Shown piece by piece: positions 1 through 64,000 of a DNA stretch of 64,000 nucleotides (the first letter of the stretch is position 1; each line of letters starts with the position of its first letter). The notes beneath the pieces were generated by a model. It was not told the DNA's origin. It saw nothing but the letters and a program-made list of their open reading frames with translations, and searched no databases. This stretch comes from Hymenobacter sp. DG01 (GTDB lineage Bacteria; Bacteroidota; Bacteroidia; Cytophagales; Hymenobacteraceae), in NCBI RefSeq assembly GCF_006352025.1, contig NZ_CP040936.1:620001-684000 (forward strand), written 5' to 3'. The position numbers and the translations under genes were made by a program.

Positions 1-36
1 TCTGCCACCTACAAAACCCACCAGGCCCAAACAAAC

Positions 37-65
37 AACGGCCCCGATGCTATATCGGGGCCGTT
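37..65 (-). terminator. Hairpin terminator after the CE15-like esterase gene
   Basis: A perfect 12-bp stem (AACGGCCCCGAT with its complement) closes a 5-nt loop. Read on the minus strand it is followed by a T-rich run (GTTTGTTTG). It lies about 60 nt beyond the stop codon of the esterase gene, so it probably ends that transcript. Confidence 0.75.
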
Positions 66-123
66 GCCATAGGTAAGTACGAAAGCAAGTAACGGGCTGA
101 CTTAGCCCAGGAAAGCTGGGGCG

Positions 124-2595
124 TTACTGAATCACGATGCGCTGGGTGCTGGTTTTGTCGCCGGTGAAGCGCATCAGGTACACGCCGGGCTTCAGCTTGT
201 CGCTGTGGATGTTGAGCAGGGTTTGCTTGCCCACGCTCACCTGCGAAAGTACCCGGCCCATCAGGTCCACTACTTCAATGCTTTTTACGTGCAGTGGGTT
301 GGTGCCCAGCTTCACGGTGAGCTTATCGTGGGCCGGATTGGGGAACACATCAATGCCGATGCCGGCCAGGCTGCTGGCGTTTGAGCTAACGGTGCAGTTC
401 ATAGCCGTTCCGCCCAGGCCGCTGATAGAAGCCATGGAGGTAGCCAGCACCATCTTATCCAGCTGGGCCCCACCACCGGTGTTGTAGGCAATAGTCAGAG
501 TGTGGGGGCCTGCGGGCAGTACCATGTCTCTGAGCTTGGTCCAGCCCCAGCCGCCGCCGGCATTCACCTCTTTCACGCTCACGTCATCAATGTAATACGT
601 GTTGGCTACCTGGCCCATGTCGAACAGGAAGGTGGTAGAAGCTATGGAAGCCGTGATGGTCCAGGAAACCTGCTTCCACTCCGTGTCAATGGTCTGATCG
701 GCCTGGTACTGGGCGCCCGAAGGACCCGTGGACAGGCGGATGGAGCCCCCGGCCGCGGCCGCTTTTACCCAGTAGGAAATGGTGTACTGCTTGCCTACGG
801 TAGTAGGGAAGGCGGCGCTGGTTACTTGCACTCGCCACTGGTTGCCGGGCTGGGCGGTGGGGTTCACCACTTTCATAGAGCCGGTGCCGCTGTGAGCCTC
901 CGTGGCTACGGTATTGGCCGTGATGGTCGCGCCCGTCGTGTTCAGGGTCGTCCAGCCGGTCAGGCCGTTCTCGAAACCGCCGTTGGATACCAGCTGGCTG
1001 CCTACCGACTGGAAGGCCTCATTATCCACTTTGAGCCAGTAGCCATACTCCTCGCCGGCCGGCACGTTCTGGCGCGCCACCAGATTGTAGGTAGCCGCGC
1101 TGTCGATCAAGAAGGGTATGGTCAGGTAGGAAATGGCGCCAGTAGGGGCAGTGGTGGGGCTGGTCAGGCCGTTTTTCACCCGCACGTACTTGCCACCCGA
1201 AGCGTCAGCATTCGACACCACCTCCCAGTTGGAGCCCACGGCGGCGCATTCGGCTTCCATCCAGAGGCGCTTTCCCAAGGGCTCAGCCGGCAGCACGGCG
1301 TTGTTGGTACCCCACCACTTATACCAGCGCTGGTAATCCAGGGCGGGGTAGGGGTGGGTGGTGATGTTGGTGTTTACGCTGGTGTTACCCAGCAGGAATT
1401 TGTCCACGAAGGCCTCGATGGCCGGGCGCTGGGTGGTAGGAATGGCGCAGTGGTTGTGGCCGCCGTCGATGTAGAAGCCGAACCGGTCGCCGATGCCGAA
1501 GGTCTTCCACACCTCGTGCGCGGCCCTGGCCGATACGTAAGCCGCCGGGTTAGCCAGCCACTCAAAATCGGTGTTGCCGGTTACCAGCAGCGCGCGGGGC
1601 GCAATCATGGCCATCAGCTCGTGGTGGTCGTGGGGCAGCTTGTTTACGTTGGTGTTCTCAAACCGCTTCATGTCGTCCTTAAACCAGCGGTAATCGGTAG
1701 CACCCAGCTTTTCTACGGCGCCCAGCGTTTCGGAAACGCGCCAGGCCGGCGCCCCGCCCCCGCCCGACTCCTGGGCGATGGTAAGAGCAATCCGCTCATC
1801 AAGCGCCCCGGAGAACAGGGCCATTTTGCCGGCGTAGGAGCAGCCCGTTACGCCAATGTGCTTCAGGTCAACGGGCAGCTGAGACTGCACCAGCTCCAGG
1901 CCGTCTATGATGCGGCTCACGCCCCAGGCCCAGGCGCTGTACTGGCCCGAGTTGTCGAGGTTCTGCTCGGGGTAGAGCTTATAGTAAGGGTCCGTTATCA
2001 GGGGGTTGCCGTAGGTAGTTACCTGATTGTGGCTGAAGGTGATACGGGCCACGTTGCGACTGGTAAAAATATCGGCCGGCAGGCTGCCGTTGGCGCTGTT
2101 CATCCCAATAACGGCCGGGAACGGACCGGTGCCCGTAGGCAGGGCTATCTGCGAGGTCAGGACCAGGGTTTGCCCGTTTACCGTCACGTTCACGGTGAGC
2201 ACGCCCGTGCCGGCGGTGGTACCGGCGGCGTAGCTGGCTGTAATGGTTTCGGGCTTGGCCGGCTTGCGGCCTATCTCATAGTTCTCAATTTCGGCCTTGA
2301 TTTCGTTGCGGCGGCACTCCCAGTCCGTAAAGCTAGTGGAGCGGCCCCGGCCATCTGACCACATAAACGGGTCGGGGAGGGGGGCAATGGCCGGCAGTTG
2401 GTCGAAGCTGGGCAGGGGCGGCGCGGTGCAGGTAGTGCCGGTGTTTTCGGAGGAATACACCAGTGGAATCTGCTGGCCGAAGGAGCTCAGGCCCAGAACG
2501 CTCAGCAGCAGGGTAGCAACGGCTGTTTTTGCTATTCGGGCCGGGGCGGCTTGTCTTGTAGAGGTGTTACCAGAAGAGGAAATCATTGTTTTCAT
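124..2595 (-). CDS. Secreted CE15-like glucuronoyl esterase with nested CBMs and T9SS sorting domain
   Basis: Predicted secreted carbohydrate esterase of the CE15 (4-O-methyl-glucuronoyl methylesterase) family. These enzymes cut the ester between lignin and glucuronoxylan. Residues 1-41 form a signal peptide with a long n-region and hydrophobic core AVATLLLSVLGL. The alpha/beta-hydrolase domain spans about 60-405. The nucleophile is Ser253 in GCSYAGK, Glu276 lies in AQESGGGG with the Ser-to-Glu spacing of known CE15 enzymes, a second acidic candidate is Glu345 (TDFEWL), and the probable His is in GGHNHC (380-382). The Arg of the fungal GCSR motif is Tyr here. Residues 442-532 and 683-718 look like two halves of one CBM6/35-type domain, with a CBM4_9-like domain (about 533-677) inserted between them. 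The last 75 residues are a type A Por/T9SS sorting domain (VFPNPA... GVYLMRF). Function is inferred from family motifs. Confidence 0.85.
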   Translation of the reverse strand: MKTMISSSGNTSTRQAAPARIAKTAVATLLLSVLGLSSFGQQIPLVYSSENTGTTCTAPPLPSFDQLPAIAPLPDPFMWSDGRGRSTSFTDWECRRNEIKAEIENYEIGRKPAKPETITASYAAGTTAGTGVLTVNVTVNGQTLVLTSQIALPTGTGPFPAVIGMNSANGSLPADIFTSRNVARITFSHNQVTTYGNPLITDPYYKLYPEQNLDNSGQYSAWAWGVSRIIDGLELVQSQLPVDLKHIGVTGCSYAGKMALFSGALDERIALTIAQESGGGGAPAWRVSETLGAVEKLGATDYRWFKDDMKRFENTNVNKLPHDHHELMAMIAPRALLVTGNTDFEWLANPAAYVSARAAHEVWKTFGIGDRFGFYIDGGHNHCAIPTTQRPAIEAFVDKFLLGNTSVNTNITTHPYPALDYQRWYKWWGTNNAVLPAEPLGKRLWMEAECAAVGSNWEVVSNADASGGKYVRVKNGLTSPTTAPTGAISYLTIPFLIDSAATYNLVARQNVPAGEEYGYWLKVDNEAFQSVGSQLVSNGGFENGLTGWTTLNTTGATITANTVATEAHSGTGSMKVVNPTAQPGNQWRVQVTSAAFPTTVGKQYTISYWVKAAAAGGSIRLSTGPSGAQYQADQTIDTEWKQVSWTITASIASTTFLFDMGQVANTYYIDDVSVKEVNAGGGWGWTKLRDMVLPAGPHTLTIAYNTGGGAQLDKMVLATSMASISGLGGTAMNCTVSSNASSLAGIGIDVFPNPAHDKLTVKLGTNPLHVKSIEVVDLMGRVLSQVSVGKQTLLNIHSDKLKPGVYLMRFTGDKTSTQRIVIQ

Positions 2596-3208
2596 GTGGT
2601 GGGAGTTTGGATTGGGAAGGGGGGTAGGTCAGGAGCTTGTTTTCATTGGCAGCGGTTAGAGGAAAAGAAGGACAGAAGAAGCATGGAGTAGCAGCCTGCG
2701 CCAACAGCGGCGCATCAATTCAGAAAGCAATAAGGCATAAGTACTTCGCCGGAAAATGCAAATACTTAGGTTCGGGCGGCCGGCTATGTACCAGCGTCTG
2801 CAACCAGCTATAGAAGCCGCCAGAGCTTATTTGCCTCGGAAGATAGTAGGCTTGCCAAGTGGTAGCAGCCCCTCACACGGCCCCAGGGAAAATGAAAAGA
2901 CCGAAATCGTTACCGGAAACGTTTGTATATAAAAAGAGGATAAAATATTGTTATGCTGCCATGAGTAATGACTTGCTCACCCTGCATAAAACCGGGCCGC
3001 GAGCCACTGGCACCAGCAAGGCCTCCTCTCGGTGGTAGGAGGTAGGCGTACTGGCGGGAGGTAGCCTTTCCTGCGCTGCCCAGCGCTTTGTAGCGTGTAC
3101 TTGCTGCAACCCAGCGGCCCCGGAAGAGGCCGCAACGGGTAAGCCCAACGGTGCCCTACCTGCCGGCCACGGGGCAACCTATCTAAAAAAGCACCGTTGC
3201 AAGTGGGT
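2596..3208. other. Intergenic region, no gene recognised
   Basis: About 610 nt between a leftward and a rightward gene, so it should hold both promoters. I see no convincing ORF and no clear TAnnTTTG box. The part near 2900-2950 is AT-rich (ATATAAAAAGAGGATAAAAT) and is the best place to look for the SDR promoter. Confidence 0.5.
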
Positions 3209-4216
3209 ATGAAAGAAGAAAACAAACTCAGCCGACGTCAGATAATCAGTGGCTTAGGTGCCAGCCTGGCCGTTGCCACCGTAGCACCCATTTTATCCGT
3301 GGAAGGAGCCACCAGCTCCGCCAACCTAGCCCCCGAACCCTTGAAAGACCCGACCACCGCCTACCCCCGTCCCCCTTTCAAAAGCCAGACCCAGCCCTGG
3401 CCCGGCCTGGCCGGCAAAATGGAGCCCGTGCCCGACCACGGCGAAAAAACCTATAAAGGCTCGGGCCGCCTGAAGGGCCGGAAAGCCCTGATTACGGGCG
3501 GCGACTCCGGCATGGGCCGCGCCGCCGCCATAGCCTACGCCCGCGAAGGCGCCGACGTAGCCATAAACTATCTGCCCGCCGAAGAAGCCGACGCCAAAGA
3601 GGTAATTGCCCTGATTAAGGCCGCCGGCCAGAAAGGCGTGGCTATTCCCGGCGACCTGCGCGACGAAGCCTTCTGCAAGAAGCTGGTGGAGGAAGCCGTG
3701 CGCCAACTAGGCGGCCTCGATATTGTGGTCAGCAACGCCGCGCGCCAGCAGCAGCGCCAGTCCATCATGGACCTGACCACCGAGGACTTCGACGCGACGA
3801 TGAAAACCAACATCTACGCCCCGTTCTGGATTATTAAGGCGGCGCTGCCCCACCTCAAGCCCGGCTCGGCCATCATCGGGACTACCTCCGAGCAGGCCAC
3901 CGACCCCTCCGAGGACCTCTATGACTACGCTCAGACCAAGGCCGCAACCACCAACTACGTCCGCTCCCTGGCCAAGCAGCTGGCCCCGAAGGGTATCCGG
4001 GTGAACGGTGTGGCCCCCGGCCCCATCTGGACGCCCCTGCAGGTAAGCGGCGGCGCTACCCAGGAAAAGCTTCAGAAGTTCGGCGGCGATACGCCCATGA
4101 AGCGGCCGGGGCAGCCCGTGGAGCTGGCCTCCATTTACGTGCAGCTCGCCGACCCGCAGGCCAGCTACGCTACCGGGCAGGTGTATGGGGCCGCCGGCGG
4201 CAAAGGCATGCCGTAG
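3209..4216 (+). CDS. Tat-exported short-chain dehydrogenase/reductase
   Basis: Classical SDR family oxidoreductase resembling the YghA/general-stress-protein 39 group. The start is taken at ATG 3209; an in-frame TTG lies 12 nt upstream. The N-terminus has a twin-arginine signal (LSRRQIISG followed by a hydrophobic stretch), so the folded, cofactor-loaded enzyme is probably exported. A proline-rich linker precedes the Rossmann domain. Visible motifs are the cofactor loop TGGDSGMGRA (about residue 96), SNAAR in place of NNAG, and the catalytic YAQTK with an upstream Ser in TTSEQ. The C-terminal YATGQVYGAAGG matches this SDR group. Substrate unknown. A hairpin terminator follows. Confidence 0.85.
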   Translation: MKEENKLSRRQIISGLGASLAVATVAPILSVEGATSSANLAPEPLKDPTTAYPRPPFKSQTQPWPGLAGKMEPVPDHGEKTYKGSGRLKGRKALITGGDSGMGRAAAIAYAREGADVAINYLPAEEADAKEVIALIKAAGQKGVAIPGDLRDEAFCKKLVEEAVRQLGGLDIVVSNAARQQQRQSIMDLTTEDFDATMKTNIYAPFWIIKAALPHLKPGSAIIGTTSEQATDPSEDLYDYAQTKAATTNYVRSLAKQLAPKGIRVNGVAPGPIWTPLQVSGGATQEKLQKFGGDTPMKRPGQPVELASIYVQLADPQASYATGQVYGAAGGKGMP

Positions 4217-4240
4217 CACTCGGAGTTGTTCTGTCAGAAT

Positions 4241-4280
4241 AGAAAATGCCTCGATGGTCATCGGGGCATTTTCTGTTTTT
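4241..4280 (+). terminator. Intrinsic terminator after the SDR gene
   Basis: Stem GAAAATGCC (4242-4250) pairs with GGCATTTTC (4265-4273), followed by TGTTTTT. It lies 25 nt after the SDR stop codon. Confidence 0.8.
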
Positions 4281-4425
4281 GGGGTAATCAAATAGAGCAT
4301 ATTTCCCTCAGCGCTGACGCCCGTCGGCAAGCCGGAAAGGCTCACTGCGAGGGGAGGGAGCCTGGCGCGCAAACCCATTCACTTTCCGGCTGCGTTAAAT
4401 ATCTTTTGCAGCCCCTTCCGCTTAT

Positions 4426-6012
4426 ATGGACCCAAACGCGTCTCTAGCTCAGCAACTGCAGGCCCTGGAAACGGTGCCCGATTCCTACCTGATTCTGTCG
4501 CCGGAGCTGATTATTCTTACGGCCAGCAACGCTTATCTGGCCAATACGCTTACGCGGCGCGAGCAACTGGTAGGCCAGTATATCTTTGATGCTTTTCCCG
4601 ATAATCCGGCGGCATCCCAGGCCAATGCCGTGCGCAACCTGCGCGCTTCCCTGGCGCGGGTAGTGGCTACAGGCAAGCCTCAGCATATGCTGCTGCAACA
4701 CTACGACGTCCCGGACCCGGAACAGCCCGGTCGGTTTGTGGAGCGCCACTGGCAAGTGCTGAATACACCCGTTTTTGATCGGGAAAGTACCCTGCAGTAC
4801 ATCATTCACAGCACCATAAACGTCACGGAAGCCGATCTCACGCGCCGGGCCCTGCGCCGGAGCCAGCACCGGGAGCACGATGCCCTGGCCGAAGCCGAAC
4901 GGGATAGGCAGCGCCTGAGCCACCTGGTTATGCGGGCCCCGGCCGCCATCTGCATTCTGCAGGGCCCCGACATGGTGTATGAGCTGGTGAACCCCGAATA
5001 TCAGGCCCTGTTTCCAGACCGCTTCCAGCAGGGCCGGCCCCTGCTGGAAGCGGTGCCCGAGTTTCGGGATACGTTTTTGTGGGAGCAGCTGCAGAACGTG
5101 TTCCGAACCGGACGTACCTACCAGGCGCACGATACGCGCATACCGCTGGTGCGCCTGGCTCAGGCCGATCCGGAAGAAGCTTACTTCAACTACACAATGC
5201 AGGCCCGCTACGATGAGCATCAGCAGATAGATGCCGTGTATGTGTTTGCCTTTGAGGTAACGGAGCAGGTGCGGGGCCGACGGCAGGTGCAGGCTCTCAA
5301 CCACGAGCTGGACCAGGCCAACCGGCAGCTCACCCGCGTTAATGCCGACCTCGACAGTTTCGTGTACATGGCTGCCCACGACCTGAAGGGGCCCATCAAT
5401 AACCTGGAAGGGCTGGTGCAGGCCCTGCACGGCGCCCTCCCCGCCCCGAAGCCTGCCGATGTGGATGCTTTGCTGGGCATGATGCAGGAAGCGGTGGGTC
5501 GTTTCCAACGGACCCTGGTGCAGCTCAGCGACGTGCTGCAGCTGCACCAGGCCTACGAACCCACCGCTCCGCCCGCCGATCTGGCGGCCATAGTCGATGA
5601 CCTGCGCCAGGACCTGCTGCCTGCTCTGCAGCAAACCGGTGGGGTGTTGGAGGTGGATGCCGACGCCTGCCCTTTGGTGAGCATGCCGGCCAAAAGCCTG
5701 CGCTCCTTGCTGTATAATCTGCTCAGTAACGCCATTAAGTACCGCCACCCCGACCGACCACCCCACGTGCGCCTGAACTGCCGCACCCAGGATGGATTTT
5801 GGCATCTCACTGTGCAAGACAATGGCCTAGGCCTCGATACCATTCAGCAGGCTTCCTTATTTGCCTTGTTTCGCCGCTTTCACAACCATGTAGAGGGCTC
5901 TGGGCTAGGCCTCTACACCGTCAAGAAGATAGTGGAAAACCTGGGTGGCCGAGTGGAGGTGAAAAGCGAGCTGGGGGTAGGCTCCACGTTCTCAGTGTAC
6001 GTCCCGAGCTGA
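4426..6012 (+). CDS. PAS-domain sensor histidine kinase
   Basis: Soluble two-component sensor kinase. Two PAS-like sensor regions (about 10-135 and 165-290) precede a short coiled segment and a HisKA-type dimerisation domain whose H-box reads MAAHDLKGPINN (His near residue 318). The HATPase_c domain follows with N-box LLSNAIKYR, G1 box DNGLGLD and G2 box GSGLGLYTVKKI. HDLKGP rather than HELRTP is common in Bacteroidota PAS kinases. No membrane segment is visible, so it probably senses a cytoplasmic or diffusible cue. No partner response regulator lies next to it. Confidence 0.9.
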   Translation: MDPNASLAQQLQALETVPDSYLILSPELIILTASNAYLANTLTRREQLVGQYIFDAFPDNPAASQANAVRNLRASLARVVATGKPQHMLLQHYDVPDPEQPGRFVERHWQVLNTPVFDRESTLQYIIHSTINVTEADLTRRALRRSQHREHDALAEAERDRQRLSHLVMRAPAAICILQGPDMVYELVNPEYQALFPDRFQQGRPLLEAVPEFRDTFLWEQLQNVFRTGRTYQAHDTRIPLVRLAQADPEEAYFNYTMQARYDEHQQIDAVYVFAFEVTEQVRGRRQVQALNHELDQANRQLTRVNADLDSFVYMAAHDLKGPINNLEGLVQALHGALPAPKPADVDALLGMMQEAVGRFQRTLVQLSDVLQLHQAYEPTAPPADLAAIVDDLRQDLLPALQQTGGVLEVDADACPLVSMPAKSLRSLLYNLLSNAIKYRHPDRPPHVRLNCRTQDGFWHLTVQDNGLGLDTIQQASLFALFRRFHNHVEGSGLGLYTVKKIVENLGGRVEVKSELGVGSTFSVYVPS

Positions 6013-6142
6013 GGGCGGCAAGCCAGGGGAGCAGAGTGGCGGTGTCTCACAAACCTGAATTATGCGAATTATAGATTTATAGACCCGTCGTGTTTCATAC
6101 AGCTTCTATATATCGGAGCACGAGGGGCCTATGGTCAATAAC

Positions 6143-7069
6143 TTACTCCTTACTGGGGTATGCAGGCGATACAGTCTGGTCAGTGAAGTAGTGCCCCTGC
6201 TCCAGGTCGGCCAGCAGGCCAGTGTGGCCGGGTCGCCAGCCCAGGCGCTGCTGGGTAAGGGAGCTGGAAGCCGCAATGTCAAGGCCCGCGAAGCCTGCCA
6301 TCCAGCCGAAATGCGCGGGGGCTTCTTGCACTGTTTTGCTGACCACCGGCACGTTCAGATGGCGGCCAATAACTTCGGCAATGGTGCGCAACGGAATGCC
6401 TTCATCGGCTACGCCGTGGTAGCGGGCCCCGGCCGTGCCGTGCTCCAGGGCCAGCCGGTAGAGGCGGGCCGCGTCGAGGCGGTGTACGCTGGGCCAGCGG
6501 TTGCTGCCGTCGCCAATGTAGGCCGCTACCCCTTTCTCGCGCGCCAGGGTGATAAGGGTTGGCACGAAGCCGTGGTCGTTCTGGTCGTGCACGGAAGCGG
6601 CCAGCCGTATCACCATGGCCCTCACGCCCTGGGGCACAAGGGCTAGCGCCGCATCTTCGGAGTGGCGCATGGCGGGCAGGCTGGGGTCACGGGTATCGTC
6701 CTCGGTCAGCAGCTCGCCTGCTCGCGTGAGGCCGGCAACGCCCGACGTAGCAATAAACGGCCGGTTCGAGCCGGCCAGAACAGCGCCCATAGCCTCAATA
6801 GCGCGGCGGTCGGCTTCGGCGGCGGCAGCGTACTGCGTGAAGTCGTGAATAAACGCGCAGTGAATAACCCCATCGACGGCCGCCACGCCCCGTTGCAGAC
6901 TGTCGAGGTCATTGAGGGAGCCGCGGTGTGCTTCTGCCCCGACGGCAGTCAGCGCCTGGGCGGATTCAGCAGAGCGGGCCAGCCCGAGCACCTGGTGGCC
7001 AGCCCCAAGTAGTTCCTGAACAACGGCCGAGCCCACAAAGCCCGTAGCGCCGGTAATAAAAATTCGCAT
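6143..7069 (-). CDS. NAD(P)-dependent epimerase/dehydratase-like SDR
   Basis: Atypical or extended SDR with a clear N-terminal Rossmann loop (GATGFVGSAVVQELL, residues 7-21) and the downstream SVHRLDAARLY helix typical of the 3-beta-HSD/epimerase superfamily. The classical YxxxK catalytic pair is absent: the equivalent stretch reads MRHSEDAAL, so the reaction may be a simple reduction or the protein may act as an NAD(P) sensor. An AraC-type regulator lies upstream on the same strand, separated by a cluster of dispersed repeats, and may control it. Confidence 0.85.
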   Translation of the reverse strand: MRIFITGATGFVGSAVVQELLGAGHQVLGLARSAESAQALTAVGAEAHRGSLNDLDSLQRGVAAVDGVIHCAFIHDFTQYAAAAEADRRAIEAMGAVLAGSNRPFIATSGVAGLTRAGELLTEDDTRDPSLPAMRHSEDAALALVPQGVRAMVIRLAASVHDQNDHGFVPTLITLAREKGVAAYIGDGSNRWPSVHRLDAARLYRLALEHGTAGARYHGVADEGIPLRTIAEVIGRHLNVPVVSKTVQEAPAHFGWMAGFAGLDIAASSSLTQQRLGWRPGHTGLLADLEQGHYFTDQTVSPAYPSKE

Positions 7070-7183
7070 GTGTGTGGTCCTTTAGTGAAGCGGTGATTTA
7101 CTCCACAAAGGTGGCCTAGATGGGGTACTGGCAGTTTGCGTTGCTCAAACCATCTACTGAAGAATTCAAATAAACATGCATAG

Positions 7184-7435
7184 AATGTCATGCCGAGCCC
7201 GCTGAGACAGCTCGCGTGCTGCCGTTGCCAACGTAAACTAGCCCAACTAGCACGTCATCCTGAGCTTGCGAAGGATCTTTTCACGTCAGCACGAGTCGCT
7301 ATGCCAGTTGTTCACGCGTGGGAAGAGTGTTCGTTGCACTCAGGATGACGTGCGATAGTAGTATTCTAGGCCAGTTTGATTACTGGCACACCGTCAGCAC
7401 GCGAGCTGTCTCAGCAAGCTCGACATGACGTTCTG
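7184..7435. repeat. Nested pairs of dispersed REP/BIME-like repeats
   Basis: The outer copies at about 7184-7223 and 7392-7432 are inverted with respect to each other (GTCATGYCGAGC, a short spacer, GAGACAGCTCGCGTGCTG). Inside them lies a second inverted pair at about 7251-7292 and 7312-7353 of a related variant (CGTCATCCTGAGC ... GGATC). The region between the AraC-type and epimerase genes holds nothing else recognisable. Confidence 0.75.
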
Positions 7436-7455
7436 TTTTCGCCAGTACGTTCAAT

Positions 7456-8391
7456 CTACCCCCGAAACGCTCCCGGAACCAAGCCGGTCTGGCGCTTGAA
7501 GAAGTTGCAGAAGTGGGCTACATCCGCGAAGCCCAGGGCGTCGGCAATTTCGGAAACGGTCCAGGTGGTTTGTTTCAGCAGCATCTTGGCTTCCTGGGCT
7601 ACGCGGCGACTGATAAGGGTGGTGGTGGTGTGGCCTGTAGTTTCCTTTAGTACCCTGTTGAGGTGGTTGACATGCACGGACAGGACATCGGCGTAGTCTT
7701 TGGCCGTGCGCAGGTTTTGCTGCTGCTGGGGGGTAGCCAGGGGAAATTGCCGCTCCAGCAGGTCGGTGAACTGCGCTGCTACCCGTGCTGAGGCGTTGTG
7801 AGCGGGGACCTGAGCGGGCACAGGCTGCAGCTTCTGGCCGACATGAATCAGCTCCAGCAGGTAGGCGCGCAGCAGGTCGTATTTATAGGCGTAGCCGGAG
7901 GCCATTTCCTGCTCCATCTTCTGGAAAATCGCTTCCAGACTAGCATACTCGGCGCTGCTGAGAGGCACTACGGGGCAGCCGCCCAACTGAAAAACCGGCA
8001 GCTCCTCCAGGGCCACGCTACCCCTGGCCGGGAGCAGAAACTCCTCCGTGAAGATGCAGAAGTAGCCGCGCTGATCTGGGTCGTGGGGGAGCCAGCGGTA
8101 GGGCACCCGCGAGGTCACAAACCACAAGGCGTGCGCGGCTACCTCCACGCTCTGGTCGGCGTACTCGATGCGGCTGCGGCCCTGAATCAGGCTGATTTTG
8201 TAGAATGAGCGCCGGTCGAAGGTCATCGGGGGGCGCTCGTGGCGGCGGTTCATCAGCACGGCCACGTTAAACACGTTGAAATGCCCGATTTCCCGCTGCT
8301 GCTCCAGTGGAGATAGTGCGCCGGGTTCCGGGCTGTCTTCCGCTTGGAGCTTGGTGTAAAATGCTTCGAGGGAGTTCGGGTTCATAACCAA
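7456..8391 (-). CDS. AraC-family transcriptional regulator
   Basis: A 311-residue regulator. The N-terminal about 200 residues form an effector-binding region with cupin-like character, and the C-terminal about 100 residues are a double helix-turn-helix of the AraC/XylS type. The second HTH reads TVSEIADALGFADVAHFCNFFKR, followed by the family-typical TGLVPGAFR ending. It lies upstream of the epimerase-like gene on the same strand, a common arrangement for a local activator, but the target is inferred only from position. Confidence 0.9.
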   Translation of the reverse strand: MVMNPNSLEAFYTKLQAEDSPEPGALSPLEQQREIGHFNVFNVAVLMNRRHERPPMTFDRRSFYKISLIQGRSRIEYADQSVEVAAHALWFVTSRVPYRWLPHDPDQRGYFCIFTEEFLLPARGSVALEELPVFQLGGCPVVPLSSAEYASLEAIFQKMEQEMASGYAYKYDLLRAYLLELIHVGQKLQPVPAQVPAHNASARVAAQFTDLLERQFPLATPQQQQNLRTAKDYADVLSVHVNHLNRVLKETTGHTTTTLISRRVAQEAKMLLKQTTWTVSEIADALGFADVAHFCNFFKRQTGLVPGAFRG

Positions 8392-8556
8392 ATAGCCGTT
8401 GTATAAATCAAAGGTAATCGATTCGCCGTGGCCTGGCCGTGGTAGTGGGCCACCGTTTCGGTAGTTGTGTTTTCAGGCATGTTGAGAAGCTAGCCGGACA
8501 TATGCTGCCTGCTCACTACCTTGGGGTAGAATTTTATCTTACTTATCCATTGGAGT

Positions 8557-8976
8557 ATGCGTAGCAAAAGCATTGTGATTCTATTACTAGTTGTGGCGAC
8601 TGGCCTAGGAGCCTGTTCACAGGCCGACACCCAACAGAATGAACCCAAAGCCGAGGATGTTTCGCTCGTTACTCCTGCAGCAACAGCGGCTACTGCTACC
8701 CCTAAAACCGCCGAAGATGTTGTCATCAACGGCAGCAACACAGTGCAAACGCAGGCCTTGCGGGGTCAGAACATTGAGGTAACCGGCGACGGAAATACTG
8801 CCACGTTCACGGGCCACAGCCAGGAGTTCAGTATTACCGGCAGCGACAATGTGGTGGTGCTGGAAAACGTGAAAGCCATTGACGTAACCGGCGACAACAA
8901 CACCGTAACCTGGCGCGGCAGCATGCCCACTATTACCAACCTGGGGCAGCATAACGTAATCGAGCGGGCCAAATAA
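8557..8976 (+). CDS. DUF3060-like lipoprotein
   Basis: A 139-residue envelope lipoprotein. The signal peptide (MRSKSIVILLLVVATGLGAC) ends in a lipobox with Cys20. After an Ala/Thr-rich linker come repeated beta-strand units built on G-D/S-N-T/V patterns (INGSNTVQ, VTGDGNTATF, ITGSDNVVVL, VTGDNNTVTW). This is the beta-solenoid-like pattern of DUF3060 proteins. Function unknown. Confidence 0.8.
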   Translation: MRSKSIVILLLVVATGLGACSQADTQQNEPKAEDVSLVTPAATAATATPKTAEDVVINGSNTVQTQALRGQNIEVTGDGNTATFTGHSQEFSITGSDNVVVLENVKAIDVTGDNNTVTWRGSMPTITNLGQHNVIERAK

Positions 8977-9093
8977 GTGAGGCGCGTTGTGGCCGGGGTT
9001 AGAACTGACCTAGCATAAAGTAGGGGTGATACTTCACTTGCTTTCTGCGTAAGCAGCTTTGCTGGAACTGCATTTCATTCCTACCCCTGCGCT

Positions 9094-9399
9094 ATGCTTA
9101 TAACCCGCATCTGGCATGGCATCACGGCTGCGCACCACGCTGATACCTATTTACAGTACCTGCAGCAGTCGGGTATTGCTGACTATAAGAACACGCCCGG
9201 CAACCTAGGCGTGCAGGTGTTGCGGCGAGTAGAGACGGAGGTCTGCCACTTCTGGACGGTCACGCGCTGGGACAGTTACGAGAGCATCAAACGCTTCGCC
9301 GGCGAGCAGTACGAGCAGGCTCGCTACTACCCCGAGGATGCGCAGTATCTATTAGAGTTCGAGCCCACCGTGCTGCACTGCGAGACCTTTGAGTTCTAG
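9094..9399 (+). CDS. ABM-fold (antibiotic biosynthesis monooxygenase-like) protein
   Basis: A 101-residue single-domain protein with the dimeric alpha/beta-barrel (ABM) pattern: an N-terminal strand MLITRIWHGI, a central GVQVLRR strand, then FWTVTRWDSYESIKRFAGE and a terminal strand with His and Cys. Members include heme-degrading and quinol monooxygenases, but many are of unknown function. It stands alone, with no heme-uptake genes nearby. Confidence 0.8.
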   Translation: MLITRIWHGITAAHHADTYLQYLQQSGIADYKNTPGNLGVQVLRRVETEVCHFWTVTRWDSYESIKRFAGEQYEQARYYPEDAQYLLEFEPTVLHCETFEF

Positions 9400-9765
9400 G
9401 CTACAACTGCAACGCCCAATGGCCTTCCTACATCGAGCATCTGCCGAGGCGCACCGAGATGGCCTAGTGAAGGAGAACAACCCAAACCAGAACGTCATGT
9501 CGAGCGCAGTCGAGACATCTCGCGTGCTGAGGTTGTGGTGGTAATCAAATAGGCTTAGAACAACACAACATCCCCAAGCGGAGGACCAGGCCCCGTCGAA
9601 CAACTGGCCTAGCGCCCCATGCTGAGAAGAGAAACTCTCTCGCGTGAGCGCGAAACGACGGGTTTTATGATAGTTTGCTGCTACAATGTCAGGCACTCGG
9701 GATGCTTTGGGCAACTCTATCTGACGGGCTTCTCCACGCGCATCTCAGACAGAAAAAATAGCCAT
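9400..9765. other. Intergenic region with one REP-like repeat
   Basis: About 365 nt between the ABM-fold and VOC genes. It contains one dispersed repeat copy (9491-9533). An open frame extends upstream of the VOC start through here, but its translation does not resemble the family, so I treat it as non-coding. Confidence 0.5.
9491..9533 (+). repeat. REP-like dispersed repeat, single copy
   Basis: Matches the GTCATGTCGAGC, GTCGAGACATCTCGCGTGCTGA variant of the family seen at 7.2, 12.2, 15.6, 39.5, 41.6 and 63.2 kb. No clear inverted partner is visible nearby. Confidence 0.65.
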
Positions 9766-10188
9766 ATGGAAGACCACAACAATGAAACGGCCCCTGCCTT
9801 CGCGGGCGCCCTACCCCCTAAAGTGACGGGAATCGGTGGGATTTTCTTTGTGTCCGATAACCCCCAGGCCACTCGGGAGTGGTACGCTAACCACCTGGGG
9901 CTGGAAACTAACGACTGGGGCGCGAGCTTTACCTCCCGGAGTGCGGACAACCCCGATGAGGTGACATCTCTGCAGTGGAGCCCCTTTCCCAAAGGCAGCG
10001 ACTATTTCGCGCCTTCTGCCAAGGAGTTTATGATCAACTACCGGGTGCAGAATATTGAAGGCCTGGTAAGCCAGCTCGCCGCCAGCGGCGTAACCATCCT
10101 GGACAGCATTACGAGCTACGACTACGGCAAATTCGTGCACATCCTGGACGCCGATGGCAACAAGCTTGAGCTGTGGGAACCCGCTTAA
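9766..10188 (+). CDS. VOC-family (glyoxalase/bleomycin-resistance fold) protein
   Basis: The start is placed at ATG 9766 (MEDHNNETAP); upstream in-frame codons give an implausible extension. The 140-residue product shows a vicinal-oxygen-chelate pattern: GIGGIFFVSDNPQATREWY at the N-terminus, then GVTILDSITSYDYGKFVHIL and DADGNKLELWEP at the C-terminus, which carries the usual metal-ligand Glu. The substrate cannot be inferred. A 10-bp GC hairpin directly after the stop may act as terminator. Confidence 0.85.
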   Translation: MEDHNNETAPAFAGALPPKVTGIGGIFFVSDNPQATREWYANHLGLETNDWGASFTSRSADNPDEVTSLQWSPFPKGSDYFAPSAKEFMINYRVQNIEGLVSQLAASGVTILDSITSYDYGKFVHILDADGNKLELWEPA

Positions 10189-10190
10189 CC

Positions 10191-10224
10191 CCGCAGCCCC
10201 GCCAACTGGCAGGAGGGGCTGCGG
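10191..10224. terminator. GC-rich hairpin after the VOC gene
   Basis: A perfect 10-bp stem (CCGCAGCCCC with its complement) closes a 14-nt loop that itself contains GCCA/TGGC. It starts 3 nt after the VOC stop codon and has no T-run, so a terminator or mRNA-end structure is likely but not certain. Confidence 0.45.
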
Positions 10225-10388
10225 GACCTAGAACCCGGTGAACTTTCGGTGGCGGCGCTAACACCGGCCCTGGTCAAATACCGGTCTGCCTGCGTTAGTT
10301 GCAAGTAATAGCGCAAGCCAGATTCGCTGTGGATGGTGGGCACCTACTGAACGGCACCGTTCGCTTGGTCAGGATCCAGCGTAGGCAC

Positions 10389-11639
10389 CTAAATAGCCTC
10401 CAGCCCCGGCAAGCCGAGCACCTCGACGGCGCGGCGCGCCACTGTTTTAACGCCGGCGACATCCGGGCCGGTGATGGTTAGGTGGCCCATTTTGCGACCC
10501 CGGCGCGCTTCGGTTTTGCCGTAGAGGTGCAGGTGTGTGCCCGGCAGGCTCAGCACGGCCTGCCAATCCGGCTCCCGTTGCTGACCGGTGGCGTCAAACC
10601 ACACATCACCCAGCAGGTTGAGCATAATGGCCGGGGAATGCTGGCGCGGCTGCGGCAGGGGCAGGCCCGCCATGGCATGTACCTGCAGGTCAAACTGCGA
10701 GGCGTTGCAGGCATCGAGGGTGTAGTGGCCGCTGTTGTGCGGGCGCGGAGCCATTTCGTTGACGACCAGGCCACCGTGCGCGCTGCCATCGTCCACCACA
10801 AAAAACTCGACACACAGCACCCCGACATAGCCCAGATGTTGCGCAATAGCCACGGCCGCGTCGCGGGCACTGGTGGCCAGGGCGGGCGGCATATTGCCTT
10901 CGTAGGCGTGGGTCACGGCCAGAATGCCAGCTACGTGCACGTTGCGCTGCGGAGCAAAGCTGACCACTTGCCCGTCCCAGCCGCGCGCCACCAGCACTGA
11001 GCACTCGGCGGTGAGCGGCAGCATCTTTTCCAACACGCAGGCCACGCCACCCAGCTCCGCCCAGGCGGCAGCCAGCTCAGTGGCAGTCTTAACGCGGATC
11101 TGGCCCTTACCGTCGTAGCCCATGCGGGCGGTTTTCAGGATGCCGGGCAGCAAATCCGCCCGCTCGTTCTGGACGGCCTGCAGCTGGGCTGGGGTTTCAA
11201 TTACGGCGTAGGGCGCGCAGGTTACCCCCGAGATGTCGGCGCAGGCTGTGAAGTGCGCTTTTTCCTCGATGCGGTCTTGAGCAATGCCCACCACGGCCGC
11301 TCCGGGCGCTACGGGGCGGGTTTGCGCCAGCGTTTGCAGGGCCTGGGCGGGCACATTTTCAAACTCGGTAGTGATGGCCTGGCACAAATCGGCGAGTTGC
11401 GCTAGGCCGGCCGGGTCGTTGTAGTTGGTCTGGATGTGGTGGTGACTCACCAGCCCGGCTGGGCTTTGCGCGTCAGGGTCCAGCACGGCCGTAAAGTACC
11501 CCAGGCGCTGGGCGGCATGCACAAACATCCGGCCCAGTTGGCCGCCCCCCATTACCCCCAGCGTAGCCCGGCGGCCGGCGGCGTCCTGGCTGCCCGGAAA
11601 AATTGGGGTCATCGTCCTGGCGTTGCTATCTACGCTCAT
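10389..11639 (-). CDS. purK: 5-(carboxyamino)imidazole ribonucleotide synthase
   Basis: ATP-grasp enzyme of purine synthesis converting AIR, ATP and bicarbonate to N5-CAIR. Visible features are the N-terminal GVMGGGQLGRMF nucleotide/substrate loop, TEFENVP (about 90), the ATP-grasp core KTARMGYDGKGQ, and FFVVDDGSAHGGLVVNEMAPRPHNSGHYTLDAC with the catalytic NEMAPRPHNSG signature. Its length of 416 is slightly above usual because of N- and C-terminal extensions. Its ATG overlaps the purE stop codon by 4 nt (ATGA), so the two genes are translationally coupled. Confidence 0.96.
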   Translation of the reverse strand: MSVDSNARTMTPIFPGSQDAAGRRATLGVMGGGQLGRMFVHAAQRLGYFTAVLDPDAQSPAGLVSHHHIQTNYNDPAGLAQLADLCQAITTEFENVPAQALQTLAQTRPVAPGAAVVGIAQDRIEEKAHFTACADISGVTCAPYAVIETPAQLQAVQNERADLLPGILKTARMGYDGKGQIRVKTATELAAAWAELGGVACVLEKMLPLTAECSVLVARGWDGQVVSFAPQRNVHVAGILAVTHAYEGNMPPALATSARDAAVAIAQHLGYVGVLCVEFFVVDDGSAHGGLVVNEMAPRPHNSGHYTLDACNASQFDLQVHAMAGLPLPQPRQHSPAIMLNLLGDVWFDATGQQREPDWQAVLSLPGTHLHLYGKTEARRGRKMGHLTITGPDVAGVKTVARRAVEVLGLPGLEAI

Positions 11640-12151
11640 ACCGGCAACGTCATGGCGCGAGCGGCCTCTGTTTGTTCGGCGCGAAACGCCTGCAGCTTGG
11701 TCGCCAGGTCCGGGTTGTGCAGGGCCAATTGGCTGATGGCGAACAGCGCGGCATTGGCCGCGCCGGCATCACCGATAGCAAAAGTGGCTACCGGCACCCC
11801 TTTGGGCATTTGCACGATGCTGTGCAGCGAATCTACCCCCTGCAAATGGCGACTGGCCACCGGCACCCCCAGTACGGGCACGGTGGTTTTGGCCGCCAGC
11901 ATGCCCGGCAGGTGAGCGGCGCCCCCTGCGCCGGCAATAATAGCCTGCAGGCCCCTCGGGCCGGCCTGTTCGGCGTAGGCAAACAGGTCGTCGGGCATGC
12001 GGTGGGCCGACACCACGCGCGCCTCGTGGGCCACGCCAAAGTGCGTGAGAATCTGCACGGCGTGCTGCATGGTGTTCCAGTCGCTGCTGGAGCCCATAAC
12101 CACGCCGATTAGGGGTACGTCTGGGGTATTGGGGGAGGAAGGAGTAGTCAT
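11636..12151 (-). CDS. purE: N5-CAIR mutase
   Basis: Class I PurE, which converts N5-CAIR to CAIR, the product of the PurK step. The motifs GVVMGSSSDW, SAHRMP, and the IAGAGGAAHLPGM and GVPVASRHLQGVDSL loops are present. It is first in the purEK pair, and purK overlaps its stop. The upstream neighbour on the same strand is an unrelated small gene bounded by repeats, so the native purE promoter region has probably been altered by that insertion. Confidence 0.97.
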   Translation of the reverse strand: MTTPSSPNTPDVPLIGVVMGSSSDWNTMQHAVQILTHFGVAHEARVVSAHRMPDDLFAYAEQAGPRGLQAIIAGAGGAAHLPGMLAAKTTVPVLGVPVASRHLQGVDSLHSIVQMPKGVPVATFAIGDAGAANAALFAISQLALHNPDLATKLQAFRAEQTEAARAMTLPV

Positions 12152-12163
12152 TGAATTTATTTG

Positions 12164-12206
12164 GTCGTCATGCTGAGCGAAGTCGAAGCATCTCTACCGC
12201 TTCGTT
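12164..12206 (+). repeat. REP-like repeat, left arm of the Imm50-like cassette
   Basis: GTCATGCTGAGCGAAGTCGA, GCATCTCTACCGCTTCGTT variant. It is inverted relative to the copy at 12634-12675 and overlaps the last codons of the small gene between them. Confidence 0.8.
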
Positions 12207-12607
12207 GGGGTCAAGCTCAGTACGTAGGCTTCTTCAGCAACAACGACTGCGTCGAGGCCAACTGAAGAATTAATCGTGCATTTGATGCTACTTTTTTCTT
12301 CTTCAAGTATCAGCTCAAAAATGACGTTTTGGTGGCTGAAATAGTCGAACTCCATTTCTTTGATGCCGATAAACTGAAGTTCTATTTTACAGTGCTTGGT
12401 AAGCTTGTAATAGCCCTTTTCATCAATCTCGCTTGTTATTTCGAAAGCATCTATGAGGAAAGTAACCGAAGAACGTCCGGTTGAGTGAGCCTCGAAAGTT
12501 GCCTTGGTAATTTCGGCGTCGTGAAATTCTGGCCAGTACCCAAAATGTTGAAGAACAATTTCGGAATTGACGATTCGATTTAAGTTAACGCTTTCTGTTT
12601 CGGACAT
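12194..12607 (-). CDS. Small Imm50-like protein in a repeat-bounded cassette
   Basis: A 137-residue acidic protein with no signal peptide. The motif FGYWPEFHDAEITK near residue 21 and alternating strands resemble the polymorphic-toxin immunity family Imm50, though such proteins also occur alone. Base composition is clearly AT-richer than purE and pyrC on either side. The gene is flanked by inverted copies of the dispersed repeat (12164-12206 and 12634-12675). The left copy encodes the last residues (TKR) and the TAG stop, so the C-terminus was probably fixed by repeat insertion. No toxin gene is adjacent. Function not established. Confidence 0.65.
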   Translation of the reverse strand: MSETESVNLNRIVNSEIVLQHFGYWPEFHDAEITKATFEAHSTGRSSVTFLIDAFEITSEIDEKGYYKLTKHCKIELQFIGIKEMEFDYFSHQNVIFELILEEEKSSIKCTINSSVGLDAVVVAEEAYVLSLTPTKR

Positions 12608-12633
12608 AGTATCAAGCTAGTTGCAAGAGCTCT

Positions 12634-12675
12634 AACGAAGCGGTAGAGATGCTTCGACAAGCTCAGCATGACGGG
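12634..12675 (-). repeat. REP-like repeat, right arm of the Imm50-like cassette
   Basis: Inverted copy of the 12164-12206 repeat (AACGAAGCGGTAGAGATGC, TTCGACAAGCTCAGCATGAC). It ends 3 nt before the pyrC stop codon region at 12679. Confidence 0.8.
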
Positions 12676-12678
12676 CTT

Positions 12679-13956
12679 CTAGCGCTCCAGCAGGACTTCC
12701 GTGCCCAACACCACTAGGTCCACACTACCTTTCAGGGTTTGGTCGATGAAGGGGGTGTTTTGGGACTTCGATTTCATGAAATCCCGCGTAAAGGTCGTTT
12801 CTGCTTCGGTATCGAACAAAATGCAGTTAGCTTCTTGCCCGACTTCGATGGTGGGCACCGGCAGGTCCATCAAGCGGCGGGGCTCCGCTGAGTAGCGCTT
12901 CACCACCAAATCCCACCCAAATTTGCCGGGCTCCACGAAGAAGTGATACAGCGACACCAGGGCCGTATCCAGGCCGGTGATGCCATTGGGGGCGCTGATG
13001 AAATCCTGGGCTTTCTCGAAGGGCGTGTGCGGGGCGTGGTCGGTGGCAATGAGGTCGAATACGCCTTCCTTGAGGCCTTCGAGCAGAGCGTCACAATCGG
13101 CCTGGGTGCGCAGGGGCGGGTTCATTTTGTAGTTCGTGTCGTAGTCGCCGATGTGCTCGTCGGTGAACAGCAGGTGGTGAGGGGCCACTTCGGCCGTCAC
13201 TTTTACATCGCCCCTGGACTTCCACCAGCGGATGGTTTCCATGCCCTCCTTGCTGGAAACGTGCTGGATGTGGACGTGCGCGCCCGCCGCCCGGGCCAGC
13301 CGAATGTCGCGGTCAATGATGATTTCCTCGGCGCAGGCCGGTGAGCCTTTGATGCCGAGCCGGTAGCTCATCACGCCTTCGTTGAGGGCGCGCGGCCCGG
13401 CCAGCTCCGGCACCTCGCAGTGGCTGGCGAAAAACATCCCGAACTCGGTGGCGTACTGCATGGCCCGCAGCAGCACGGCCGGGTCGCTGGTGGTGTCGCC
13501 GTCGTCGGTGAGCATTTTCACGCCCAGTTCACGCATACCCTCAATTTCGGCCAGCTCCTTGCCCTCGCGGTTTTTGGTGACGCAGCCGGAAGTATAGACC
13601 GGAATGCGAGCCCGGTCGCGGGCGTTTTCCAGCACCGACGCCACCGCAGAGGCCGAGTCGAGGGCCGGGCGGGTGTTGGGCATCATCACCACGCCGGTAA
13701 TGCCGCCGTTAATGGCCGCCTCGCTGCCTGTGGTAATGGTTTCCTTGTTCTCGAAGCCGGGGGCGCGGAAATGGACGTGGGCATCAAACATGCCCGGCAT
13801 CAGAATACGCCTGCGTGCGTCGATGACCCGGGCCCCCTCGGGAGCGGTCAGGCTTTTGCCGATGTCCTGGATTTTTCCTTCGACAATCAGGACATCGCCC
13901 TCGAGCAGTGCGGGTGAGTTTTCGGAGGCTATGCGGGCGTTTTGAAGGAGAAGCAT
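12679..13956 (-). CDS. pyrC: Dihydroorotase
   Basis: Class I-type dihydroorotase (amidohydrolase fold) catalysing cyclisation of carbamoyl-aspartate. The start is placed at ATG 13956 (MLLLQNARIA), the family-typical beginning; an in-frame upstream ATG at 14082 would overlap pyrB. Metal and active-site motifs are DAHVHFRAPGFENKE, VMMPNTRPA, KMLTDDGDT, FASHCEVPE, HIQHVSSKEG and ATDHAPHTPFEK. Length is 425 residues. It follows pyrB by 82 nt on the same strand, so the two probably form an operon for the second and third steps of UMP synthesis. Confidence 0.95.
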   Translation of the reverse strand: MLLLQNARIASENSPALLEGDVLIVEGKIQDIGKSLTAPEGARVIDARRRILMPGMFDAHVHFRAPGFENKETITTGSEAAINGGITGVVMMPNTRPALDSASAVASVLENARDRARIPVYTSGCVTKNREGKELAEIEGMRELGVKMLTDDGDTTSDPAVLLRAMQYATEFGMFFASHCEVPELAGPRALNEGVMSYRLGIKGSPACAEEIIIDRDIRLARAAGAHVHIQHVSSKEGMETIRWWKSRGDVKVTAEVAPHHLLFTDEHIGDYDTNYKMNPPLRTQADCDALLEGLKEGVFDLIATDHAPHTPFEKAQDFISAPNGITGLDTALVSLYHFFVEPGKFGWDLVVKRYSAEPRRLMDLPVPTIEVGQEANCILFDTEAETTFTRDFMKSKSQNTPFIDQTLKGSVDLVVLGTEVLLER

Positions 13957-14038
13957 GAAGAGGGTAGTGGGTTTGGTAAACCGCTTAGGGGTAGGGAAGA
14001 AGTAAGGAAAGAACAGAATCGGGTGGCCTAGTCGGTGC

Positions 14039-15019
14039 TTAGGGCAGCACCACGGACGCGCTGGCCCGTTGCGGGGCGGCATACGCCTGCTGGCGCGGAA
14101 ACTCCCCGCCCGGCGTGAGCCAGTCGAGCACGGCCATGCGTACGGAAATGCCGTTTTCGACCTGGTTGGTGATGAGGCTGCGCTCGTAGTCCATCACGGC
14201 GTCGCAGAGCTCCACGCCCCGGTTTACGGGGCCGGGGTGCATGATGTAGAGGCCCCGGTCGCGGATTTCGGCCAGCCGGGCCGTAGTGATGCCGTACACG
14301 CGGTGGTATTCCCGGACGCTGGGGAAGAACTGCACATCCTGGCGCTCCATCTGCACCCGGAGCAGGTACACCACATCGGGCGCCCAGGCCATGGCCGCCT
14401 CGTAGTCGGTGAAGCGGCGGATGCTTTCCGGTACGTACTTGGGTACCAGGGAGCCCGGCCCGAGGTAGGCCACCTCCACGCCCAACTTTTGCAGCAGGGT
14501 GCTGGTAGAGCGCGCCACGCGGGAGTGCAGGATATCCCCGATGATGAGGACTTTTTTACCCCGGGGGTCGGGGAATTTCTCCCGGATGGTGAAAGCGTCG
14601 AGCAGGGCCTGGGTGGGGTGCTCGTGCGCGCCGTCGCCGGCATTGATGACGGAGGCCGTGGTTTGGCGGGCAATCATGCCGGGCAGGCCGGGGTGGCTAT
14701 GGCGCACCACGATGTAATCGGTGCGCATGGCCTGGAGTGTTTCAATCGTCTCGCGCACCGACTCGCCTTTGCTGATGGAGGAGTGGGCGACGTCGAAATT
14801 CGTGACTTCCGCCGAGAGGCGTTTGGCCGCTACCTCAAAGGAGGAGTGCGTCCGGGTGCTGGCCTCGTAGAACAGCATGAGCACGGACTTGCCCTCGAGC
14901 GCCGGGATTTTCTTCACCGAATGGGTGAACAGCTTCTTGAAAGACGTGGATTGGTCGAGCAGAAACTCGATTTCCTCGCGGTGAAGGGATGCAATGTCGA
15001 GCAGGTCTTTACGTGCCAT
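14039..15019 (-). CDS. pyrB: Aspartate carbamoyltransferase catalytic chain
   Basis: Catalyses carbamoyl phosphate plus aspartate to carbamoyl-aspartate. Signatures are FYEASTRTHSSFEVAAKRL (carbamoyl-phosphate binding STRT), HPTQALLDAFTI, and HPGPVNRGVEL near the C-terminus. Length is 326 residues, a little over the usual 305-315 because of an Ala/Pro-rich tail. No pyrI regulatory chain is adjacent. About 220 nt upstream is a terminated structured RNA that may either be independent or serve as an attenuating leader. Confidence 0.96.
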   Translation of the reverse strand: MARKDLLDIASLHREEIEFLLDQSTSFKKLFTHSVKKIPALEGKSVLMLFYEASTRTHSSFEVAAKRLSAEVTNFDVAHSSISKGESVRETIETLQAMRTDYIVVRHSHPGLPGMIARQTTASVINAGDGAHEHPTQALLDAFTIREKFPDPRGKKVLIIGDILHSRVARSTSTLLQKLGVEVAYLGPGSLVPKYVPESIRRFTDYEAAMAWAPDVVYLLRVQMERQDVQFFPSVREYHRVYGITTARLAEIRDRGLYIMHPGPVNRGVELCDAVMDYERSLITNQVENGISVRMAVLDWLTPGGEFPRQQAYAAPQRASASVVLP

Positions 15020-15240
15020 ACCGGGAATGAGGAAAAGTGAGGAGATCTAGCTAAAACGGACAAGTGGAAGTCGGATCGGGCCCTACCCCGGCCAGTGAAG
15101 CCAACTCCCGGCGCGGCCCAAAGCAAAGGCCGCCGCCCCGGTTTGGGGCGGGAGGTTGCCGGTCAGGAGAGGGGTAGGAGAAGCCTGGGCGCGCCGGAGG
15201 TTGAGTTGGCGGCAGGGGGTAGCCGACGAACTCAGCGGGC

Positions 15241-15415
15241 ATAAAAAAACCGTTTCGGAATCCGAAACGGCGGCGGGGAAATACCCAGAAAAGAAAACGG
15301 AAATAACAGAGGCGAAATCAGGAGAACCAAAGGCGGCGTGGGCCTTCTGGCCCACTCGCGGTTCCTTGCCAAGCAGGGTTCCACGCTTCATCAACAGGTT
15401 TTTTGGTTGAAGCAT
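15241..15415 (-). ncRNA. Structured small RNA or leader upstream of pyrB
   Basis: About 175 nt on the minus strand. Near the 5' end is a possible TCAAC/GTTGA hairpin. The centre has an outer GGAACC/GGTTCT pairing, CAAGG/CCTTTG, and a strong GTGGGCC-AGAA-GGCCCAC hairpin. It ends in a textbook intrinsic terminator: CCGTTTCGGA, 1 nt, TCCGAAACGG, then seven T. A TAGTTTTG box (TAnnTTTG type) lies just upstream. Size and layout recall 6S-like RNAs, but I cannot assign a family. It could instead be a pyr attenuator. Confidence 0.6.
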
Positions 15416-15419
15416 ACTG

Positions 15420-15427
15420 CAAAACTA
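15420..15427 (-). promoter_or_regulatory. Possible Bacteroidota -7 promoter box for the ncRNA
   Basis: TAGTTTTG on the minus strand matches TAnnTTTG exactly. No good TTTG -33 element is visible at the normal spacing. Confidence 0.45.
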
Positions 15428-15590
15428 CGGCATTGTTCCGGATCCTGTGAGCATGTCAGGCAAAAAAAACCGTTGGGCCGAACGGACGGGGTAGCACCAA
15501 ACCAGCAAAGCTCCGGCAGCTGAGGACGCCCGGCAGAGGCGTTCCGGGCCGGTTGTGATGTGGCCTAGCGTGGGCGGATAGTGAAAAAGG

Positions 15591-15763
15591 AACGTCATGC
15601 TGAGCGTAGCCGAAGCATCTCTACCTCTGGCTAACTCAACTGGCCTAGGCCTATGGCAACGAAGCGGTAGAGATGCTTCGACAAGCGGACGCCAGATCAA
15701 GCATGACGGATACTTCCACAACATCAGCACGCGAGATTCCTCGACTGCGCTCGGAATGACGTT
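15591..15763. repeat. Three REP-like repeats, one inverted pair plus one
   Basis: Left copy 15591-15624, inverted partner 15659-15709 (which carries an extra GGACGCCAGAT insertion before its GCATGACGG end), and a third copy of the GACTGCGCTCGGAATGACG variant at 15723-15763. Confidence 0.75.
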
Positions 15764-15828
15764 CTTTTTTCTGTTCATACGCCCTAGGCCACTCTCAGAA
15801 GTAGCTGCCTAGCGACCAGCAGACTGGC

Positions 15829-16365
15829 CTAGATACCCGTGAGCTTACCGTCGAGGCTGCGGGCGTTGCGGTTGTGCCAGTACTGCGCTACCTGCTCGGG
15901 GCCGCGCTGTTCCATATAGTCGTTCAGCTCGTTGCGCTCGGCTTGGTACTCGAAGAAGGGCACGGCCATGCCGCAGGAAGTTTGCACCAGGTCCACGTCT
16001 ACCACCACTATCTGCCGGGAGCCGGGCAGGGGCGGGAATAGCGGCAGCAGCTCGGCCCACTCCGCGCCGCGGGGGTGGTACACGGTGGCGGTGCCGTAGA
16101 GGCGCAGGATGTTGGGCTTGCCTTCGAAGGCGCACCACATCAGGGTAATGCGGTTTACTTCCAGCAGGAGGGCGGCGGTTTCGTTGCCGCTGCCGGTTAG
16201 GTTCAGCCAGGCCACGCGGTTGGCATCGAGTACGCGCAGGGTATCCTGGCCCTTGGGCGAGATATTGACGCGCCCATCCGCGGCAGCCGTGCCCACGAAG
16301 AACACGTGCTGCCGCTCGATAAAGGCCTGGGTGTAAGCGCTGATGGCGGGGTATTGCTTGCCCAT
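15829..16365 (-). CDS. Pyridoxamine 5'-phosphate oxidase-family (FMN-binding split barrel) protein
   Basis: A 178-residue PNPOx-like flavoprotein. QHVFFVGTAAADGRVNISPKG at the N-terminus is the typical start of the split beta-barrel, followed by VAWLNLTGSGNETAALL and MWCAFEGKPNILRLYG. It lacks the C-terminal motifs of true PdxH, so it is probably a general FMN- or F420-dependent reductase-type protein of unknown substrate. Confidence 0.88.
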   Translation of the reverse strand: MGKQYPAISAYTQAFIERQHVFFVGTAAADGRVNISPKGQDTLRVLDANRVAWLNLTGSGNETAALLLEVNRITLMWCAFEGKPNILRLYGTATVYHPRGAEWAELLPLFPPLPGSRQIVVVDVDLVQTSCGMAVPFFEYQAERNELNDYMEQRGPEQVAQYWHNRNARSLDGKLTGI

Positions 16366-16572
16366 GCGGAAGAGGATTTAGCCGGGTGGCAAGGTAGAGC
16401 GTGTCCTGTGGTGCTAAACAAGGTTGGCAGGACAAATACGACTGTACCCGCTTAATGAGAATGTTTATAATTATTATTGATATAATTATAAACATGGCTA
16501 TTGTATATTTTTTAATAGCAAATCATAGCGCGGCTATAAGTCATTATATTTAGGCGTCTCACTGTAAAATTT
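16366..16572 (+). other. AT-rich leader of the reverse transcriptase gene
   Basis: Composition falls sharply from the GC-rich neighbour to an AT-rich stretch from about 16440 onward. It contains the three stem-loops annotated at 16461-16538 and no ORF. This is the 5' boundary of the foreign-looking segment. Confidence 0.6.
16461..16538 (+). ncRNA. Three tandem stem-loops upstream of the RT gene
   Basis: Hairpin 1 has a perfect 14-bp stem (ATGTTTATAATTAT and its complement, 16461-16474 and 16482-16495) with a 7-nt loop. Hairpin 2 is GCTATT/AATAGC (16497-16519). Hairpin 3 is ATAGC-GCG-GCTAT (16525-16537). They lie 35-110 nt before the RT start. Several defence RTs and retrons carry a template or cofactor RNA at this position, so this may be such an RNA, or alternatively an operator or leader. 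Confidence 0.45.
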
Positions 16573-18387
16573 ATGATTCATTCTAGTACTGCTCGCTTTG
16601 AAGATAGAGTTTTAACATTAAAAGGTTGTTTCGAGGCCAAAAGGATGTTAGATGCTTGGACTAAATATGTGCTACCTGGTTTTAGAAGTCAGCCTATACT
16701 AGACTTACATGATTATTATGACTTTCATAAGAATAGAAAAGAAAAAATTGAAGTAATAATTAGGCAAGTAATAGGAGGGACATACAGGCCCAAACCGCCT
16801 ATTATTGTTCGTCTTGAAAAGAAACATGGAGTTTCAAGGCATTTGCCTATACCTTCTCCAGAGGATGCTGTTATTTTACAGACATTGTCTGATTATCTTT
16901 CTCCATATATAGAAAAGAGTCAACCTTCAAAACGAGCCTTCTATTCAAGAGCTCACGGGTTTATCAGTGAAGAGAATATTGATGAAAGTTTTCCATATGC
17001 TTGGTGGCAACTATGGCCGGAATTTCAGAAAAGGATATATAAATTTACATCCCAATTTAATTATGTAGTTGTTACAGATGTTTCAAATTATTATGACAAC
17101 ATCCAATTCAAGCATCTTAGACATAATTTGGCAAGTGCTGGCCAGTTTGATGAACCGGTTCTTGATTTGCTTTTTTATTTATTGGAGTCATTTCTATGGC
17201 GGCCGGATTATCTTCCAATAACGGGTGTAGGTTTGCCTCAGCTGAATTTTGATGCGCCAAGGTTGCTTGCGCATAGTTTTTTGTTTGATATTGATAAATA
17301 TCTACATAATAAAACTAAGGGTAATTTTGTTAGATGGATGGATGACATAGATTTTGGCGTAGACTCAATTCAAGAAGCTAAGGTTATTCTTAAAGAGCTT
17401 GATGAAATATTATTGGTCAAGGGCCTTCGATTGAATATGGGTAAAACAAAGATCTTATCAAGTGCTGAAGCTAAAGATTATTTTCTTCCTGATGAAAATC
17501 GTTGGATAAATGTTATGTCTAATAGAATTGACTATATGTTATCTATTGGAAAGCCTATCAATATCGAGGTAAAGAAGGTGAGAAATAGATTTAGAAAATT
17601 TCTTAGAAAACCGCATGTAGGAAGATGGAGTAAAGTCTATTGTAGATATTTTACATTGGCTCATCAAATTAATGATGATTTTCTTGACAAGTATGTTCCT
17701 GGTTTACTTGATCATAACCCAGAGATGCGAGATAATATATTTAAATATTATAGTGTAATGGGATATAGTAAGCAGAGGTTGAAATGCTTGATGGATTTCT
17801 ATGAAGGCTCGCACTGCGTTGATGAATGTACAGTATTTGCTGTAGTAAAGGTGTTGATTGCTTGGAAAGTGAAATGTGGTTCCTCTACGAGAAAGAGCAT
17901 TGTTGATCTTGCAAATAGAACGTTAAGTATATCCAAAACACATTTTGTGGCTGGGTTATGGTTGCTTGCTAAATATGGACTGGTTACTGATATATATATA
18001 GCTATAAATTCAAACGTAGATTTATGGAAGTATTCAGGGTTTATAGCACGTCAAGTTGCATCTATTATACCGCGTATTCGAAACATTAAAGCAGAATATG
18101 ACCTTATAGTTAAAAGTATATATAGGGCAGGGCAGTTAGATGCATTAAATATACTTTATCATCATGATTCTATGCGTGATAAAGTTCCTTCCACACTAGC
18201 TGAGATGTCATATTTTATGCATGGAAGTGCTGCTAATCCTATGTATCCTTTGCAAAAAGTGATTATGATAGAAAATATACTGAGTAATAACGCTCATGAT
18301 ATAACTAAAAGGAGAATGTTTCAAGCTAAAGTATTAACCAGAATAGTTGATCCTGTATACATAGAAATTATTAAGTCAGCTGTGTAA
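16573..18387 (+). CDS. Reverse transcriptase of the unknown-group/defence-associated kind
   Basis: A 604-residue RNA-directed DNA polymerase. RT motifs are in order: RHLPIPSPEDAVILQ (about 89-103), RAFYSRAHGF (121-130), catalytic VVTDVSNYYDNI with Asp169, GVGLPQLNFDAPRLLAH (218-234, replacing the usual PQG...SP), and RWMDDIDFG with Asp257/Asp258 in place of YADD, then LRLNMGKTKIL. Residues about 330-604 form a helical C-terminal region with no maturase, endonuclease or protease domain visible. This layout fits the UG/Abi-like RTs, many of which are anti-phage (DRT) proteins, better than group II introns or retrons. The gene is far AT-richer than its neighbours and stands alone, convergent with the ATPase gene 50 nt away. 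The UG subgroup is not assigned. Confidence 0.85.
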   Translation: MIHSSTARFEDRVLTLKGCFEAKRMLDAWTKYVLPGFRSQPILDLHDYYDFHKNRKEKIEVIIRQVIGGTYRPKPPIIVRLEKKHGVSRHLPIPSPEDAVILQTLSDYLSPYIEKSQPSKRAFYSRAHGFISEENIDESFPYAWWQLWPEFQKRIYKFTSQFNYVVVTDVSNYYDNIQFKHLRHNLASAGQFDEPVLDLLFYLLESFLWRPDYLPITGVGLPQLNFDAPRLLAHSFLFDIDKYLHNKTKGNFVRWMDDIDFGVDSIQEAKVILKELDEILLVKGLRLNMGKTKILSSAEAKDYFLPDENRWINVMSNRIDYMLSIGKPINIEVKKVRNRFRKFLRKPHVGRWSKVYCRYFTLAHQINDDFLDKYVPGLLDHNPEMRDNIFKYYSVMGYSKQRLKCLMDFYEGSHCVDECTVFAVVKVLIAWKVKCGSSTRKSIVDLANRTLSISKTHFVAGLWLLAKYGLVTDIYIAINSNVDLWKYSGFIARQVASIIPRIRNIKAEYDLIVKSIYRAGQLDALNILYHHDSMRDKVPSTLAEMSYFMHGSAANPMYPLQKVIMIENILSNNAHDITKRRMFQAKVLTRIVDPVYIEIIKSAV

Positions 18388-18437
18388 TATATGTATTTGG
18401 ACCTGTTATAATCATTAACCAAAAGATCAAGCTGTTC

Positions 18438-21400
18438 TTACTTTAATTGTTTAGGAAATGGATTTTTCAATACCTCCCGAATACCACTCAACCCCCCGGC
18501 AATGCTTTCCAGCTTATCCAGCATCTGTAGGAGTTGGCCGGCGCCGGAGTTGCGGAGGTTGTCGCGGAAGGTGGCTTTGATTTCCTGCCAGCGGGCCTGC
18601 TCGGCGGGGGTGAGCCAGCCCAGCAGCTCGCGCAGCTTGAGCAGGTTGGCTTCGGTGGCGCTGGTCAGGGTTTGGGCTTCGCTTTCGTAGTGGGCGGCCA
18701 GCAGGTCGGTTATTTCCTGGTCGTTCATTACGGGGCGCACCTTCTCGGCCAGCTTGTTCATGTTGCGGTAGGAGCCCTGCAACTTAAACGGCGGCTCGGT
18801 ACGGTAGGCGTCGGCCTGGGCGGCAGAGGCAATGTAGGCCGCATTCACGCGGGCCACTACGTCGCGCAGGCGCAGCAGCTTCTGGAGCACCGCCACGTAC
18901 TCGTTTAGCTCCTCGGGCGAGTGGTTTCCCTCGAAGCTCAGGCCATCTTGCTGCCCGGTTTCGGCGAGGCGGATGAGGGCGGGCACGTCTTGGGGGCTTT
19001 GGGTGGCGAGGCGGCCCAGGGCGGCGTTGCTGGTGAGGGCGTTTTCGAGGTAGGAGAGGCGGAAGGCTTCCTCGGAGCCGGTGCTCAGGATGTCGCCGAG
19101 GTTGTAGATGTCGGCGCGGTTGGCCAGCATGTCGGGCAGCTGAAACACGTCGCCGCTTTCGGTGTAGGGGTTGCCGGCCATCACCACTGCCACCTTGCGG
19201 CCGCGGAAGTCGTAGGTGCGGGCGCGGCCCTCGTACACGCCCTCAATCTTGCGCTGGGCGTCGCAGAGGGAGATGAACTTCTGCAGAAACTCGGGGTTGC
19301 AGTGCTGAATGTCGTCCACGTAAATCATCACGTTGTCGCCCATCTCGAAGGCCAGGTTCAGCTTCTCCAGCTCCTGCCGCGCCCCGGCGTTGGGGGCCTG
19401 GGCGGGGTCCACGCTGGTCACGGCGTGCCCAATGGCCGGCCCGTTGATCTTCATAAAAATGAGGCCTAGGCGGTTGGCTACGTACTCCATGAGCGTGGTT
19501 TTGCCGTAGCCGGGCGGCGAGATGAGCAGGAGCAGGCCCATGAGGTCGGTGCGCTTGCCCTCACCCGCCGTCCCGATCTGTTTGGCCAGGTTGGCCCCAA
19601 TCAGCGGCAGATACACTTTGTCAATCAGCTGATTGCGCACAAACGAGGTGAGCACCCGCGGCCGGAAATCTTCCAGGCGCATGTCCTGGGCGGCGCGCAC
19701 CAGCAGCTGCTTTTTCAGCTCCTGAAACTGCTCGAACTGCGGCACCAGCACCCGGTCGTAGTGCAGCAGCCGGCGGCGGAAGTCGGGGAAGTTGAGGTGG
19801 TAGCTGGGAGTTGGGGTCTTCGGGTCTTGGGGGCTTGGATTTTCCGGCGTGACAATGCGCGGGTGGCTGCCCTGGAAGCCGGTGAGATTTTCACGCAGGG
19901 GCGTGTGCACCACCCGCGCAGGGTCGTAGGTGGCGGTGAGTAGGAGCACGGCGCACTCGTTGCAGAAGTCGGAGAGGGTAGCGGCGGTCGGGGCTTGGCG
20001 CAGGTAGGCCTGCAGCCACTGCCGAATCAGGGGCAGCTGGGCGGCGGGCTGGTCCTGTAGGCTCGTTACCGACTGCTGGAACAGCTCCGTGGCCTGGCGC
20101 TCCTGCAGCTGCTTCTGGAACTGCTGGTACAGCTCGGCGGCTTCGGCGGCGATGATGAAGGTGCCGGTGTGGGTCAGCTCGTGGAAGAGGTAGTCGCCGG
20201 CTTCCGCTACCTGGCTTAGTATGAAGAGGCCGGTTTGCTGGGCGAAGGTTTCTACGGCAGCTTGCAGCTCGGTTTTCAGCTCGTCGAACTCCTGCGAATC
20301 GGGGAACACCTGCAGCAGCACCCCGATGCCCTGGAGCTGACGCTCCCAGTGGGCGCGTTGGTCGGGGTCGGCGAAGCGCAGCCAGTAGAGGGCCGCGGCG
20401 GCGCGGGTATCTGCCGGGTAGCGGAGCAGGTCGGCGGTGCGGGTGAGGCGCACCAGGGCCGAGAGCAGCAGGGCGGCGTCGTGGTCGTGTACACCTTTGA
20501 GGTAGCCTTCCTGGTAGCGCGCGGCCATGAACTGCTGCACGTAGGCCAGTAGCTCAGCGGCGCTGAGGTGGCCTAGCTCGGTAACGGACAGCCCGGCGGG
20601 GGGGCCCGCTTCCGCATCGGCGGGGGCGGGGTGCTGAGCGGCCTGCAGAATGCGCCAGGCCAGGAATTCAGCACGGTACACGTCCTGGTTTTCCGACACG
20701 ACGGTTTGCTCCCAGACTGGCCTAGCCCCCAGCAGCGTAGGGTCGGTAATCTTCTGGAAGAAGTTCGTGCCGGTGAGGTGGTAGTACAAGGCATCGTCGC
20801 GCAACACCACCGTCAGCTCCAGAGGCTGGGTATTCACGGTGAAGGCGTGGGGACCAAACTTGAGGGTCTGGCCACCATCGGCGAACAGGTCGGCCCGGTC
20901 GCGGAGCTGGCGCACGGCGTCTTCGCGAAGGGTTTTCAGTCGGCTCTGCACGTCGTCCGACTTCACCGAGTCGCCGAGGTTGATGAGCTCTTGGGCGGTC
21001 TGGCGTACCTTCTCCACCATCACGTCGGCGGCGAAGTATCCGTTGATGTCCGCCACCGATTCCAGACGGGTAAGGCGACTTTGCACCGCTTTCAGCAGCC
21101 GCTCGGCGCTTTGCAGCAGGGCCGTGGCGCGCTGGTTGCGGGCGGCTACCAGGGCCGTTTTCTTCGATTCGAAGGCTTCTACTACCTGCTCGCGCCGGGT
21201 GGTGAGCTGCTCAATAAACTGGTCGAAGTCGGGAAACTTACCTTCCAGCTCCTCCAGCTGCACCATGAGCTTGGTTAGGTACTCGTCGCACTTGGCGGGC
21301 GTGTCGGCCAGGTCGAGGTAGTTGGTGAGGGCCTGTTCCAGCAGCTTGAGCTGGGCCGTAAATTCAGCCTGGGCCTCGGTGCCGGCCAACGCCTGCCGCC

Positions 21401-23408
21401 GCCGCTTCAGCGCCGCCCGAATCTGGTTGAAGCGGGCGTACACCGTCGAGATGTTGTCGATGATGGCCGTGGTTTGGGTCGGGTCGGGGATGGGCAGGTT
21501 GCTGACTACCTCAATCAGCAGCTCCAGCTCCTGGGCCACGGCGGTGGTTTCCTGCTCGCGCTGGTCGGCCTCGATGGTTTTCTGCACTTGCTCCACGCCG
21601 TCGGCAATGGCCTGCACGCGCTGGGAGTAGGGCAGGAGGGCATCGGGCTTCAGCAGGAAGTCCACGGTTTGGGTGGCTACTTCCTTGCTCAGCTCCTCTA
21701 GGCCAGTGGCGTGCTGTTCCACGGCCGGCAGCTCCACGTAGCGCAGCTCCTTGATGGAAATGACTTCGCCCCGCACCCCGCGCAGTTCGCCCAGCAGCTG
21801 CACGAACTCCGTCACAGTATCGGGCGCCGAGCGGCGGATGCGGCCTACTAGCTCGTTGGCTTTCTGAAAAACGGTTTGGGTTTGCTGGGAGGTGTTTTTG
21901 CGGATGCTCTGCACCTTCTCAAACTCCTCCACGGCGGCCGTGGCCGTCTGCCGAATGTCGCCCAGCGGCTCGGCCAGGGCTTGGGCGGCGGGCTCGCGCA
22001 GCCAGTGGTAGGCGTCGGTGAGGGAGGTCGTCTGGCGGATCAGGTCGAGGTAGAGCCCGGCGTAGGAATCGTCCTTGCTAGTCAGCGTCAGTACTTCCTG
22101 CACTTCGCTCATAGCCCGTACAATCTCCTTGTTGCCCAGTTTGTAGAGGTAGGAATCGGAGGTGACGGGCAGCTCAAAATCCGGAGCCGTGTAGGGCGTC
22201 TGCCAGATCTGCACGGCGTGGTGCTTCTTGGGTTCGTCGTCGGCGCGGAAGTAGCACAGCTCCCCATTCTCAAACAGGGCATAGCCGTGGCACACAATGG
22301 GATTATCGACGCGCTGAGCAATGCGGTTGTAGCTCAGCAGCAGGTAGGTGCCCTGGTCCTTGTTGTAAAACACGTACAGGAAATCCTCCCCGTTCGGCGA
22401 TACCACGCGCTTCTCAAACAGCATCTCCCGCAGCCCGTTGTCGAAGAGCTTGTTGTCGCCGGTTTGCAGGTAGAAGCCGTGGGGGAAAATCAGGCCCTGC
22501 CCATCGGGCAGCAGCACGCAGGCATCGGCCAGGGCATCGAGGCGCTGGGCGGTTTTAAGCTTGAAGTTGAAGATGAAGTAACGGTACTGCTGCTCCTGGT
22601 AAGGCCGGATCTTGAGCAGAATCAGGTTGCCCACCACGGCGTAGTAGATTTCCGAGTCGTCCAGGGTCTGGTCCTTGTCGTCGACTGGCTCGCTGAGAAT
22701 ACCCTGCCCGGTGCTGGTATTGTCCTCGACTTTGATGGTCAAATCACCCCCGATGGTCTCCACGAACACCTTGTCCTCGATGCTGATGTGGGGGTGCTTG
22801 CCGCCGCGCTGCATGTCGCGGGTGGCGCGCTTCCACTGGAACTCGTGCTGGGGCGGGAAGGTGTACTCGTGGTCGGAGCGGTTGTCGAGGTAGGTGAGCG
22901 TGTCGCCCTGCACGAGCCACTTGAACGTCTTCACATCCGAGGCGCTCTTGCCCACCCGAAACACCATAAACAGGTGTGTGCCCAGCACCGCGAACTTCAC
23001 GAACTGGGTGTTCTTGTAGTAGCGGTACAGGTTGCGGAACTCCTCCAGAAACTGCGGGTTTTGCAGCATCTCCAGCCCCAGCGGCCGGAAATCGTGCTCC
23101 GCGTACTCGTACACCCCAAACACGTCGGCCAAATCCGGCTCCGCCTTCAGCCCCAGCACCACGTTGTACCCGAAAACGAACTGCTGCCCCACCGGCACCA
23201 TGTCCCAGGGCACGCAGTTGTTTTCCGTAGTGATGCGGCCGGTGCCCAGCAGGCGCGTATCCACGGCTCCAAACACCTGCTTACGCTCGGTATTCAGCTT
23301 GTCCAGGCGCTGCCGTAAATCGGTGCTGCTCTTGAGCAGGCGGTTGCGCAGGATTTCGTAGGTGCCGGTTTCGAGTTGTTCCATAGGTGATAGTGGCCTA
23401 GCCCTCAT
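18438..23408 (-). CDS. Giant DUF3686-type AAA ATPase (DNA-repair ATPase annotation)
   Basis: A 1,656-residue protein, last in a minus-strand membrane-stress cluster. The first about 430 residues form a beta-rich region like DUF3686, residues about 490-870 are long coiled coils, then a mixed region, and the C-terminal third carries an AAA domain of the MoxR/dynein-related type. Walker A is SPPGYGKTTLMEYVANRLG (about 1296-1314), Walker B is NVMIYVDDIQHC (about 1358-1369), with sensor-like VVMAGNPYTESGD. The family usually sits with flotillin, YqiJ and PspA genes, as here, and is often labelled a DNA-repair ATPase without direct evidence. I infer a membrane-linked remodelling ATPase. The first codons overlap no other gene. 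Confidence 0.85.
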   Translation of the reverse strand: MRARPLSPMEQLETGTYEILRNRLLKSSTDLRQRLDKLNTERKQVFGAVDTRLLGTGRITTENNCVPWDMVPVGQQFVFGYNVVLGLKAEPDLADVFGVYEYAEHDFRPLGLEMLQNPQFLEEFRNLYRYYKNTQFVKFAVLGTHLFMVFRVGKSASDVKTFKWLVQGDTLTYLDNRSDHEYTFPPQHEFQWKRATRDMQRGGKHPHISIEDKVFVETIGGDLTIKVEDNTSTGQGILSEPVDDKDQTLDDSEIYYAVVGNLILLKIRPYQEQQYRYFIFNFKLKTAQRLDALADACVLLPDGQGLIFPHGFYLQTGDNKLFDNGLREMLFEKRVVSPNGEDFLYVFYNKDQGTYLLLSYNRIAQRVDNPIVCHGYALFENGELCYFRADDEPKKHHAVQIWQTPYTAPDFELPVTSDSYLYKLGNKEIVRAMSEVQEVLTLTSKDDSYAGLYLDLIRQTTSLTDAYHWLREPAAQALAEPLGDIRQTATAAVEEFEKVQSIRKNTSQQTQTVFQKANELVGRIRRSAPDTVTEFVQLLGELRGVRGEVISIKELRYVELPAVEQHATGLEELSKEVATQTVDFLLKPDALLPYSQRVQAIADGVEQVQKTIEADQREQETTAVAQELELLIEVVSNLPIPDPTQTTAIIDNISTVYARFNQIRAALKRRRQALAGTEAQAEFTAQLKLLEQALTNYLDLADTPAKCDEYLTKLMVQLEELEGKFPDFDQFIEQLTTRREQVVEAFESKKTALVAARNQRATALLQSAERLLKAVQSRLTRLESVADINGYFAADVMVEKVRQTAQELINLGDSVKSDDVQSRLKTLREDAVRQLRDRADLFADGGQTLKFGPHAFTVNTQPLELTVVLRDDALYYHLTGTNFFQKITDPTLLGARPVWEQTVVSENQDVYRAEFLAWRILQAAQHPAPADAEAGPPAGLSVTELGHLSAAELLAYVQQFMAARYQEGYLKGVHDHDAALLLSALVRLTRTADLLRYPADTRAAAALYWLRFADPDQRAHWERQLQGIGVLLQVFPDSQEFDELKTELQAAVETFAQQTGLFILSQVAEAGDYLFHELTHTGTFIIAAEAAELYQQFQKQLQERQATELFQQSVTSLQDQPAAQLPLIRQWLQAYLRQAPTAATLSDFCNECAVLLLTATYDPARVVHTPLRENLTGFQGSHPRIVTPENPSPQDPKTPTPSYHLNFPDFRRRLLHYDRVLVPQFEQFQELKKQLLVRAAQDMRLEDFRPRVLTSFVRNQLIDKVYLPLIGANLAKQIGTAGEGKRTDLMGLLLLISPPGYGKTTLMEYVANRLGLIFMKINGPAIGHAVTSVDPAQAPNAGARQELEKLNLAFEMGDNVMIYVDDIQHCNPEFLQKFISLCDAQRKIEGVYEGRARTYDFRGRKVAVVMAGNPYTESGDVFQLPDMLANRADIYNLGDILSTGSEEAFRLSYLENALTSNAALGRLATQSPQDVPALIRLAETGQQDGLSFEGNHSPEELNEYVAVLQKLLRLRDVVARVNAAYIASAAQADAYRTEPPFKLQGSYRNMNKLAEKVRPVMNDQEITDLLAAHYESEAQTLTSATEANLLKLRELLGWLTPAEQARWQEIKATFRDNLRNSGAGQLLQMLDKLESIAGGLSGIREVLKNPFPKQLK

Positions 23409-23421
23409 AGCCTCACCCCAA

Positions 23422-23445
23422 CCCCTCTCCGAAAAAGGAGAGGGG
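23422..23445. repeat. CCCCTCTCC-type hairpin, 5' of the ATPase gene
   Basis: A perfect 9-bp stem CCCCTCTCC/GGAGAGGGG with loop GAAAAA. A related hairpin at 24196-24221 flanks the other side of the small secreted-protein gene, and a third lies at 62047-62086. Confidence 0.6.
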
Positions 23446-23500
23446 CTCTAGTTGTAGCTTGTAGAGGTAATAATTAGAGCTAGAATCTAGTTTTAGATGA

Positions 23501-24178
23501 TCAGAAGTCCGAGCGAGACTCGTATTTCCGGATGCGTAATACCTCGCCGGTGTGAGCGTTTAAAGCTATTTTTCTGATGTCGGACGCAAAATCAGTTTTG
23601 CGTTGACGTACAGTGATGATCCACCGTAGCACGCCCAATTCGGGGGAGTAGCTTATTTCAGCTTGAACATCCTCTGGCCGGTCGCTCTTCCGGAGTACCT
23701 GTTTGCGCCGTGCTATCTGGAGTGCTGCGCTTCTCGAAATCAAGCGGCCTCTTTCCGGGTACCGGCTTATTTCCGGCAGTGTAAGGTCGTTGACGGGCTG
23801 GCCCCATTTGTCGAGTCCCACCTGAGCTGTCGCACCCTGAAAGGCAAAGCAGAGATAATAACTGCACACATTCCACTTGATGTCGTTGGGCTGTTTCAGC
23901 ACGCTATCCACATCAACAACTCGCCCTTCTAAAAACCTCACCTGGGAATATGCGGCTTCGCCCAGACGGTCCTTCATATAGGAGGCCAGTTTGTAGCGAA
24001 CATTGGCAGGCAATTTGTCTAGTGACGTTATGGCTGAGGAAGGAGAAATGAGCGGCCCGCAGTACAACGATGTTGTTGGGGTGCTATCCTCCATCAGTTG
24101 AGGTTGATAACCCTGAGCACGGACACTATAGGAATAGACTGCTGCTATAAGCAGCGCAGTCCAAAATCGACACAGCAT
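23501..24178 (-). CDS. Secreted protein with PepSY-like C-terminus
   Basis: A 225-residue protein with a signal peptide (MLCRFWTALLIAAVYSYSVRAQ). The C-terminal about 60 residues, AEISYSPELGVLRWIITV then KIALNAHTGEVLRI, resemble PepSY-type beta-hairpin domains. Otherwise not recognised. Its composition is AT-richer than the flotillin and ATPase genes on either side, and it is bracketed by CCCCTCTCC-type hairpins, so it looks like an insertion into an older cluster rather than a cluster member. Confidence 0.65.
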   Translation of the reverse strand: MLCRFWTALLIAAVYSYSVRAQGYQPQLMEDSTPTTSLYCGPLISPSSAITSLDKLPANVRYKLASYMKDRLGEAAYSQVRFLEGRVVDVDSVLKQPNDIKWNVCSYYLCFAFQGATAQVGLDKWGQPVNDLTLPEISRYPERGRLISRSAALQIARRKQVLRKSDRPEDVQAEISYSPELGVLRWIITVRQRKTDFASDIRKIALNAHTGEVLRIRKYESRSDF

Positions 24179-24195
24179 AAAACTAGAAGCTAGTT

Positions 24196-24221
24196 CCCCC
24201 TCGCCTTTTCTGGAGAGGGGG
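24196..24221. repeat. CCCCTCTCC-type hairpin between flotillin and secreted protein
   Basis: Stem CCCCCTC-G-CC / GG-A-GAGGGGG with loop TTTTCT, of the same family as 23422-23445. Confidence 0.5.
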
Positions 24222-24258
24222 CTAGGGGGGGCGAGGTACCCGTGAGCGCCGTAAGTTT

Positions 24259-26427
24259 TTACTTCAACTCCAGCATCCGGGCGGGCTTATCCCCAATGCC
24301 TAACGCAGTGGCCGTACCGGCCAACTGCGTGATGGTGGCGCGGGTGGCGTCGTCGCCGGCTTGGTTCATCATCTTCAGCAGCAGGGCCGAGACGCTCAGA
24401 TTCTTCATGTCCTCACTGCTCAGGCCGAACTGGTCCACGAAACGGCGCAGGTTGGTTTTGAAGTCGCCGCCCCCGTCGAGGGAGAAGAAGGCGTCCTTCA
24501 CAGTGCCCAGCACTTCGGAGTTGTGCACGGCGCGGTCCACCATTTTGCCTTTGGTGATAGAGCCGATAATCTGGTCAAAGAACATGGTTTCCCCACCCAC
24601 GATGTCGATTTTGGCGGCTTTGAGGGCTTCGCCGATAACGTCGGCCTGGGAAGCGGCAATGTCTTTCTGGATGCTGATCTGGGCCAGCTCCACCGACTTC
24701 TCTTTGTCGAGGCGCAGCTTGAACTCCTCGTGGTCTTTGCCCACTCCGTCGAGCTTCTTCATGGCGTCGGCCTTGGCTTCGATGCCTTTAGCTTCCACGG
24801 CAAACTTTTGCTCCGACACGGCGGCTTCGGCTAGGCCTTTCTTCTGATCGGCATCGGCTTTGGCCTGAATGATGTCGGCATCGGCGAGGCCTTTCTCGCG
24901 GTTTACTTTGGCGGCTACCAGGCCCAGCTTCTCGTCGGCTTCGGCTTGGGCGCCCGCTTTGGCCTGAATGGCCTGGGCCTCGGCAGCAGCGGTGAGCTGC
25001 AGCACGGTGGCCTGGGTTTCGCCTTCTTTCTGGCGGGCAGTGGCTTTGGCTTGCATTACCTGGGCTTCGGCCAGGCCTACGGCGGCGGCTTTGCTGGCTT
25101 CGGCTTCGGCCAGGGTGCGGATGGCCTGGGCCTTGAACTCGGCGGAAGCTTTTTCAGCCTCGGCGTCGATCAGGGCTTGTTTGGCGCGGAACTCGGCGGC
25201 CTGCTTCTCCATGTCGGCGTTGCCTACCAGGGCCACGGTAGCGGCTTCGGCTTGCTGCTTAGCGGCGGTGAGGGCTACCAGCTTTTCGCGGTCGGCCTGA
25301 GCCTGGGCGCGGGTGTCCTTGATGCGCTCCTCTTCCTGCACGGTAGCTTTTTCCACTACCACCCGCTCCCGGATAATGGTCTGGATATTCTTCTTTTCTT
25401 CTTCCAGGGCCTTTTCCTTTTCAATCTGGGCCAGTGCTACGATCCGCTCCCGCTCGTTGGCTTCCAGGGCCTGGGCCTGCGCCACGCGCTCTGTTTCCAC
25501 GGCATCGGTGCGCTGCTTGTTGCGCTCAGCCACCAGCACCTGCCGGTCGCGGTTCTGCTCGGCAATGCGCACTTCCTCTTCAGTGGTAATGCGGGCGCGC
25601 TCCGATTTCAGGCGCTCCTCCTGCTGAATCTTCTCGGTTTCGGCCAGCTCGCGGGCCCGAATGCTGGCAATTTCGCGCTTCTGCTTTTCCTGGTTTTCGG
25701 TGAGCTGCTTGTCGAGTTGCAGAATGGTTTCCTGGGCCTCTACGTCCTGCTTTTTGATGGTTTTCTGCTGCTCCCGCTGAATCAGGTTGGCCTGAATCTT
25801 CTGCTCCGAGGTGAGGGCAATAATTTTCTTGATACCCTCGGCGTCCAGAATGTTGTCTTGGTTGAGGGCGGCCAGCGGGGTTTGCTCCAGGTAATCAATG
25901 GCGCAGTCGTCGAGCACGTAGCCGTTGAGGTCGGTGCCGATGATGGTCAGGATCTGCTGCTTGAACTGCTCGCGGGAGTTGTAGAGCTCAATGAAATCGA
26001 AGTGCTTGCCTACGGTTTTGAGAGCTTCCGAGAACTTGGCGTCGAAGAGATTTTCGAGGGCGGCGGGGTCGGAGGCGCGGTGGGCGCCAATGCTCTGGGC
26101 CACGTTGATGACGTCCTGCTCGGTTTTATTTACCCGCACGAAGAAGTTCACCTTCACATCGGCCCGCAGGTTGTCTTTACACACCAGCCCCTCGGACCCG
26201 GCCCGGGAAATGACGATGGTCTTGAGCTTGATGTCCATCACCTCCAGCTTGTGCAAAACAGGTACCACCAGGATGCCGCTGAACGATACCTTGGTGTCGC
26301 CCAGGCCGGTGCGCACCAGCGCTTCGCCCTGCACGGCCTTCTGATACATGCGGGCCACCAGAGCCAGAAAACCCAATACGAGGACGGCGACGATGACAAT
26401 CACCGCCAGGGAAAGTTGTTCCAACAT
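24259..26427 (-). CDS. Flotillin/YqiK-like SPFH (band 7) protein
   Basis: A 722-residue membrane-scaffold protein. One N-terminal membrane segment (LSLAVIVIVAVLVLGFLALVA, about 5-25) is followed by an SPFH domain (about 40-200, including SGILVVPVLHKLEVMDIKLKTI). A very long Ala/Glu/Lys/Gln coiled coil (about 215-600) has repeated AEA and QAKA units, and a globular C-terminus ends in TQLAGTATALGIGDKPARMLE. Flotillins assemble into membrane cages or microdomains. The neighbours (YqiJ-like OB-fold protein, PspA, giant ATPase) repeat a widespread envelope-stress association. Confidence 0.92.
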   Translation of the reverse strand: MLEQLSLAVIVIVAVLVLGFLALVARMYQKAVQGEALVRTGLGDTKVSFSGILVVPVLHKLEVMDIKLKTIVISRAGSEGLVCKDNLRADVKVNFFVRVNKTEQDVINVAQSIGAHRASDPAALENLFDAKFSEALKTVGKHFDFIELYNSREQFKQQILTIIGTDLNGYVLDDCAIDYLEQTPLAALNQDNILDAEGIKKIIALTSEQKIQANLIQREQQKTIKKQDVEAQETILQLDKQLTENQEKQKREIASIRARELAETEKIQQEERLKSERARITTEEEVRIAEQNRDRQVLVAERNKQRTDAVETERVAQAQALEANERERIVALAQIEKEKALEEEKKNIQTIIRERVVVEKATVQEEERIKDTRAQAQADREKLVALTAAKQQAEAATVALVGNADMEKQAAEFRAKQALIDAEAEKASAEFKAQAIRTLAEAEASKAAAVGLAEAQVMQAKATARQKEGETQATVLQLTAAAEAQAIQAKAGAQAEADEKLGLVAAKVNREKGLADADIIQAKADADQKKGLAEAAVSEQKFAVEAKGIEAKADAMKKLDGVGKDHEEFKLRLDKEKSVELAQISIQKDIAASQADVIGEALKAAKIDIVGGETMFFDQIIGSITKGKMVDRAVHNSEVLGTVKDAFFSLDGGGDFKTNLRRFVDQFGLSSEDMKNLSVSALLLKMMNQAGDDATRATITQLAGTATALGIGDKPARMLELK

Positions 26428-26591
26428 GGAATTAGGGGGTAGGAGTAGTAAATAGACTCAGGGAAAAAAGTACCCGCGGCGGGGTGCCGGTTAGCAAAGG
26501 GCAAAAGCAGAGCGCTTACCAGGGTTCGGGCCCGGGCAGGGGTAGCCCCTGCAGAGGCTACGGGCGGAGGGCACCGGGCGGGGCCATCGTC

Positions 26592-26705
26592 TCAGGGAAA
26601 CAGCCACTCGGCCAGCCAGGCGAACAGGTCGGCCAGCAGCCCATCCAGCAGCAGGTTGCCCAGCCAGTGCCAGAACGCTTTCAGAGTACCCAGCAAATCA
26701 ATCAT
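26592..26705 (-). CDS. 37-residue small amphipathic/membrane protein
   Basis: A short ORF starting at ATG 26705, overlapping by 8 nt the end of the preceding membrane-protein gene (stop at 26698-26700), suggesting translational coupling. The product starts MIDLLGTLKAFWHWLG and is built of Leu, Trp and Ala with few charges (ending LAEWLFP). It could be a small membrane-associated component of the flotillin cluster. Support is position and composition only. Confidence 0.5.
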   Translation of the reverse strand: MIDLLGTLKAFWHWLGNLLLDGLLADLFAWLAEWLFP

Positions 26706-27060
26706 GACGAATAGCGGGATTAAGCCGGAGCAGCGCGGCCAGCAACGGCCAGGCCAGCGCAGAATTATACTTGCCGTAGCGAACTTCCAGTCGGGCAGGC
26801 GACGGGGCCGGGGAGCTAAGCGGGGTGCGGACGGGCAATCTGGTACGGGGCATCTGCCCGGCCCGCAGGCCGCACACACTGGCTATTTCAGGGGCCGGAA
26901 GGGGGTAGCGGGGGCACAGCAATAACACGATCATAAGGGCTAGCGGCAAGACCAGCGGGAGGGCCGCCGCCCGGAACAGGAGGCCGACTACCCCTACCGC
27001 AAGCAGCAGAATGAAGCTGAACAGCCACCAGCCGTTTTTTAATTTAAACACCTGATTCAT
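26698..27060 (-). CDS. Small two-helix membrane protein of the flotillin cluster
   Basis: A 120-residue protein with two hydrophobic helices (LFSFILLLAVGVVGLLF, about 13-29, and ALPLVLPLALMIVLLLC, about 33-49) and a cytoplasmic-type C-terminal tail rich in Pro/Arg. No family recognised. It lies in a tight run of same-strand genes between the YqiJ-like and flotillin genes. Confidence 0.65.
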   Translation of the reverse strand: MNQVFKLKNGWWLFSFILLLAVGVVGLLFRAAALPLVLPLALMIVLLLCPRYPLPAPEIASVCGLRAGQMPRTRLPVRTPLSSPAPSPARLEVRYGKYNSALAWPLLAALLRLNPAIRHD

Positions 27061-27125
27061 AGTAGAAGCGCAAGTAACCGAAAAACCCGACGATTACCAG
27101 CGGTGGGCCGTTTTCGGTGGCCCGC

Positions 27126-27779
27126 TCAGGGCACTTCGTAAGCCTCAATGAGGTAGCAGCGCCCTTGCTCATCGTAGTCGATAATCAGGGCCGAGTCGCC
27201 TTTCTGCAGTTCCGGGGCCGGGGAAGCCAAACGCACGTTCAGCACCAGCGGGGCGCCCTGCCGCACCGGTACCCGGGCCTGGCCCAACCGCTCCCGGCTG
27301 GTGGGCAGCAGCACAGTACACACCCGGCCCACAGGCCGCAGGCCCGCATCGTGGTTTTTCTCCAGGCTGGCAAACAGGTGCACCAGGGGTGCCGTCAGCA
27401 GCTTGGCCAGCAGTAGGCTTGCTGGCAGCAGTGGTACCAGCAGCACCAGGCCCACCCCGAAGGAAGTGTTGCCGAGGTAGTAGTTCGTCAGGATGCTGCC
27501 CACCCATAAAGGCAGCACCACTAGGCTCACCAGCATCATCAGGGGCACCCGGCCCAGGTTGAAAAACGCCAGCACGTGGTTCAGCCATACTACGCCGCCG
27601 GTTTCGGTTGTGGGCGGGCCGTGGTGGCCCGCGTCGAAGACGTGGGTGGTATCCAGGTCCAGGGTTTTCATATCCAGCATCCCGGCCAGCACTGTAAGCC
27701 AGTACAGCAGCACAAACACCAGCAGGGCCGTGGGCAGCAGGTTGGGCGGGAGCAGGGCCGCGTGGAACAGGTCAGTCAT
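27126..27779 (-). CDS. YqiJ-like OB-fold membrane protein
   Basis: A 217-residue protein with hydrophobic helices at about 12-34, 68-90 and 100-125, then a C-terminal soluble OB/NfeD-like domain (about 140-217) with PVGRVCTVLLP, ARVPVRQGAPLVLNVRL and KGDSALIIDYDEQGRCYLIEAYEVP. YqiJ/NfeD-type proteins partner SPFH flotillins, which agrees with the flotillin gene about 700 nt downstream. Confidence 0.82.
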   Translation of the reverse strand: MTDLFHAALLPPNLLPTALLVFVLLYWLTVLAGMLDMKTLDLDTTHVFDAGHHGPPTTETGGVVWLNHVLAFFNLGRVPLMMLVSLVVLPLWVGSILTNYYLGNTSFGVGLVLLVPLLPASLLLAKLLTAPLVHLFASLEKNHDAGLRPVGRVCTVLLPTSRERLGQARVPVRQGAPLVLNVRLASPAPELQKGDSALIIDYDEQGRCYLIEAYEVP

Positions 27780-27857
27780 GGTAATACTAAAAGTGCGGGC
27801 CGCGTCGCGTTAGCGCATTTCAGGACGGAAAGAAGCGCAAAAGCCGGCAAAGCTCAA

Positions 27858-28079
27858 CTATACCCAGGAAGTGCCCTCCGCTGCCGGCTGCCGCAGCGCG
27901 TGGTTTTCCTGCTCCAGCCGCCGCATATAGCGGCTGACACCCACGCCGTATAAGGTGCTGCCAGCCACCAGCATCCTGACTACCGAGGCCGGCGGCAGCT
28001 GCTCAAACAGGCTCAGCAAAATAGCCGTGGTAAGCAGCGCCACGCCCATCCAGTGGAACAGTTTTTCGGTGGTATTCAT
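27858..28079 (-). CDS. Small membrane protein, PspC-like position
   Basis: A 73-residue protein with two probable membrane helices (WMGVALLTTAILLSLF and VRMLVAGSTLYGVGVSRYM) and a charged tail. It lies between the PspA and YqiJ-like genes on the same strand. Not recognised as a named family. Confidence 0.6.
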   Translation of the reverse strand: MNTTEKLFHWMGVALLTTAILLSLFEQLPPASVVRMLVAGSTLYGVGVSRYMRRLEQENHALRQPAAEGTSWV

Positions 28080-28221
28080 TGGGTTGGGGCTCTGAACAGG
28101 GGTAGGAAAATGCCGGGGCGGCAGAAGACGACGCCAGCGGAGCTTTTGGTGCGGCGTTACGGCGCTTTCATGGCCAGCGAATAACGGTTAGTGTCGGGCC
28201 TGCAGGTGCTGTCCGCGGCCT

Positions 28222-28923
28222 CTACAGGCCCAGCTTGGCCTTCAGGGCCTGCAGCTCGGTAGCAGCCTGGCTGCTGCCATCCTGCCCCAGGGCCTGGTTT
28301 ATTTCCTGCTCCAGCGACTTGCCCTGCTGGGCCAGCTGCCCGTACGACTCGGCCAGAGCCTCCTCGGTGGCTACTTTTTCCTTCATGCGCTCCAGCAGAG
28401 CCACCGTCCCCGACGAATCGAGCTGGGTGAGCTGCTGGTTGATGGTTTTAGTGGCCGTGCTCACCGTTACGCGGGCCTTGAGGGTGCGCAGCTCGTTATC
28501 CCACTGATTAATGGTGTGTTTTAGCTGCTGCACGTTCTGGTCGAGCTGCTGGGCCGAGGCCTCAAACCTGGCCTGGTCCTGGGTGGCGCGGTCGGCCTGG
28601 GCTTCGTGCTGGGTTTTCTGGCGCAGGGCCTCGGTAGCCAGGCGGTCGGCCTCGGCGGCCTCCAGCTCCTGGCGGCCGGCTTTCTGGAGCAGCAGCACGG
28701 CCTTGTTTTCATAGTCGAGGGCGCGGGTCCGCTCGGTGTCGGCCTCGTTGCGGCTCCGGATGGCCAGGGCTTTCACCTCAGCCAGGGCATGCAAGGCCTG
28801 GTCAAGGTCCTGGCGCAGGTCGCGCAGGGCCTGCTCGGTCATCTTAATCGGGTCTTCAAGCTGATTGACAGCGGAATGGGCTTCGGCTTGCCCGATTTTG
28901 AAAAGGCGGTTGAAGAGGTTCAT
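28222..28923 (-). CDS. PspA/IM30-family membrane-stress protein
   Basis: A 233-residue, almost entirely helical coiled-coil protein. The start MNLFNRLFKIGQAEAHSAVNQLEDPIKMTEQALRDLRQDL is typical of PspA/Vipp1, with an amphipathic N-terminal helix followed by the conserved EDPI/KM segment. These ESCRT-III-like proteins polymerise on damaged membrane. It belongs to the flotillin/YqiJ/ATPase cluster. Confidence 0.92.
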   Translation of the reverse strand: MNLFNRLFKIGQAEAHSAVNQLEDPIKMTEQALRDLRQDLDQALHALAEVKALAIRSRNEADTERTRALDYENKAVLLLQKAGRQELEAAEADRLATEALRQKTQHEAQADRATQDQARFEASAQQLDQNVQQLKHTINQWDNELRTLKARVTVSTATKTINQQLTQLDSSGTVALLERMKEKVATEEALAESYGQLAQQGKSLEQEINQALGQDGSSQAATELQALKAKLGL

Positions 28924-28962
28924 GGGGGTAGGGGTAGGGGGTGGGGGTAGGAACCTGGGGCC

Positions 28963-29038
28963 TTAGGTACTTGACTGACGGTTTTTCAAGCAGAGTGTCA
29001 TTGAACATCAACCAAGTCTCTAATCCGCTAAGTCCCCA
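28963..29038 (-). repeat. Third dispersed repeat family, copy 1
   Basis: Read on the minus strand it contains GGGGACTTAG, GATTAGAGACTTGGTTGATG and TTCAATGACACTC. The same pieces recur at 56085-56184. The edge of this copy encodes the end (GELGT) and TAG stop of the YbjN-like gene. Confidence 0.6.
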
Positions 29039-29447
29039 ACTCCCCAATTCCCGGTTTAGAAAAGGCAATTAGCTCGTCGCTGAACTCGCTGAGCAGCAGG
29101 GCCAGGGAGTTCAGCACGGCTTCCAGCTCGGGGCGGTCGAGGTGTTCCAGCTGCAGGGTGTCGCGGAAGATGACCTTACGGCCCGACTCGTCGAGCACAA
29201 AGGCGCCGTGGATGATGTCGCGGTTTTTCTGCAGCAGCACCCGGTACACCTCGCCGCTGGGGGCGGGCAGCTCCAGCAGGTACTGCTCCAGAATCAGGAG
29301 CGGGTCGCCGCAGCTGAGCACCAGGTTCTCAATGCCCAGATCCGGCTTGCTGGCCACCAGCAGGTTACTGTTTTCCTGTTGGTAGCGCAGCTCGAACCCT
29401 AGTTCCAGCAGATAGGTCCGGATAAGATGATAGTAGCGGTTGGCCAT
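29028..29447 (-). CDS. YbjN-like (T3S-chaperone-fold) protein
   Basis: The start is placed at ATG 29447 (MANRYYHLIRTYL), giving 139 residues. The pattern of an N-terminal helix, strands (NLVLSCGDPLLILEQYLLELP) and a C-terminal helix (LEAVLNSLALLLSEFSDELIAFS) fits YbjN/type III chaperone-like proteins that accompany PspA clusters. It is the first gene of the minus-strand cluster and divergent from the XRE/S24 regulator. Its last codons and stop appear to come from a dispersed repeat. Confidence 0.75.
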   Translation of the reverse strand: MANRYYHLIRTYLLELGFELRYQQENSNLLVASKPDLGIENLVLSCGDPLLILEQYLLELPAPSGEVYRVLLQKNRDIIHGAFVLDESGRKVIFRDTLQLEHLDRPELEAVLNSLALLLSEFSDELIAFSKPGIGELGT

Positions 29448-29560
29448 CGGAGCGGGGGGTAGGAGAGAGAAGGTAGATAGCAAATGGAAGCAGGTAGCTC
29501 AAAAAAATAGCAGTCGCTGAAACCGAAGTGCAAAGGTTTGTAGTAGCTTTACGATGCAAT

Positions 29561-29596
29561 CATACGGAAAGTTTGATATGTGCTCAAAGTTTGAGC
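29561..29596 (+). promoter_or_regulatory. Candidate operator pair of the XRE/S24 regulator
   Basis: A perfect odd palindrome GCTCAAAGTTTGAGC (29582-29596) is preceded 18 nt upstream by a related half-conserved site around GAAAGTTTGA (29567-29576). It lies 20-55 nt before the regulator ATG in the divergent intergenic region, so it is probably the autoregulatory operator and may also control the flotillin cluster. Confidence 0.6.
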
Positions 29597-29615
29597 GAAT
29601 AATTTTTTTGACTGC

Positions 29616-30386
29616 ATGTCGTACGTAGGAAAAAATATCCGCAAGATCAGAACGGTTAAAAAGCTGAGTCAGGCTGCTTTTGCGGAATTGTTTGGGTTGG
29701 CGCGGCCTAGCGTGGGCGCATACGAGGAGGGAAGATCAGAGCCAAAAATGGAAACGCTGATTCAGATTGCTCAGCATTTTGGCCTCTCCGTAGATCTGTT
29801 GCTCACCAAAGAGCTTACCGTAAATGATCTCTACGGTTTTGAGCAATATCAGCAAACCCTACTAACTACCCCCGCCGCTCCTGAGCGGGCCGCTTCCGAC
29901 CAGGACCAGCGCCTGACGCCTTTCGTGCCCGCCGCTCAGCTGCTGGAGTACATTGTGCGCCACCACGACCTCGCGTACATCGACGCGCTGCCTTCCCTCA
30001 CATTTCCGCATCAGCTTGGGCCCGCCACCCGCGCCTTTGAGCTGCACGGAGCCGACATGCAGCCCACCCTGCGCCACCAGGACGTGCTGCTGACCTGCAT
30101 CGTGGATAAAACAACGTTGCGCCTGAAGGCCGGGCGAGTGTACGCCCTGGTGCTGCAGAACCGGCTGCTGGTGCGGCGCCTGCAGGAGCATCGCTCCGAC
30201 AACACCCTGCGTCTGCGCGCCGACAACCCCGATTACCCAGTACAGGACCTGCCCTTCGTGGATGTGCTGGAGGTGTGGGAGGTGCAGGGCGTGTTCAGCA
30301 CCCACCTGCGGCCGCCAGCCCTAGTAGAAGAGCGTGTGACGCGGCTGGAGCGCCAGGTAGAGGAGCTGCTGGCCCGGCTGGGGTAG
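29616..30386 (+). CDS. XRE-family regulator with LexA/S24-like C-terminal domain
   Basis: A 256-residue regulator. The N-terminal XRE helix-turn-helix is IRKIRTVKKLSQAAFAELFGLARPSVGAYEEGRSEPKMETL (about 8-48). The C-terminal half (about 130-230) has an S24/LexA-like beta fold with FELHGADMQPTLRHQDVLL and GRVYALVLQNRLLVRRLQ, where LHGADM replaces the usual GDSM nucleophile motif. So it may be a non-cleaving sensor. A short C-terminal coiled coil ends it. Divergent from the flotillin/PspA cluster. Confidence 0.85.
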   Translation: MSYVGKNIRKIRTVKKLSQAAFAELFGLARPSVGAYEEGRSEPKMETLIQIAQHFGLSVDLLLTKELTVNDLYGFEQYQQTLLTTPAAPERAASDQDQRLTPFVPAAQLLEYIVRHHDLAYIDALPSLTFPHQLGPATRAFELHGADMQPTLRHQDVLLTCIVDKTTLRLKAGRVYALVLQNRLLVRRLQEHRSDNTLRLRADNPDYPVQDLPFVDVLEVWEVQGVFSTHLRPPALVEERVTRLERQVEELLARLG

Positions 30387-30389
30387 GCG

Positions 30390-30863
30390 CTAACGCCCGG
30401 TGACCTTCAGGGTAGTGCCGATGGCGGACCACTCCTCTTCCAGCTCGGCCTCTGCCACGGGGTTGTACTGGCCCACCAGCCAGTCGAGGGCCGGCGGCAG
30501 GTGGTGAAAAAACTGAATATCGTAGTGCATCAAATGGCGCCCCAGGTGAATCAGGCTTTCCACTACCAGCTGGTTGTACACGTCGCGGGCGGGCAGCACC
30601 AGGCCCACCTGCTGCAGGGCCGGCACCGACACGCGCGGCATCCATTGGGTGGTCAGCCACATCTGGTCCTCGATGCTGATGGAGGGCAGCTCGTGGAGGT
30701 CAATAATAAAATCCCGAACGTCTCCTTGTTCCAGCAGGTAGGCCACCGAGTTCAGGCTGGTCTGAAAGCGCGCCATGCTGTGCGTGTCTGCCCGCCATTG
30801 AATCCGAAGAAAAGCGACTTCCGGCGAATACTGAGCAATAAAATCGAACAAGGATAAGATCAT
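30390..30863 (-). CDS. Hypothetical protein, possibly STAS-like fold
   Basis: The start is placed at ATG 30863 (MILSLFDFIAQYSPEVAFLRIQ), giving 157 residues. Alternating strands and helices, including FIIDLHELPSISIEDQMWLTTQWMP and HYDIQFFHHLPPALDWL, recall SpoIIAA/STAS-like single-domain proteins common in Cytophagales, but I cannot assign it firmly. Convergent with the XRE regulator, with 3 nt between the stops. Confidence 0.6.
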   Translation of the reverse strand: MILSLFDFIAQYSPEVAFLRIQWRADTHSMARFQTSLNSVAYLLEQGDVRDFIIDLHELPSISIEDQMWLTTQWMPRVSVPALQQVGLVLPARDVYNQLVVESLIHLGRHLMHYDIQFFHHLPPALDWLVGQYNPVAEAELEEEWSAIGTTLKVTGR

Positions 30864-31004
30864 GGAGAGCGGCAGGTGTACCAAGGCCGGGCAGCCACTT
30901 ACGCTAACACCAGGCAAACGGATTTAGCGCGAGGCGCGATATTTCGCCCCACCGTCCGGGTACCCGCCGCCCCAATTCGCGGCCGGGCCGCATCTTTGCG
31001 GTTA

Positions 31005-31898
31005 ATGACGACATCTGTTCCCGGCCCCGCTGCCTCGCCGCGCTACCCTTCGCCCCCGCCCGCCATCCGCTATCTGCGCCTGAAGTTTCGGCTGCTGGCG
31101 GCTATATCCACGGAGCTGGCCTTCGGGGCTGCCTGGAAGCTGTTCACCTCGCCGCGCCGGCTGCCGGAAAAGAAGTGGGAGCCGGCTGCTCTGGTCGGCG
31201 CCCGGCACTTTGGGGTAGCCACCGCCCGCGGCCACGTGGCGGCGTATGAGTGGAACCCGGCGGGCCGCCGTACCGTGCTGCTGGTGCACGGCTGGGAGCA
31301 CCGGGCCAGTTTCTGGGGCTACATGGCCCGGGAGCTGGCGGCGGCCGGGTTTCGGGTGGTGGCTCTGGATGCGCCGGCTCACGGAGCCTCGGCTGGTACG
31401 CGCGTGACCCTGCCTGCCTACGCCCGCGCCGTGCAGGCCGTGGCCGATGAGCTGGGCGAAGTGTACGGGGTAGTGGCCCACTCCCTGGGCGGGGCGGCCA
31501 CGGCCGGGGTGCCGGTGCGCTTCAACAAGGAAAAAGGTGGCGTGCTGCCCCGGCTGGTTTTGCTGGCCGTGCCCGGTAGCACCACGGCCGTGGCCCGGCG
31601 CTTCGCTCAGCTGCTGCAGCTGTCCCCGGCCGTGGTAGCGCGCATGAACCGCTACGTACGCGAGCAGCACGGCCGCGACGCCGAGAGCTTCAGCCTGATC
31701 CACACCGGCCGCACCTTGCCCGTGGGCAGGGCCCTGCTGCTGCACGACCACGACGACGCCAGCATACCCTTTGCCGAGGCCCAGGAAATTGCAGGCAGCT
31801 GGCCCGGCCTCGACTTCCGGCCTACCTCGGGCCTGGGTCACAACCGCATTATGCGCGACCCCGGCGTTATCGGGCAGGTAGTAGAGTTTCTGGGCTGA
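31005..31898 (+). CDS. Alpha/beta-hydrolase
   Basis: The start is placed at ATG 31005, giving 297 residues. The alpha/beta-hydrolase core has oxyanion-region VLLVHGWEHRASFWGYMARELA, nucleophile elbow AHSLGGAAT (Ser about 158), acid-loop LLLHDHDDASIPF and catalytic His in SGLGHNRIM near the C-terminus. An ATCTTTG box (CATCTTTG) lies only 7 nt before the ATG, so the mRNA may be almost leaderless. Substrate unknown. Confidence 0.88.
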   Translation: MTTSVPGPAASPRYPSPPPAIRYLRLKFRLLAAISTELAFGAAWKLFTSPRRLPEKKWEPAALVGARHFGVATARGHVAAYEWNPAGRRTVLLVHGWEHRASFWGYMARELAAAGFRVVALDAPAHGASAGTRVTLPAYARAVQAVADELGEVYGVVAHSLGGAATAGVPVRFNKEKGGVLPRLVLLAVPGSTTAVARRFAQLLQLSPAVVARMNRYVREQHGRDAESFSLIHTGRTLPVGRALLLHDHDDASIPFAEAQEIAGSWPGLDFRPTSGLGHNRIMRDPGVIGQVVEFLG

Positions 31899-32003
31899 TG
31901 CCGGCGCGCCGGTTTTTTGCGTAGGCATACCTGGCCTCAGCGGCCGGCGGCTTTCTGAACCCTCTTTACCGGCTGACGCAGGTTGGCTGCTACCCCCTAA
32001 CCA

Positions 32004-33458
32004 ATGCGCAACCCCGAATACGATGCCGTGGTGGTAGGCTCCGGGCCCAACGGGCTGGCGGCAGCCATTGAGCTGCAGCAGGCCGGCCTGGCCGTGCTCC
32101 TGCTGGAAGGCAGCCAGCAGCTGGGCGGCGGCCTGCGCACCTCGGAGCTGACGCTGCCGGGTTTTCGCCACGATGTCTGCTCGGCCATTCACCCGCTGGC
32201 GGCCGGCTCGCCCTTCCTGCAAACCCTGCCCCTGGCCCAATACGGCCTGGAGTATTGTACGCCACCCGTGGCCGCGGCCCACCCCTTCGATGACGGTCGG
32301 GCTGCGGCTGTGCTCAACAGCCTGCCCGAAACCGCCCGCCGCCTGGGGCCCGATGAGCGGGCGTACCGGCAGCTGCTGGAGCCCCTGGTAGCAGCCTGGC
32401 CGGGGCTGGCAAATGATGTGCTGGGGCCCCTGCAGCTGCCCCGTCACCCCCTGGATATGGCCCGGTTCGGCCTCTCGGCCCTGCAGCCCGCTACCTGGCT
32501 AACCAAACGATTTCAGACCCGGGAAGCTCGGGGACTATTTGCCGGTATGGCCGCTCACGCCATTCAGCCGCTTACTAACCTGACTACCTCCGCCATTGGG
32601 CTGGTGCTGCTCACGGCCGCCCACCGCCGGGGCTGGCCCCTGCCCAAAGGCGGCTCCCAGGCCATTGCCGATGCCCTGGTGGCGCACTTCCGGGCCCTGG
32701 GCGGCACCGTGGAAACGGGCACCTACATCCGCTCCTTAAGCCAGCTGCCGCCCGCCAAAGCAGTGCTCCTGGACGTAACACCGGCCCAGTTGCTCCAGAT
32801 TGCCGGCCACAGCCTGTCGGCGGTGTACCAGTGGCAGCTGCGGCGCTACCGCTACGGCATGGGCGTGTTCAAGATAGATTGGGCCCTGGACGGTCCGATT
32901 CCATTCACGGCCGAAGAATGCCGACAAGCCGGTACCGTACACCTGGGCGGCACCCTGGAAGAAATTAACGCTAGCGAAGCCGCCGCCTCGCGCGGCCACC
33001 ACCCCGAGCGGCCCTTCGTGCTGCTGGCCCAGCAGAGCCTCTTTGATGCTACCCGCGCCCCCGCCGGCAAGCACACGGCCTGGGCCTACTGTCACGTCCC
33101 GAACGGCTCCACTACAGATATGACAGACGCCATTGAGCGTCAGGTGGAGCGGTTTGCTCCCGGCTTCCGGGACCGAATCATCGGGCGGCATACATTTAAC
33201 ACGCGTCAGCTCGAAGCCTACAACCCTAACTACGTAGGGGGCGACATCAACGGCGGCCTGCTGGATGTAACGCAGCTGTTTACCCGTCCGGCACTGCGGG
33301 CCTCGTCCTACCGCACCTCTAAGCCGGGGCTTTATCTCTGCTCCTCGGCTACCCCGCCCGGTGGCGGCGTGCACGGCATGTGCGGCTACCACGCCGCCTG
33401 CCAAGCCCTCCACGACGTGTTTCACCTTCGGGCCAGTTCGCTTTACCAGGAGGGGTAG
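32004..33458 (+). CDS. FAD-dependent phytoene-desaturase-like oxidoreductase
   Basis: A 484-residue FAD/NAD(P)-binding amine-oxidase/phytoene-dehydrogenase-like protein. The dinucleotide-binding VVVGSGPNGLAAAIELQQAGLAVLLLEG is at the N-terminus, followed by LGGGLRTSELTLPGFRHDVCSAIHP. The C-terminal FAD motif is GLYLCSSATPPGGGVHGMCGYHAA. It resembles the CrtI-like/pyridine nucleotide-disulfide-oxidoreductase-domain group rather than a defined carotenoid enzyme, and no crt genes are nearby. Confidence 0.88.
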   Translation: MRNPEYDAVVVGSGPNGLAAAIELQQAGLAVLLLEGSQQLGGGLRTSELTLPGFRHDVCSAIHPLAAGSPFLQTLPLAQYGLEYCTPPVAAAHPFDDGRAAAVLNSLPETARRLGPDERAYRQLLEPLVAAWPGLANDVLGPLQLPRHPLDMARFGLSALQPATWLTKRFQTREARGLFAGMAAHAIQPLTNLTTSAIGLVLLTAAHRRGWPLPKGGSQAIADALVAHFRALGGTVETGTYIRSLSQLPPAKAVLLDVTPAQLLQIAGHSLSAVYQWQLRRYRYGMGVFKIDWALDGPIPFTAEECRQAGTVHLGGTLEEINASEAAASRGHHPERPFVLLAQQSLFDATRAPAGKHTAWAYCHVPNGSTTDMTDAIERQVERFAPGFRDRIIGRHTFNTRQLEAYNPNYVGGDINGGLLDVTQLFTRPALRASSYRTSKPGLYLCSSATPPGGGVHGMCGYHAACQALHDVFHLRASSLYQEG

Positions 33459-33510
33459 GGGCATGACTTATCAGGCTGCGCGGCGACAATTCCAATCCAC
33501 AGTTTAGAAA

Positions 33511-33538
33511 CTGCCGGAGTACTGTGCTTTTCCGGCAG
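33511..33538 (-). terminator. Hairpin terminator between convergent genes
   Basis: An 8-bp stem CTGCCGGA/TCCGGCAG with a T-containing tail on the minus strand (TTTCT). It lies just after the J-domain gene stop and could serve both convergent genes. Confidence 0.6.
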
Positions 33539-33540
33539 CG

Positions 33541-34560
33541 CTAAATCGTTTCGTGGCCTTCGGCGGCCAGTTCGCGCAGTACCTGGCGCAGGCCTTCCGG
33601 TTCCTGCATCAGCCGGTGGATATGGGTCAGGTACTCGGCTTCGGCGCGCAGGTGGCGCTTGAGCTGGCGAATTTCCTGCTCCCGCTTCTTGCCGGTGCTC
33701 CCCATAAAGCCGTTTTCGCCGAATTTCAGGGCGTTGAGCTGCTGCTTTAGCTCCGTTGTCTGCTGGTGCAGGGCCTGGGTGTAGCGCGTAAGTACGTCCT
33801 CGTCGGTAGCCTCGGTGGGGCCGGTTTCGGAGAGCAGTTGCAGTAGGGTGTAGAGGTCGTTGGTTTCGTAGGCTTCCGTGATGCGCTGCATCAGGACGGT
33901 TTTCTGCGCTTGCGCGGCCGGGTCGCGGGCCAGGTCGGGGTGATGGATGCGGGCCAGCTGGCGGTAGAGGGCTTTGGTATTGGAAAGCAGGCGCTGCTGC
34001 TGCTCGCGGGCCTCCTGAGCGGCGGCTTCTTCGGCGCGTTGGGCCTTTGTTTTGCGGCGGGCGCGGGCGTGCGCGGCGGCCTGCTCATGGGGTGGCAGGT
34101 GGGGGTCGATGGCAGGGGTAGGGGCTGGAGCTTCGGCCGCCGGAGCATCGTCGTCATAGTCGTCCACGCGGCGGCGCGGGCCGTATTTGCGCAGCATGTC
34201 CTCGGCATCTTCCCCGAACCGGTCCTGCAGGGCCCGCGCGTTGCCCAGAATTACCTCCTGAATCTGGCGGTGCTCCAGGCGGCTGAAGTAGTCGAGCAGC
34301 AGCGCTTCTTCCAGCGGCCCGAACAGGGCTCGACGGGCTTCCACTACTGTGGCCGCGACCGGGCCTACCTGCTGCCAATAGCGGCGGCGCGCCTCAGCCT
34401 GCTCCTGGCGCAGCTCGCGCAGGCGCTGCCGCAGCCCTTCCACCTGCTCCACCGCCGCCCGAAAGGCCTGCTGGGCCGGCGTGCCCGGTGCTTGTTCGGG
34501 CACCGGAACGGGCAGGGCATTGGCGGCGGGTAGGTCGGTAGCGGGGTTGTGCAGGTTCAT
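33541..34560 (-). CDS. J-domain-like coiled-coil protein
   Basis: The start is placed at ATG 34560 (MNLHNPATDLP), giving 339 residues. The central and C-terminal part contains LLSNTKALYRQLARIHHPDLARDPAAQ, a J-domain core in which the HPD motif is intact, preceded by a charged coiled coil and followed by long helices (LHQQTTELKQQLNALKF). Probably a DnaK co-chaperone-like or scaffold protein. A perfect TACCTTTG box ends 4 nt before the ATG, suggesting a leaderless transcript. Confidence 0.75.
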   Translation of the reverse strand: MNLHNPATDLPAANALPVPVPEQAPGTPAQQAFRAAVEQVEGLRQRLRELRQEQAEARRRYWQQVGPVAATVVEARRALFGPLEEALLLDYFSRLEHRQIQEVILGNARALQDRFGEDAEDMLRKYGPRRRVDDYDDDAPAAEAPAPTPAIDPHLPPHEQAAAHARARRKTKAQRAEEAAAQEAREQQQRLLSNTKALYRQLARIHHPDLARDPAAQAQKTVLMQRITEAYETNDLYTLLQLLSETGPTEATDEDVLTRYTQALHQQTTELKQQLNALKFGENGFMGSTGKKREQEIRQLKRHLRAEAEYLTHIHRLMQEPEGLRQVLRELAAEGHETI

Positions 34561-34603
34561 AGAACAAAGGTAGGGCCGGATGTACCTATGGCATCTTTGT
34601 AGT

Positions 34604-34729
34604 ATGAGCAAGAAGCGTAAAAAATCGCCCTATCACCACCCTCAGATTTCTTCCAATCACTAGTACTGGGATCTGTTCCTAGCCACAAAAGCTGTCTTCT
34701 TAGTTCTATTGCTGCTATTTATCTGGTGA
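34604..34729 (+). pseudogene. Small membrane-protein gene with in-frame TAG
   Basis: ATG 34604 opens MSKKRKKSPYHHPQISSNH, then TAG (34661-34663). The same frame continues YWDLFLATKAVFLVLL... to TGA at 34727-34729, a basic N-terminus followed by a single membrane helix. A CATCTTTG box lies 7 nt before the ATG. The simplest reading is a 41-codon membrane protein gene inactivated by a nonsense change (for example CAG to TAG). Read-through or a sequencing error are alternatives. Confidence 0.6.
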
Positions 34730-35412
34730 AGGAGAGAGGCGTTTTTTAATCCACGGCTGGAATATCTTGTCCAAAGCATAGGCAGCGGCAAGGGCCAGCA
34801 CAAGGTACACAACCGCACGAATTGAAAAAGTGAGTGCCGAGCCAGAAAACGCTACTACTTGGTGGAATAAAACCAGGATGGGGAAATGAATGACGTACAA
34901 GCCGTAGCTAATCAGCCCTAGGTCGATTAGCTGCTGTTGGAATAAGTTACTCCAGCGCGAAACCAGTTTAAATTGGAAGAAGAACAGAACGGTGCTTATG
35001 GCATATAGCACGCTGGGAATAACAAACTCTTCCATATGGGGCTCCCCCCAATGACGTATCATGTAGAGAACACCTACAGCAGGTATCACCTGCAACACAA
35101 GGCCAGCCCAGCGTATGACTACCCCCCTCACTCCAGCTACACATAGCACAATACTGGCCGCATACGGCAGCGCCGCATAATCGAAAATATTGATAATGTA
35201 GGTGGCCCAAATGCTGGGTTCCACCAGCTGCCGGGCCTCTAGCAAGTTCACCAGTTTATGTGCTACCGTCGTTAGCGGATTTAGATATTCAATGCTCATA
35301 AGCAAGGTGAGGCTGCTAAGCACACGTGACCATTCTACTGGTTGCTGGGGTTGGGGCAGGTTCGATAAAGCCCAGCCCAATGCCCAGAACGAAAACCCGA
35401 ACAAGTATTGAG
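34715..35412 (-). pseudogene. Acyltransferase-3-family gene, 3' part (cut by IS)
   Basis: Encodes the C-terminal membrane half of an OafA/NodX-like acyltransferase (about 230 residues with several membrane helices: YAALPYAASIVLCVAGV, AVVYLVLALAAAYAL). It lacks a start of its own. Removing the IS element and one GAG target copy joins ...GGFA to QYLFGFSFW in frame with the part at 36656-37259, so this is one gene of about 435 codons broken by a recent insertion. Confidence 0.85.
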
Positions 35413-35461
35413 TGAGGTGGTCTAGTTAGAGGAGAGAGAATTGGGTGGTAATTTCCGACCC

Positions 35462-35743
35462 ATGGACAAGACTGATAAGCGCCGCAAATACGACGAGGCC
35501 TTCAAAGCCGAAGCCCTGCGCGTGGCCCGTGAGAGCCGCTCGGCGCAGGCGGCGGCCCGCGCCCTCAACATTCGCCCGAAGCTGATTTATGAGTGGCAAA
35601 AAGCCGCCCAACCGCCGCTGCCCGCCGACCCGGCCGAGGCCGCCGAGGTGCGCCAGCTGCGGGCCGCCAACCGGCGGCTGGAGCAGGAGCTGGAAATTTT
35701 AAAAAAAGCCATCGCCATCTTCTCCACCCCACCTGCCCGATGA
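35462..35743 (+). CDS. IS3-family transposase OrfA
   Basis: A 93-residue HTH protein (MDKTDKRRKYDEAFKAEAL then RSAQAAARALNIRPKLIYEWQK), the DNA-binding half of the transposase, ending in a leucine-zipper-like VRQLRAANRRLEQELEILKKA. The seven-A run inside the ELEILKK codons is a typical -1 frameshift site for making the OrfAB fusion. Its TGA overlaps the orfB ATG (ATGA). Confidence 0.9.
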   Translation: MDKTDKRRKYDEAFKAEALRVARESRSAQAAARALNIRPKLIYEWQKAAQPPLPADPAEAAEVRQLRAANRRLEQELEILKKAIAIFSTPPAR

Positions 35744-36642
35744 GCTGCTGGCAATTTATTGACCAGGAGCGTACTAGCTACGCGGTTGAGTTGCTCTGCC
35801 GGATGCTGCAGGTGTCCGCCAGCCGCTACTATGCCTGGCGCAAGCAGCAGCAGCCCACCCCGGCTCAGCCGACGGCAGCGAACTGGGAAGAGGCGCTGAA
35901 AGAAGCCTTCGGCCAGCACAAACGTTGCTACGGCACCCGCCGCTTACGGGTCGAGCTGCAAGCCCAGGGCCACTGCGTGGGCCGCCAGCGCCTGCGCTCG
36001 GCCATGCGGCGGCATGGGCTGCGGGCCTTGCAGCCCCGCGCCTACACCCCGCGCACCACCGATTCGACCCACGGGCTGCGCTGCGCGCCCAACCGGCTGC
36101 TCGACCAGCCCAAGCCAACCACGCCTAACCGGGTCTGGGTCAGCGATATCACCTACCTGCCGCTGGCCTCGGGGCAATGGGCCTACCTGTGCGCCTTTCA
36201 GGACGCCTGTACCCGGCAGGTGGTCGGGTGGCGGGTGCTCGATACGATGCCCGAAGAGCTGGTCACCAGTGCCTTACGCCAAGCCCTGCTGGCCCGTCGG
36301 CCCGCCCCCGGCCTGGTGGTGCACTCGGACCGCGGCGGGCAGTACTGCGCCAACACCTACCGCGCCCTGCTCGACCAGTACGGCTGTCAGCGCTCGCAGA
36401 GCCGCCGCGCCGAATGCCTGGACAACGCGCAGGCCGAGAGCCTGTGGTCGCGGCTCAAAACTGAGGAGCTGGGGCCGCGCGAGTGGCCCGTGTTCCGCGA
36501 CTTAGCCGACGCGCAGCACAGCGTGGCCACTTATTTCGACTACTACAACCACGAGCGCCGGCATTCAGCACTCGCGTATCAGACCCCGCAAACCTTTTAC
36601 CTCCAACAACTTAAAAATACCGCCCTATTCTCTACGCTCTAA
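35740..36642 (+). CDS. IS3-family transposase OrfB (DDE integrase)
   Basis: A 300-residue catalytic subunit. HTH_21-like N-terminal RYYAWRKQQQ and CYGTRRLRVELQAQG lead to the rve core with the DDE triad: Asp in VWVSDITYLPL, Asp in VVHSDRGGQYC, and Glu in AQAESLWSRLKTEEL. The C-terminus YYNHERRHSALAYQTP is standard for IS3 OrfB. Mainly expressed as OrfAB by -1 frameshifting at about 35698-35707. Confidence 0.93.
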   Translation: MSCWQFIDQERTSYAVELLCRMLQVSASRYYAWRKQQQPTPAQPTAANWEEALKEAFGQHKRCYGTRRLRVELQAQGHCVGRQRLRSAMRRHGLRALQPRAYTPRTTDSTHGLRCAPNRLLDQPKPTTPNRVWVSDITYLPLASGQWAYLCAFQDACTRQVVGWRVLDTMPEELVTSALRQALLARRPAPGLVVHSDRGGQYCANTYRALLDQYGCQRSQSRRAECLDNAQAESLWSRLKTEELGPREWPVFRDLADAQHSVATYFDYYNHERRHSALAYQTPQTFYLQQLKNTALFSTL

Positions 36643-36655
36643 CTGGACCACCTCA

Positions 36656-37259
36656 GAGCAAACCCTCCATATCCACTCAGTAGCAACCCAATGCCGACTA
36701 GCGTCGCCAGTAACGTTATCAGCCACGGCCGCGCTCTGATGAGTGAAAGAGGGATAAATGCCAGGTAGAAAATAATTTCATACTGCAGGCTCCACAACGG
36801 GTTATTTTCAACTAATACAGGTGACCACCATCCTTGCAGAAACAGTAGGTGCTGCCCAATAGAAGCCCACCCTACAGTAAAGCCACTGGCTGCCACGCCT
36901 GCAAATAGAGCTACCACATACATGGGGTACAGTCGCTCGAACCGCTTCCGCACGTAGCTACGCACTTCGCTTCGCTGCATGGGTTCCGGATAGCGCCGAC
37001 CGATCACGAACCCCGAAAGCAAAAAGAATATTAATACCGCAAAATGGCCTGGGGCATTATAGGCACCGATTCCTGTCGGTGCATAGTTAGGATCTAGCTG
37101 GCGCGAATGCACAATCACATGATGCCAGACCACCACCAGGGCCGCCAAGCCACGCAGGGCCTCCAGGTTAAAATCAAATCTTCTTTGAACAGCAGAAGGA
37201 AAATCTACTGGCTTAGCAAAAAGCTGTGGCATACAGAGTAAAAGAAATAACGGCATCAA
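36656..37259 (-). pseudogene. Acyltransferase-3-family gene, 5' part (cut by IS)
   Basis: The N-terminal part of an OafA/NodX-like O-acyltransferase. RRFDFNLEALRGLAALVVVWHHVIVHSR contains the family RG and H motifs, followed by APGHFAVLIFFLLSGFVIGRR and RKRFERLYPMYV. It runs into the IS at GGFA and terminates after a few IS-encoded residues. With the 34715-35412 part it is one broken gene, probably for cell-surface polysaccharide acylation. Confidence 0.85.
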
Positions 37260-37732
37260 AGATAAGCAGTAGGCTATCTATTGTAGGTCCATTTTGCTTA
37301 ATGATTCCGTTTCAATGGAGTCTTCCGGCTCTTTCCATTCCACCCAGGCCCGTTGCGCTGCTGGCCTCTTGCGTCTGCGCTAGGCCAAGTCTTAGTTCGC
37401 CCGAGCTGACCCGCTGCAACCAACCTGCCGCCACCAATCCTGCCAGTGCATTGCTCACGCTGGTAGTGAACTTTGTGATATCCATCTTCATCACTTTCGG
37501 TCTTTTCAGCTTCCCGATGCTGATTTTTCCTTGCCACATGCGCATGCAGTATCACGGTCACATTTTCAGGCACAACGCATGTTAAGATGTGGCCTGCCAG
37601 CGTGCTCAGCGGAAGGTGAGGCAATAGGCAGTAAGCTGGGTTATCATCTATACCGCAGGAGAAATCTATTACAGGAGTCCACCCTGGCTTGTTTGTAGTG
37701 CTTGGAGTAGCAGGTTGTTGTAGCTTGTTCCT
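37260..37732. other. Intergenic region, no gene recognised
   Basis: About 470 nt between the acyltransferase 5' end and the deacetylase gene stop. Overlapping ORFs exist on both strands, but none gives a protein-like translation. I see no RNA gene or repeat here. Confidence 0.5.
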
Positions 37733-38635
37733 CTACCCATACACCTCATACGCTACCCGGAATGTGTTGCAGTGGGCATCCACAATGTCGGAAAGGCGCT
37801 CAGAGTAGCCGCCGCCCATGCTCACGGCTACGGGCAGCCGGTGCTGCTGGCAGAGGCGCAGCACGTACTCGTCGCGGAGGCGGCAGCCGGCCTGGGTGAG
37901 GGCCAGCTTGCCCAGCTTGTCGGTGGCCAATACATCGACGCCGGCCTGGAAGAAAATAAAGTCGGGGCGGGTTTGCGCCAGTAGCGGGGGTAGGGTTTCC
38001 CGCAGAATCCGGAGGTAGGTAGCGTCGTCGGTGCCCAGGTCTAGGGCCACATCCAGGTCTGACTGCTCTTTGCGTAGGGGGTAGTTGGCGCCGGCGTGCA
38101 TCGAGAAGGTAAACACGCGCGGCTCATCCCGGAAAATACTGGCCGTGCCGTCGCCCTGGTGCACGTCCAGGTCCACTACCAGCACCTGCCGCGCTAACCC
38201 GTGGTGGAGCAAGTGGGCGGCGGCAATGGCAATGTCGTTGAGGACGCAGAACCCCTCGCCCCGGTCGCGGAAGGCGTGGTGGGTGCCTCCGGCCAGACTC
38301 AGGCCAATGCCGTGCTCCAGGGCCTTGCGCGCCGACTGCACCGTGCCGGCCGAGCTGCTCAGGGAGCGGCGCACCAGCTCTGGGCTCTGGGGTAGCCCCA
38401 GCCGCCGCACTTCAGCTGGCGTCAACTGCAGGTCGCGGACGCGGTGCCAATAATCTTTGGAATGTACCCGCAAAATGTCCTCTTCGGCGCAGAAACCTGG
38501 GTCGTAAAAATCCTCGGGTGGCGCAATGCCCTGCCACAGCAGCTGCTCCCGAATCAGGGCGTATTTGGCAATGGGAAAGCGGTGGCCGGCCGGCAGCTGA
38601 ATACTATACCGGTCAGAAGTAGCAAGGCAGGGCAT
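37733..38635 (-). CDS. Histone-deacetylase-family (AcuC-like) hydrolase
   Basis: A 300-residue zinc hydrolase of the HDAC/AcuC/AphA superfamily. Signatures are GIGLSLAGGTHHAFRDRGEGFCVLND, LVVDLDVHQGDGTASIF with the metal-ligand Asp/His, FIFFQAGVDVLATDKLGKLALT (second metal Asp) and the terminal VSMGGGYS. Bacterial members remove acetyl groups from proteins such as AcsA or from polyamines. The partner cannot be inferred here. Confidence 0.92.
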   Translation of the reverse strand: MPCLATSDRYSIQLPAGHRFPIAKYALIREQLLWQGIAPPEDFYDPGFCAEEDILRVHSKDYWHRVRDLQLTPAEVRRLGLPQSPELVRRSLSSSAGTVQSARKALEHGIGLSLAGGTHHAFRDRGEGFCVLNDIAIAAAHLLHHGLARQVLVVDLDVHQGDGTASIFRDEPRVFTFSMHAGANYPLRKEQSDLDVALDLGTDDATYLRILRETLPPLLAQTRPDFIFFQAGVDVLATDKLGKLALTQAGCRLRDEYVLRLCQQHRLPVAVSMGGGYSERLSDIVDAHCNTFRVAYEVYG

Positions 38636-38739
38636 GCGGGAATGGGCAGTAATATGCAGCTCCCTGTACGAAGAGAAGCCGAAAGAAGGCGAAAGAGCCG
38701 GTTTACACCTTCCTAACCCGCCTCAACCTCTTCATCGTT

Positions 38740-39456
38740 TTAACTTAAATCGAGCAGCCACTGCGGCGGCTCAGCTTCCAGCGCCAAGGCCGCTAGGTTA
38801 AGCCAGGCCCCTGCCCGGTCTAGCACCGCCGAATCGGAAGTCACGACAATATCAGTGGTTTCGGCTAGCACATTATCGGGGTTCATTACTACCTCCACCG
38901 TCCAGGGCAACCCGAGCACTGGGCCCAGCTCGCGCAGGCGCGCCGCCAGCCGGCCGCTGTTAGACACGGGCTGATCCAGCAGCCACCGCACGGGGCCAGG
39001 CGCAAGGGGGAACAGGGCCGCCGCGGCCAGCCGAATGGCCCGGTCAGTTTCCTGCACGGCCCGGTAGGTGCCGTGTATGCTCGATAGGTCGCGTAAAGCT
39101 CCGTCGCGGCCGCGCAGCACCACGCCCCCGCTCAGAGCCGTTTCCAGGGTAATCAGCAGGTTGAATCCATCAATGGACACCGGTCGGTTGCCGAGGTTGG
39201 CGGCCGGGAGCTGGGTAGCTCGGCGCTGCTGGTACTGCTCGTCGGTGCAGGCGGCCCGGCCCACGGCCCAGCGCTGCCGCTCGGTCAGGGCGTATCGGTT
39301 GCCGACCAGCTGGAGGGTAGCCGCCGGTGGATACCCGCGTGTGAGGAGCCAGGACAGCTCCCCAACGGCCTTGCGTAATACCGGTACCCAATTGGGAGCA
39401 AACAGTTGGGTATCGGCCGGGTGGGGGCCCCGGTGGCGCGTGTCGGCAGGTCGCAT
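38740..39456 (-). CDS. DUF434/DUF5616-domain protein
   Basis: The start is placed at ATG 39456 (MRPADTRHRGPHP), giving 238 residues. GELSWLLTRGYPPAATLQLVGNRYALTERQRWAVGRAAC is the DUF434 region, and VSIDGFNLLITLETALSGGVVLRGRDG and EVVMNPDNVLAETTDIVVTSDSAVLD form the C-terminal nuclease-like DUF5616 region with several conserved Asp. Biochemical role unknown. A REP-like pair lies just upstream. Confidence 0.82.
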   Translation of the reverse strand: MRPADTRHRGPHPADTQLFAPNWVPVLRKAVGELSWLLTRGYPPAATLQLVGNRYALTERQRWAVGRAACTDEQYQQRRATQLPAANLGNRPVSIDGFNLLITLETALSGGVVLRGRDGALRDLSSIHGTYRAVQETDRAIRLAAAALFPLAPGPVRWLLDQPVSNSGRLAARLRELGPVLGLPWTVEVVMNPDNVLAETTDIVVTSDSAVLDRAGAWLNLAALALEAEPPQWLLDLS

Positions 39457-39741
39457 AGTAGGCGTTGTGGATAATGGACAGCAAAGAAAGAACGTCATAT
39501 CGAACTGGTCGAGACATCTTGCGTGCTGATGCTGTAGTACTACCCCAACGATTCGAGCGAGATGTCTCGACAAGCTCGACATGACGTTCTTAAGTACTTA
39601 TATAAGTATTGTTCAGGTGATGCTACCTGTTCACAAACTTTGGTAAGAACGGAGGGGTAGCGAAGGCAGGATGCGCGGTAAAGCACCGGATTTCTCCGGC
39701 AACGCCTGCCCGTCAAATACACCACTTCACAAGTTCACCAT
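39457..39741. other. Intergenic region with REP-like inverted pair
   Basis: Holds the repeat pair at 39491-39591 and about 150 nt of otherwise featureless sequence before the LytTR-family gene stop at 39742. Confidence 0.5.
39491..39591. repeat. REP-like inverted repeat pair
   Basis: Left copy 39491-39530 (AACGTCATATCGAACTGGTC, GAGACATC) and inverted right copy 39554-39591 (GAGATGTCTCGACAAGCTCG, ACATGACGTTC), with a 23-nt spacer. Confidence 0.75.
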
Positions 39742-40488
39742 CTAGTGCATGTTGCGCTCCTCGATCAGCTTGAAAAAGGCCTCCGCGTACGACTCGCCGA
39801 TGGGAATGATTGCCTCGCCCATGTAGATGCGGTTTTTGCGGATGGAGTCGATGTGGGCCAGGGCCACGATGTAGGAGCGGTGCACACGCACGAAATCCTG
39901 GGGTGGCAGGCGGTCCTCGAAAGCTTTGAGGGAGTTAAGGGTGAGGATGGGCTTGGCGCCGGCGTAAATCTTGATGTAGTCCTTGAGGCCCTCCAGGTAG
40001 CGAATATCGCGCAGGTTGAGGCGCTGGGTGTGGTAGTCGGCCTTCACGAAGATGTAGTCGTCGTGTGGGGTTGGGTTGGGGGCTGGCGCGGGGGTAGGAG
40101 CTGGGGCGGCCGACTCGGGCGGGTGAGGCGTGAGCCGGTCCTGGGCTTTCTGGGCCGCTCTCACGAACCGCTCGAAGGCAATGGGTTTCACCAGGTAGTC
40201 CACGGCATTCAGGTTGAAGCCTTCCAGGGCAAACTGCTCATAGGCGGTGGTGAAAATTACGAGGGCCTGGGGCTGCATGCTGCGCACAAACTCTATGCCC
40301 GTCAGGTCGGGCATCTGAATATCCAGAAACAGCACATCTACGGCTTCGCGCTGGAGCACCGTCATGGCTTCGAGGGCGCTACGGCAGGTGCCCACCAGCT
40401 TCAGAAACGGCACACGCTCCACGTAGCTGGTTAGCAGGCGCAGGGCCAAGGGTTCATCATCAACGAGCAGGCACCGGAGCATGGGCAA
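39742..40488 (-). CDS. LytTR-family response regulator
   Basis: A 248-residue regulator. The CheY-like receiver (RCLLVDDEPLALRLL; phosphoacceptor in VLFLDIQMPDLTG, Asp about 56) is joined by a Pro-rich linker to a C-terminal LytTR DNA-binding domain (YIFVKADYHTQRLNLRDIRYLEGLKDYIKIYAG and FVRVHRSYIVALAHIDSIRKNRIYMG). It overlaps the start-side of the histidine kinase gene by 29 nt, so the pair is co-transcribed and cognate. Confidence 0.94.
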   Translation of the reverse strand: MPMLRCLLVDDEPLALRLLTSYVERVPFLKLVGTCRSALEAMTVLQREAVDVLFLDIQMPDLTGIEFVRSMQPQALVIFTTAYEQFALEGFNLNAVDYLVKPIAFERFVRAAQKAQDRLTPHPPESAAPAPTPAPAPNPTPHDDYIFVKADYHTQRLNLRDIRYLEGLKDYIKIYAGAKPILTLNSLKAFEDRLPPQDFVRVHRSYIVALAHIDSIRKNRIYMGEAIIPIGESYAEAFFKLIEERNMH

Positions 40489-41518
40489 GGGTCAGGGTTA
40501 GTTCTACTAGAAATTCATCGTCGGTTTCCTCTACGTGCAGTAGGTGACGGCCGTCGGGGTAGAGCAGGCTGAGGCGCTGGCGCACATTGGGTAGCCCGAT
40601 GCCCGAGTTGGGGTCGGGGGAGCCGGTGCGGGGGAAGCGCGAGTTCTGCACCGTAAACAGCAGCTGGTTTTCGCGCACGATTATATTCACGGCAATGCGC
40701 GAGAAGTTGCGGGCGCTGATGCCGTGCTTGAAAGCGTTTTCCACGAAGGGAATCAACAGCATGGGCTCAATCAGATGCCCATCCAGCGGGCCATCCACGG
40801 TAAACCGGATGTCCACCTGCTCGGGGTCGAGGCGCAGGCGCTGCAGGTCGATGTAGGTGCGTAGGTACTCCGTTTCGCGGGCCAGCGGCACCCTAGCGGC
40901 GGCCGACTCATAGAGCATGTAGCGCATGAGCTGGGAGAGCTGCATAATGGCCTCCGGTGTATCATCGGACTTGAGCTGGGCCAGGGAGTAGATATTGTTA
41001 AGCGTGTTGAAGAGAAAGTGCGGGCTTACCTGCGACTTGAGAAAGGCCAGCTCGGCCGTGAGCTGCTTGTTTTCCAGTTCGCGCCGGGCACCTTCCGCAT
41101 CAAACCACGCGCTAGTAATGCGCATGCCGCTGCTGATAATCCAGACCAGAATACCCATCAGCCACATGCCGTGCGGGGGCCGGGAGTAGCGCATGGCGCC
41201 GGGCGGCGGTCCATGGTGCAGAGGCTGAATCAGGCCCGTAACCCGAAGCAGCAAGGGCATATACAGCAGCGCCAGCAGCCCCAGGGCCACCAGGAAATAC
41301 AACGCGAACTTCCTGCGGGCGAAAAGGCGCGGAATCAGCACGTAGTAGTTCAGGTAAAAGTAGCCGGCCAGCAGCAGCGGCAGCACTAAGTGCCGGGGCT
41401 GAAACGGCGGCGGGTTATCTGACAGCAGCCGCGGAATGGCCGCTACCCCCACCCAGGCCGCCACGTGCACAATCACGCGCAGTATCCGCTGACGGGTGGT
41501 TTTGTCTTGGTTGAACAT
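40460..41518 (-). CDS. LytS-type membrane sensor histidine kinase
   Basis: A 352-residue sensor. Several N-terminal membrane helices are visible (about 40-57, 70-95, 118-135), followed by the His_kinase domain with LKSQVSPHFLFNTLNNIYSLAQLKS (His in SPHFLFN) and a HATPase_c domain (LLIPFVENAFKHGISA; GIGLPNVRQRLSLLYP). The gene lies upstream of the cognate LytTR response regulator on the same strand. Such pairs are numerous in Cytophagales and the signal is rarely known. Confidence 0.93.
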   Translation of the reverse strand: MFNQDKTTRQRILRVIVHVAAWVGVAAIPRLLSDNPPPFQPRHLVLPLLLAGYFYLNYYVLIPRLFARRKFALYFLVALGLLALLYMPLLLRVTGLIQPLHHGPPPGAMRYSRPPHGMWLMGILVWIISSGMRITSAWFDAEGARRELENKQLTAELAFLKSQVSPHFLFNTLNNIYSLAQLKSDDTPEAIMQLSQLMRYMLYESAAARVPLARETEYLRTYIDLQRLRLDPEQVDIRFTVDGPLDGHLIEPMLLIPFVENAFKHGISARNFSRIAVNIIVRENQLLFTVQNSRFPRTGSPDPNSGIGLPNVRQRLSLLYPDGRHLLHVEETDDEFLVELTLTLAHAPVPAR

Positions 41519-41572
41519 GCAGTAGGTGGGTAACTAAAAGCTGGTAAGAATACGAAGGGTACTAATAAACCT

Positions 41573-41672
41573 ATCATCCTGAGCGCAGCGAAGGACCTTC
41601 TCACGTCCGAACAGGCTATGGGGCGCTTATCGTGTAAGCGTGAGAAGGTCCTTCGCTGCGCTCAGGATGACA
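41573..41672. repeat. REP-like inverted repeat pair, near-perfect
   Basis: Copies 41573-41604 (TCATCCTGAGCGCAGCGAAG, GACCTTCTCACG) and 41640-41671 are exact inverted copies over about 32 bp, with a 35-nt spacer: a BIME-like structure. Confidence 0.8.
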
Positions 41673-41691
41673 GTCTTTTCGTAGGCCCTGG

Positions 41692-42168
41692 CTAGCGGGT
41701 ACCGCCGCCCTGAGGGCCGGGGCGGCGCATGCGCTCCTGCTTTTTGGCCTGGTACTTCTGCAACTGCTCGGGCGTGAGCACGTCCTTCAGCTTGGCATCG
41801 GTGCCTGCCTGGAGGCTTTGCATTTGTTGCATGCGGGCCTGGCGGTCGGTGGTTTCGCCGCTGGCGCGCAGGCTCTGCATTTGCTGCCGCTGCTCCTGCT
41901 GAATGGCAGCTACTTTGGTTTGCTGGTCGGCGGTGAGGTTCAGCTCCCTGGTCATTTCAGCCAGCAGGTTGCCGCGTCCGCCCCGGCCCCCACCCGGAGC
42001 TCCGCGGCCCTCGGCGGGGGTAGCAGCTTCGGCCGTGCCTTTGGCTTTCACTTTGTCTTTTTTGGCTTTGACTTTGGTTTTGGCGGGAGCCGTCTGGGCC
42101 AGCGCGGCGGGAGCGGTAGCACCGGCCAACAGGCCGAGCAGGAGGGAAGCTGCCAGAAACTTTTTCAT
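41692..42168 (-). CDS. Periplasmic Spy/CpxP-like or DUF4890-like protein
   Basis: A 158-residue exported protein: signal peptide MKKFLAASLLLGLLAGATAPAALAQ, a Lys/Ala-rich low-complexity stretch (KTKVKAKKDKVKAKG), a Gly/Arg tract, then MTRELNLTADQQTKVAAIQQEQRQQMQSL and LKDVLTPEQLQKYQAKKQERM. The paired LTxxQ motifs are typical of Spy/CpxP-like envelope stress proteins. No Cpx-type kinase is directly adjacent, but the LytS/LytTR pair lies upstream on the same strand. Confidence 0.82.
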   Translation of the reverse strand: MKKFLAASLLLGLLAGATAPAALAQTAPAKTKVKAKKDKVKAKGTAEAATPAEGRGAPGGGRGGRGNLLAEMTRELNLTADQQTKVAAIQQEQRQQMQSLRASGETTDRQARMQQMQSLQAGTDAKLKDVLTPEQLQKYQAKKQERMRRPGPQGGGTR

Positions 42169-42621
42169 GGAGTTGTACAGAGAGAAAGAAGAAGTTGAAT
42201 GCTGATCTGGTTTGGTAGATCAGTGCACAAACCTACCCTGCAGCCTTCCTGGCCCACGAAAAACATCTACCAACTCCGCCGTTTCCTCGACGCTACCCCC
42301 ACTTGGCTGCACAGAAGGGTGACATAAGGCAGCCTACTCCCGCTCCCAGGGCTAAAGACGGCCAGCTTACACAAGGCCATGCAAGTAAGATAGTGGGCAT
42401 ATGCCTGCCATCTTGAGTCACTAGGATGCTGCTGGCTTTACCAGGAACTGATAAAGTAGATTATCAACCGATAAAAACTACTGCGGTATGGGTATTTGCG
42501 TTCTTGTCGAATATAAATTTGAATTTAAATCATTCTAAATAATGATCAAAAACGCCGAGCATATAATCTAAAACAACATTTTTGCGCAGGGTGAAAAATA
42601 TTTTATAAAATTTTTGAACTC

Positions 42622-42656
42622 GTATTGTATATAAGAAAACAACTTTTCTACCTTTG
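42622..42656 (+). promoter_or_regulatory. Bacteroidota promoter of the 42.66 kb small transcript
   Basis: A -33-like TTG (42625-42627) is followed after 21 nt by TACCTTTG (42649-42656), a full match to TAnnTTTG. Transcription would begin near 42663. Confidence 0.7.
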
Positions 42657-42703
42657 TCACGTTCAACAGCCCAAACGCTAACGACTTTACGCCTTCCTCT
42701 GTC

Positions 42704-42793
42704 ATGCGCCGCCACTTTAATCAATATATGCCATCACTCAGCAAGCTGGATCGGGAGATTCAGCCGGGGTTCGGCGCGCCAGCAGACAGGTAA
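42704..42793 (+). CDS. 29-codon ORF within the small transcript
   Basis: ATG 42704 to TAA 42793, product beginning MRRHFNQYMPSLSKLDREIQ. There is no run of a single amino acid codon that would mark a classical attenuator. It may be a small basic protein or leader peptide. Support is its position inside a promoter-terminator unit. Confidence 0.35.
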   Translation: MRRHFNQYMPSLSKLDREIQPGFGAPADR

Positions 42794-42822
42794 GGTTTCT
42801 ATCTTAGGACCATCCTCCGCAA

Positions 42823-42855
42823 AACGCCCGAATCCTACCAGGTTCGGGCGTTTTT
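42823..42855 (+). terminator. Intrinsic terminator of the small transcript
   Basis: A perfect 10-bp stem AACGCCCGAA (42823-42832) / TTCGGGCGTT (42843-42852) followed by TTTTG. Confidence 0.85.
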
Positions 42856-43255
42856 GTTTTCTTCATTACCCTATTCTGACTTCCTGCCATGTTATTCTTC
42901 CTACCCTCACGCTCCATTCCTACTACCGTTACTTGTCACGTACTATCAGGGGTAGCACCTTGGCAAAAGGGTAGTAAACCGGAGTAACCGCACCAGCTAA
43001 CGGCTTACGTTTTCGCGCAATCAGGCGCCGTGTAAGCCCGGTTTGGTTAATTAATTTTTCTGGTGATTACATACTATGCGCTGCTGATTTGTAGCGCAAA
43101 TGAAAATTATTGCCTCTGATTTTTAGGGCTATTGCTTAATAATTCATTGCGTGAATTATGCTGGAAAAACTACGCGCTTTTCTGAGTAATAATTACGAGT
43201 TATTAATTCTGCCTGCCAGCTTTCATCCACTACTCACTACCTGATTTTCCATCCG

Positions 43256-44827
43256 ATGCGTTTCAACTTACCCTTCCGCCGGCCTTCTCCGGCTCCGGTG
43301 CTCAACCACGAGGGCGCACCGGCCTATACCCTCACCCCCGCCTTGGAGCTGTACGCCGCCGTGGCTACCGCCGCCCTCAGCGACCAGTTCTACGAAACCG
43401 CCGACACCCGCCTGGTGCGCCTGCGCGAGCTGGTAGCCCGCAACGACCCCGAGTTTGTGGCCCGCTTGGCCGTATATGCCCGCGAAAAGCTGCATCTGCG
43501 CTCCGTGCCGTTGGTGCTGGCCGTGGAGCTGGCCCGCCAGCACCAGGGCACCAACCTGGTTAGCCGCCTGGTAGCCAGCGTGGTGCAGCGCCCCGATGAA
43601 ATCACGGAACTGCTGGCCTACTACGCCCATGCCAACGGCCGCACCGGCCTCAAAACACTGAATCGCCTCTCCAAGCAGGTGCAAAAAGGGTTGGCCCAGT
43701 CCTTCAACCGCTTCGATGGCTACCAGTTGGCCAAGTACGACCGGGCCGGCGCCGTGCGCCTCCGCGACGCGCTGTTCCTGGTGCACCCCCGCCCCGCCGA
43801 CGAGGCCCGGCAGGCCCTGTTCAACCAACTGGTGGCCGGCACCCTGCCCAGGCCCTACACCTGGGAAACCGAGTTGTCGGCCCTGGGGCAGGTAGGCTTT
43901 GCCACGGATGCTGAAAAAGCGGCTGCGTTCCGCCAAAAATGGACTGAGCTGATTGGCAGCGGTAAGCTGGGCTACATGGCCTTGCTGCGCAACCTGCGCA
44001 ATATTTTGCAGGCCGGCGTGCCCGCGGAGGTAGTAACGCAGGTGTGCGCTACCCTGGCCGATGCCCGGGCCGTGGCCCGCAGCAAGCAGCTGCCTTTCCG
44101 CTTCCTGGCTGCCTACCGCGAGGTGCTGGCCCTGGAAGAAGGCACGCTGAAGTCGGTGCTGGCCGCCGTGGGTTTGCGCCAAAGCCCGGTGCCGCAGGTG
44201 CTGGCCGCCCTGGAAGCCGCCATTGGCCACAGCGCCGCCAATCTGCGCGGGTTTGGTCCCGAAACCCGGGTAGTAGTGGCCTGCGACGTGTCGGGCTCCA
44301 TGCAACAGCCCATTTCTCCGCGCAGCAAAGTGCTGCACTATGATGTAGGCCTGGTGCTGGGGATGCTCTTGCAGAGCCGCTGCCAAAACGTGGTAACCGG
44401 CATGTTCGGCAACACCTGGAAGCGGCTGGCCCTGCCCCGCGGCCCGGTGCTCGGCAACGTGCAGGAGTTCTACAAGCGCGAAGGCGAGGTAGGGTACAGC
44501 ACCAACGGCTACCTCGTTATCGAGGACTTGCGCCTGCGTCGGGAGGTGGTGGATAAGGTGATGCTGTTCACCGACTGTCAGCTCTGGAACTCTCACTTCA
44601 ACGGCTCCAGCGTAGCCAAAGAGTGGGCGGAGTACCGGCGCATGGTCGCCCCGCAGGCCCAGCTCTACCTCTTCGACTTGGCCGGCCACGGCACCACGCC
44701 CCTGCAGGTACACCCCGAGCACGGCGCCGCCCTGATTGCCGGCTGGTCGGATAAGATTTTCGACGTGCTGGCGGCCCTCGACAACGGCGGCTCCGCCCTC
44801 ACCGAAATCGAGCAGATCGAGCTGTAA
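43256..44827 (+). CDS. rsr: Ro60/Rsr-type TROVE-domain RNA-binding protein
   Basis: A 523-residue orthologue of Ro60. The TROVE module of HEAT-like helices (about 20-320, including AYTLTPALELYAAVATAALSDQFYE, GRTGLKTLNRLSKQVQKGLA and YMALLRNLRNILQAGVP) forms the ring that binds Y RNA and misfolded-RNA ends. A vWA domain follows with MIDAS residues DVSGSM (about 343-348), STNGY (about 414) and FTDCQ (about 438). Bacterial Ro proteins work with Y RNAs in rRNA maturation and RNA decay. Here the gene starts a locus with PARG, seven Y-RNA-like genes and rtcB, all on the same strand. Confidence 0.95.
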   Translation: MRFNLPFRRPSPAPVLNHEGAPAYTLTPALELYAAVATAALSDQFYETADTRLVRLRELVARNDPEFVARLAVYAREKLHLRSVPLVLAVELARQHQGTNLVSRLVASVVQRPDEITELLAYYAHANGRTGLKTLNRLSKQVQKGLAQSFNRFDGYQLAKYDRAGAVRLRDALFLVHPRPADEARQALFNQLVAGTLPRPYTWETELSALGQVGFATDAEKAAAFRQKWTELIGSGKLGYMALLRNLRNILQAGVPAEVVTQVCATLADARAVARSKQLPFRFLAAYREVLALEEGTLKSVLAAVGLRQSPVPQVLAALEAAIGHSAANLRGFGPETRVVVACDVSGSMQQPISPRSKVLHYDVGLVLGMLLQSRCQNVVTGMFGNTWKRLALPRGPVLGNVQEFYKREGEVGYSTNGYLVIEDLRLRREVVDKVMLFTDCQLWNSHFNGSSVAKEWAEYRRMVAPQAQLYLFDLAGHGTTPLQVHPEHGAALIAGWSDKIFDVLAALDNGGSALTEIEQIEL

Positions 44828-44994
44828 TACTCATAGAGTGCCACTTCAACCCTACTTACTTCATCCTTCCCGCTGCATCACTAGCCCCTATTCCTACCCC
44901 TCTATAGCTACTAAACCATGCGGCCCCGGGAGTGGCTTGCGGCAGCCCAATAGCGGTGCCACTCCCGGGTCACGTCCCGACAACCTGTACTTCA

Positions 44995-45846
44995 ATGAAC
45001 CGAGAAATACGACAACGCATAGCCCACAGCACCCTTGACGCTTTGCAGCGAGGTAGCTACGAAAACCCGGCCGGCCAGCCGGTGCTCCTGACGGAATACC
45101 AGCAAGCCGCCGAAACCGGCAGCTGCTTGTACCGCCCGGAAGATGGAGCGGACCTGCTGCGCGAGTTTGATCAGCCCGCGGGTGATCCGGCTGAGTTGAG
45201 GGTATATCAGGCTACGACCCTCGAAGCGGCCGCCAACCTGGTGAGCCAGTTCGAGCGGGTAGGTTGTCTGAACTTCGCTTCGGCCCGCAACCCCGGCGGC
45301 GGTTTCCTGGGTGGCAGCCAGGCCCAGGAAGAAAGCCTGGCGCGCTCCTCGGGGTTATATCCGTGCCTGACGCAGTTCAAGGAAATGTACCGCCACAACA
45401 GCCTTCCCGGCAGCACCGGCCTCTACAGCGACTACCTGGTGTACTCGCCCCAGGTGCCCGTGCTGCGCGGCGAAGCGGGGGAGTGGCTGCCCCAGCCCTT
45501 CCGGCTGGACGTGCTGACGGCCCCGGCCGTGAATGCCGGCGCCCTGCGGCGCAACTCCCCGGAGTTGCTACCCCAGCTGGAGCCCGTGATGCGCCACCGC
45601 CTGCGGCTGGTGCTGGCCGCCGCTGTCCGCCACGGCGTGGAGGCGCTGGTCCTCGGAGCCTGGGGCTGCGGGGTGTTTGGCAACGACCCAGCGCAGGTAG
45701 CTGGGTTATTTGCCGAAGCCTTAGCTGACCCGGCCATCCGGGGCCGTTTCCGTCGCCTCGACTTTGCCATCTTCGACCCCAAACCGCCCCACGCGGTGCT
45801 GACAGCCTTTCAGCAGATAATTCATTCTCCGGCTGCGAAAACCTAG
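44995..45846 (+). CDS. Microbial-type poly(ADP-ribose) glycohydrolase (TIGR02452)
   Basis: The start is placed at ATG 44995 (MNREIRQRIAHSTL), giving 283 residues. The macrodomain-related PARG core contains CLNFASARNPGGGFLGGSQAQEESLARSS, with the GGG...QEE catalytic signature whose second Glu is the catalytic residue, and the later VEALVLGAWGCGVFGNDPAQVAGLF phosphate-binding loop. Such enzymes remove ADP-ribose from macromolecules. It follows the Ro60 gene by 167 nt with no terminator between, so co-transcription is likely, suggesting that ADP-ribosylated RNA or protein is one substrate of the locus. A terminator follows at 45919. Confidence 0.92.
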   Translation: MNREIRQRIAHSTLDALQRGSYENPAGQPVLLTEYQQAAETGSCLYRPEDGADLLREFDQPAGDPAELRVYQATTLEAAANLVSQFERVGCLNFASARNPGGGFLGGSQAQEESLARSSGLYPCLTQFKEMYRHNSLPGSTGLYSDYLVYSPQVPVLRGEAGEWLPQPFRLDVLTAPAVNAGALRRNSPELLPQLEPVMRHRLRLVLAAAVRHGVEALVLGAWGCGVFGNDPAQVAGLFAEALADPAIRGRFRRLDFAIFDPKPPHAVLTAFQQIIHSPAAKT

Positions 45847-46140
45847 TAGAAATACAAACACGGCAGTAACAGAGTAGCCAGGTGCTGCTACCCCTGTAAA
45901 GAGGCCTAAACCTAGCTGAAGCGTAGTTTTTTTACGCTTTTTATCATATCATAATCACCTGTTGTCACGTTCATACCCATGAAGTCTTCTTGCCAAACTC
46001 CTCTTATAGTAACATAACTACTCCCAGAAGCCACGGCTTCTACTGATTGGGGCGGCGGCTGACCACTTGATGGCTGCCGCCGGCCGGGGCGGCATACCGC
46101 CGGGGCACTGAGCTCCGGCGGCCCGCTCCAAACCGGCTGA
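45847..46140 (+). other. Spacer between PARG and the Y-RNA array
   Basis: About 295 nt with the PARG terminator, an AGAAGCC-AC-GGCTTCT palindrome near 46027-46042, and a very GC-rich block of hairpins (46048-46138: GGCGGC...GCCGCC and CCGCCGG...CCGGCGG). The block has neither conserved Y motif but may be a decayed array unit. The array promoter should be in this spacer; I see no clear TAnnTTTG box. Confidence 0.5.
45919..45943 (+). terminator. Terminator of the Ro60-PARG transcript
   Basis: Stem AAGCGTA (45919-45925) / TACGCTT (45933-45939) followed by TTTT. It separates the protein genes from the RNA array. Confidence 0.75.
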
Positions 46141-46282
46141 CCTCTGCCCGTTTGGGTGCCATAGGCAGGCGTTACTTCGTCTTGGTTGAATACGCCGGTG
46201 CTCCCGGTGTAGGGTTCGATTCCCACCCCGCAGCTCCGGCTGTGGGGTACTCGCCGGCCGCTAGTTGCCCCAAACGCCGAGG
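46141..46282 (+). ncRNA. Y-RNA-like gene 1, tRNA-like head without D-arm
   Basis: The outer stem is CCTC/GAGG plus CGTTTGGG (46149-46156)/CCCAAACG (46269-46276). The Ro-type motif GGTGCCATAG lies opposite GTTGCCCC. The inner stem GGCAGGCG pairs with CGCCGGCC near the 3' side (7 of 8 pairs). The head has TTACTTCG, a T-arm with TTCGATT loop (46209-46226, one bulged A), and a perfect closed acceptor hairpin CCCCGCAGC-TCCG-GCTGTGGGG (46226-46247), after which the D-arm is reduced to TACT. Length about 142 nt. Confidence 0.82.
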
Positions 46283-46290
46283 TGCAGCCG

Positions 46291-46462
46291 AAAAATCACC
46301 CTGCCGGGTGTCGTAGCGCAGCGTTACTTCGGGTCGCCCGTTCGATTCGGGCCAGTCCAGCCCCATTTTTTTACCTTGGACTGTAGCTCAGTTGGTAGAG
46401 CAGAACGGCCTTCGGGCTGGTCATTTCGCTGCTCGTTCGTTGCCCCGGTAGGTTTTATTTTT
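46291..46462 (+). ncRNA. Y-RNA-like gene 2, full tRNA-like head
   Basis: Outer stem AAAAAT/ATTTTT (46291-46296 and 46457-46462) plus CCTGCCGGG/CCCGGTAGG. Motifs GGTGTCGTAG and GTTGCCCC. Inner stem GCAGCG/CGCTGC. Head: TTACTTCG, T-arm GCCCG-TTCGATT-CGGGC (46336-46352), acceptor strands CAGTCCA (46353-46359) and TGGACTG (46377-46383) joined by a 17-nt loop, then TA and a perfect tRNA D-arm GCTC-AGTTGGTA-GAGC (46386-46401). Because the acceptor is closed, it cannot be aminoacylated. Length about 172 nt. Confidence 0.87.
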
Positions 46463-46617
46463 CCGTGGGAGTAGGTGCCGTAACCAGGCCCTACTTCGCG
46501 CTCTTAACGCCCAGGTCGCGGGTTCAAATCCCGCTGGTAGCTGTTTCACAGTTGCTGTAGCTCAGTCAGGTAGAGCAGGACAGAAGGCCCGGTGCTTGTT
46601 GCCCCACCCCCGCGGAA
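46461..46617 (+). ncRNA. Y-RNA-like gene 3, full tRNA-like head
   Basis: The outer stem TTCCGTGGGAGTAGG (46461-46475) pairs with 46604-46617 (two A-C mismatches). Motifs GGTGCCGTAA and GTTGCCCC. Inner stem ACCAGGCC/GGCCCGGT (one mismatch). Head: CTACTTCG, then CTCTTAA (46501-46507) flanked by GCG/CGC, which looks like a leftover tRNA-Lys(CUU) anticodon loop, T-arm GCGGG-TTCAAAT-CCCGC, closed acceptor of nine pairs (46535-46557), D-arm GCTC...GAGC (46560-46576). Length about 157 nt. Confidence 0.87.
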
Positions 46618-46618
46618 A

Positions 46619-46786
46619 ACAGAAAGGTGAGTGTCGTAGGAAAGCGCTACTTCGTCGGTTGGCCTTCTGTGGCCCGCGGGTTCGAATCCCGCCTTGCTCC
46701 CTAGCGTGGGCAAGTGGCTGAGTGGTCAAAACCGCCCAGTTTACAGAACGCTTTCCGCTGGTTACCTCACCTCTACTAGTATCTGT
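46619..46786 (+). ncRNA. Y-RNA-like gene 4, class-II-like tRNA head
   Basis: Outer stem ACAGA/TCTGT plus GGTGAG/CTCACC. Motifs GAGTGTCGTAG and GGTTACCTC (a variant of GTTGCCCC). Perfect inner stem GGAAAGCG (46639-46646)/CGCTTTCC (46749-46756). Head: CTACTTCG, T-arm GCGGG-TTCGAAT-CCCGC (46676-46692), closed acceptor CTTGC...CC/GG...GCAAG (46693-46714), then a Leu/Ser/Tyr-type D-arm (46716-46736). Its 3' outer strand overlaps the 5' strand of gene 5 by about 6 nt. Length about 168 nt. Confidence 0.85.
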
Positions 46787-46933
46787 TCGGGTGCCGTAGG
46801 GCGGCCATACTTCGCATTTGGGTCGCCCGGGTCGTGGGTTCGAGTCCCACCAGTTGCTACCCTCGGGTAGGAGCTGTAGCTCAGCTAGGTAGAGCAGGAT
46901 ACAGGGGCCGCCCGCCTGTTGCCCCGAACAGAT
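46781..46933 (+). ncRNA. Y-RNA-like gene 5, full tRNA-like head
   Basis: The clearest unit. Perfect 11-bp outer stem ATCTGTTCGGG (46781-46791)/CCCGAACAGAT (46923-46933); motifs GGTGCCGTAG and GTTGCCCC; perfect 8-bp inner stem GGGCGGCC (46799-46806)/GGCCGCCC (46906-46913). Head: ATACTTCG, T-arm GTGGG-TTCGAGT-CCCAC (46834-46850), closed acceptor of about 10 pairs (46851-46876: CAGTT, mismatch, CTACC / GGTAG, mismatch, AGCTG), TA, D-arm GCTC...GAGC (46879-46895). Length 153 nt. Confidence 0.9.
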
Positions 46934-46949
46934 GGTATTGATTACTCCC

Positions 46950-47041
46950 GAGCGGCCGGCCGGTGTCGTAGGGCAGGCATACTTCGTTAACTGTTCATTA
47001 GCCCCAAGGGCCTGTCCGCCTTATTACCCTGCTGGCCGCTC
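46950..47041 (+). ncRNA. Y-RNA-like gene 6, short, simple head
   Basis: Outer stem GAGCGGCC (46950-46957)/GGCCGCTC (47034-47041). Motif GGTGTCGTAG; the 3' partner is the variant ATTACCC. Inner stem GGGCAGGC (46971-46978)/GCCTGTCC (47010-47017). The head keeps ATACTTCG but has only a small GCCC-CAA-GGGC hairpin instead of tRNA-like arms. Length 92 nt. Confidence 0.75.
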
Positions 47042-47048
47042 CTTTCTC

Positions 47049-47151
47049 TTCCGCTTTCGGATGCCGTAGGGTCGCGTTACTTCGGCCTGAGAGCGGGTGC
47101 ACACCCACCCCTCAGGATACGCTGCCCGCCCGTTGCTCCGTCGCGCCGGAA
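47049..47151 (+). ncRNA. Y-RNA-like gene 7, short, simple head, just upstream of rtcB
   Basis: Outer stem TTCCG/CGGAA plus CGGA/TCCG. Motifs GATGCCGTAG and GTTGCTCC. Inner stem GGG..GCG/CGC..CCC. The head has TTACTTCG and a hairpin with CCTGAG/CTCAGG and GGGT-GCAC-ACCC. It ends 27 nt before the rtcB ATG and has no terminator, so it may be cut out of the rtcB transcript. Length 103 nt. Confidence 0.78.
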
Positions 47152-47178
47152 ATTTCTCTCAAGTACATTCTTACTCGT

Positions 47179-48582
47179 ATGGCCTCACAACTACGCGGCA
47201 ACGACCTTCGGCAGCTTGGCTTCCCGGAAGGCCGTGCCATCGGACTCGCGCTGGCCCAACTGCAGCGCAAACACCTCAAAAAACTTTCTCAAACCGATCA
47301 GCTCACGCTCCTGAAGGAGCTGCTGGCGAATCCCGCCTCTTACCTCACCCACCTCGACTGGAGCCACACGGCCGCCGCGTTGCTACCCCCGCCCAGCCGG
47401 CACATTGCCCTCACCGAGCGCAAGGAGTACGCCGTGTTCGGGGCCGAGTACATCGAGCAGGGCGCCATCCACCAGATGGAAACGGCCATGAAGCTGCCCG
47501 TCACCGTGGCCGGGGCTCTCATGCCCGACGCCCACCACGGCTATGGCCTGCCCATTGGCGGGGTGCTGGCCACCGATAACGCTGTAATTCCCTACGCCGT
47601 AGGCGTGGACATTGGCTGCCGCATGGCGCTGTCGGTGTTTGCCCTGCCTCCAAAGTTTCTGGACCAGCGGGTGCAGGAGTTGCGCAAGCTGCTGCTCGAC
47701 AACACTAAGTTCGGCAACCGCGACGTGTTCCGCCACGGCCAGAAGCTGGGCCACGCCGTCCTCGACCGCTCCGAGTTCCAGGAAATTCCCTTCCTACGCA
47801 ACAAGCTCGACACAGCCGCCGCGCAAATCGGCTCCTCCGGGGGCGGCAACCACTTTGTGGAGTGGGGCGTGGTCGACATCACCGACCCCCGCAACGAGCT
47901 GGGGATGCCCGTGGGCCAGTACCTGGGGCTGCTTTCCCACTCCGGTTCCCGCGGCCTGGGCGCCAGCATCGCCAACCACTACACCAAGCTGGCCCAGGAT
48001 ACCTGCCAACTGCCTGCCGAAGCCCGTCACCTCGCCTGGCTGGGCCTCGACACCGAAGCCGGGCAGGAGTACTGGGCCGCCATGAACCTGGCTGGTGATT
48101 ACGCCTCGGCCTGCCACCACCAGATTCACCAGCGCCTGGCTAAGGCCCTGGGCGAGCGGCCCCTGGCCAAAGTGGAAAACCACCACAACTTCGCCTGGAA
48201 AGAGCGCCTCATCGACGGCCGGGAGGTGGTCGTCCACCGGAAAGGGGCCACGCCAGCCGGCAAAGGTGTGCTGGGCATCATCCCGGGCTCCATGACGGCT
48301 CCTGGCTTTATTGTGCGGGGTAGGGGCGAGGCGGCCTCGCTGGCCTCGGCTTCCCACGGCGCGGGCCGGCAGATGTCGCGCACCCGGGCCAAGCAGGAGC
48401 TGGGCGAAGCCGACGTGCGCCGTTACCTCCAGCAGCACGGCGTAGAGCTGCTGGGCGGGGGCGTGGATGAGGCCCCCCAGGCCTACAAAGACATTCACCA
48501 AGTCATGCAAAGCCAAACCGACCTAGTGGATGTGCTCGGCTCTTTCCTGCCGCGTATCGTGCGCATGGAAGGTGGTGTGTAG
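47179..48582 (+). CDS. rtcB: RNA-splicing ligase RtcB
   Basis: A 467-residue GTP/Mn-dependent ligase joining 3'-phosphate or 2',3'-cyclic phosphate ends to 5'-OH ends. Active-site motifs: MPDAHHGYGLPIGGVLA, YAVGVDIGCRMALS (metal Cys about 147), SSGGGNHFVEWG, LLSHSGSRGLGA, KVENHHNFAWKE, and SASHGAGRQMSR with the His that carries GMP. No archease or RtcA is adjacent. Position directly after the Y-RNA array and Ro60/PARG genes matches known rsr-Y RNA-rtcB operons. A strong terminator follows. Confidence 0.96.
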   Translation: MASQLRGNDLRQLGFPEGRAIGLALAQLQRKHLKKLSQTDQLTLLKELLANPASYLTHLDWSHTAAALLPPPSRHIALTERKEYAVFGAEYIEQGAIHQMETAMKLPVTVAGALMPDAHHGYGLPIGGVLATDNAVIPYAVGVDIGCRMALSVFALPPKFLDQRVQELRKLLLDNTKFGNRDVFRHGQKLGHAVLDRSEFQEIPFLRNKLDTAAAQIGSSGGGNHFVEWGVVDITDPRNELGMPVGQYLGLLSHSGSRGLGASIANHYTKLAQDTCQLPAEARHLAWLGLDTEAGQEYWAAMNLAGDYASACHHQIHQRLAKALGERPLAKVENHHNFAWKERLIDGREVVVHRKGATPAGKGVLGIIPGSMTAPGFIVRGRGEAASLASASHGAGRQMSRTRAKQELGEADVRRYLQQHGVELLGGGVDEAPQAYKDIHQVMQSQTDLVDVLGSFLPRIVRMEGGV

Positions 48583-48612
48583 CCACCAGCAGCCCCTTGC
48601 GGCCAGCATCAA

Positions 48613-48651
48613 AAAAGCCCCAGCCCCGCTTTTATCGGGGTTGGGGCTTTT
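48613..48651 (+). terminator. Strong intrinsic terminator of rtcB
   Basis: A 16-bp stem AAAAGCCCCAGCCCCG (48613-48628)/CGGGGTTGGGGCTTTT (48636-48651) with TTTTGG. The A-rich side would also work on the other strand. Confidence 0.85.
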
Positions 48652-49168
48652 GGTTTGAAGTCAGAGAAAGCAAGCGCTACGGGCGGTGGCGCCGATGACG
48701 ATATACTACTGCCGACTGGGCTGCCGCTCCCGGGAACAAGCCCGGCCCGTGTCCGGCCCGCGGAAACGAGGGTAGTAGATCAGCCAGCAATAACAAGGCC
48801 ACTGCAGTAGCCGCCAGGTTGGGAATAGAGCCGGAGGAATTCATAGGAGCCAGAGTAAAGCATACGGAATGTGAGCAGACGCCGGCGGCCGGTGCGTAGG
48901 CCTGAGGCTGTATAGAATAGGACGGAGGAGCTAACACTGGCAGAGATAAGAAAAGAGCCCTGAAGCGGTAGCTCTTTTATATACGAAAACAAAGGTATCA
49001 ACGGATTGCCAGGGGACTGAAAATTTTGGTACGAACTACGCCTTACACTCGATGAACTGCGCTTTAATGCCTGCTAATCAGGTGAAAAACGGGTTGTGAA
49101 TATTCTTTCTGATAAGAGTTATAAATAGCATTTAATTTATTCCAGGAGTTGAACGAACTGTCCGCAGG
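48652..49168. other. Region without a convincing gene
   Basis: About 515 nt. The only candidate is a 55-codon minus-strand ORF (48677-48844), starting MNSSGSIPNLAATAVALLLL, with one hydrophobic stretch. I rate it weak because it has no neighbours or motif to support it. The part from about 49030 to 49150 is AT-rich and empty. Confidence 0.4.
48677..48844 (-). CDS. Possible 55-residue membrane-anchored protein (weak)
   Basis: ATG at 48844, product beginning MNSSGSIPNLAATAVALLLLADLLPSFPRAG with an N-terminal hydrophobic helix and an Arg/His-rich end. No family and no clear ribosome-binding site; given only as a candidate. Confidence 0.25.
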   Translation of the reverse strand: MNSSGSIPNLAATAVALLLLADLLPSFPRAGHGPGLFPGAAAQSAVVYRHRRHRP

Positions 49169-49729
49169 TTAACTGCGCTTGCCTGCTGCCTTACGCGCAG
49201 CCGCGTCTGCCGGGGCTGCGGTTAAAATACGCTCAAGCTCAGCGGCTTCCGCGAGCAGGGCGGCCCGACGTGCCTGCAGTAGCGCCTGAGCACTGCTGCC
49301 GCTACGCAGCAGTTCCGTGCGAGCCTCATTAGCAAACTCGTGCAGCCAGGCAGGGGGTGGGGTGCCAGCCGGAGCTACTACGGCCGTGAGGGTAGGCAGC
49401 GCCGCCAGCCGCCGCCGCGCCCAAAGGGCCCGCTCCGGCATGCGGCTTAGGTCGGCTGTGAGTTGCTCGGCCCGGTGCTGGCACGTTTGCTGGTGCTGGC
49501 GCAGAGCGGCCGCATCCGGTGCTTCCGCGGTTGGCGCAGCGGGAGTAGCCTGCTGGGCCAGCGTGAGGGCCGCCTGGGGCAGCGACGCCCGCAAGGGTAG
49601 CCGGCGCACCCCCCGCTCTACCTGCGACACCATGGCCTTGCCCAGGCCCAGGCAGCGGCCCAAACCCGCCTGGCTTAGGCCAAACCATGCCCGCAAGGTA
49701 GGCAGCAGGGTAATCGGTTCGTTTTTCAT
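49169..49729 (-). CDS. XRE-family helix-turn-helix protein with coiled C-terminus
   Basis: The start is placed at ATG 49729 (MKNEPITLLPTL), giving 186 residues. The N-terminal HTH reads LRAWFGLSQAGLGRCLGLGKAMVSQVERGVRRLPLRASL (about 9-47), followed by an Ala/Gln/Arg-rich helical region (ALLAEAAELERIL) of low complexity. No enzyme domain is present. Possibly a small DNA-binding regulator; target unknown. Confidence 0.7.
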   Translation of the reverse strand: MKNEPITLLPTLRAWFGLSQAGLGRCLGLGKAMVSQVERGVRRLPLRASLPQAALTLAQQATPAAPTAEAPDAAALRQHQQTCQHRAEQLTADLSRMPERALWARRRLAALPTLTAVVAPAGTPPPAWLHEFANEARTELLRSGSSAQALLQARRAALLAEAAELERILTAAPADAAARKAAGKRS

Positions 49730-50157
49730 GTTCGTAGCACTGCTTTTCACTTTCCCGCAACGCAGAAAAGCGGAAAGCAGTTGCCCGATTTATTTGCTTT
49801 ACAGCCTGATACTGGTTAAAAGATGTAAAGCATTAGCTTTGGCAAACAGTGCCTGCAGGTGCAGTTGCAATATTGCCGCCAGCACCCCCGGCCTGCCAAA
49901 TACGGGTAACCGGGGCGTGGTAAGGTAAGCAAAAGGACCTTGGCGGCCGAGGTTGCCCAGCGGTTTTCGGCTTCGTTGAGGTAGGGTAGGGCATCGGCAG
50001 AAGCTAAACTTCTGGTGGGCTTCCCAAATTAGTAAAGCTCCCAGCGCAAGGAATTGGCTGCAGCTGCCTAGATTTCCGGCCGCTCCTCCTGGTATCAGGG
50101 GTAGCGGCCGGCCTTTCCCATGCCGGCCCCGCTCTGATTTCTCCAGACTTAGTTAGT
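49730..50157. other. Intergenic region, nothing recognised
   Basis: About 430 nt divergent between the XRE-like gene and the OsmC gene, so promoters of both are expected here. I see no clear TAnnTTTG match, no RNA gene and no repeat. Confidence 0.45.
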
Positions 50158-50586
50158 ATGACTACTTCCGCTATTAAGCGAACCGCTGCCGCCCACTGGC
50201 AGGGCCGCGGCACCGATGGTGCCGGCCAACTTACAACCGGCAGCACTATTCTGCAAGACGCCCGCTATAGCTACCTCACCCGCTTTGAAGAAGGCATCGG
50301 TACTAACCCCGAGGAACTGATTGCGGCAGCGCACGCGGGCTGTTTCGCCATGAAGCTTGCCTTCAACCTGCAGGCCGCCGGCTTCACGGCCGATTACATT
50401 GATGCGCGCTGTGAAGTGGTGCTGCAGGACGGCTGCATCAGTGCATCGCATCTGTCAATAAATGCCAGCGTACCGGGGCTGAGCTTGGCTCGCTTTCGGG
50501 AACTCGTGGACGATGCCCGGCAAAAATGCCCCGTGTCGCAGGTGCTGCGGGCCGATATTCATTGCACCGCCCACTTAAACCAGTAG
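50158..50586 (+). CDS. osmC: OsmC/Ohr-family peroxide-detoxifying protein
   Basis: A 142-residue OsmC-type protein (KRTAAAHWQGRGTDGAGQLTTGSTILQDARYSYLTRFEEGIGTNPEELIAAAHAGCFAMKLAFNL). The two catalytic cysteines are in AAHAGCFAM (about 61) and KCPVSQVL (about 124), the arrangement that reduces organic hydroperoxides through a disulfide. It lies near dps, another stress protein, but in its own unit. Confidence 0.94.
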   Translation: MTTSAIKRTAAAHWQGRGTDGAGQLTTGSTILQDARYSYLTRFEEGIGTNPEELIAAAHAGCFAMKLAFNLQAAGFTADYIDARCEVVLQDGCISASHLSINASVPGLSLARFRELVDDARQKCPVSQVLRADIHCTAHLNQ

Positions 50587-50608
50587 AGCAGGACGGCTCT
50601 GTCTGCCG

Positions 50609-51160
50609 CTAGGCTCCCGCAGGCAAGGCAGAGGCAGCAGGAGGCGTCGGCTCCAGATACACGGCGTCGCCAACCCGGATGCGGCCGCCCTGCACGATGC
50701 GGGCGGTGAGGCCCCCATGCCCCCGCATGGCATTGTAGCCGCCCGGTCCCAGCTCTTCCTCCATGCGCGAACAGGGGTGACACTCGCCGGTAATTTCCAG
50801 AATAGCCTCTTCGCCGATGCGGACACGGCGGTTTTTCAGGGCCAGCAGGTTCAGGCCACTCACAGCCAGATTGCGGCGGAGTCGGCCCGGCTCTACCGGC
50901 TCTGTGAGTCCCAGAAAGCCAGCTACGGCCGCCAGATGCTCCTGCTGCACCAAAGTAACCTGGCGCTTGCCCCCGGGCTTGGGGCGGGCATGGTCGCCCA
51001 GCAGGTGGCGGTCGGTTTCCAGGGTGGCCTCAGTTACGGCCTGCAGGGGCTGGCGCCGGGCCGGGCGCAGCCCAATCCACTCCAGGCGACCTACCTGCGG
51101 CAAGGTGCCCAGCAACCGGGCAATGGTGGATTTATCGTCGCCGACAAAAGGGAAAGGCAT
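50609..51160 (-). CDS. MOSC-domain protein
   Basis: A 183-residue MOSC-type protein (RLEWIGLRPARRQPLQAVTEATL, HLLGDHARPKPGGKRQVTLVQQEHL, then GLNLLALKNRRVRIGEEAILEITGECHPCSRMEEEL). The Cys in GECHPC is the conserved sulfur-carrying residue of MOSC proteins, which act with molybdenum cofactor or sulfur transfer. No Moco genes are adjacent. Convergent with osmC. Confidence 0.85.
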   Translation of the reverse strand: MPFPFVGDDKSTIARLLGTLPQVGRLEWIGLRPARRQPLQAVTEATLETDRHLLGDHARPKPGGKRQVTLVQQEHLAAVAGFLGLTEPVEPGRLRRNLAVSGLNLLALKNRRVRIGEEAILEITGECHPCSRMEEELGPGGYNAMRGHGGLTARIVQGGRIRVGDAVYLEPTPPAASALPAGA

Positions 51161-51217
51161 AGAACTGAAGTGAGAAGTAAAACATGGAGAGCCCGCGCGG
51201 CGGCCGATAGGGCCAGC

Positions 51218-51655
51218 CTACCGGGCCGCCGCCCGGATTTCGGGGTGCCGGATAGCACCGCCCAGATTAGCCGCGCGGGCCAGCAACCCCAGGCTCAGCA
51301 GCGCCCCCACCACCGTTAGCCAGGCCATTAGCCGCAACCGGCTGGTAAGCTGCAGCGTCACCAGTGCCAAGGCCCCCGTCAGCTCCAGCGCCCAGAAACC
51401 CAGCTCAGCGGCCTTCTCGTGGGCCTGAATGAGGGAGGGGGAAATGCCCGGCAAAGACGAAAGAGCCTCCTCGGCGCCTTCGCCGGTGAGTTGGGTGGGC
51501 AGGCAAAGCACGGCCGCCACCAGTATGGTCCAGAGTCCCGTGCGGATCAGCACGGGGGTAGGGCGCAACAGCCCGATAAGCAGCAATACTAGCCCGAACA
51601 GGCAGGTCAGCAGGGGGCTATGGTTCAGGAGCAGGTGCAGGTGAGCTTCGTTCAT
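51218..51655 (-). CDS. Small four-helix membrane protein
   Basis: The start is placed at ATG 51655 (MNEAHLHLLLNHSPLL), giving 145 residues with membrane helices near 15-35, 40-58, 85-105 and 110-130. The spacing and His-containing N-terminus recall DUF2231-like haem or metal membrane proteins, but I do not assign it. Same strand as the MOSC gene, 57 nt upstream. Confidence 0.6.
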   Translation of the reverse strand: MNEAHLHLLLNHSPLLTCLFGLVLLLIGLLRPTPVLIRTGLWTILVAAVLCLPTQLTGEGAEEALSSLPGISPSLIQAHEKAAELGFWALELTGALALVTLQLTSRLRLMAWLTVVGALLSLGLLARAANLGGAIRHPEIRAAAR

Positions 51656-51856
51656 GCCAGCGCGGCGCAAGGAGGGAGGACACAAGCTGCCGTTTTTCTG
51701 GCAACTAAAAAACAGTGGAACAGCCGCGTAGTAATTAAGTCAAATCCATAGCAAATATAGGGCTCACGCTAACCCCGTGCAGGCTTATGCGTATGGTAAC
51801 ACGGCGGTGCGCCCTGCGTTGCCCGCCTTCTACGCAAATCAATTCCTGCAACTATC

Positions 51857-52540
51857 ATGGCCAAAACCACCGCCAAAAATGCACCGGCTGCTGCCGCTGC
51901 CCCAAAAGCTTCGGCCGCCAAAAAGGCTGCTGCCTCTGCCACTGCTCCGGCTGCCAATGGCCAGTCCGGCCCCAGCGTGCAGCCCATTCTCAACCAGCAG
52001 TTTAACGCCCCCGCGGCCCTGCAGAAGTACGGAACCGTGTCGCAGCGCCTGCCCATCGGCCTCGACACTCAAATCCGTCAGGAAAGTGTGGAGATGCTCA
52101 ACCAGATGCTGGCTGACACCTGCTCCATTCGGGATATGTACAAAAAGCACCACTGGCAGGTAGTGGGCCCCACGTTTTACCAGCTGCACCTGCTCTACGA
52201 TAAGCACTACGAGGAGCAGGACGCCCTGATTGACATGATTGCCGAGCGCATCCAGATTCTGGGCGGCGTAGCCGTAGCCATGGCCGCCGATATTGCCGAA
52301 GTGACCAGCATCCCGCGTCCCCCCCGCGACCGGGAGGAAGCTCCCATCCAGGTGTCGCGCCTGCTGGAAGCCCACCAGATCATCCTCAAGAACTGCCACG
52401 ACTTTGCCAAGCGCGCCGCCGACTCCGGCGACGATGGCACCAACGACCTGATTGTGAGCAATGTGCTGCGCACCAACGAAATGCAGGTGTGGTTTGTATC
52501 GGAGCACGTAGTGGATACCCCCTTGGCCCGCGCCGAATAA
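51857..52540 (+). CDS. dps: Dps-family ferritin-like DNA-protection protein
   Basis: A 227-residue Dps. An unusually long Ala/Lys-rich N-terminal tail (about 40 residues, KTTAKNAPAAAAAPKASAAKK) precedes the four-helix bundle, which begins ADTCSIRDMYKKHHWQVVGPTFYQLHLLYDKHYEEQDALID, with the ferroxidase residues His, Asp and Glu of HW..G..F..H.....Y.....D. A Lys-rich tail of this kind in other Dps proteins binds DNA. Strong terminator directly after. Confidence 0.95.
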   Translation: MAKTTAKNAPAAAAAPKASAAKKAAASATAPAANGQSGPSVQPILNQQFNAPAALQKYGTVSQRLPIGLDTQIRQESVEMLNQMLADTCSIRDMYKKHHWQVVGPTFYQLHLLYDKHYEEQDALIDMIAERIQILGGVAVAMAADIAEVTSIPRPPRDREEAPIQVSRLLEAHQIILKNCHDFAKRAADSGDDGTNDLIVSNVLRTNEMQVWFVSEHVVDTPLARAE

Positions 52541-52561
52541 TTCGGCTTCTTCGGATTTTAA

Positions 52562-52587
52562 AAAGGCTCCTGTCCGGGAGCCTTTTT
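52562..52587 (+). terminator. Intrinsic terminator of dps
   Basis: Stem AAAGGCTCC/GGGAGCCTTT with loop TGTCC and a following T-run. Confidence 0.85.
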
Positions 52588-52725
52588 TTGTTGGTGGGGG
52601 ATAGGAAACGGCTCCTCTGACGGGTTTGCTGCGTAAATCAGCTTTTTTTTCAGCCTGATAATGAGGGCGAAACCTCTCCAGATAAGCCTAAAGGCAGCCC
52701 TCTGGCGAAAAAACAGCCGGTCGGA

Positions 52726-52757
52726 TTTGGTCCCTTCCGCCCAAGACTCTACTTTTG
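52726..52757 (+). promoter_or_regulatory. Consensus Bacteroidota promoter for tRNA-Leu
   Basis: TTTG (52726-52729), exactly 20 nt, TACTTTTG (52750-52757). This matches TTTG-N19-21-TAnnTTTG and is the best promoter in the window, about 73 nt upstream of the tRNA. Confidence 0.85.
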
Positions 52758-52830
52758 TCCTCGATTCACCGCCTCAGTGAATCCGAAGGCTTCGGCTTTT
52801 GCTTAGTAAGAAGAGTGCTTGCCGTTATCT

Positions 52831-52912
52831 GCGCACGTGGTGAAACTGGTAGACACGCCATCTTGAGGGGGTGGTGCCTTCGGGTGTGGGAGTTCGAATC
52901 TCCCCGCGCGCA
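52831..52912 (+). tRNA. tRNA-Leu (GAG)
   Basis: Class II tRNA. Acceptor GCGCACG/CGCGCGC (one A-C mismatch at pair 5-68), D-arm, anticodon stem CCATC/GGTGG with loop TTGAGGG giving anticodon GAG, variable arm GCC-TTCG-GGT, T-arm GGGAG-TTCGAAT-CTCCC, discriminator A. CCA is not encoded. Its own promoter and terminator make it monocistronic. Confidence 0.92.
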
Positions 52913-52920
52913 CTCTTGAA

Positions 52921-52954
52921 AATCCCGCTTCAGCTTGCTGAGGCGGGATTTTTG
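52921..52954 (+). terminator. Terminator of tRNA-Leu
   Basis: Stem AATCCCGC/GCGGGATT with inner CAGC/GCTG pairing, followed by TTTG and six more T. Confidence 0.85.
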
Positions 52955-53139
52955 TTTTTTGGCTACTTAAAGCACCGGCTCTGAAACAGATTCCGCAATG
53001 CTGGGCTGGGCCGGACAGTTCACTTGAATTATAGGGGCAACAAACTCGTCCGGCTAGGCTTAGCTTCGAGGCACTCCGCACGGTGCTCTCAGGCTCCACT
53101 ACTCAGTCGTTCTGGCGGATGCATATTGGCCAGAGCCAC

Positions 53140-54723
53140 CTATTCCGCCCGCTCGAAGGGGTTGGCGGGCACCACTAGGAGCACGTTTTCGCGTTCCACT
53201 ACTACTTGCCCGGTAATGGCGCCTTTGGGCTTGCGCACAAACTTTTTGGGCGTGTATGTAACGGGACAGAGCGAATCGTTTTTGCGGCGTGAGTACCAGG
53301 CGGCCAGTTGCGCCGCCCGCTCCAGCACTGGCGCCGGCACCGTCTGGCCCGGCCGCTGCCGGATGACCACATGGGAGCCGGTTACGTCCTTGGCGTGCAG
53401 CCACAGGTCGTCTTTGTGGGCGTAGCGCTGGGTTAGCAGGTCGTTGTTCTGAGCATTACGGCCCACCAGAATAGTAAAGCCGCTGTCTTCAAATACCTTG
53501 AACGGTAGCTCCTGGGCGGCTTTGGCGGCCGTGGCCGGGTCGAGGCCGTGCTGCTTGCGCCACTGACGCAGGGTTCGGAGGTCGCCGGGGGGTAGGGCGG
53601 CCAGTTCCTCCAGGCGCTCCAGGCACCACATAGCTTCGGTTTCGCGGCGCTCGGCGCGGGCGCTCAGCTCCCGCGTTTCCAGCTGCTGGTTTTTGGCTTT
53701 GCGGTAAAGGTTCTGGGCCGTGCGCTGGGGCGTTTCGGAGGGCTTGAGCTTGATGACGCGCGGCTGGTTGTCCTGGTAGAAATCGACCACTTCTACCTGC
53801 TTGGCGCCGGCCGGAATCTGGCTGAGGTGAGCCATAATCAGGTCGGCGGTCTGGCGGTAGCCCACGGTGTTTTCCAGGGCGTGCAGGCGTAGCCGGACGT
53901 GCTGGGCGCTGGTGGCGGCTTCGTCGGCGCGCTTTTCCAGCTGCTGGCGCACCTGCCGCAGCTCGCCCTCATAGGCCCGGCGGTTGAGCAGCAGCGGCAC
54001 GAAGCGGCGCAGCGCCCCAATGGGGTCGGTGGCGGGCAACGTCAGCTCTACCTCACCCACAGGCAGCAAACTCAGGCGCGTGCGCCCATCCAGCCGGATA
54101 ACGTAGAAAGCCGCCGGATTTTCCAGCTCCTGTACCACCTCTTGCACCAATTGCCACTTGTGCTCCAGCGGGGCCGGATCGTAGCCACGGGTGCGCAGAT
54201 AAGCTGCCACTACGTCGTTGAGGCTGGGGTATGCTTTCAGTGGATTGCTCGGCAGGTCGGCGGCCTCGGGAGGGGTAGGGGCGGTGAGGGCCGAGGTAGG
54301 CTGCAGCTCCGCATCGGCAGTGTAACGCTGGTGGAACAGCTGGACCGGAGCTTCGGGGGTAGGGCGGAAGATGGCGTTGGGCCGGGTGCTATAGAGCTTC
54401 AGCAGTAGGGTAGCGCCGCTCTGGAAGGTAAACTGCAGCACCCGGTCGTTGGGCCAGGCGGCTACCTCGGCTACCTGCTGGCCCAGTAGCTCCGGCAATA
54501 AATCAACGGAGTTCTGCCGGGCCCGGTGAAACGACTCAGGCAGGGTAATCAGCGGGCCGGCCGCGGCCAGTAGTACCCGCAGCCAGAACTCTTCTGCACC
54601 ATTGGTCAGGCCCAGTACCAACTCATCCTTTTCCTGCGAAAAGCATGCTACTACCGTATAGCCAGTTAATTGCTGGGTAAGGGCCGGGGCGAGCTGGCGC
54701 AGGAAGTAGTAGTTGGTGTGCAT
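53140..54723 (-). CDS. rqcH: RqcH/NFACT-family ribosome quality-control protein
   Basis: A 527-residue NFACT protein (Rqc2/FbpA family). The N-terminal NFACT-N domain (about 1-190) carries the Asp-Arg pair in PNDRVLQF (93-94), needed for tRNA selection in alanine-tailing homologues. Long coiled-coil/HhH region about 215-390. The C-terminal NFACT-R domain (about 415-527) contains LPFKVFEDSGFTILVGRNAQNND and DDLWLHAKDVTGSHVVIR. In bacteria this factor adds alanine tails to nascent chains on stalled large subunits. The gene stands alone. Confidence 0.92.
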   Translation of the reverse strand: MHTNYYFLRQLAPALTQQLTGYTVVACFSQEKDELVLGLTNGAEEFWLRVLLAAAGPLITLPESFHRARQNSVDLLPELLGQQVAEVAAWPNDRVLQFTFQSGATLLLKLYSTRPNAIFRPTPEAPVQLFHQRYTADAELQPTSALTAPTPPEAADLPSNPLKAYPSLNDVVAAYLRTRGYDPAPLEHKWQLVQEVVQELENPAAFYVIRLDGRTRLSLLPVGEVELTLPATDPIGALRRFVPLLLNRRAYEGELRQVRQQLEKRADEAATSAQHVRLRLHALENTVGYRQTADLIMAHLSQIPAGAKQVEVVDFYQDNQPRVIKLKPSETPQRTAQNLYRKAKNQQLETRELSARAERRETEAMWCLERLEELAALPPGDLRTLRQWRKQHGLDPATAAKAAQELPFKVFEDSGFTILVGRNAQNNDLLTQRYAHKDDLWLHAKDVTGSHVVIRQRPGQTVPAPVLERAAQLAAWYSRRKNDSLCPVTYTPKKFVRKPKGAITGQVVVERENVLLVVPANPFERAE

Positions 54724-54780
54724 AGGTACAAAAACGCAATATTACCTAAGCAGCAGTACGCATTAGGTGAAGCTGCTTAG

Positions 54781-55278
54781 TTAAGACTTGGCTGGTGAGG
54801 TGCAGAGTAGTTGATCCAATAACCGGCTAACACGCCGCGTTTCCAGCCAGAACCCCAGTAGAAAGAGGCTATATAGGCCTAAGGCCATCAGCAGAGGCAA
54901 TACTACGTTGCCAACATCTAGGGTACTGCTATCCGGCTTGAGCAACAACGGGACTGCGCTCCACAACATGCTGCCACAGACGATTAGTGTAATCCCTAAA
55001 ACCATATATGACTGCCAGGCCACCCGCATGAAAAGCCAGAGTCGGCTGCCGGTGCTTGTCGCTACTATATGCCCCCGGACTTGAGTACCAGGCGTTTTGC
55101 TTAGCGCGGGTGTTGCTACCTCGAAGGCAAATCTGTACTTCGTGTCCGGTTGCTGCAGCGGGTCAACAGCAGGTATCTTCTTATCTACTACCCCCGAAGC
55201 ATTGTGCAACTGCTTTAGTACGGCTTCGGGTGGTAACAAGCTGTGTAGGGTCAGACAAGAAAACAAAAGAAGCTGCAT
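54781..55278 (-). CDS. Hypothetical membrane protein
   Basis: A 165-residue protein with an N-terminal hydrophobic segment (possible signal), a soluble domain with VRGHIVATSTGSRLWLFMRV, then two membrane helices (LGITLIVCGSMLWSAVPLLL and VVLPLLMALGLYSLFLLGFW). Not recognised. Its composition is AT-richer than the neighbours. It lies just upstream of rqcH on the same strand. Confidence 0.6.
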   Translation of the reverse strand: MQLLLFSCLTLHSLLPPEAVLKQLHNASGVVDKKIPAVDPLQQPDTKYRFAFEVATPALSKTPGTQVRGHIVATSTGSRLWLFMRVAWQSYMVLGITLIVCGSMLWSAVPLLLKPDSSTLDVGNVVLPLLMALGLYSLFLLGFWLETRRVSRLLDQLLCTSPAKS

Positions 55279-55301
55279 CGTGATATATCAGCTTGGCGTG
55301 G

Positions 55302-56069
55302 TTACACCGTCACGCGCAGCCCATCATAGGCCAGCTTGATAAAGCTAGGCAACTCGGCTTCAATCTCGCGGTGGCGGCCCAACTGGTGACTGATGTGGGT
55401 GAGGTAGGCGCGGGTAGGGGCCAGGTCCTCCAGAATATCAATGGCTTCCTGCAGGGTGAAGTGCGAAATGTGCTGCTCGTGGCGCAGGGCGTTGAGCACA
55501 ATCACCTCGGAGCCGCGCATGCGCTCCAGGGCCTCGGGGCTGAGGTAGTTGGCGTCCGTAACGTAGGTGAAGTTCTTCACCCGAAAACCCAGCACTGGGA
55601 GCTTGTAGTGCAGGGCCCGGATAGGCTGAAACTCCACGCCTTCCACCCAAAAACTGTCGGTGTCGCTGAGAATGGGGTGCACCTGCACCTGCGGAATGCC
55701 AGGGTACTTGTGTTCGGCAAAGATGTATTCGTACTCGCGCCGGAGCTGGTCGAGCACACGCGGCTCAGCGTACAGGGGCATGTCCTGCTGCTGGCGGAAA
55801 TTATAAGCCCGAATGTCGTCGAGGCCGCCGGTGTGGTCCTTGTGCTCGTGGGTGAACACCAGCGCATCGAGATGGTTGATGTGCTCCCGCAGGGCCTGCT
55901 GCCGGAAGTCAGGGCCCGAATCAATAATGATGCTCTTGCCCTGCACCTGCAGGTGCACCGACACGCGCAGGCGCTTGTCGCGGTAGTCCACCGAGCGGCA
56001 GACCACACAGGAGCAACCAATAACGGGCACGCCCTGCGACGTGCCCGTACCAAGGAAGGTGATTTCCAT
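55302..56069 (-). CDS. PhnP-like MBL-fold metallo-hydrolase
   Basis: A 255-residue metallo-beta-lactamase-fold hydrolase. N-terminal ITFLGTGTSQGVPVIGCSCVVC, metal motif VFTHEHKDHTGGLDD (HxHxDH) and later ALHYKLPVLGFRVKNFTYVTDANYL resemble the PhnP phosphodiesterase group; the CSCVVC cysteines are a typical structural zinc site of that group. No phn genes are near. Substrate therefore inferred only at fold level. Confidence 0.9.
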   Translation of the reverse strand: MEITFLGTGTSQGVPVIGCSCVVCRSVDYRDKRLRVSVHLQVQGKSIIIDSGPDFRQQALREHINHLDALVFTHEHKDHTGGLDDIRAYNFRQQQDMPLYAEPRVLDQLRREYEYIFAEHKYPGIPQVQVHPILSDTDSFWVEGVEFQPIRALHYKLPVLGFRVKNFTYVTDANYLSPEALERMRGSEVIVLNALRHEQHISHFTLQEAIDILEDLAPTRAYLTHISHQLGRHREIEAELPSFIKLAYDGLRVTV

Positions 56070-56084
56070 GAGAAATGGAGACTG

Positions 56085-56184
56085 GGGGACTTGAGGGCTT
56101 AGAAACTTGGTTAACGTTCAACGACACCTCAAAAAGGCTGTTTAAACATCAACCAAGTCTCCAAACCCTCAAGTCTTCCAGTCC
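56085..56184. repeat. Third dispersed repeat family, copy 2, inverted pair
   Basis: Left arm 56085-56119 (ACTTGAGGGCTTAGAAACTT, GGTTAACGTT) and right arm about 56144-56174, imperfect inverted copies over about 30 bp. The left arm also aligns with the element at 28963-29038. Confidence 0.6.
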
Positions 56185-56191
56185 CTATCAA

Positions 56192-56569
56192 TTAACCAAT
56201 GTACTGCTTCACCACACGCACCAGAGCATCAAAGTCGAGGGGTTTGGGCAGGTAGTCGGTTACGCCGGCCTCCCGGAACTGCTCCATGGAATAGTTGTTG
56301 GCGTTGCCGGTAATGGCAATAACCGGAATTTTGGCAATGCGCGGATCGGTGTGGCGGCGGATTTCGCGGGTGCATTCCATCCCATCTTTCACAGGAATAT
56401 TGATGTCCATCAGGACGCAGTCGATGGGCTGAGTTTCCACCTGCTTGATGACCTCGCCGCCATTTTTGGCCGATACGATACGGTATTTCTGGAGTTCCAG
56501 AATTTTCTTGGTCAGGTTCAGGATAACGGAGCTGTCCTCAGCAATCAGAATCGTTTTAGAGTCGGCCAT
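56192..56569 (-). CDS. CheY-like single-domain response regulator
   Basis: A 125-residue receiver domain: acidic pair in ILIAEDSSVILN, phosphoacceptor Asp in DCVLMDINIPVKDG (about 54), Thr/Ser in VIAITGN, Lys in YLPKPLDFDALV. No output domain. Downstream of the hybrid kinase gene on the same strand, so a plausible partner of that kinase. Confidence 0.94.
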   Translation of the reverse strand: MADSKTILIAEDSSVILNLTKKILELQKYRIVSAKNGGEVIKQVETQPIDCVLMDINIPVKDGMECTREIRRHTDPRIAKIPVIAITGNANNYSMEQFREAGVTDYLPKPLDFDALVRVVKQYIG

Positions 56570-56623
56570 GAGGGAGAAGGATTGGATAGTGCGATGAGAG
56601 AGTTGTAAGTTCGTTTTCAGGGG

Positions 56624-56648
56624 CTGGCCCGGAAAATTCCCGGGCCAG
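56624..56648 (-). terminator. GC hairpin at the end of the hybrid kinase gene
   Basis: Perfect 9-bp stem CTGGCCCGG/CCGGGCCAG with loop of 7 nt, 7 nt after the kinase stop. No strong T-run, so termination before the response-regulator gene may be partial. Confidence 0.5.
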
Positions 56649-56654
56649 GGTCGG

Positions 56655-60728
<4,074 letters not shown>

Positions 60729-60786
60729 GGAATAAGGAGGATGCGCGGGAGCAATCCGGCCACAGGCCGGCACTGAATGAAGTTCT

Positions 60787-60794
60787 TAAATTTG
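60787..60794 (+). promoter_or_regulatory. Bacteroidota -7 box of the glycosyltransferase gene
   Basis: TAAATTTG matches TAnnTTTG. It lies 40-50 nt before the proposed start and supports a start near 60835-60847 rather than further in. Confidence 0.6.
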
Positions 60795-60834
60795 CGACAA
60801 TTCCTGAAACTACTGCCTTTTTTCACCCAGGACC

Positions 60835-61983
60835 TTGCCTTCAACTGTGCCGCTTCGTCTGGTTTTCACCGTTACTACGGATTTAAATTATGACCAACGG
60901 ATGCAGCGCATCTGCGGTTCCCTGGCCCGGGCGGGCTACCAGGTGCTGCTGGTGGGCCGGCAGTGGGCCGCCTCGGAGCCGCTCACGCCCCAGCCCTACC
61001 AGCAGCACCGTCTGCACTGCCACTTCCGGCGGGGCAAGCTGTTTTACCTGGAGTACAACCTACGCCTGCTGGGCTACCTGCTGGGCCGCCGTGCTGCCGC
61101 CTGGTGCGCCATCGACCTGGATACGGCCCTGCCCGTGTGGCTGCGGGCCCGCCTGGGTGGGCAGCCTTTTCTTTATGATGCCCACGAGCTGTTCACCGAA
61201 ACCCCGGAGGTAGTGGCCCGCCCCCGGGTGCAGGGCCTATGGCGGCGGGTAGAGGGGTTTATTGTGCCGCGGGCTACCCGGGCCTACACAGTGGGGCCGG
61301 CGCTGGCCCGCCTGCTAGAGCAGCGCTACGGTCGGCCGTTCGCGGTGGTGCGCAACATCAGCCGCCTGTCTGAGGCGCCGCTACCACCCGCCCCGATGGC
61401 GGCCCCGGAAAACGGGTTTATTCTGTACCAGGGAGCCCTGAACGTGGGCCGGGGGCTGGAGCAGCTGCTGGAAGCCATGCCCCACGTAAACGGGCGGCTG
61501 GTGCTCTGCGGGGAAGGTGACTTGTCGGGGGCGCTCCGGACGCGGGCCGCCGAGCTGGGCCTACTCCAGAGCGGGCAGGTAGAGTTTCGGGGGTACGTAC
61601 TGCCCGCTGCCCTCCGGGAGCTGACCCTGCAGGCCACCGTGGGCGTCATGCTACTCGAAAACCAGGGCCTAAGCTATTATTATTCCTTGGCCAACAAGTT
61701 TTTTGACTACCTACACGCTGGTATTCCGCAGGTAGTCATCGACTTTCCGGAGTACCGGGCGCTAACCGAGCAGTACCCCATAGCCGACCTGGTGGCCGAC
61801 CTGCAGCCCGCTACCCTGGCTGCGGCCCTCAACCGCCTGCTGCCCGGCGGCGACGCCGCCCACTACCACCGCCTCGCCGAAAGCTGCCGCCACGCCCGCC
61901 TGGAGCTCAACTGGCAGCAGGAAGAAGCCCGGCTGCTGGCGTTGTACCAGGAAGTGGTAGGAGGGGAGAAGGCGATGAGGTGA
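60835..61983 (+). CDS. GT4-like glycosyltransferase with non-ATG start
   Basis: A 382-residue GT-B glycosyltransferase. LVFTVTTDLNYDQRMQRICGSLARAGYQVLLVGR begins the N-terminal Rossmann half, LYDAHELFTETPEVV is typical of GT4 enzymes, and the C-terminal half has QGALNVGRGLEQLLEAMPHVNGRLVLCGEGDL and GVMLLENQGLSYYYSLANKFFDYLHAGIPQVV. The start is TTG 60835 or GTG 60847; no suitable ATG exists before residue 24. The acceptor sugar is unknown; it is not in a polysaccharide cluster. Confidence 0.88.
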   Translation: MPSTVPLRLVFTVTTDLNYDQRMQRICGSLARAGYQVLLVGRQWAASEPLTPQPYQQHRLHCHFRRGKLFYLEYNLRLLGYLLGRRAAAWCAIDLDTALPVWLRARLGGQPFLYDAHELFTETPEVVARPRVQGLWRRVEGFIVPRATRAYTVGPALARLLEQRYGRPFAVVRNISRLSEAPLPPAPMAAPENGFILYQGALNVGRGLEQLLEAMPHVNGRLVLCGEGDLSGALRTRAAELGLLQSGQVEFRGYVLPAALRELTLQATVGVMLLENQGLSYYYSLANKFFDYLHAGIPQVVIDFPEYRALTEQYPIADLVADLQPATLAAALNRLLPGGDAAHYHRLAESCRHARLELNWQQEEARLLALYQEVVGGEKAMR

Positions 61984-62046
61984 CAAGTAAATAGTGAGTG
62001 ACAGGTAAACTGGCGTGCGAAGGCTACTGCCCGGGGCGTTCTGGTG

Positions 62047-62086
62047 GGGGCCCTCTCCCGGCCTTCTCTTACCGGGGAGGGGGGCA
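62047..62086. repeat. CCCCTCTCC-type hairpin, third copy
   Basis: CCCTCTCCCGG (62051-62061) and CCGGGGAGGGG near 62072-62083 form an imperfect hairpin related to those at 23.4 and 24.2 kb. Confidence 0.45.
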
Positions 62087-62239
62087 TAATTGAGTTAGTC
62101 AGAGGTATAGATATTTTGACTCCGGCTGCGTCCCCGCTCATTAGAAATATGCTTCTCACCCGCCATCACTCACCTCCTCCCTTCTCACCTCTTACTTTTC
62201 ACCTGTCACCTGTCACTATTCACCTCATCACCTTTTTAC

Positions 62240-63145
62240 ATGCTTGCTGAACTTGCCGCCGCTACCCAACCTACGCTACTGGTGATTACCGGACCCACAG
62301 CCGTAGGTAAAACGGAGTTGTGCGTGCGCCTGGCCCGGCAGCTGGGCACCGAAATCGTATCGGCTGACTCGCGGCAGTTTTTCCGGGAGCTGAACATCGG
62401 CACGGCCAAGCCTACCCCTGCAGAAATGCAGGGCGTGCCCCATCACTTCATCAACTCCCACAGTATTTCCGAGGAGTATAATGCCGGGCGCTTCGAGCAG
62501 GATGCGCTGGCCCTGCTAACTCAGCTGTTTCAGCGGCACCGGGTGGTTATCCTCACGGGCGGCTCGGGGCTGTACCTGCAGGCCGTTACCGAAGGCCTCG
62601 ACGAGCTGCCGGCCGTGCCGCCCGAGGTGCGTCAGCAGCTGCGTACCGAGCTGGAAGCCCACGGCCTGGAACCTCTGGTGGCCGAACTCGCCCGCCTCGA
62701 CCCCGTTGCCTACGCCCGCCTCGACCGTCAAAACCCTCAGCGGGTGTTGCGGGCCCTGGAAATCAGCCGGGGAACCGGGCAGCCATTCAGCTCCTTTCAC
62801 GGCGGGAAGGCGGCTGAACGGCCCTTCCGAACGGTGAAAATTGCCCTAACCCGCGAGCGGGAGGAGCTTTATCAGCGCATTGATGAGCGCATGGACCTCA
62901 TGCTGGCCGCCGGACTGGAGGAGGAAGCCCGCCGCCTCTACCCCCACCGCCACCACAATGCCCTCCAGACGGTAGGCTATCAGGAGCTGTTCGCGTATTT
63001 CGAGGGCCACTACGACTACGCCGAAGCCGTGCGCCTGCTCAAGCGCAACTCCCGCCGCTACGCCAAGCGCCAGCTCACCTGGCTCCGCCGCGACCCGGAC
63101 TACCAGTGGTTTCATCCGGAAGAGGTGCAAAGAGTAACTGAGTAG
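62240..63145 (+). CDS. miaA: tRNA dimethylallyltransferase
   Basis: A 301-residue enzyme that adds the isopentenyl group to A37 of tRNAs reading codons that begin with U. P-loop LLVITGPTAVGKTELCVRLARQLGTEIVSADSRQFFRELNIGTAKP, then GVPHHFINSHSISEEYNAGRFEQD and LTGGSGLYLQAV, and LDRQNPQRVLRALEISRGTG, all diagnostic of MiaA. It stands alone on the plus strand, convergent with pfkA. Confidence 0.97.
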   Translation: MLAELAAATQPTLLVITGPTAVGKTELCVRLARQLGTEIVSADSRQFFRELNIGTAKPTPAEMQGVPHHFINSHSISEEYNAGRFEQDALALLTQLFQRHRVVILTGGSGLYLQAVTEGLDELPAVPPEVRQQLRTELEAHGLEPLVAELARLDPVAYARLDRQNPQRVLRALEISRGTGQPFSSFHGGKAAERPFRTVKIALTREREELYQRIDERMDLMLAAGLEEEARRLYPHRHHNALQTVGYQELFAYFEGHYDYAEAVRLLKRNSRRYAKRQLTWLRRDPDYQWFHPEEVQRVTE

Positions 63146-63154
63146 CTGAGGGAA

Positions 63155-63314
63155 GTGCCATGGCGAGGGTACCGAAGCCATCCTTCCTGACCAACCTGCT
63201 ACCCCCTTGAAACGTGATAAGCCCTTGACGTATAGTAGCGTCAAGGGCTTAATCTATTTATCGGGTTTGTCACAGGAGGAGAGGAAGGATGGCTTCGATA
63301 CCCTCGCCATGACA
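63155..63314. repeat. REP-like inverted pair around a terminator
   Basis: Left copy 63155-63192 (GCCATGGCGAGGGTACCGAA, GCCATCCTTCC) and inverted right copy 63280-63314 (GGAAGGATGGCTTCGATACC, CTCGCCATGACAG) surround the miaA/pfkA terminator. A more diverged variant of the family. Confidence 0.65.
63219..63250. terminator. Bidirectional terminator between miaA and pfkA
   Basis: A perfect 12-bp stem AAGCCCTTGACG/CGTCAAGGGCTT with an 8-nt loop, between two convergent genes. Confidence 0.85.
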
Positions 63315-63342
63315 GCACGTTACTCTGATGCTCAGTTACTCT

Positions 63343-64000
63343 CTATACGCTCAGGATTTCCACCATGCGCATGAAGCTCTGGTTGATCATCTTCTTTTTG
63401 TGAATGGTATCCACGAAGGGCGTGTACACCAGCTTGCGGTCCACGATGCCGGCCATCACGTTGCGCATGCCGTTCATGAGGCCCTCCACGGCGGCAATGC
63501 CGATTTGCGAGGCCAGCATGCGGTCAGAGGCCGAAGGGGCGCCGCCCCGCTGAATGTGGCCGATGATGGTAACGCGGGTATCCAGCTCCGGAATGGCCGT
63601 TTTTACCTGCTGGGCCACGGCGTGCACATTGCCTTCTTCCTCGCCCTCAGCCACTACTACCAGAAACGAGGTTTTGGAGCGCTGCCAGCTGGTTTTCAGG
63701 CTGTCAATAACGGCTTCCGTTGACATCTGCGTTTCCGGAACCATCACAATTTCGGCCCCGCCACCAATGGCGCACGGAATGGCAATGTAGCCCGAGTCGC
63801 GGCCCATTACTTCCACGAAGAAGCACCGGTCGTGGGAGTCGGCCGTGTCGCGGATTTTGTCGATGGCCTCCAGGGCCGTGTTCACGGCCGTATCGTATCC
63901 GATGGTGTAGTCGGTGCCGTAAAGGTCGTTGTCGATGGTGCCGGGAATGCCTACCGTCGGGATGCCGAACTCCTGCTCGAAAATCATGGCCCCGGTGAAG
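63343..64000 (-). CDS. pfkA: 6-phosphofructokinase (partial, 5' end outside the window)
   Basis: The C-terminal about 219 codons of an ATP-dependent PfkA-type enzyme; the frame is open to the window edge. Family signatures: EFGIPTVGIPGTIDNDL (catalytic Asp in TIDND), VMGRDSGYIA, and TIIGHIQRGGAPSASDRMLAS. The stop is TAG at 63343-63345. PfkA commits fructose 6-phosphate to glycolysis. An internal ATG at 63987 is not the true start. Confidence 0.96.
   Translation of the reverse strand, partial: FTGAMIFEQEFGIPTVGIPGTIDNDLYGTDYTIGYDTAVNTALEAIDKIRDTADSHDRCFFVEVMGRDSGYIAIPCAIGGGAEIVMVPETQMSTEAVIDSLKTSWQRSKTSFLVVVAEGEEEGNVHAVAQQVKTAIPELDTRVTIIGHIQRGGAPSASDRMLASQIGIAAVEGLMNGMRNVMAGIVDRKLVYTPFVDTIHKKKMINQSFMRMVEILSV

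Follow-up and report, generated by a model that had tools for sequence, protein, structure and literature searches.

Between a microbial-type PARG gene and rtcB of Hymenobacter sp. DG01, downstream of a gene for a Ro60-type (TROVE) protein, we describe seven tandem RNA units that have the structure of Y RNAs, with a conserved two-part stem that shows strong covariation. Many of the heads carried on such stems, here and in related genomes, are circularly permuted tRNA mimics of the YrlA type; it is these tRNA-mimic heads, many with an anticodon-like loop, that are the unusual feature of the array, rather than its copy number. The units are likely ligands of the Ro60-type protein encoded next to them, and we tentatively predict that their tRNA-shaped heads divert tRNA-attacking enzymes, as decoys or baits. 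All positions refer to the window, that is, the whole 64,000-nt stretch of DNA analysed, and features are listed in Table 1.

Table 1. Features of the TROVE-PARG-Y RNA-RtcB locus in the window.
Feature	Position	Strand	Description
Ro60/TROVE gene	43256..44827	+	523 aa; PF05731 104.3 bits (cut-off 23), E 1.2e-29
Microbial-type PARG gene	44995..45846	+	ATG start; PF10021 149.3 bits, E 1.3e-43; PDB 3sig, E 4.3e-61
Y RNA unit 1	46146..46278	+	core 46155, TACTTCG 46173; Ro-type stem; class T-
Y RNA unit 2	46297..46451	+	permuted tRNA-like head; YrlA 36.2 bits, E 5.1e-6; A1
Y RNA unit 3	46463..46614	+	permuted tRNA-like head with anticodon-like hairpin; YrlA 30.3 bits, E 2.6e-4; A1
Unit 3 anticodon-like hairpin	46498..46510	+	GCG-CTCTTAA-CGC; triplet CUU, Lys type; present in the MFE fold
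Y RNA unit 4	46623..46772	+	class-II-like head; YrlA 20.6 bits, E 0.17
Y RNA unit 5	46781..46932	+	permuted tRNA-like head with anticodon-like hairpin; YrlA 37.5 bits, E 2.2e-6
Unit 5 anticodon-like hairpin	46814..46826	+	GCA-TTTGGGT-CGC; triplet UGG
Y RNA unit 6	46950..47041	+	core 46962; short head; fold z -4.4
Y RNA unit 7	47049..47155	+	core 47060, 3' core 47132; short hairpin head; weak, interrupted lower stem
RtcB RNA ligase gene	47179..48582	+	467 aa; PF01139 279.7 bits, E 6.6e-83; PDB 1uc2, E 2e-30

The closest PDB relatives of the TROVE protein are 9l5y and 9kop (“TROVE domain-containing protein”, E 4.5e-25), and the solved Rsr structure 2nvo is matched at E 6.5e-4. A putative C-terminal vWA domain scored 21.7 bits with PF25045 (E 2.1e-4), below the Pfam cut-off of 27.7, and with the Rsr equivalog NF041674 the protein reached 39.2 bits, well short of the NCBIfam cut-off of 900. 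The PARG translation contains GGGFLGGSQAQEE, which matches the microbial PARG motif GGG-X6-8-QEE. In the alignment of RtcB to 1uc2 the blocks GCR, GNHF, HSGSRG, HRKG and HGAGR all align; these are the conserved metal-binding and catalytic blocks of the ligase.

The first-pass annotation had proposed seven tandem Y-type units between PARG and rtcB, and this is what we found: seven cores within 46146-47155, with stems that pair with their own strand. The 5' cores (GRTGYCRTAR) begin at 46155, 46307, 46474, 46630, 46790, 46962 and 47060; an 8-nt spacer and then TACTTCG follow in every unit. The 3' core is GTTGCCCC at 46264, 46439, 46598 and 46918 and GTTGCTCC at 47132 in unit 7, with the variants GTTACC in unit 4 and ATTACC in unit 6. 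A search for the cores, in which each motif could deviate at no more than one position and the spacer could be 4-16 nt long, gave 7 matches on the + strand of the unshuffled window, all inside the array, and 0 on the - strand; as a control, one mononucleotide shuffle of 81 sequences (1.53 Mb) gave 6 matches on the + strand. Across 81 loci, the outer stems find their partner in the 3' strand of the same unit (cognate median score 16 for 429 units, against -0.5 when strands were swapped within an array and 2.0 when 5' strands were shuffled; the 59 of 488 cores with no candidate 3' core were left out of the scoring). The spacer, which makes up the inner stem, is 8 nt long in 472 of the 488 cores. 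For unit 7 the automated choice of 3' strand was wrong (score 4.5); with the core at 47132, inspection by eye gave 4 + 5 interrupted pairs, which makes this lower stem weaker than that of any other unit. The MFE z scores against 100 mononucleotide shuffles were -2.9, -1.9, -0.4, -2.5, -2.7, -4.4 and -1.2 for units 1 to 7, so that units 3 and 7 are unremarkable as single sequences.

Covariation among relatives, which the first-pass annotation had put forward as a check, was clear by RNAalifold and pair counts (not R-scape): 94.7% of cells were paired in the alignment of relatives, compared with 38.2-49.8% when slid, and the covariation score was 0.739 compared with 0.106-0.187. Two-sided changes were present in 30 of the 35 pairs. 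Helices 1 and 2 were paired in 93.8% and 94.6% of cells, with two-sided changes in 18 of their 19 pairs; the lower stem (helix 1) had served as the selection criterion for the rows of the alignment, and neither the inner stem (94.6% paired) nor the acceptor stem (92.0%) was used in that selection. The parts of the units with the lowest mismatch were TACTTC (0.006), the 5' core (0.024) and the D arm (0.039).

Many of the heads follow a permuted order, with a T arm, an acceptor stem closed by a small loop, and a D arm, as in units 2-5 of the window. By strict patterns, 163 of 488 heads are tRNA mimics, and in 132 of the 488 units the patterns recognised no T loop and no D arm. Across the loci, heads of class I, Leu type and Ser type all occur. 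Within the window, the heads differ between units, as first proposed, with permuted tRNA-like, class-II-like and short hairpin heads in one array; the first-pass annotation had not recognised the tRNA mimicry. Unit 1 has a T-loop-like sequence on a 3-bp stem plus other hairpins, and no D arm was recognised in it. The head of unit 2 contains a T arm (46336-46352), the closed acceptor stem and a D arm (46384-46401), followed by a UUCG-type hairpin (by eye) 3' of the D arm, without anticodon-like loop. Unit 4 has a long variable-type arm (46661-46674) and a Ser-type D arm (46714-46735), and its GTGGCTGAGTGGTC corresponds to GTGGCAGAGTGGTC in the host's own tRNA-Ser(UGA). No tRNA-like arms were recognised in the head of unit 6, nor was tRNA-like structure seen in that of unit 7.

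The Rfam YrlA model (RF02553), suggested at the outset as a test of the array, does align its domain with units 5, 2 and 3 (E 2.2e-6 to 2.6e-4), all below gathering; since even the best score (37.5 bits, unit 5) is under the cut-off of 69, the units are not filed as RF02553. The T arm-acceptor-D arm domain was found in units 2, 3 and 5 and in helices 3-5 of A1, and was missing from units 6 and 7. The heads are not canonical tRNAs: ARAGORN called none at 46146-47155, the best Rfam tRNA score at the array was 21.1 bits (under 29), and instead of a clover leaf in normal order with a free 3' end, the acceptor strands are joined by a loop. When 93 heads with anticodon-like hairpins were rotated to tRNA order (2 of the 95 had no matching D arm and were omitted), ARAGORN called 51, compared with 0 in five rounds of shuffles; many of the calls had a wrong anticodon frame or none, which makes the rotation a mixed test. 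In native order 17 of the 93 were called, and some units may thus be mis-annotated. In the 16-kb Rfam scan, AaHKsRNA41 (39473-39641, both strands) and other weak matches were below gathering, and a tRNA-Leu at 52831 was above its own gathering score.

Similar architecture is found in the Salmonella rsr-yrlBA-rtcBA operon, where YrlA likewise joins a Y-type stem to a permuted T arm-acceptor-D arm domain beside a Ro/Rsr gene and RtcB (PMC8394870 and PMC7790460). The array differs from YrlA in its Ro-side sequence (GRTGYCRTAR-N8-TACTTCG), in its number of units (4-11 per locus in the Hymenobacter clade), in its range of head types (class I, Leu-type and Ser-type), and in an anticodon-like hairpin between stem and T arm, which RF02553 does not contain. 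Bacterial Y RNAs have been described as mimics of tRNA D, T and acceptor arms (PMC8394870); the heads described here go further, adding an anticodon-like loop that is constant in frame and variable in triplet, as well as bodies of class II (Leu- and Ser-type). Among the matches listed by one open full-text library, none dealt with such loops in Y RNAs of bacteria, which is not proof of absence.

The head analysis took the 315 units with a recognised T stem and an 8-nt spacer. In 95 of 146 class-I heads an anticodon-like 7-nt loop sits on a short hairpin whose distance from the T stem is fixed; the other 51, with arms outside 24-26 nt, were left out, and in 25 class-I heads, including unit 2, there is no room for the hairpin. 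The stem of this hairpin, at 2-3 bp, falls short of the length of a true anticodon stem, and its pairs form at frequencies of 0.91, 0.93 and 0.85, against 0.08-0.76 when slid. The frame is kept, with T33 in 88 and a purine at position 37 in 92 of the 95 (62 and 67 of 69 distinct arms), and positions 34-36 vary. Nine held-out heads gave T33 in 8 and R37 in 7 (held-out locus L174, a duplicate of L089, was left out). The purine at 37 tracks the triplet as it does in tRNAs: Pro/Leu-type triplets had G in 15 distinct loops and A in 4, all others G in 4 and A in 17 (p 3.4e-4).

We consider it possible, short of probable, that the tRNA-shaped heads serve as decoys or baits. The array would be made as one transcript and cut into units, each with its stem held by Ro60; anticodon-directed or other tRNA-attacking enzymes would engage the heads in place of real tRNAs; and RtcB could reseal a cut loop as it does tRNA halves, because the cut loop sits inside a molecule clamped at both ends. 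The optional PARG might strip RNA or protein of ADP-ribose. It is possible that different heads recognise different clients, an idea of the first-pass annotation. In Salmonella, according to PMC7790460, YrlA fragments from a RecA-dependent nuclease were not detected, which counts against the decoy model.

The triplet itself varies. Mismatch at positions 34, 35 and 36 was 0.37, 0.30 and 0.24; for the rest of the head beyond the loop it was 0.103 (nominal p 1.6e-14, with pairs that are not independent). Among six close genomes, unit 5 carries UGG, UGC, UUG or GUG in otherwise near-identical units (variable loop columns 5/7, against 24/157 elsewhere; p 0.002), with T at position 37 in L037 and L038; in the window the third pair of its hairpin is A.C, and the MFE model favours a different pairing. 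The loop of unit 3 is almost invariant in the same six genomes.

These patterns bear on a reading of which we are a little more doubtful, that the heads tether tRNA-recognising partners to Ro60: PNPase, as in the Deinococcus Ro-Y-PNPase particle, tRNA-modifying enzymes or synthetases, with different heads, anticodon-like loops included, bringing different partners. Anticodons are identity elements for several synthetases. The strong constraint on TACTTC, the 5' core and the D arm fits this reading. Partner-specific reading of the triplet, on the other hand, predicts its conservation in orthologous heads, and the unit 5 triplet changes between close species whose TROVE proteins are 92-97% identical to that of the window. 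As for precedents, PMC8394870 and PMC4726728 describe a DrY RNA that links Rsr to PNPase and YrlA as a substrate of DusA and TruB. The D. radiodurans Y RNA/RYPER system resembles the array in combining a Ro-type protein with a Y RNA, making a tether or gate a candidate role here; its Rsr has only distant similarity to the TROVE protein of the window.

It is unlikely that the heads are relicts captured from tRNA genes, with function confined to the Ro stem and the tRNA elbow and the loop a structural remnant that can change freely. Such an origin would accommodate the Leu-type D arm that recurs in the host's own tRNA-Leu(CAG), and the 8 of 49 distinct loops identical to one found in the tRNAs of the window genome itself (null means 2.3; largest of 2000, 8 and 7), a result that equally speaks for the anticodon-like character of the loop. 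It would also fit a triplet mismatch (0.303) near that of the free acceptor-end loop (0.231, p 0.053). Since the triplet is only slightly faster than that loop, it may be merely unconstrained, and diversifying selection on it is not established. A relict, however, should lose U33, R37, the hairpin stem and the match between purine 37 and triplet, and the first three are kept across genera and held-out loci and purine 37 still tracks the triplet.

We examined the distribution of the system in the 81 loci, for which the best 80 of 179 confirmed TROVE loci were fetched and in which RtcB and PARG were the partner genes looked for. At least one core was present in 81/81 loci, which had been chosen by TROVE. 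In 200 genomes, cores are kept or lost together with TROVE: 103 had TROVE and cores, 4 only TROVE fragments, 4 only a single core match and 89 neither. The number of cores per locus ranged from 4 to 11 in 50 Hymenobacter-clade loci, a few stray matches included, and since the median is 7, the size of the array, initially thought new, is ordinary. The TROVE-PARG-Y array-RtcB locus is indeed present in the window, on the + strand throughout; a defining role for PARG did not hold up, since it is optional (tblastn match at E <= 1e-8 in only 25 of 81 loci). RtcB was matched in 63 of 81 loci. The locus shares with the RtcA-RtcB repair operon under RtcR an RtcB that adjoins Ro and Y RNAs, and differs in its optional PARG and in that neither RtcA nor RtcR was found among the 10 flanking ORFs scanned.

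The frequent RtcB, together with a jumbo-phage ROT/TROVE protein and tRNA-like partner described as an RNA-repair platform (PMC7824862), would suit a repair scaffold in which Ro60 and the heads hold broken tRNAs and pass them to RtcB, the heads gating or sorting the halves. We regard this as improbable: 18 of 81 loci had no RtcB match in the stretch examined, though RtcB may lie elsewhere, and the variable anticodon-like triplets are left unexplained. That the repeats are instead a structured leader controlling rtcB, not separate RNAs, is suggested by the array's place immediately upstream of rtcB on the same strand, and is very improbable given that every unit closes on itself, that 17 loci, within the stretch examined, have TROVE-Y and lack an RtcB match and 3 have Y-TROVE-RtcB, and that two phage contigs carry a single unit beside tRNA genes.

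Extending the decoy reading, we speculate, with considerable doubt, that Bacteroidota maintain, on Ro60, a set of permuted tRNA mimics and exchange their anticodon triplets from one species to the next as part of an arms race against toxins and defence nucleases that cut tRNAs; the mimics would be sacrificial, RtcB-resealable decoys used also by some phages. Phage-encoded tRNAs have been proposed to evade anticodon nucleases via altered anticodon loops (PMC10264068). They resemble the heads in changed anticodon-loop sequences within tRNA-shaped RNAs; they are true tRNAs, whereas the heads are permuted, with a closed acceptor and no free CCA end. Decoys for PrrC specifically can be rejected, as PrrC-like nucleases (PF13166, a broad family) showed no association with TROVE (present in 26 of 42 genomes with a match and 81 of 158 without, p 0.23; 12 of 23 for matches over the cut-off, p 1.0) and had no match in the window's genome. 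Arrays of mimics kept with Ro60, often with RtcB, bear on the long-open question of what bacterial Y RNAs and Ro do beside an RNA ligase, which could be tested via five bases of one head.

Outside these loci, a single core match was seen in six genomes elsewhere in the phylum; the reversed pattern also matched 5 of 395 genomes, once each. Of 8 core matches on viral contigs, L161, L162, L165 and L168 lack a Y-like 3' core when inspected by eye and probably arose by chance; L163, L164, L166 and L167 look real. On one phage contig, an ARAGORN tRNA call overlaps a unit.

The seven tandem units between the PARG and rtcB genes very probably form a Y-RNA array of tRNA mimics, and this mimicry extends down to an anticodon-like loop, which is the finding of our analysis. 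The array proposed in the first-pass annotation was borne out; its core motif (GRTGYCRTAR-N8-TACTTCG) occurs seven times in the window. The 5.04 Mb genome, of which the window is G000:C1:620001-684000, contains a single TROVE (Ro60) gene, 97% identical to those of the closest named relatives found (Hymenobacter latericoloratus and H. sediminis), and two more RtcB family genes, neither of them in the window or near the array (G000:C1:592399-593481, minus strand; 3848656-3849324, plus strand). Among the papers listed in searches of an open literature library, which does not include the main primary papers, none described tRNA mimicry down to an anticodon-like loop.

Features of the locus (window positions) and single units in viral contigs (L163, L166)
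Feature	Position	Strand
TROVE/Ro60 gene	43256-44827	+
PARG gene	44995-45846	+
Seven RNA units	46146-47155	+
RtcB gene	47179-48582	+
Single Y-RNA-like unit, end of phage tRNA cluster	L163:12782-13212	-
Single Y-RNA-like unit, interior of phage tRNA cluster	L166:325-600	+

Of 179 confirmed TROVE gene relatives, the 80 best (by record title nearly all from Bacteroidota; one MAG is labelled Williamsia) had their loci compared together with the window, 81 loci in total. We identified 488 cores (at most one mismatch per motif), 472 of them with an 8-nt spacer; two loci (L104 and L107) had one core apiece. Shuffling this DNA once produced six matches, so a few of the 488 cores may be due to chance. 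The median pairing score of the lower stem was 16 with its own partner, versus -0.5 with the neighbour's partner. We then aligned 79 full-head units, selected for recognised T and D arms, a stem score of at least 10 and low redundancy. The alignment comprises five helices with 35 pairs, 30 of which show two-sided changes; 94.7% of cells are paired, versus 38.2-49.8% when slid, and none of 500 shuffles reached its covariation score. Rows were chosen partly on their lower stem, but not on the inner stem (94.6% paired) or the acceptor stem (92.0%), and the D stem is uninformative on covariation because it is invariant wherever paired. Comparison across loci thus identifies these units as structured RNAs.

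The array and the Ro60 gene occur together. Across 200 genomes of the family, 107 had a TROVE match, 107 an exact core, and 103 both (Fisher 2.7e-46), with no match to the reversed core pattern. TROVE fragments were short or broken in the four TROVE-only genomes (G031, G060, G087 and G151), the four core-only genomes (G042, G096, G153 and G191) had a single match each, and G036 and G150 retained cores although TROVE was present only as fragments. In a draw of 395 genomes from the phylum, 13 had the core; nine of these belong to other genera, three having two to five matches and six a single one. The reversed pattern also matched five genomes once each, so that single core matches carry little weight at this scale. 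RtcB lies beside the array in 63 of the 81 loci, PARG in 25, and both in 24 (tblastn, E <= 1e-8), counts in which contig ends or distant homology may hide some partners. The most common gene orders were TROVE-Y-RtcB (35), TROVE-PARG-Y-RtcB (18) and TROVE-Y (17), and PARG splits the array in six loci. The first-pass annotation had presented array size and PARG as distinctive; the size proved ordinary and PARG, given its frequency, incidental.

Strict patterns recognised a T loop in 349 of the 488 units, a T loop plus D arm in 163, and neither in 132. The Rfam model of the bacterial Y RNA family YrlA (RF02553), whose head runs T arm, acceptor, D arm, matched units 5, 2 and 3, and weakly 4, all under the gathering score. 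This order is a circular permutation of tRNA: a small loop joins the acceptor strands, and the Ro stem enters at the site of the anticodon arm. Unit 2 follows exactly this plan (T arm, closed acceptor, D arm, Ro stem replacing the anticodon arm). In unit 4 a long variable-type arm accompanies a D arm, GTGGCTGAGTGGTC, one base apart from that of the genome's own tRNA-Ser(UGA), GTGGCAGAGTGGTC; GTGGCGAAATTGGTAGACGC is found in units of other arrays and also in the own tRNA-Leu(CAG). D arms of Leu type occur in 18 of the 50 Hymenobacter-clade loci, of Ser type in 15, and of either in 29, labels that depend in part on general features of class II tRNAs, since the Leu pattern matches one of five own Leu tRNAs and the Ser pattern none of four own Ser tRNAs. 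The sole tRNA gene predicted in the window by ARAGORN is tRNA-Leu(gag) (52831-52913, plus strand). By eye, some long-arm heads in non-Hymenobacter loci (L094, L100, L103, L109, L112 and L116) resemble normal-order tRNAs, with full-length anticodon arms of Asp, Met, Lys and Thr type; these are possibly units with a missed 5' core, or embedded tRNA genes.

In 95 of 146 heads with a class-I-like body, 24-26 nt separate TACTTCG from the T stem, with a 7-nt loop at constant distance from that stem, closed by two to three pairs (paired fractions 0.91, 0.93 and 0.85). YrlA RF02553, unlike these heads, has no such hairpin. In anticodon-loop numbering, position 33 is T in 88 of the 95 and position 37 a purine in 92, while 34-36 vary, giving triplets for Lys, Pro, Ile, Gln, Arg, Asn, Leu, Val and others; the most frequent loop is CTTTTAA (Lys UUU; 22 heads). 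As in tRNAs, the purine at 37 goes with the triplet (p 3.4e-4). Of 49 distinct head loops, 8 are identical to loops of the 39 distinct own tRNAs (2.3 expected). Of the 50 Hymenobacter-clade loci, 45 contained at least one such head (24 had at least two different triplets), as did 21 of the 31 others. With the rule fixed beforehand, 14 extra stretches were fetched; the 13 left after removing a duplicate contained 55 cores and nine such heads, with T33 in eight and a purine at 37 in seven. In the window the loop occurs in units 3 and 5; the MFE fold includes the hairpin in unit 3 and lacks it in unit 5.

Across six close genomes, the unit 5 loop is TTTGGGT (window, L039), TTTGCTT (L037, L038), TTTTGGT (G146) or CTGTGGT (G120), with T33 and position 38 constant, and L037 and L038 breaking the purine rule with T at 37. 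Variable columns number 5 of 7 in the loop versus 24 of 157 elsewhere (p 0.002). In the same genomes the unit 3 loop is nearly fixed (CTCTTAA in five, CTTTTAA in one). Over 67 nearest pairs, mismatch at the three triplet positions was 0.37, 0.30 and 0.24. The acceptor-end loop reached 0.231, position 37 0.21 and position 33 0.10, against 0.065 for the hairpin stem and 0.103 for everything outside the loop. The triplet thus varies no less than the most variable part, and the frame is better kept. Compared with the acceptor-end loop the difference gave p 0.053; the triplet may be driven to change or may simply be free to vary.

A scan of viral contigs gave eight matches, four of which resemble real units by eye. 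The L163 unit adjoins five tRNA genes and that of L166 lies within a tRNA cluster, with no TROVE match in the stretches examined. In L164 (69-2153, plus strand) three cores, one exact and two with one mismatch, immediately precede a TROVE gene that shares 45% identity with that of the window (residues 15-523); in L167 TROVE is 38% identical, and a loop CTGCTAA lies where ARAGORN calls a tRNA-Ser(GCU). According to a review (PMC10136315), the early genes of phage crAss001 include one for a TROVE domain protein.

The reading that we prefer, possible though less likely than not, is that Ro60 would hold heads which resemble several kinds of tRNA and bear anticodon-like loops, that these would act as decoys or baits, and that RtcB could reseal them. 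This would extend an idea raised for Salmonella (PMC7790460), where damaged tRNAs turn on an Rsr-Y-RtcB operon and the authors suggest that YrlA competes for the nuclease, no YrlA fragments being found. Nearly as likely, the heads may instead serve as tethers recruiting partners to Ro60; PMC4726728 and PMC8394870 describe how Rsr binds bacterial Y RNAs by their lower stem and how, in Deinococcus, Y RNA tethers PNPase. An association test with PrrC-like nucleases found no link. Upstream of the locus is a DUF434/DUF5616 protein of unknown function (38740-39582, minus strand), and 4.6 kb from rtcB an NFACT-domain protein (PF05833, PF05670; 53140-54723, minus strand), which is related to the ribosome-rescue factor RqcH.
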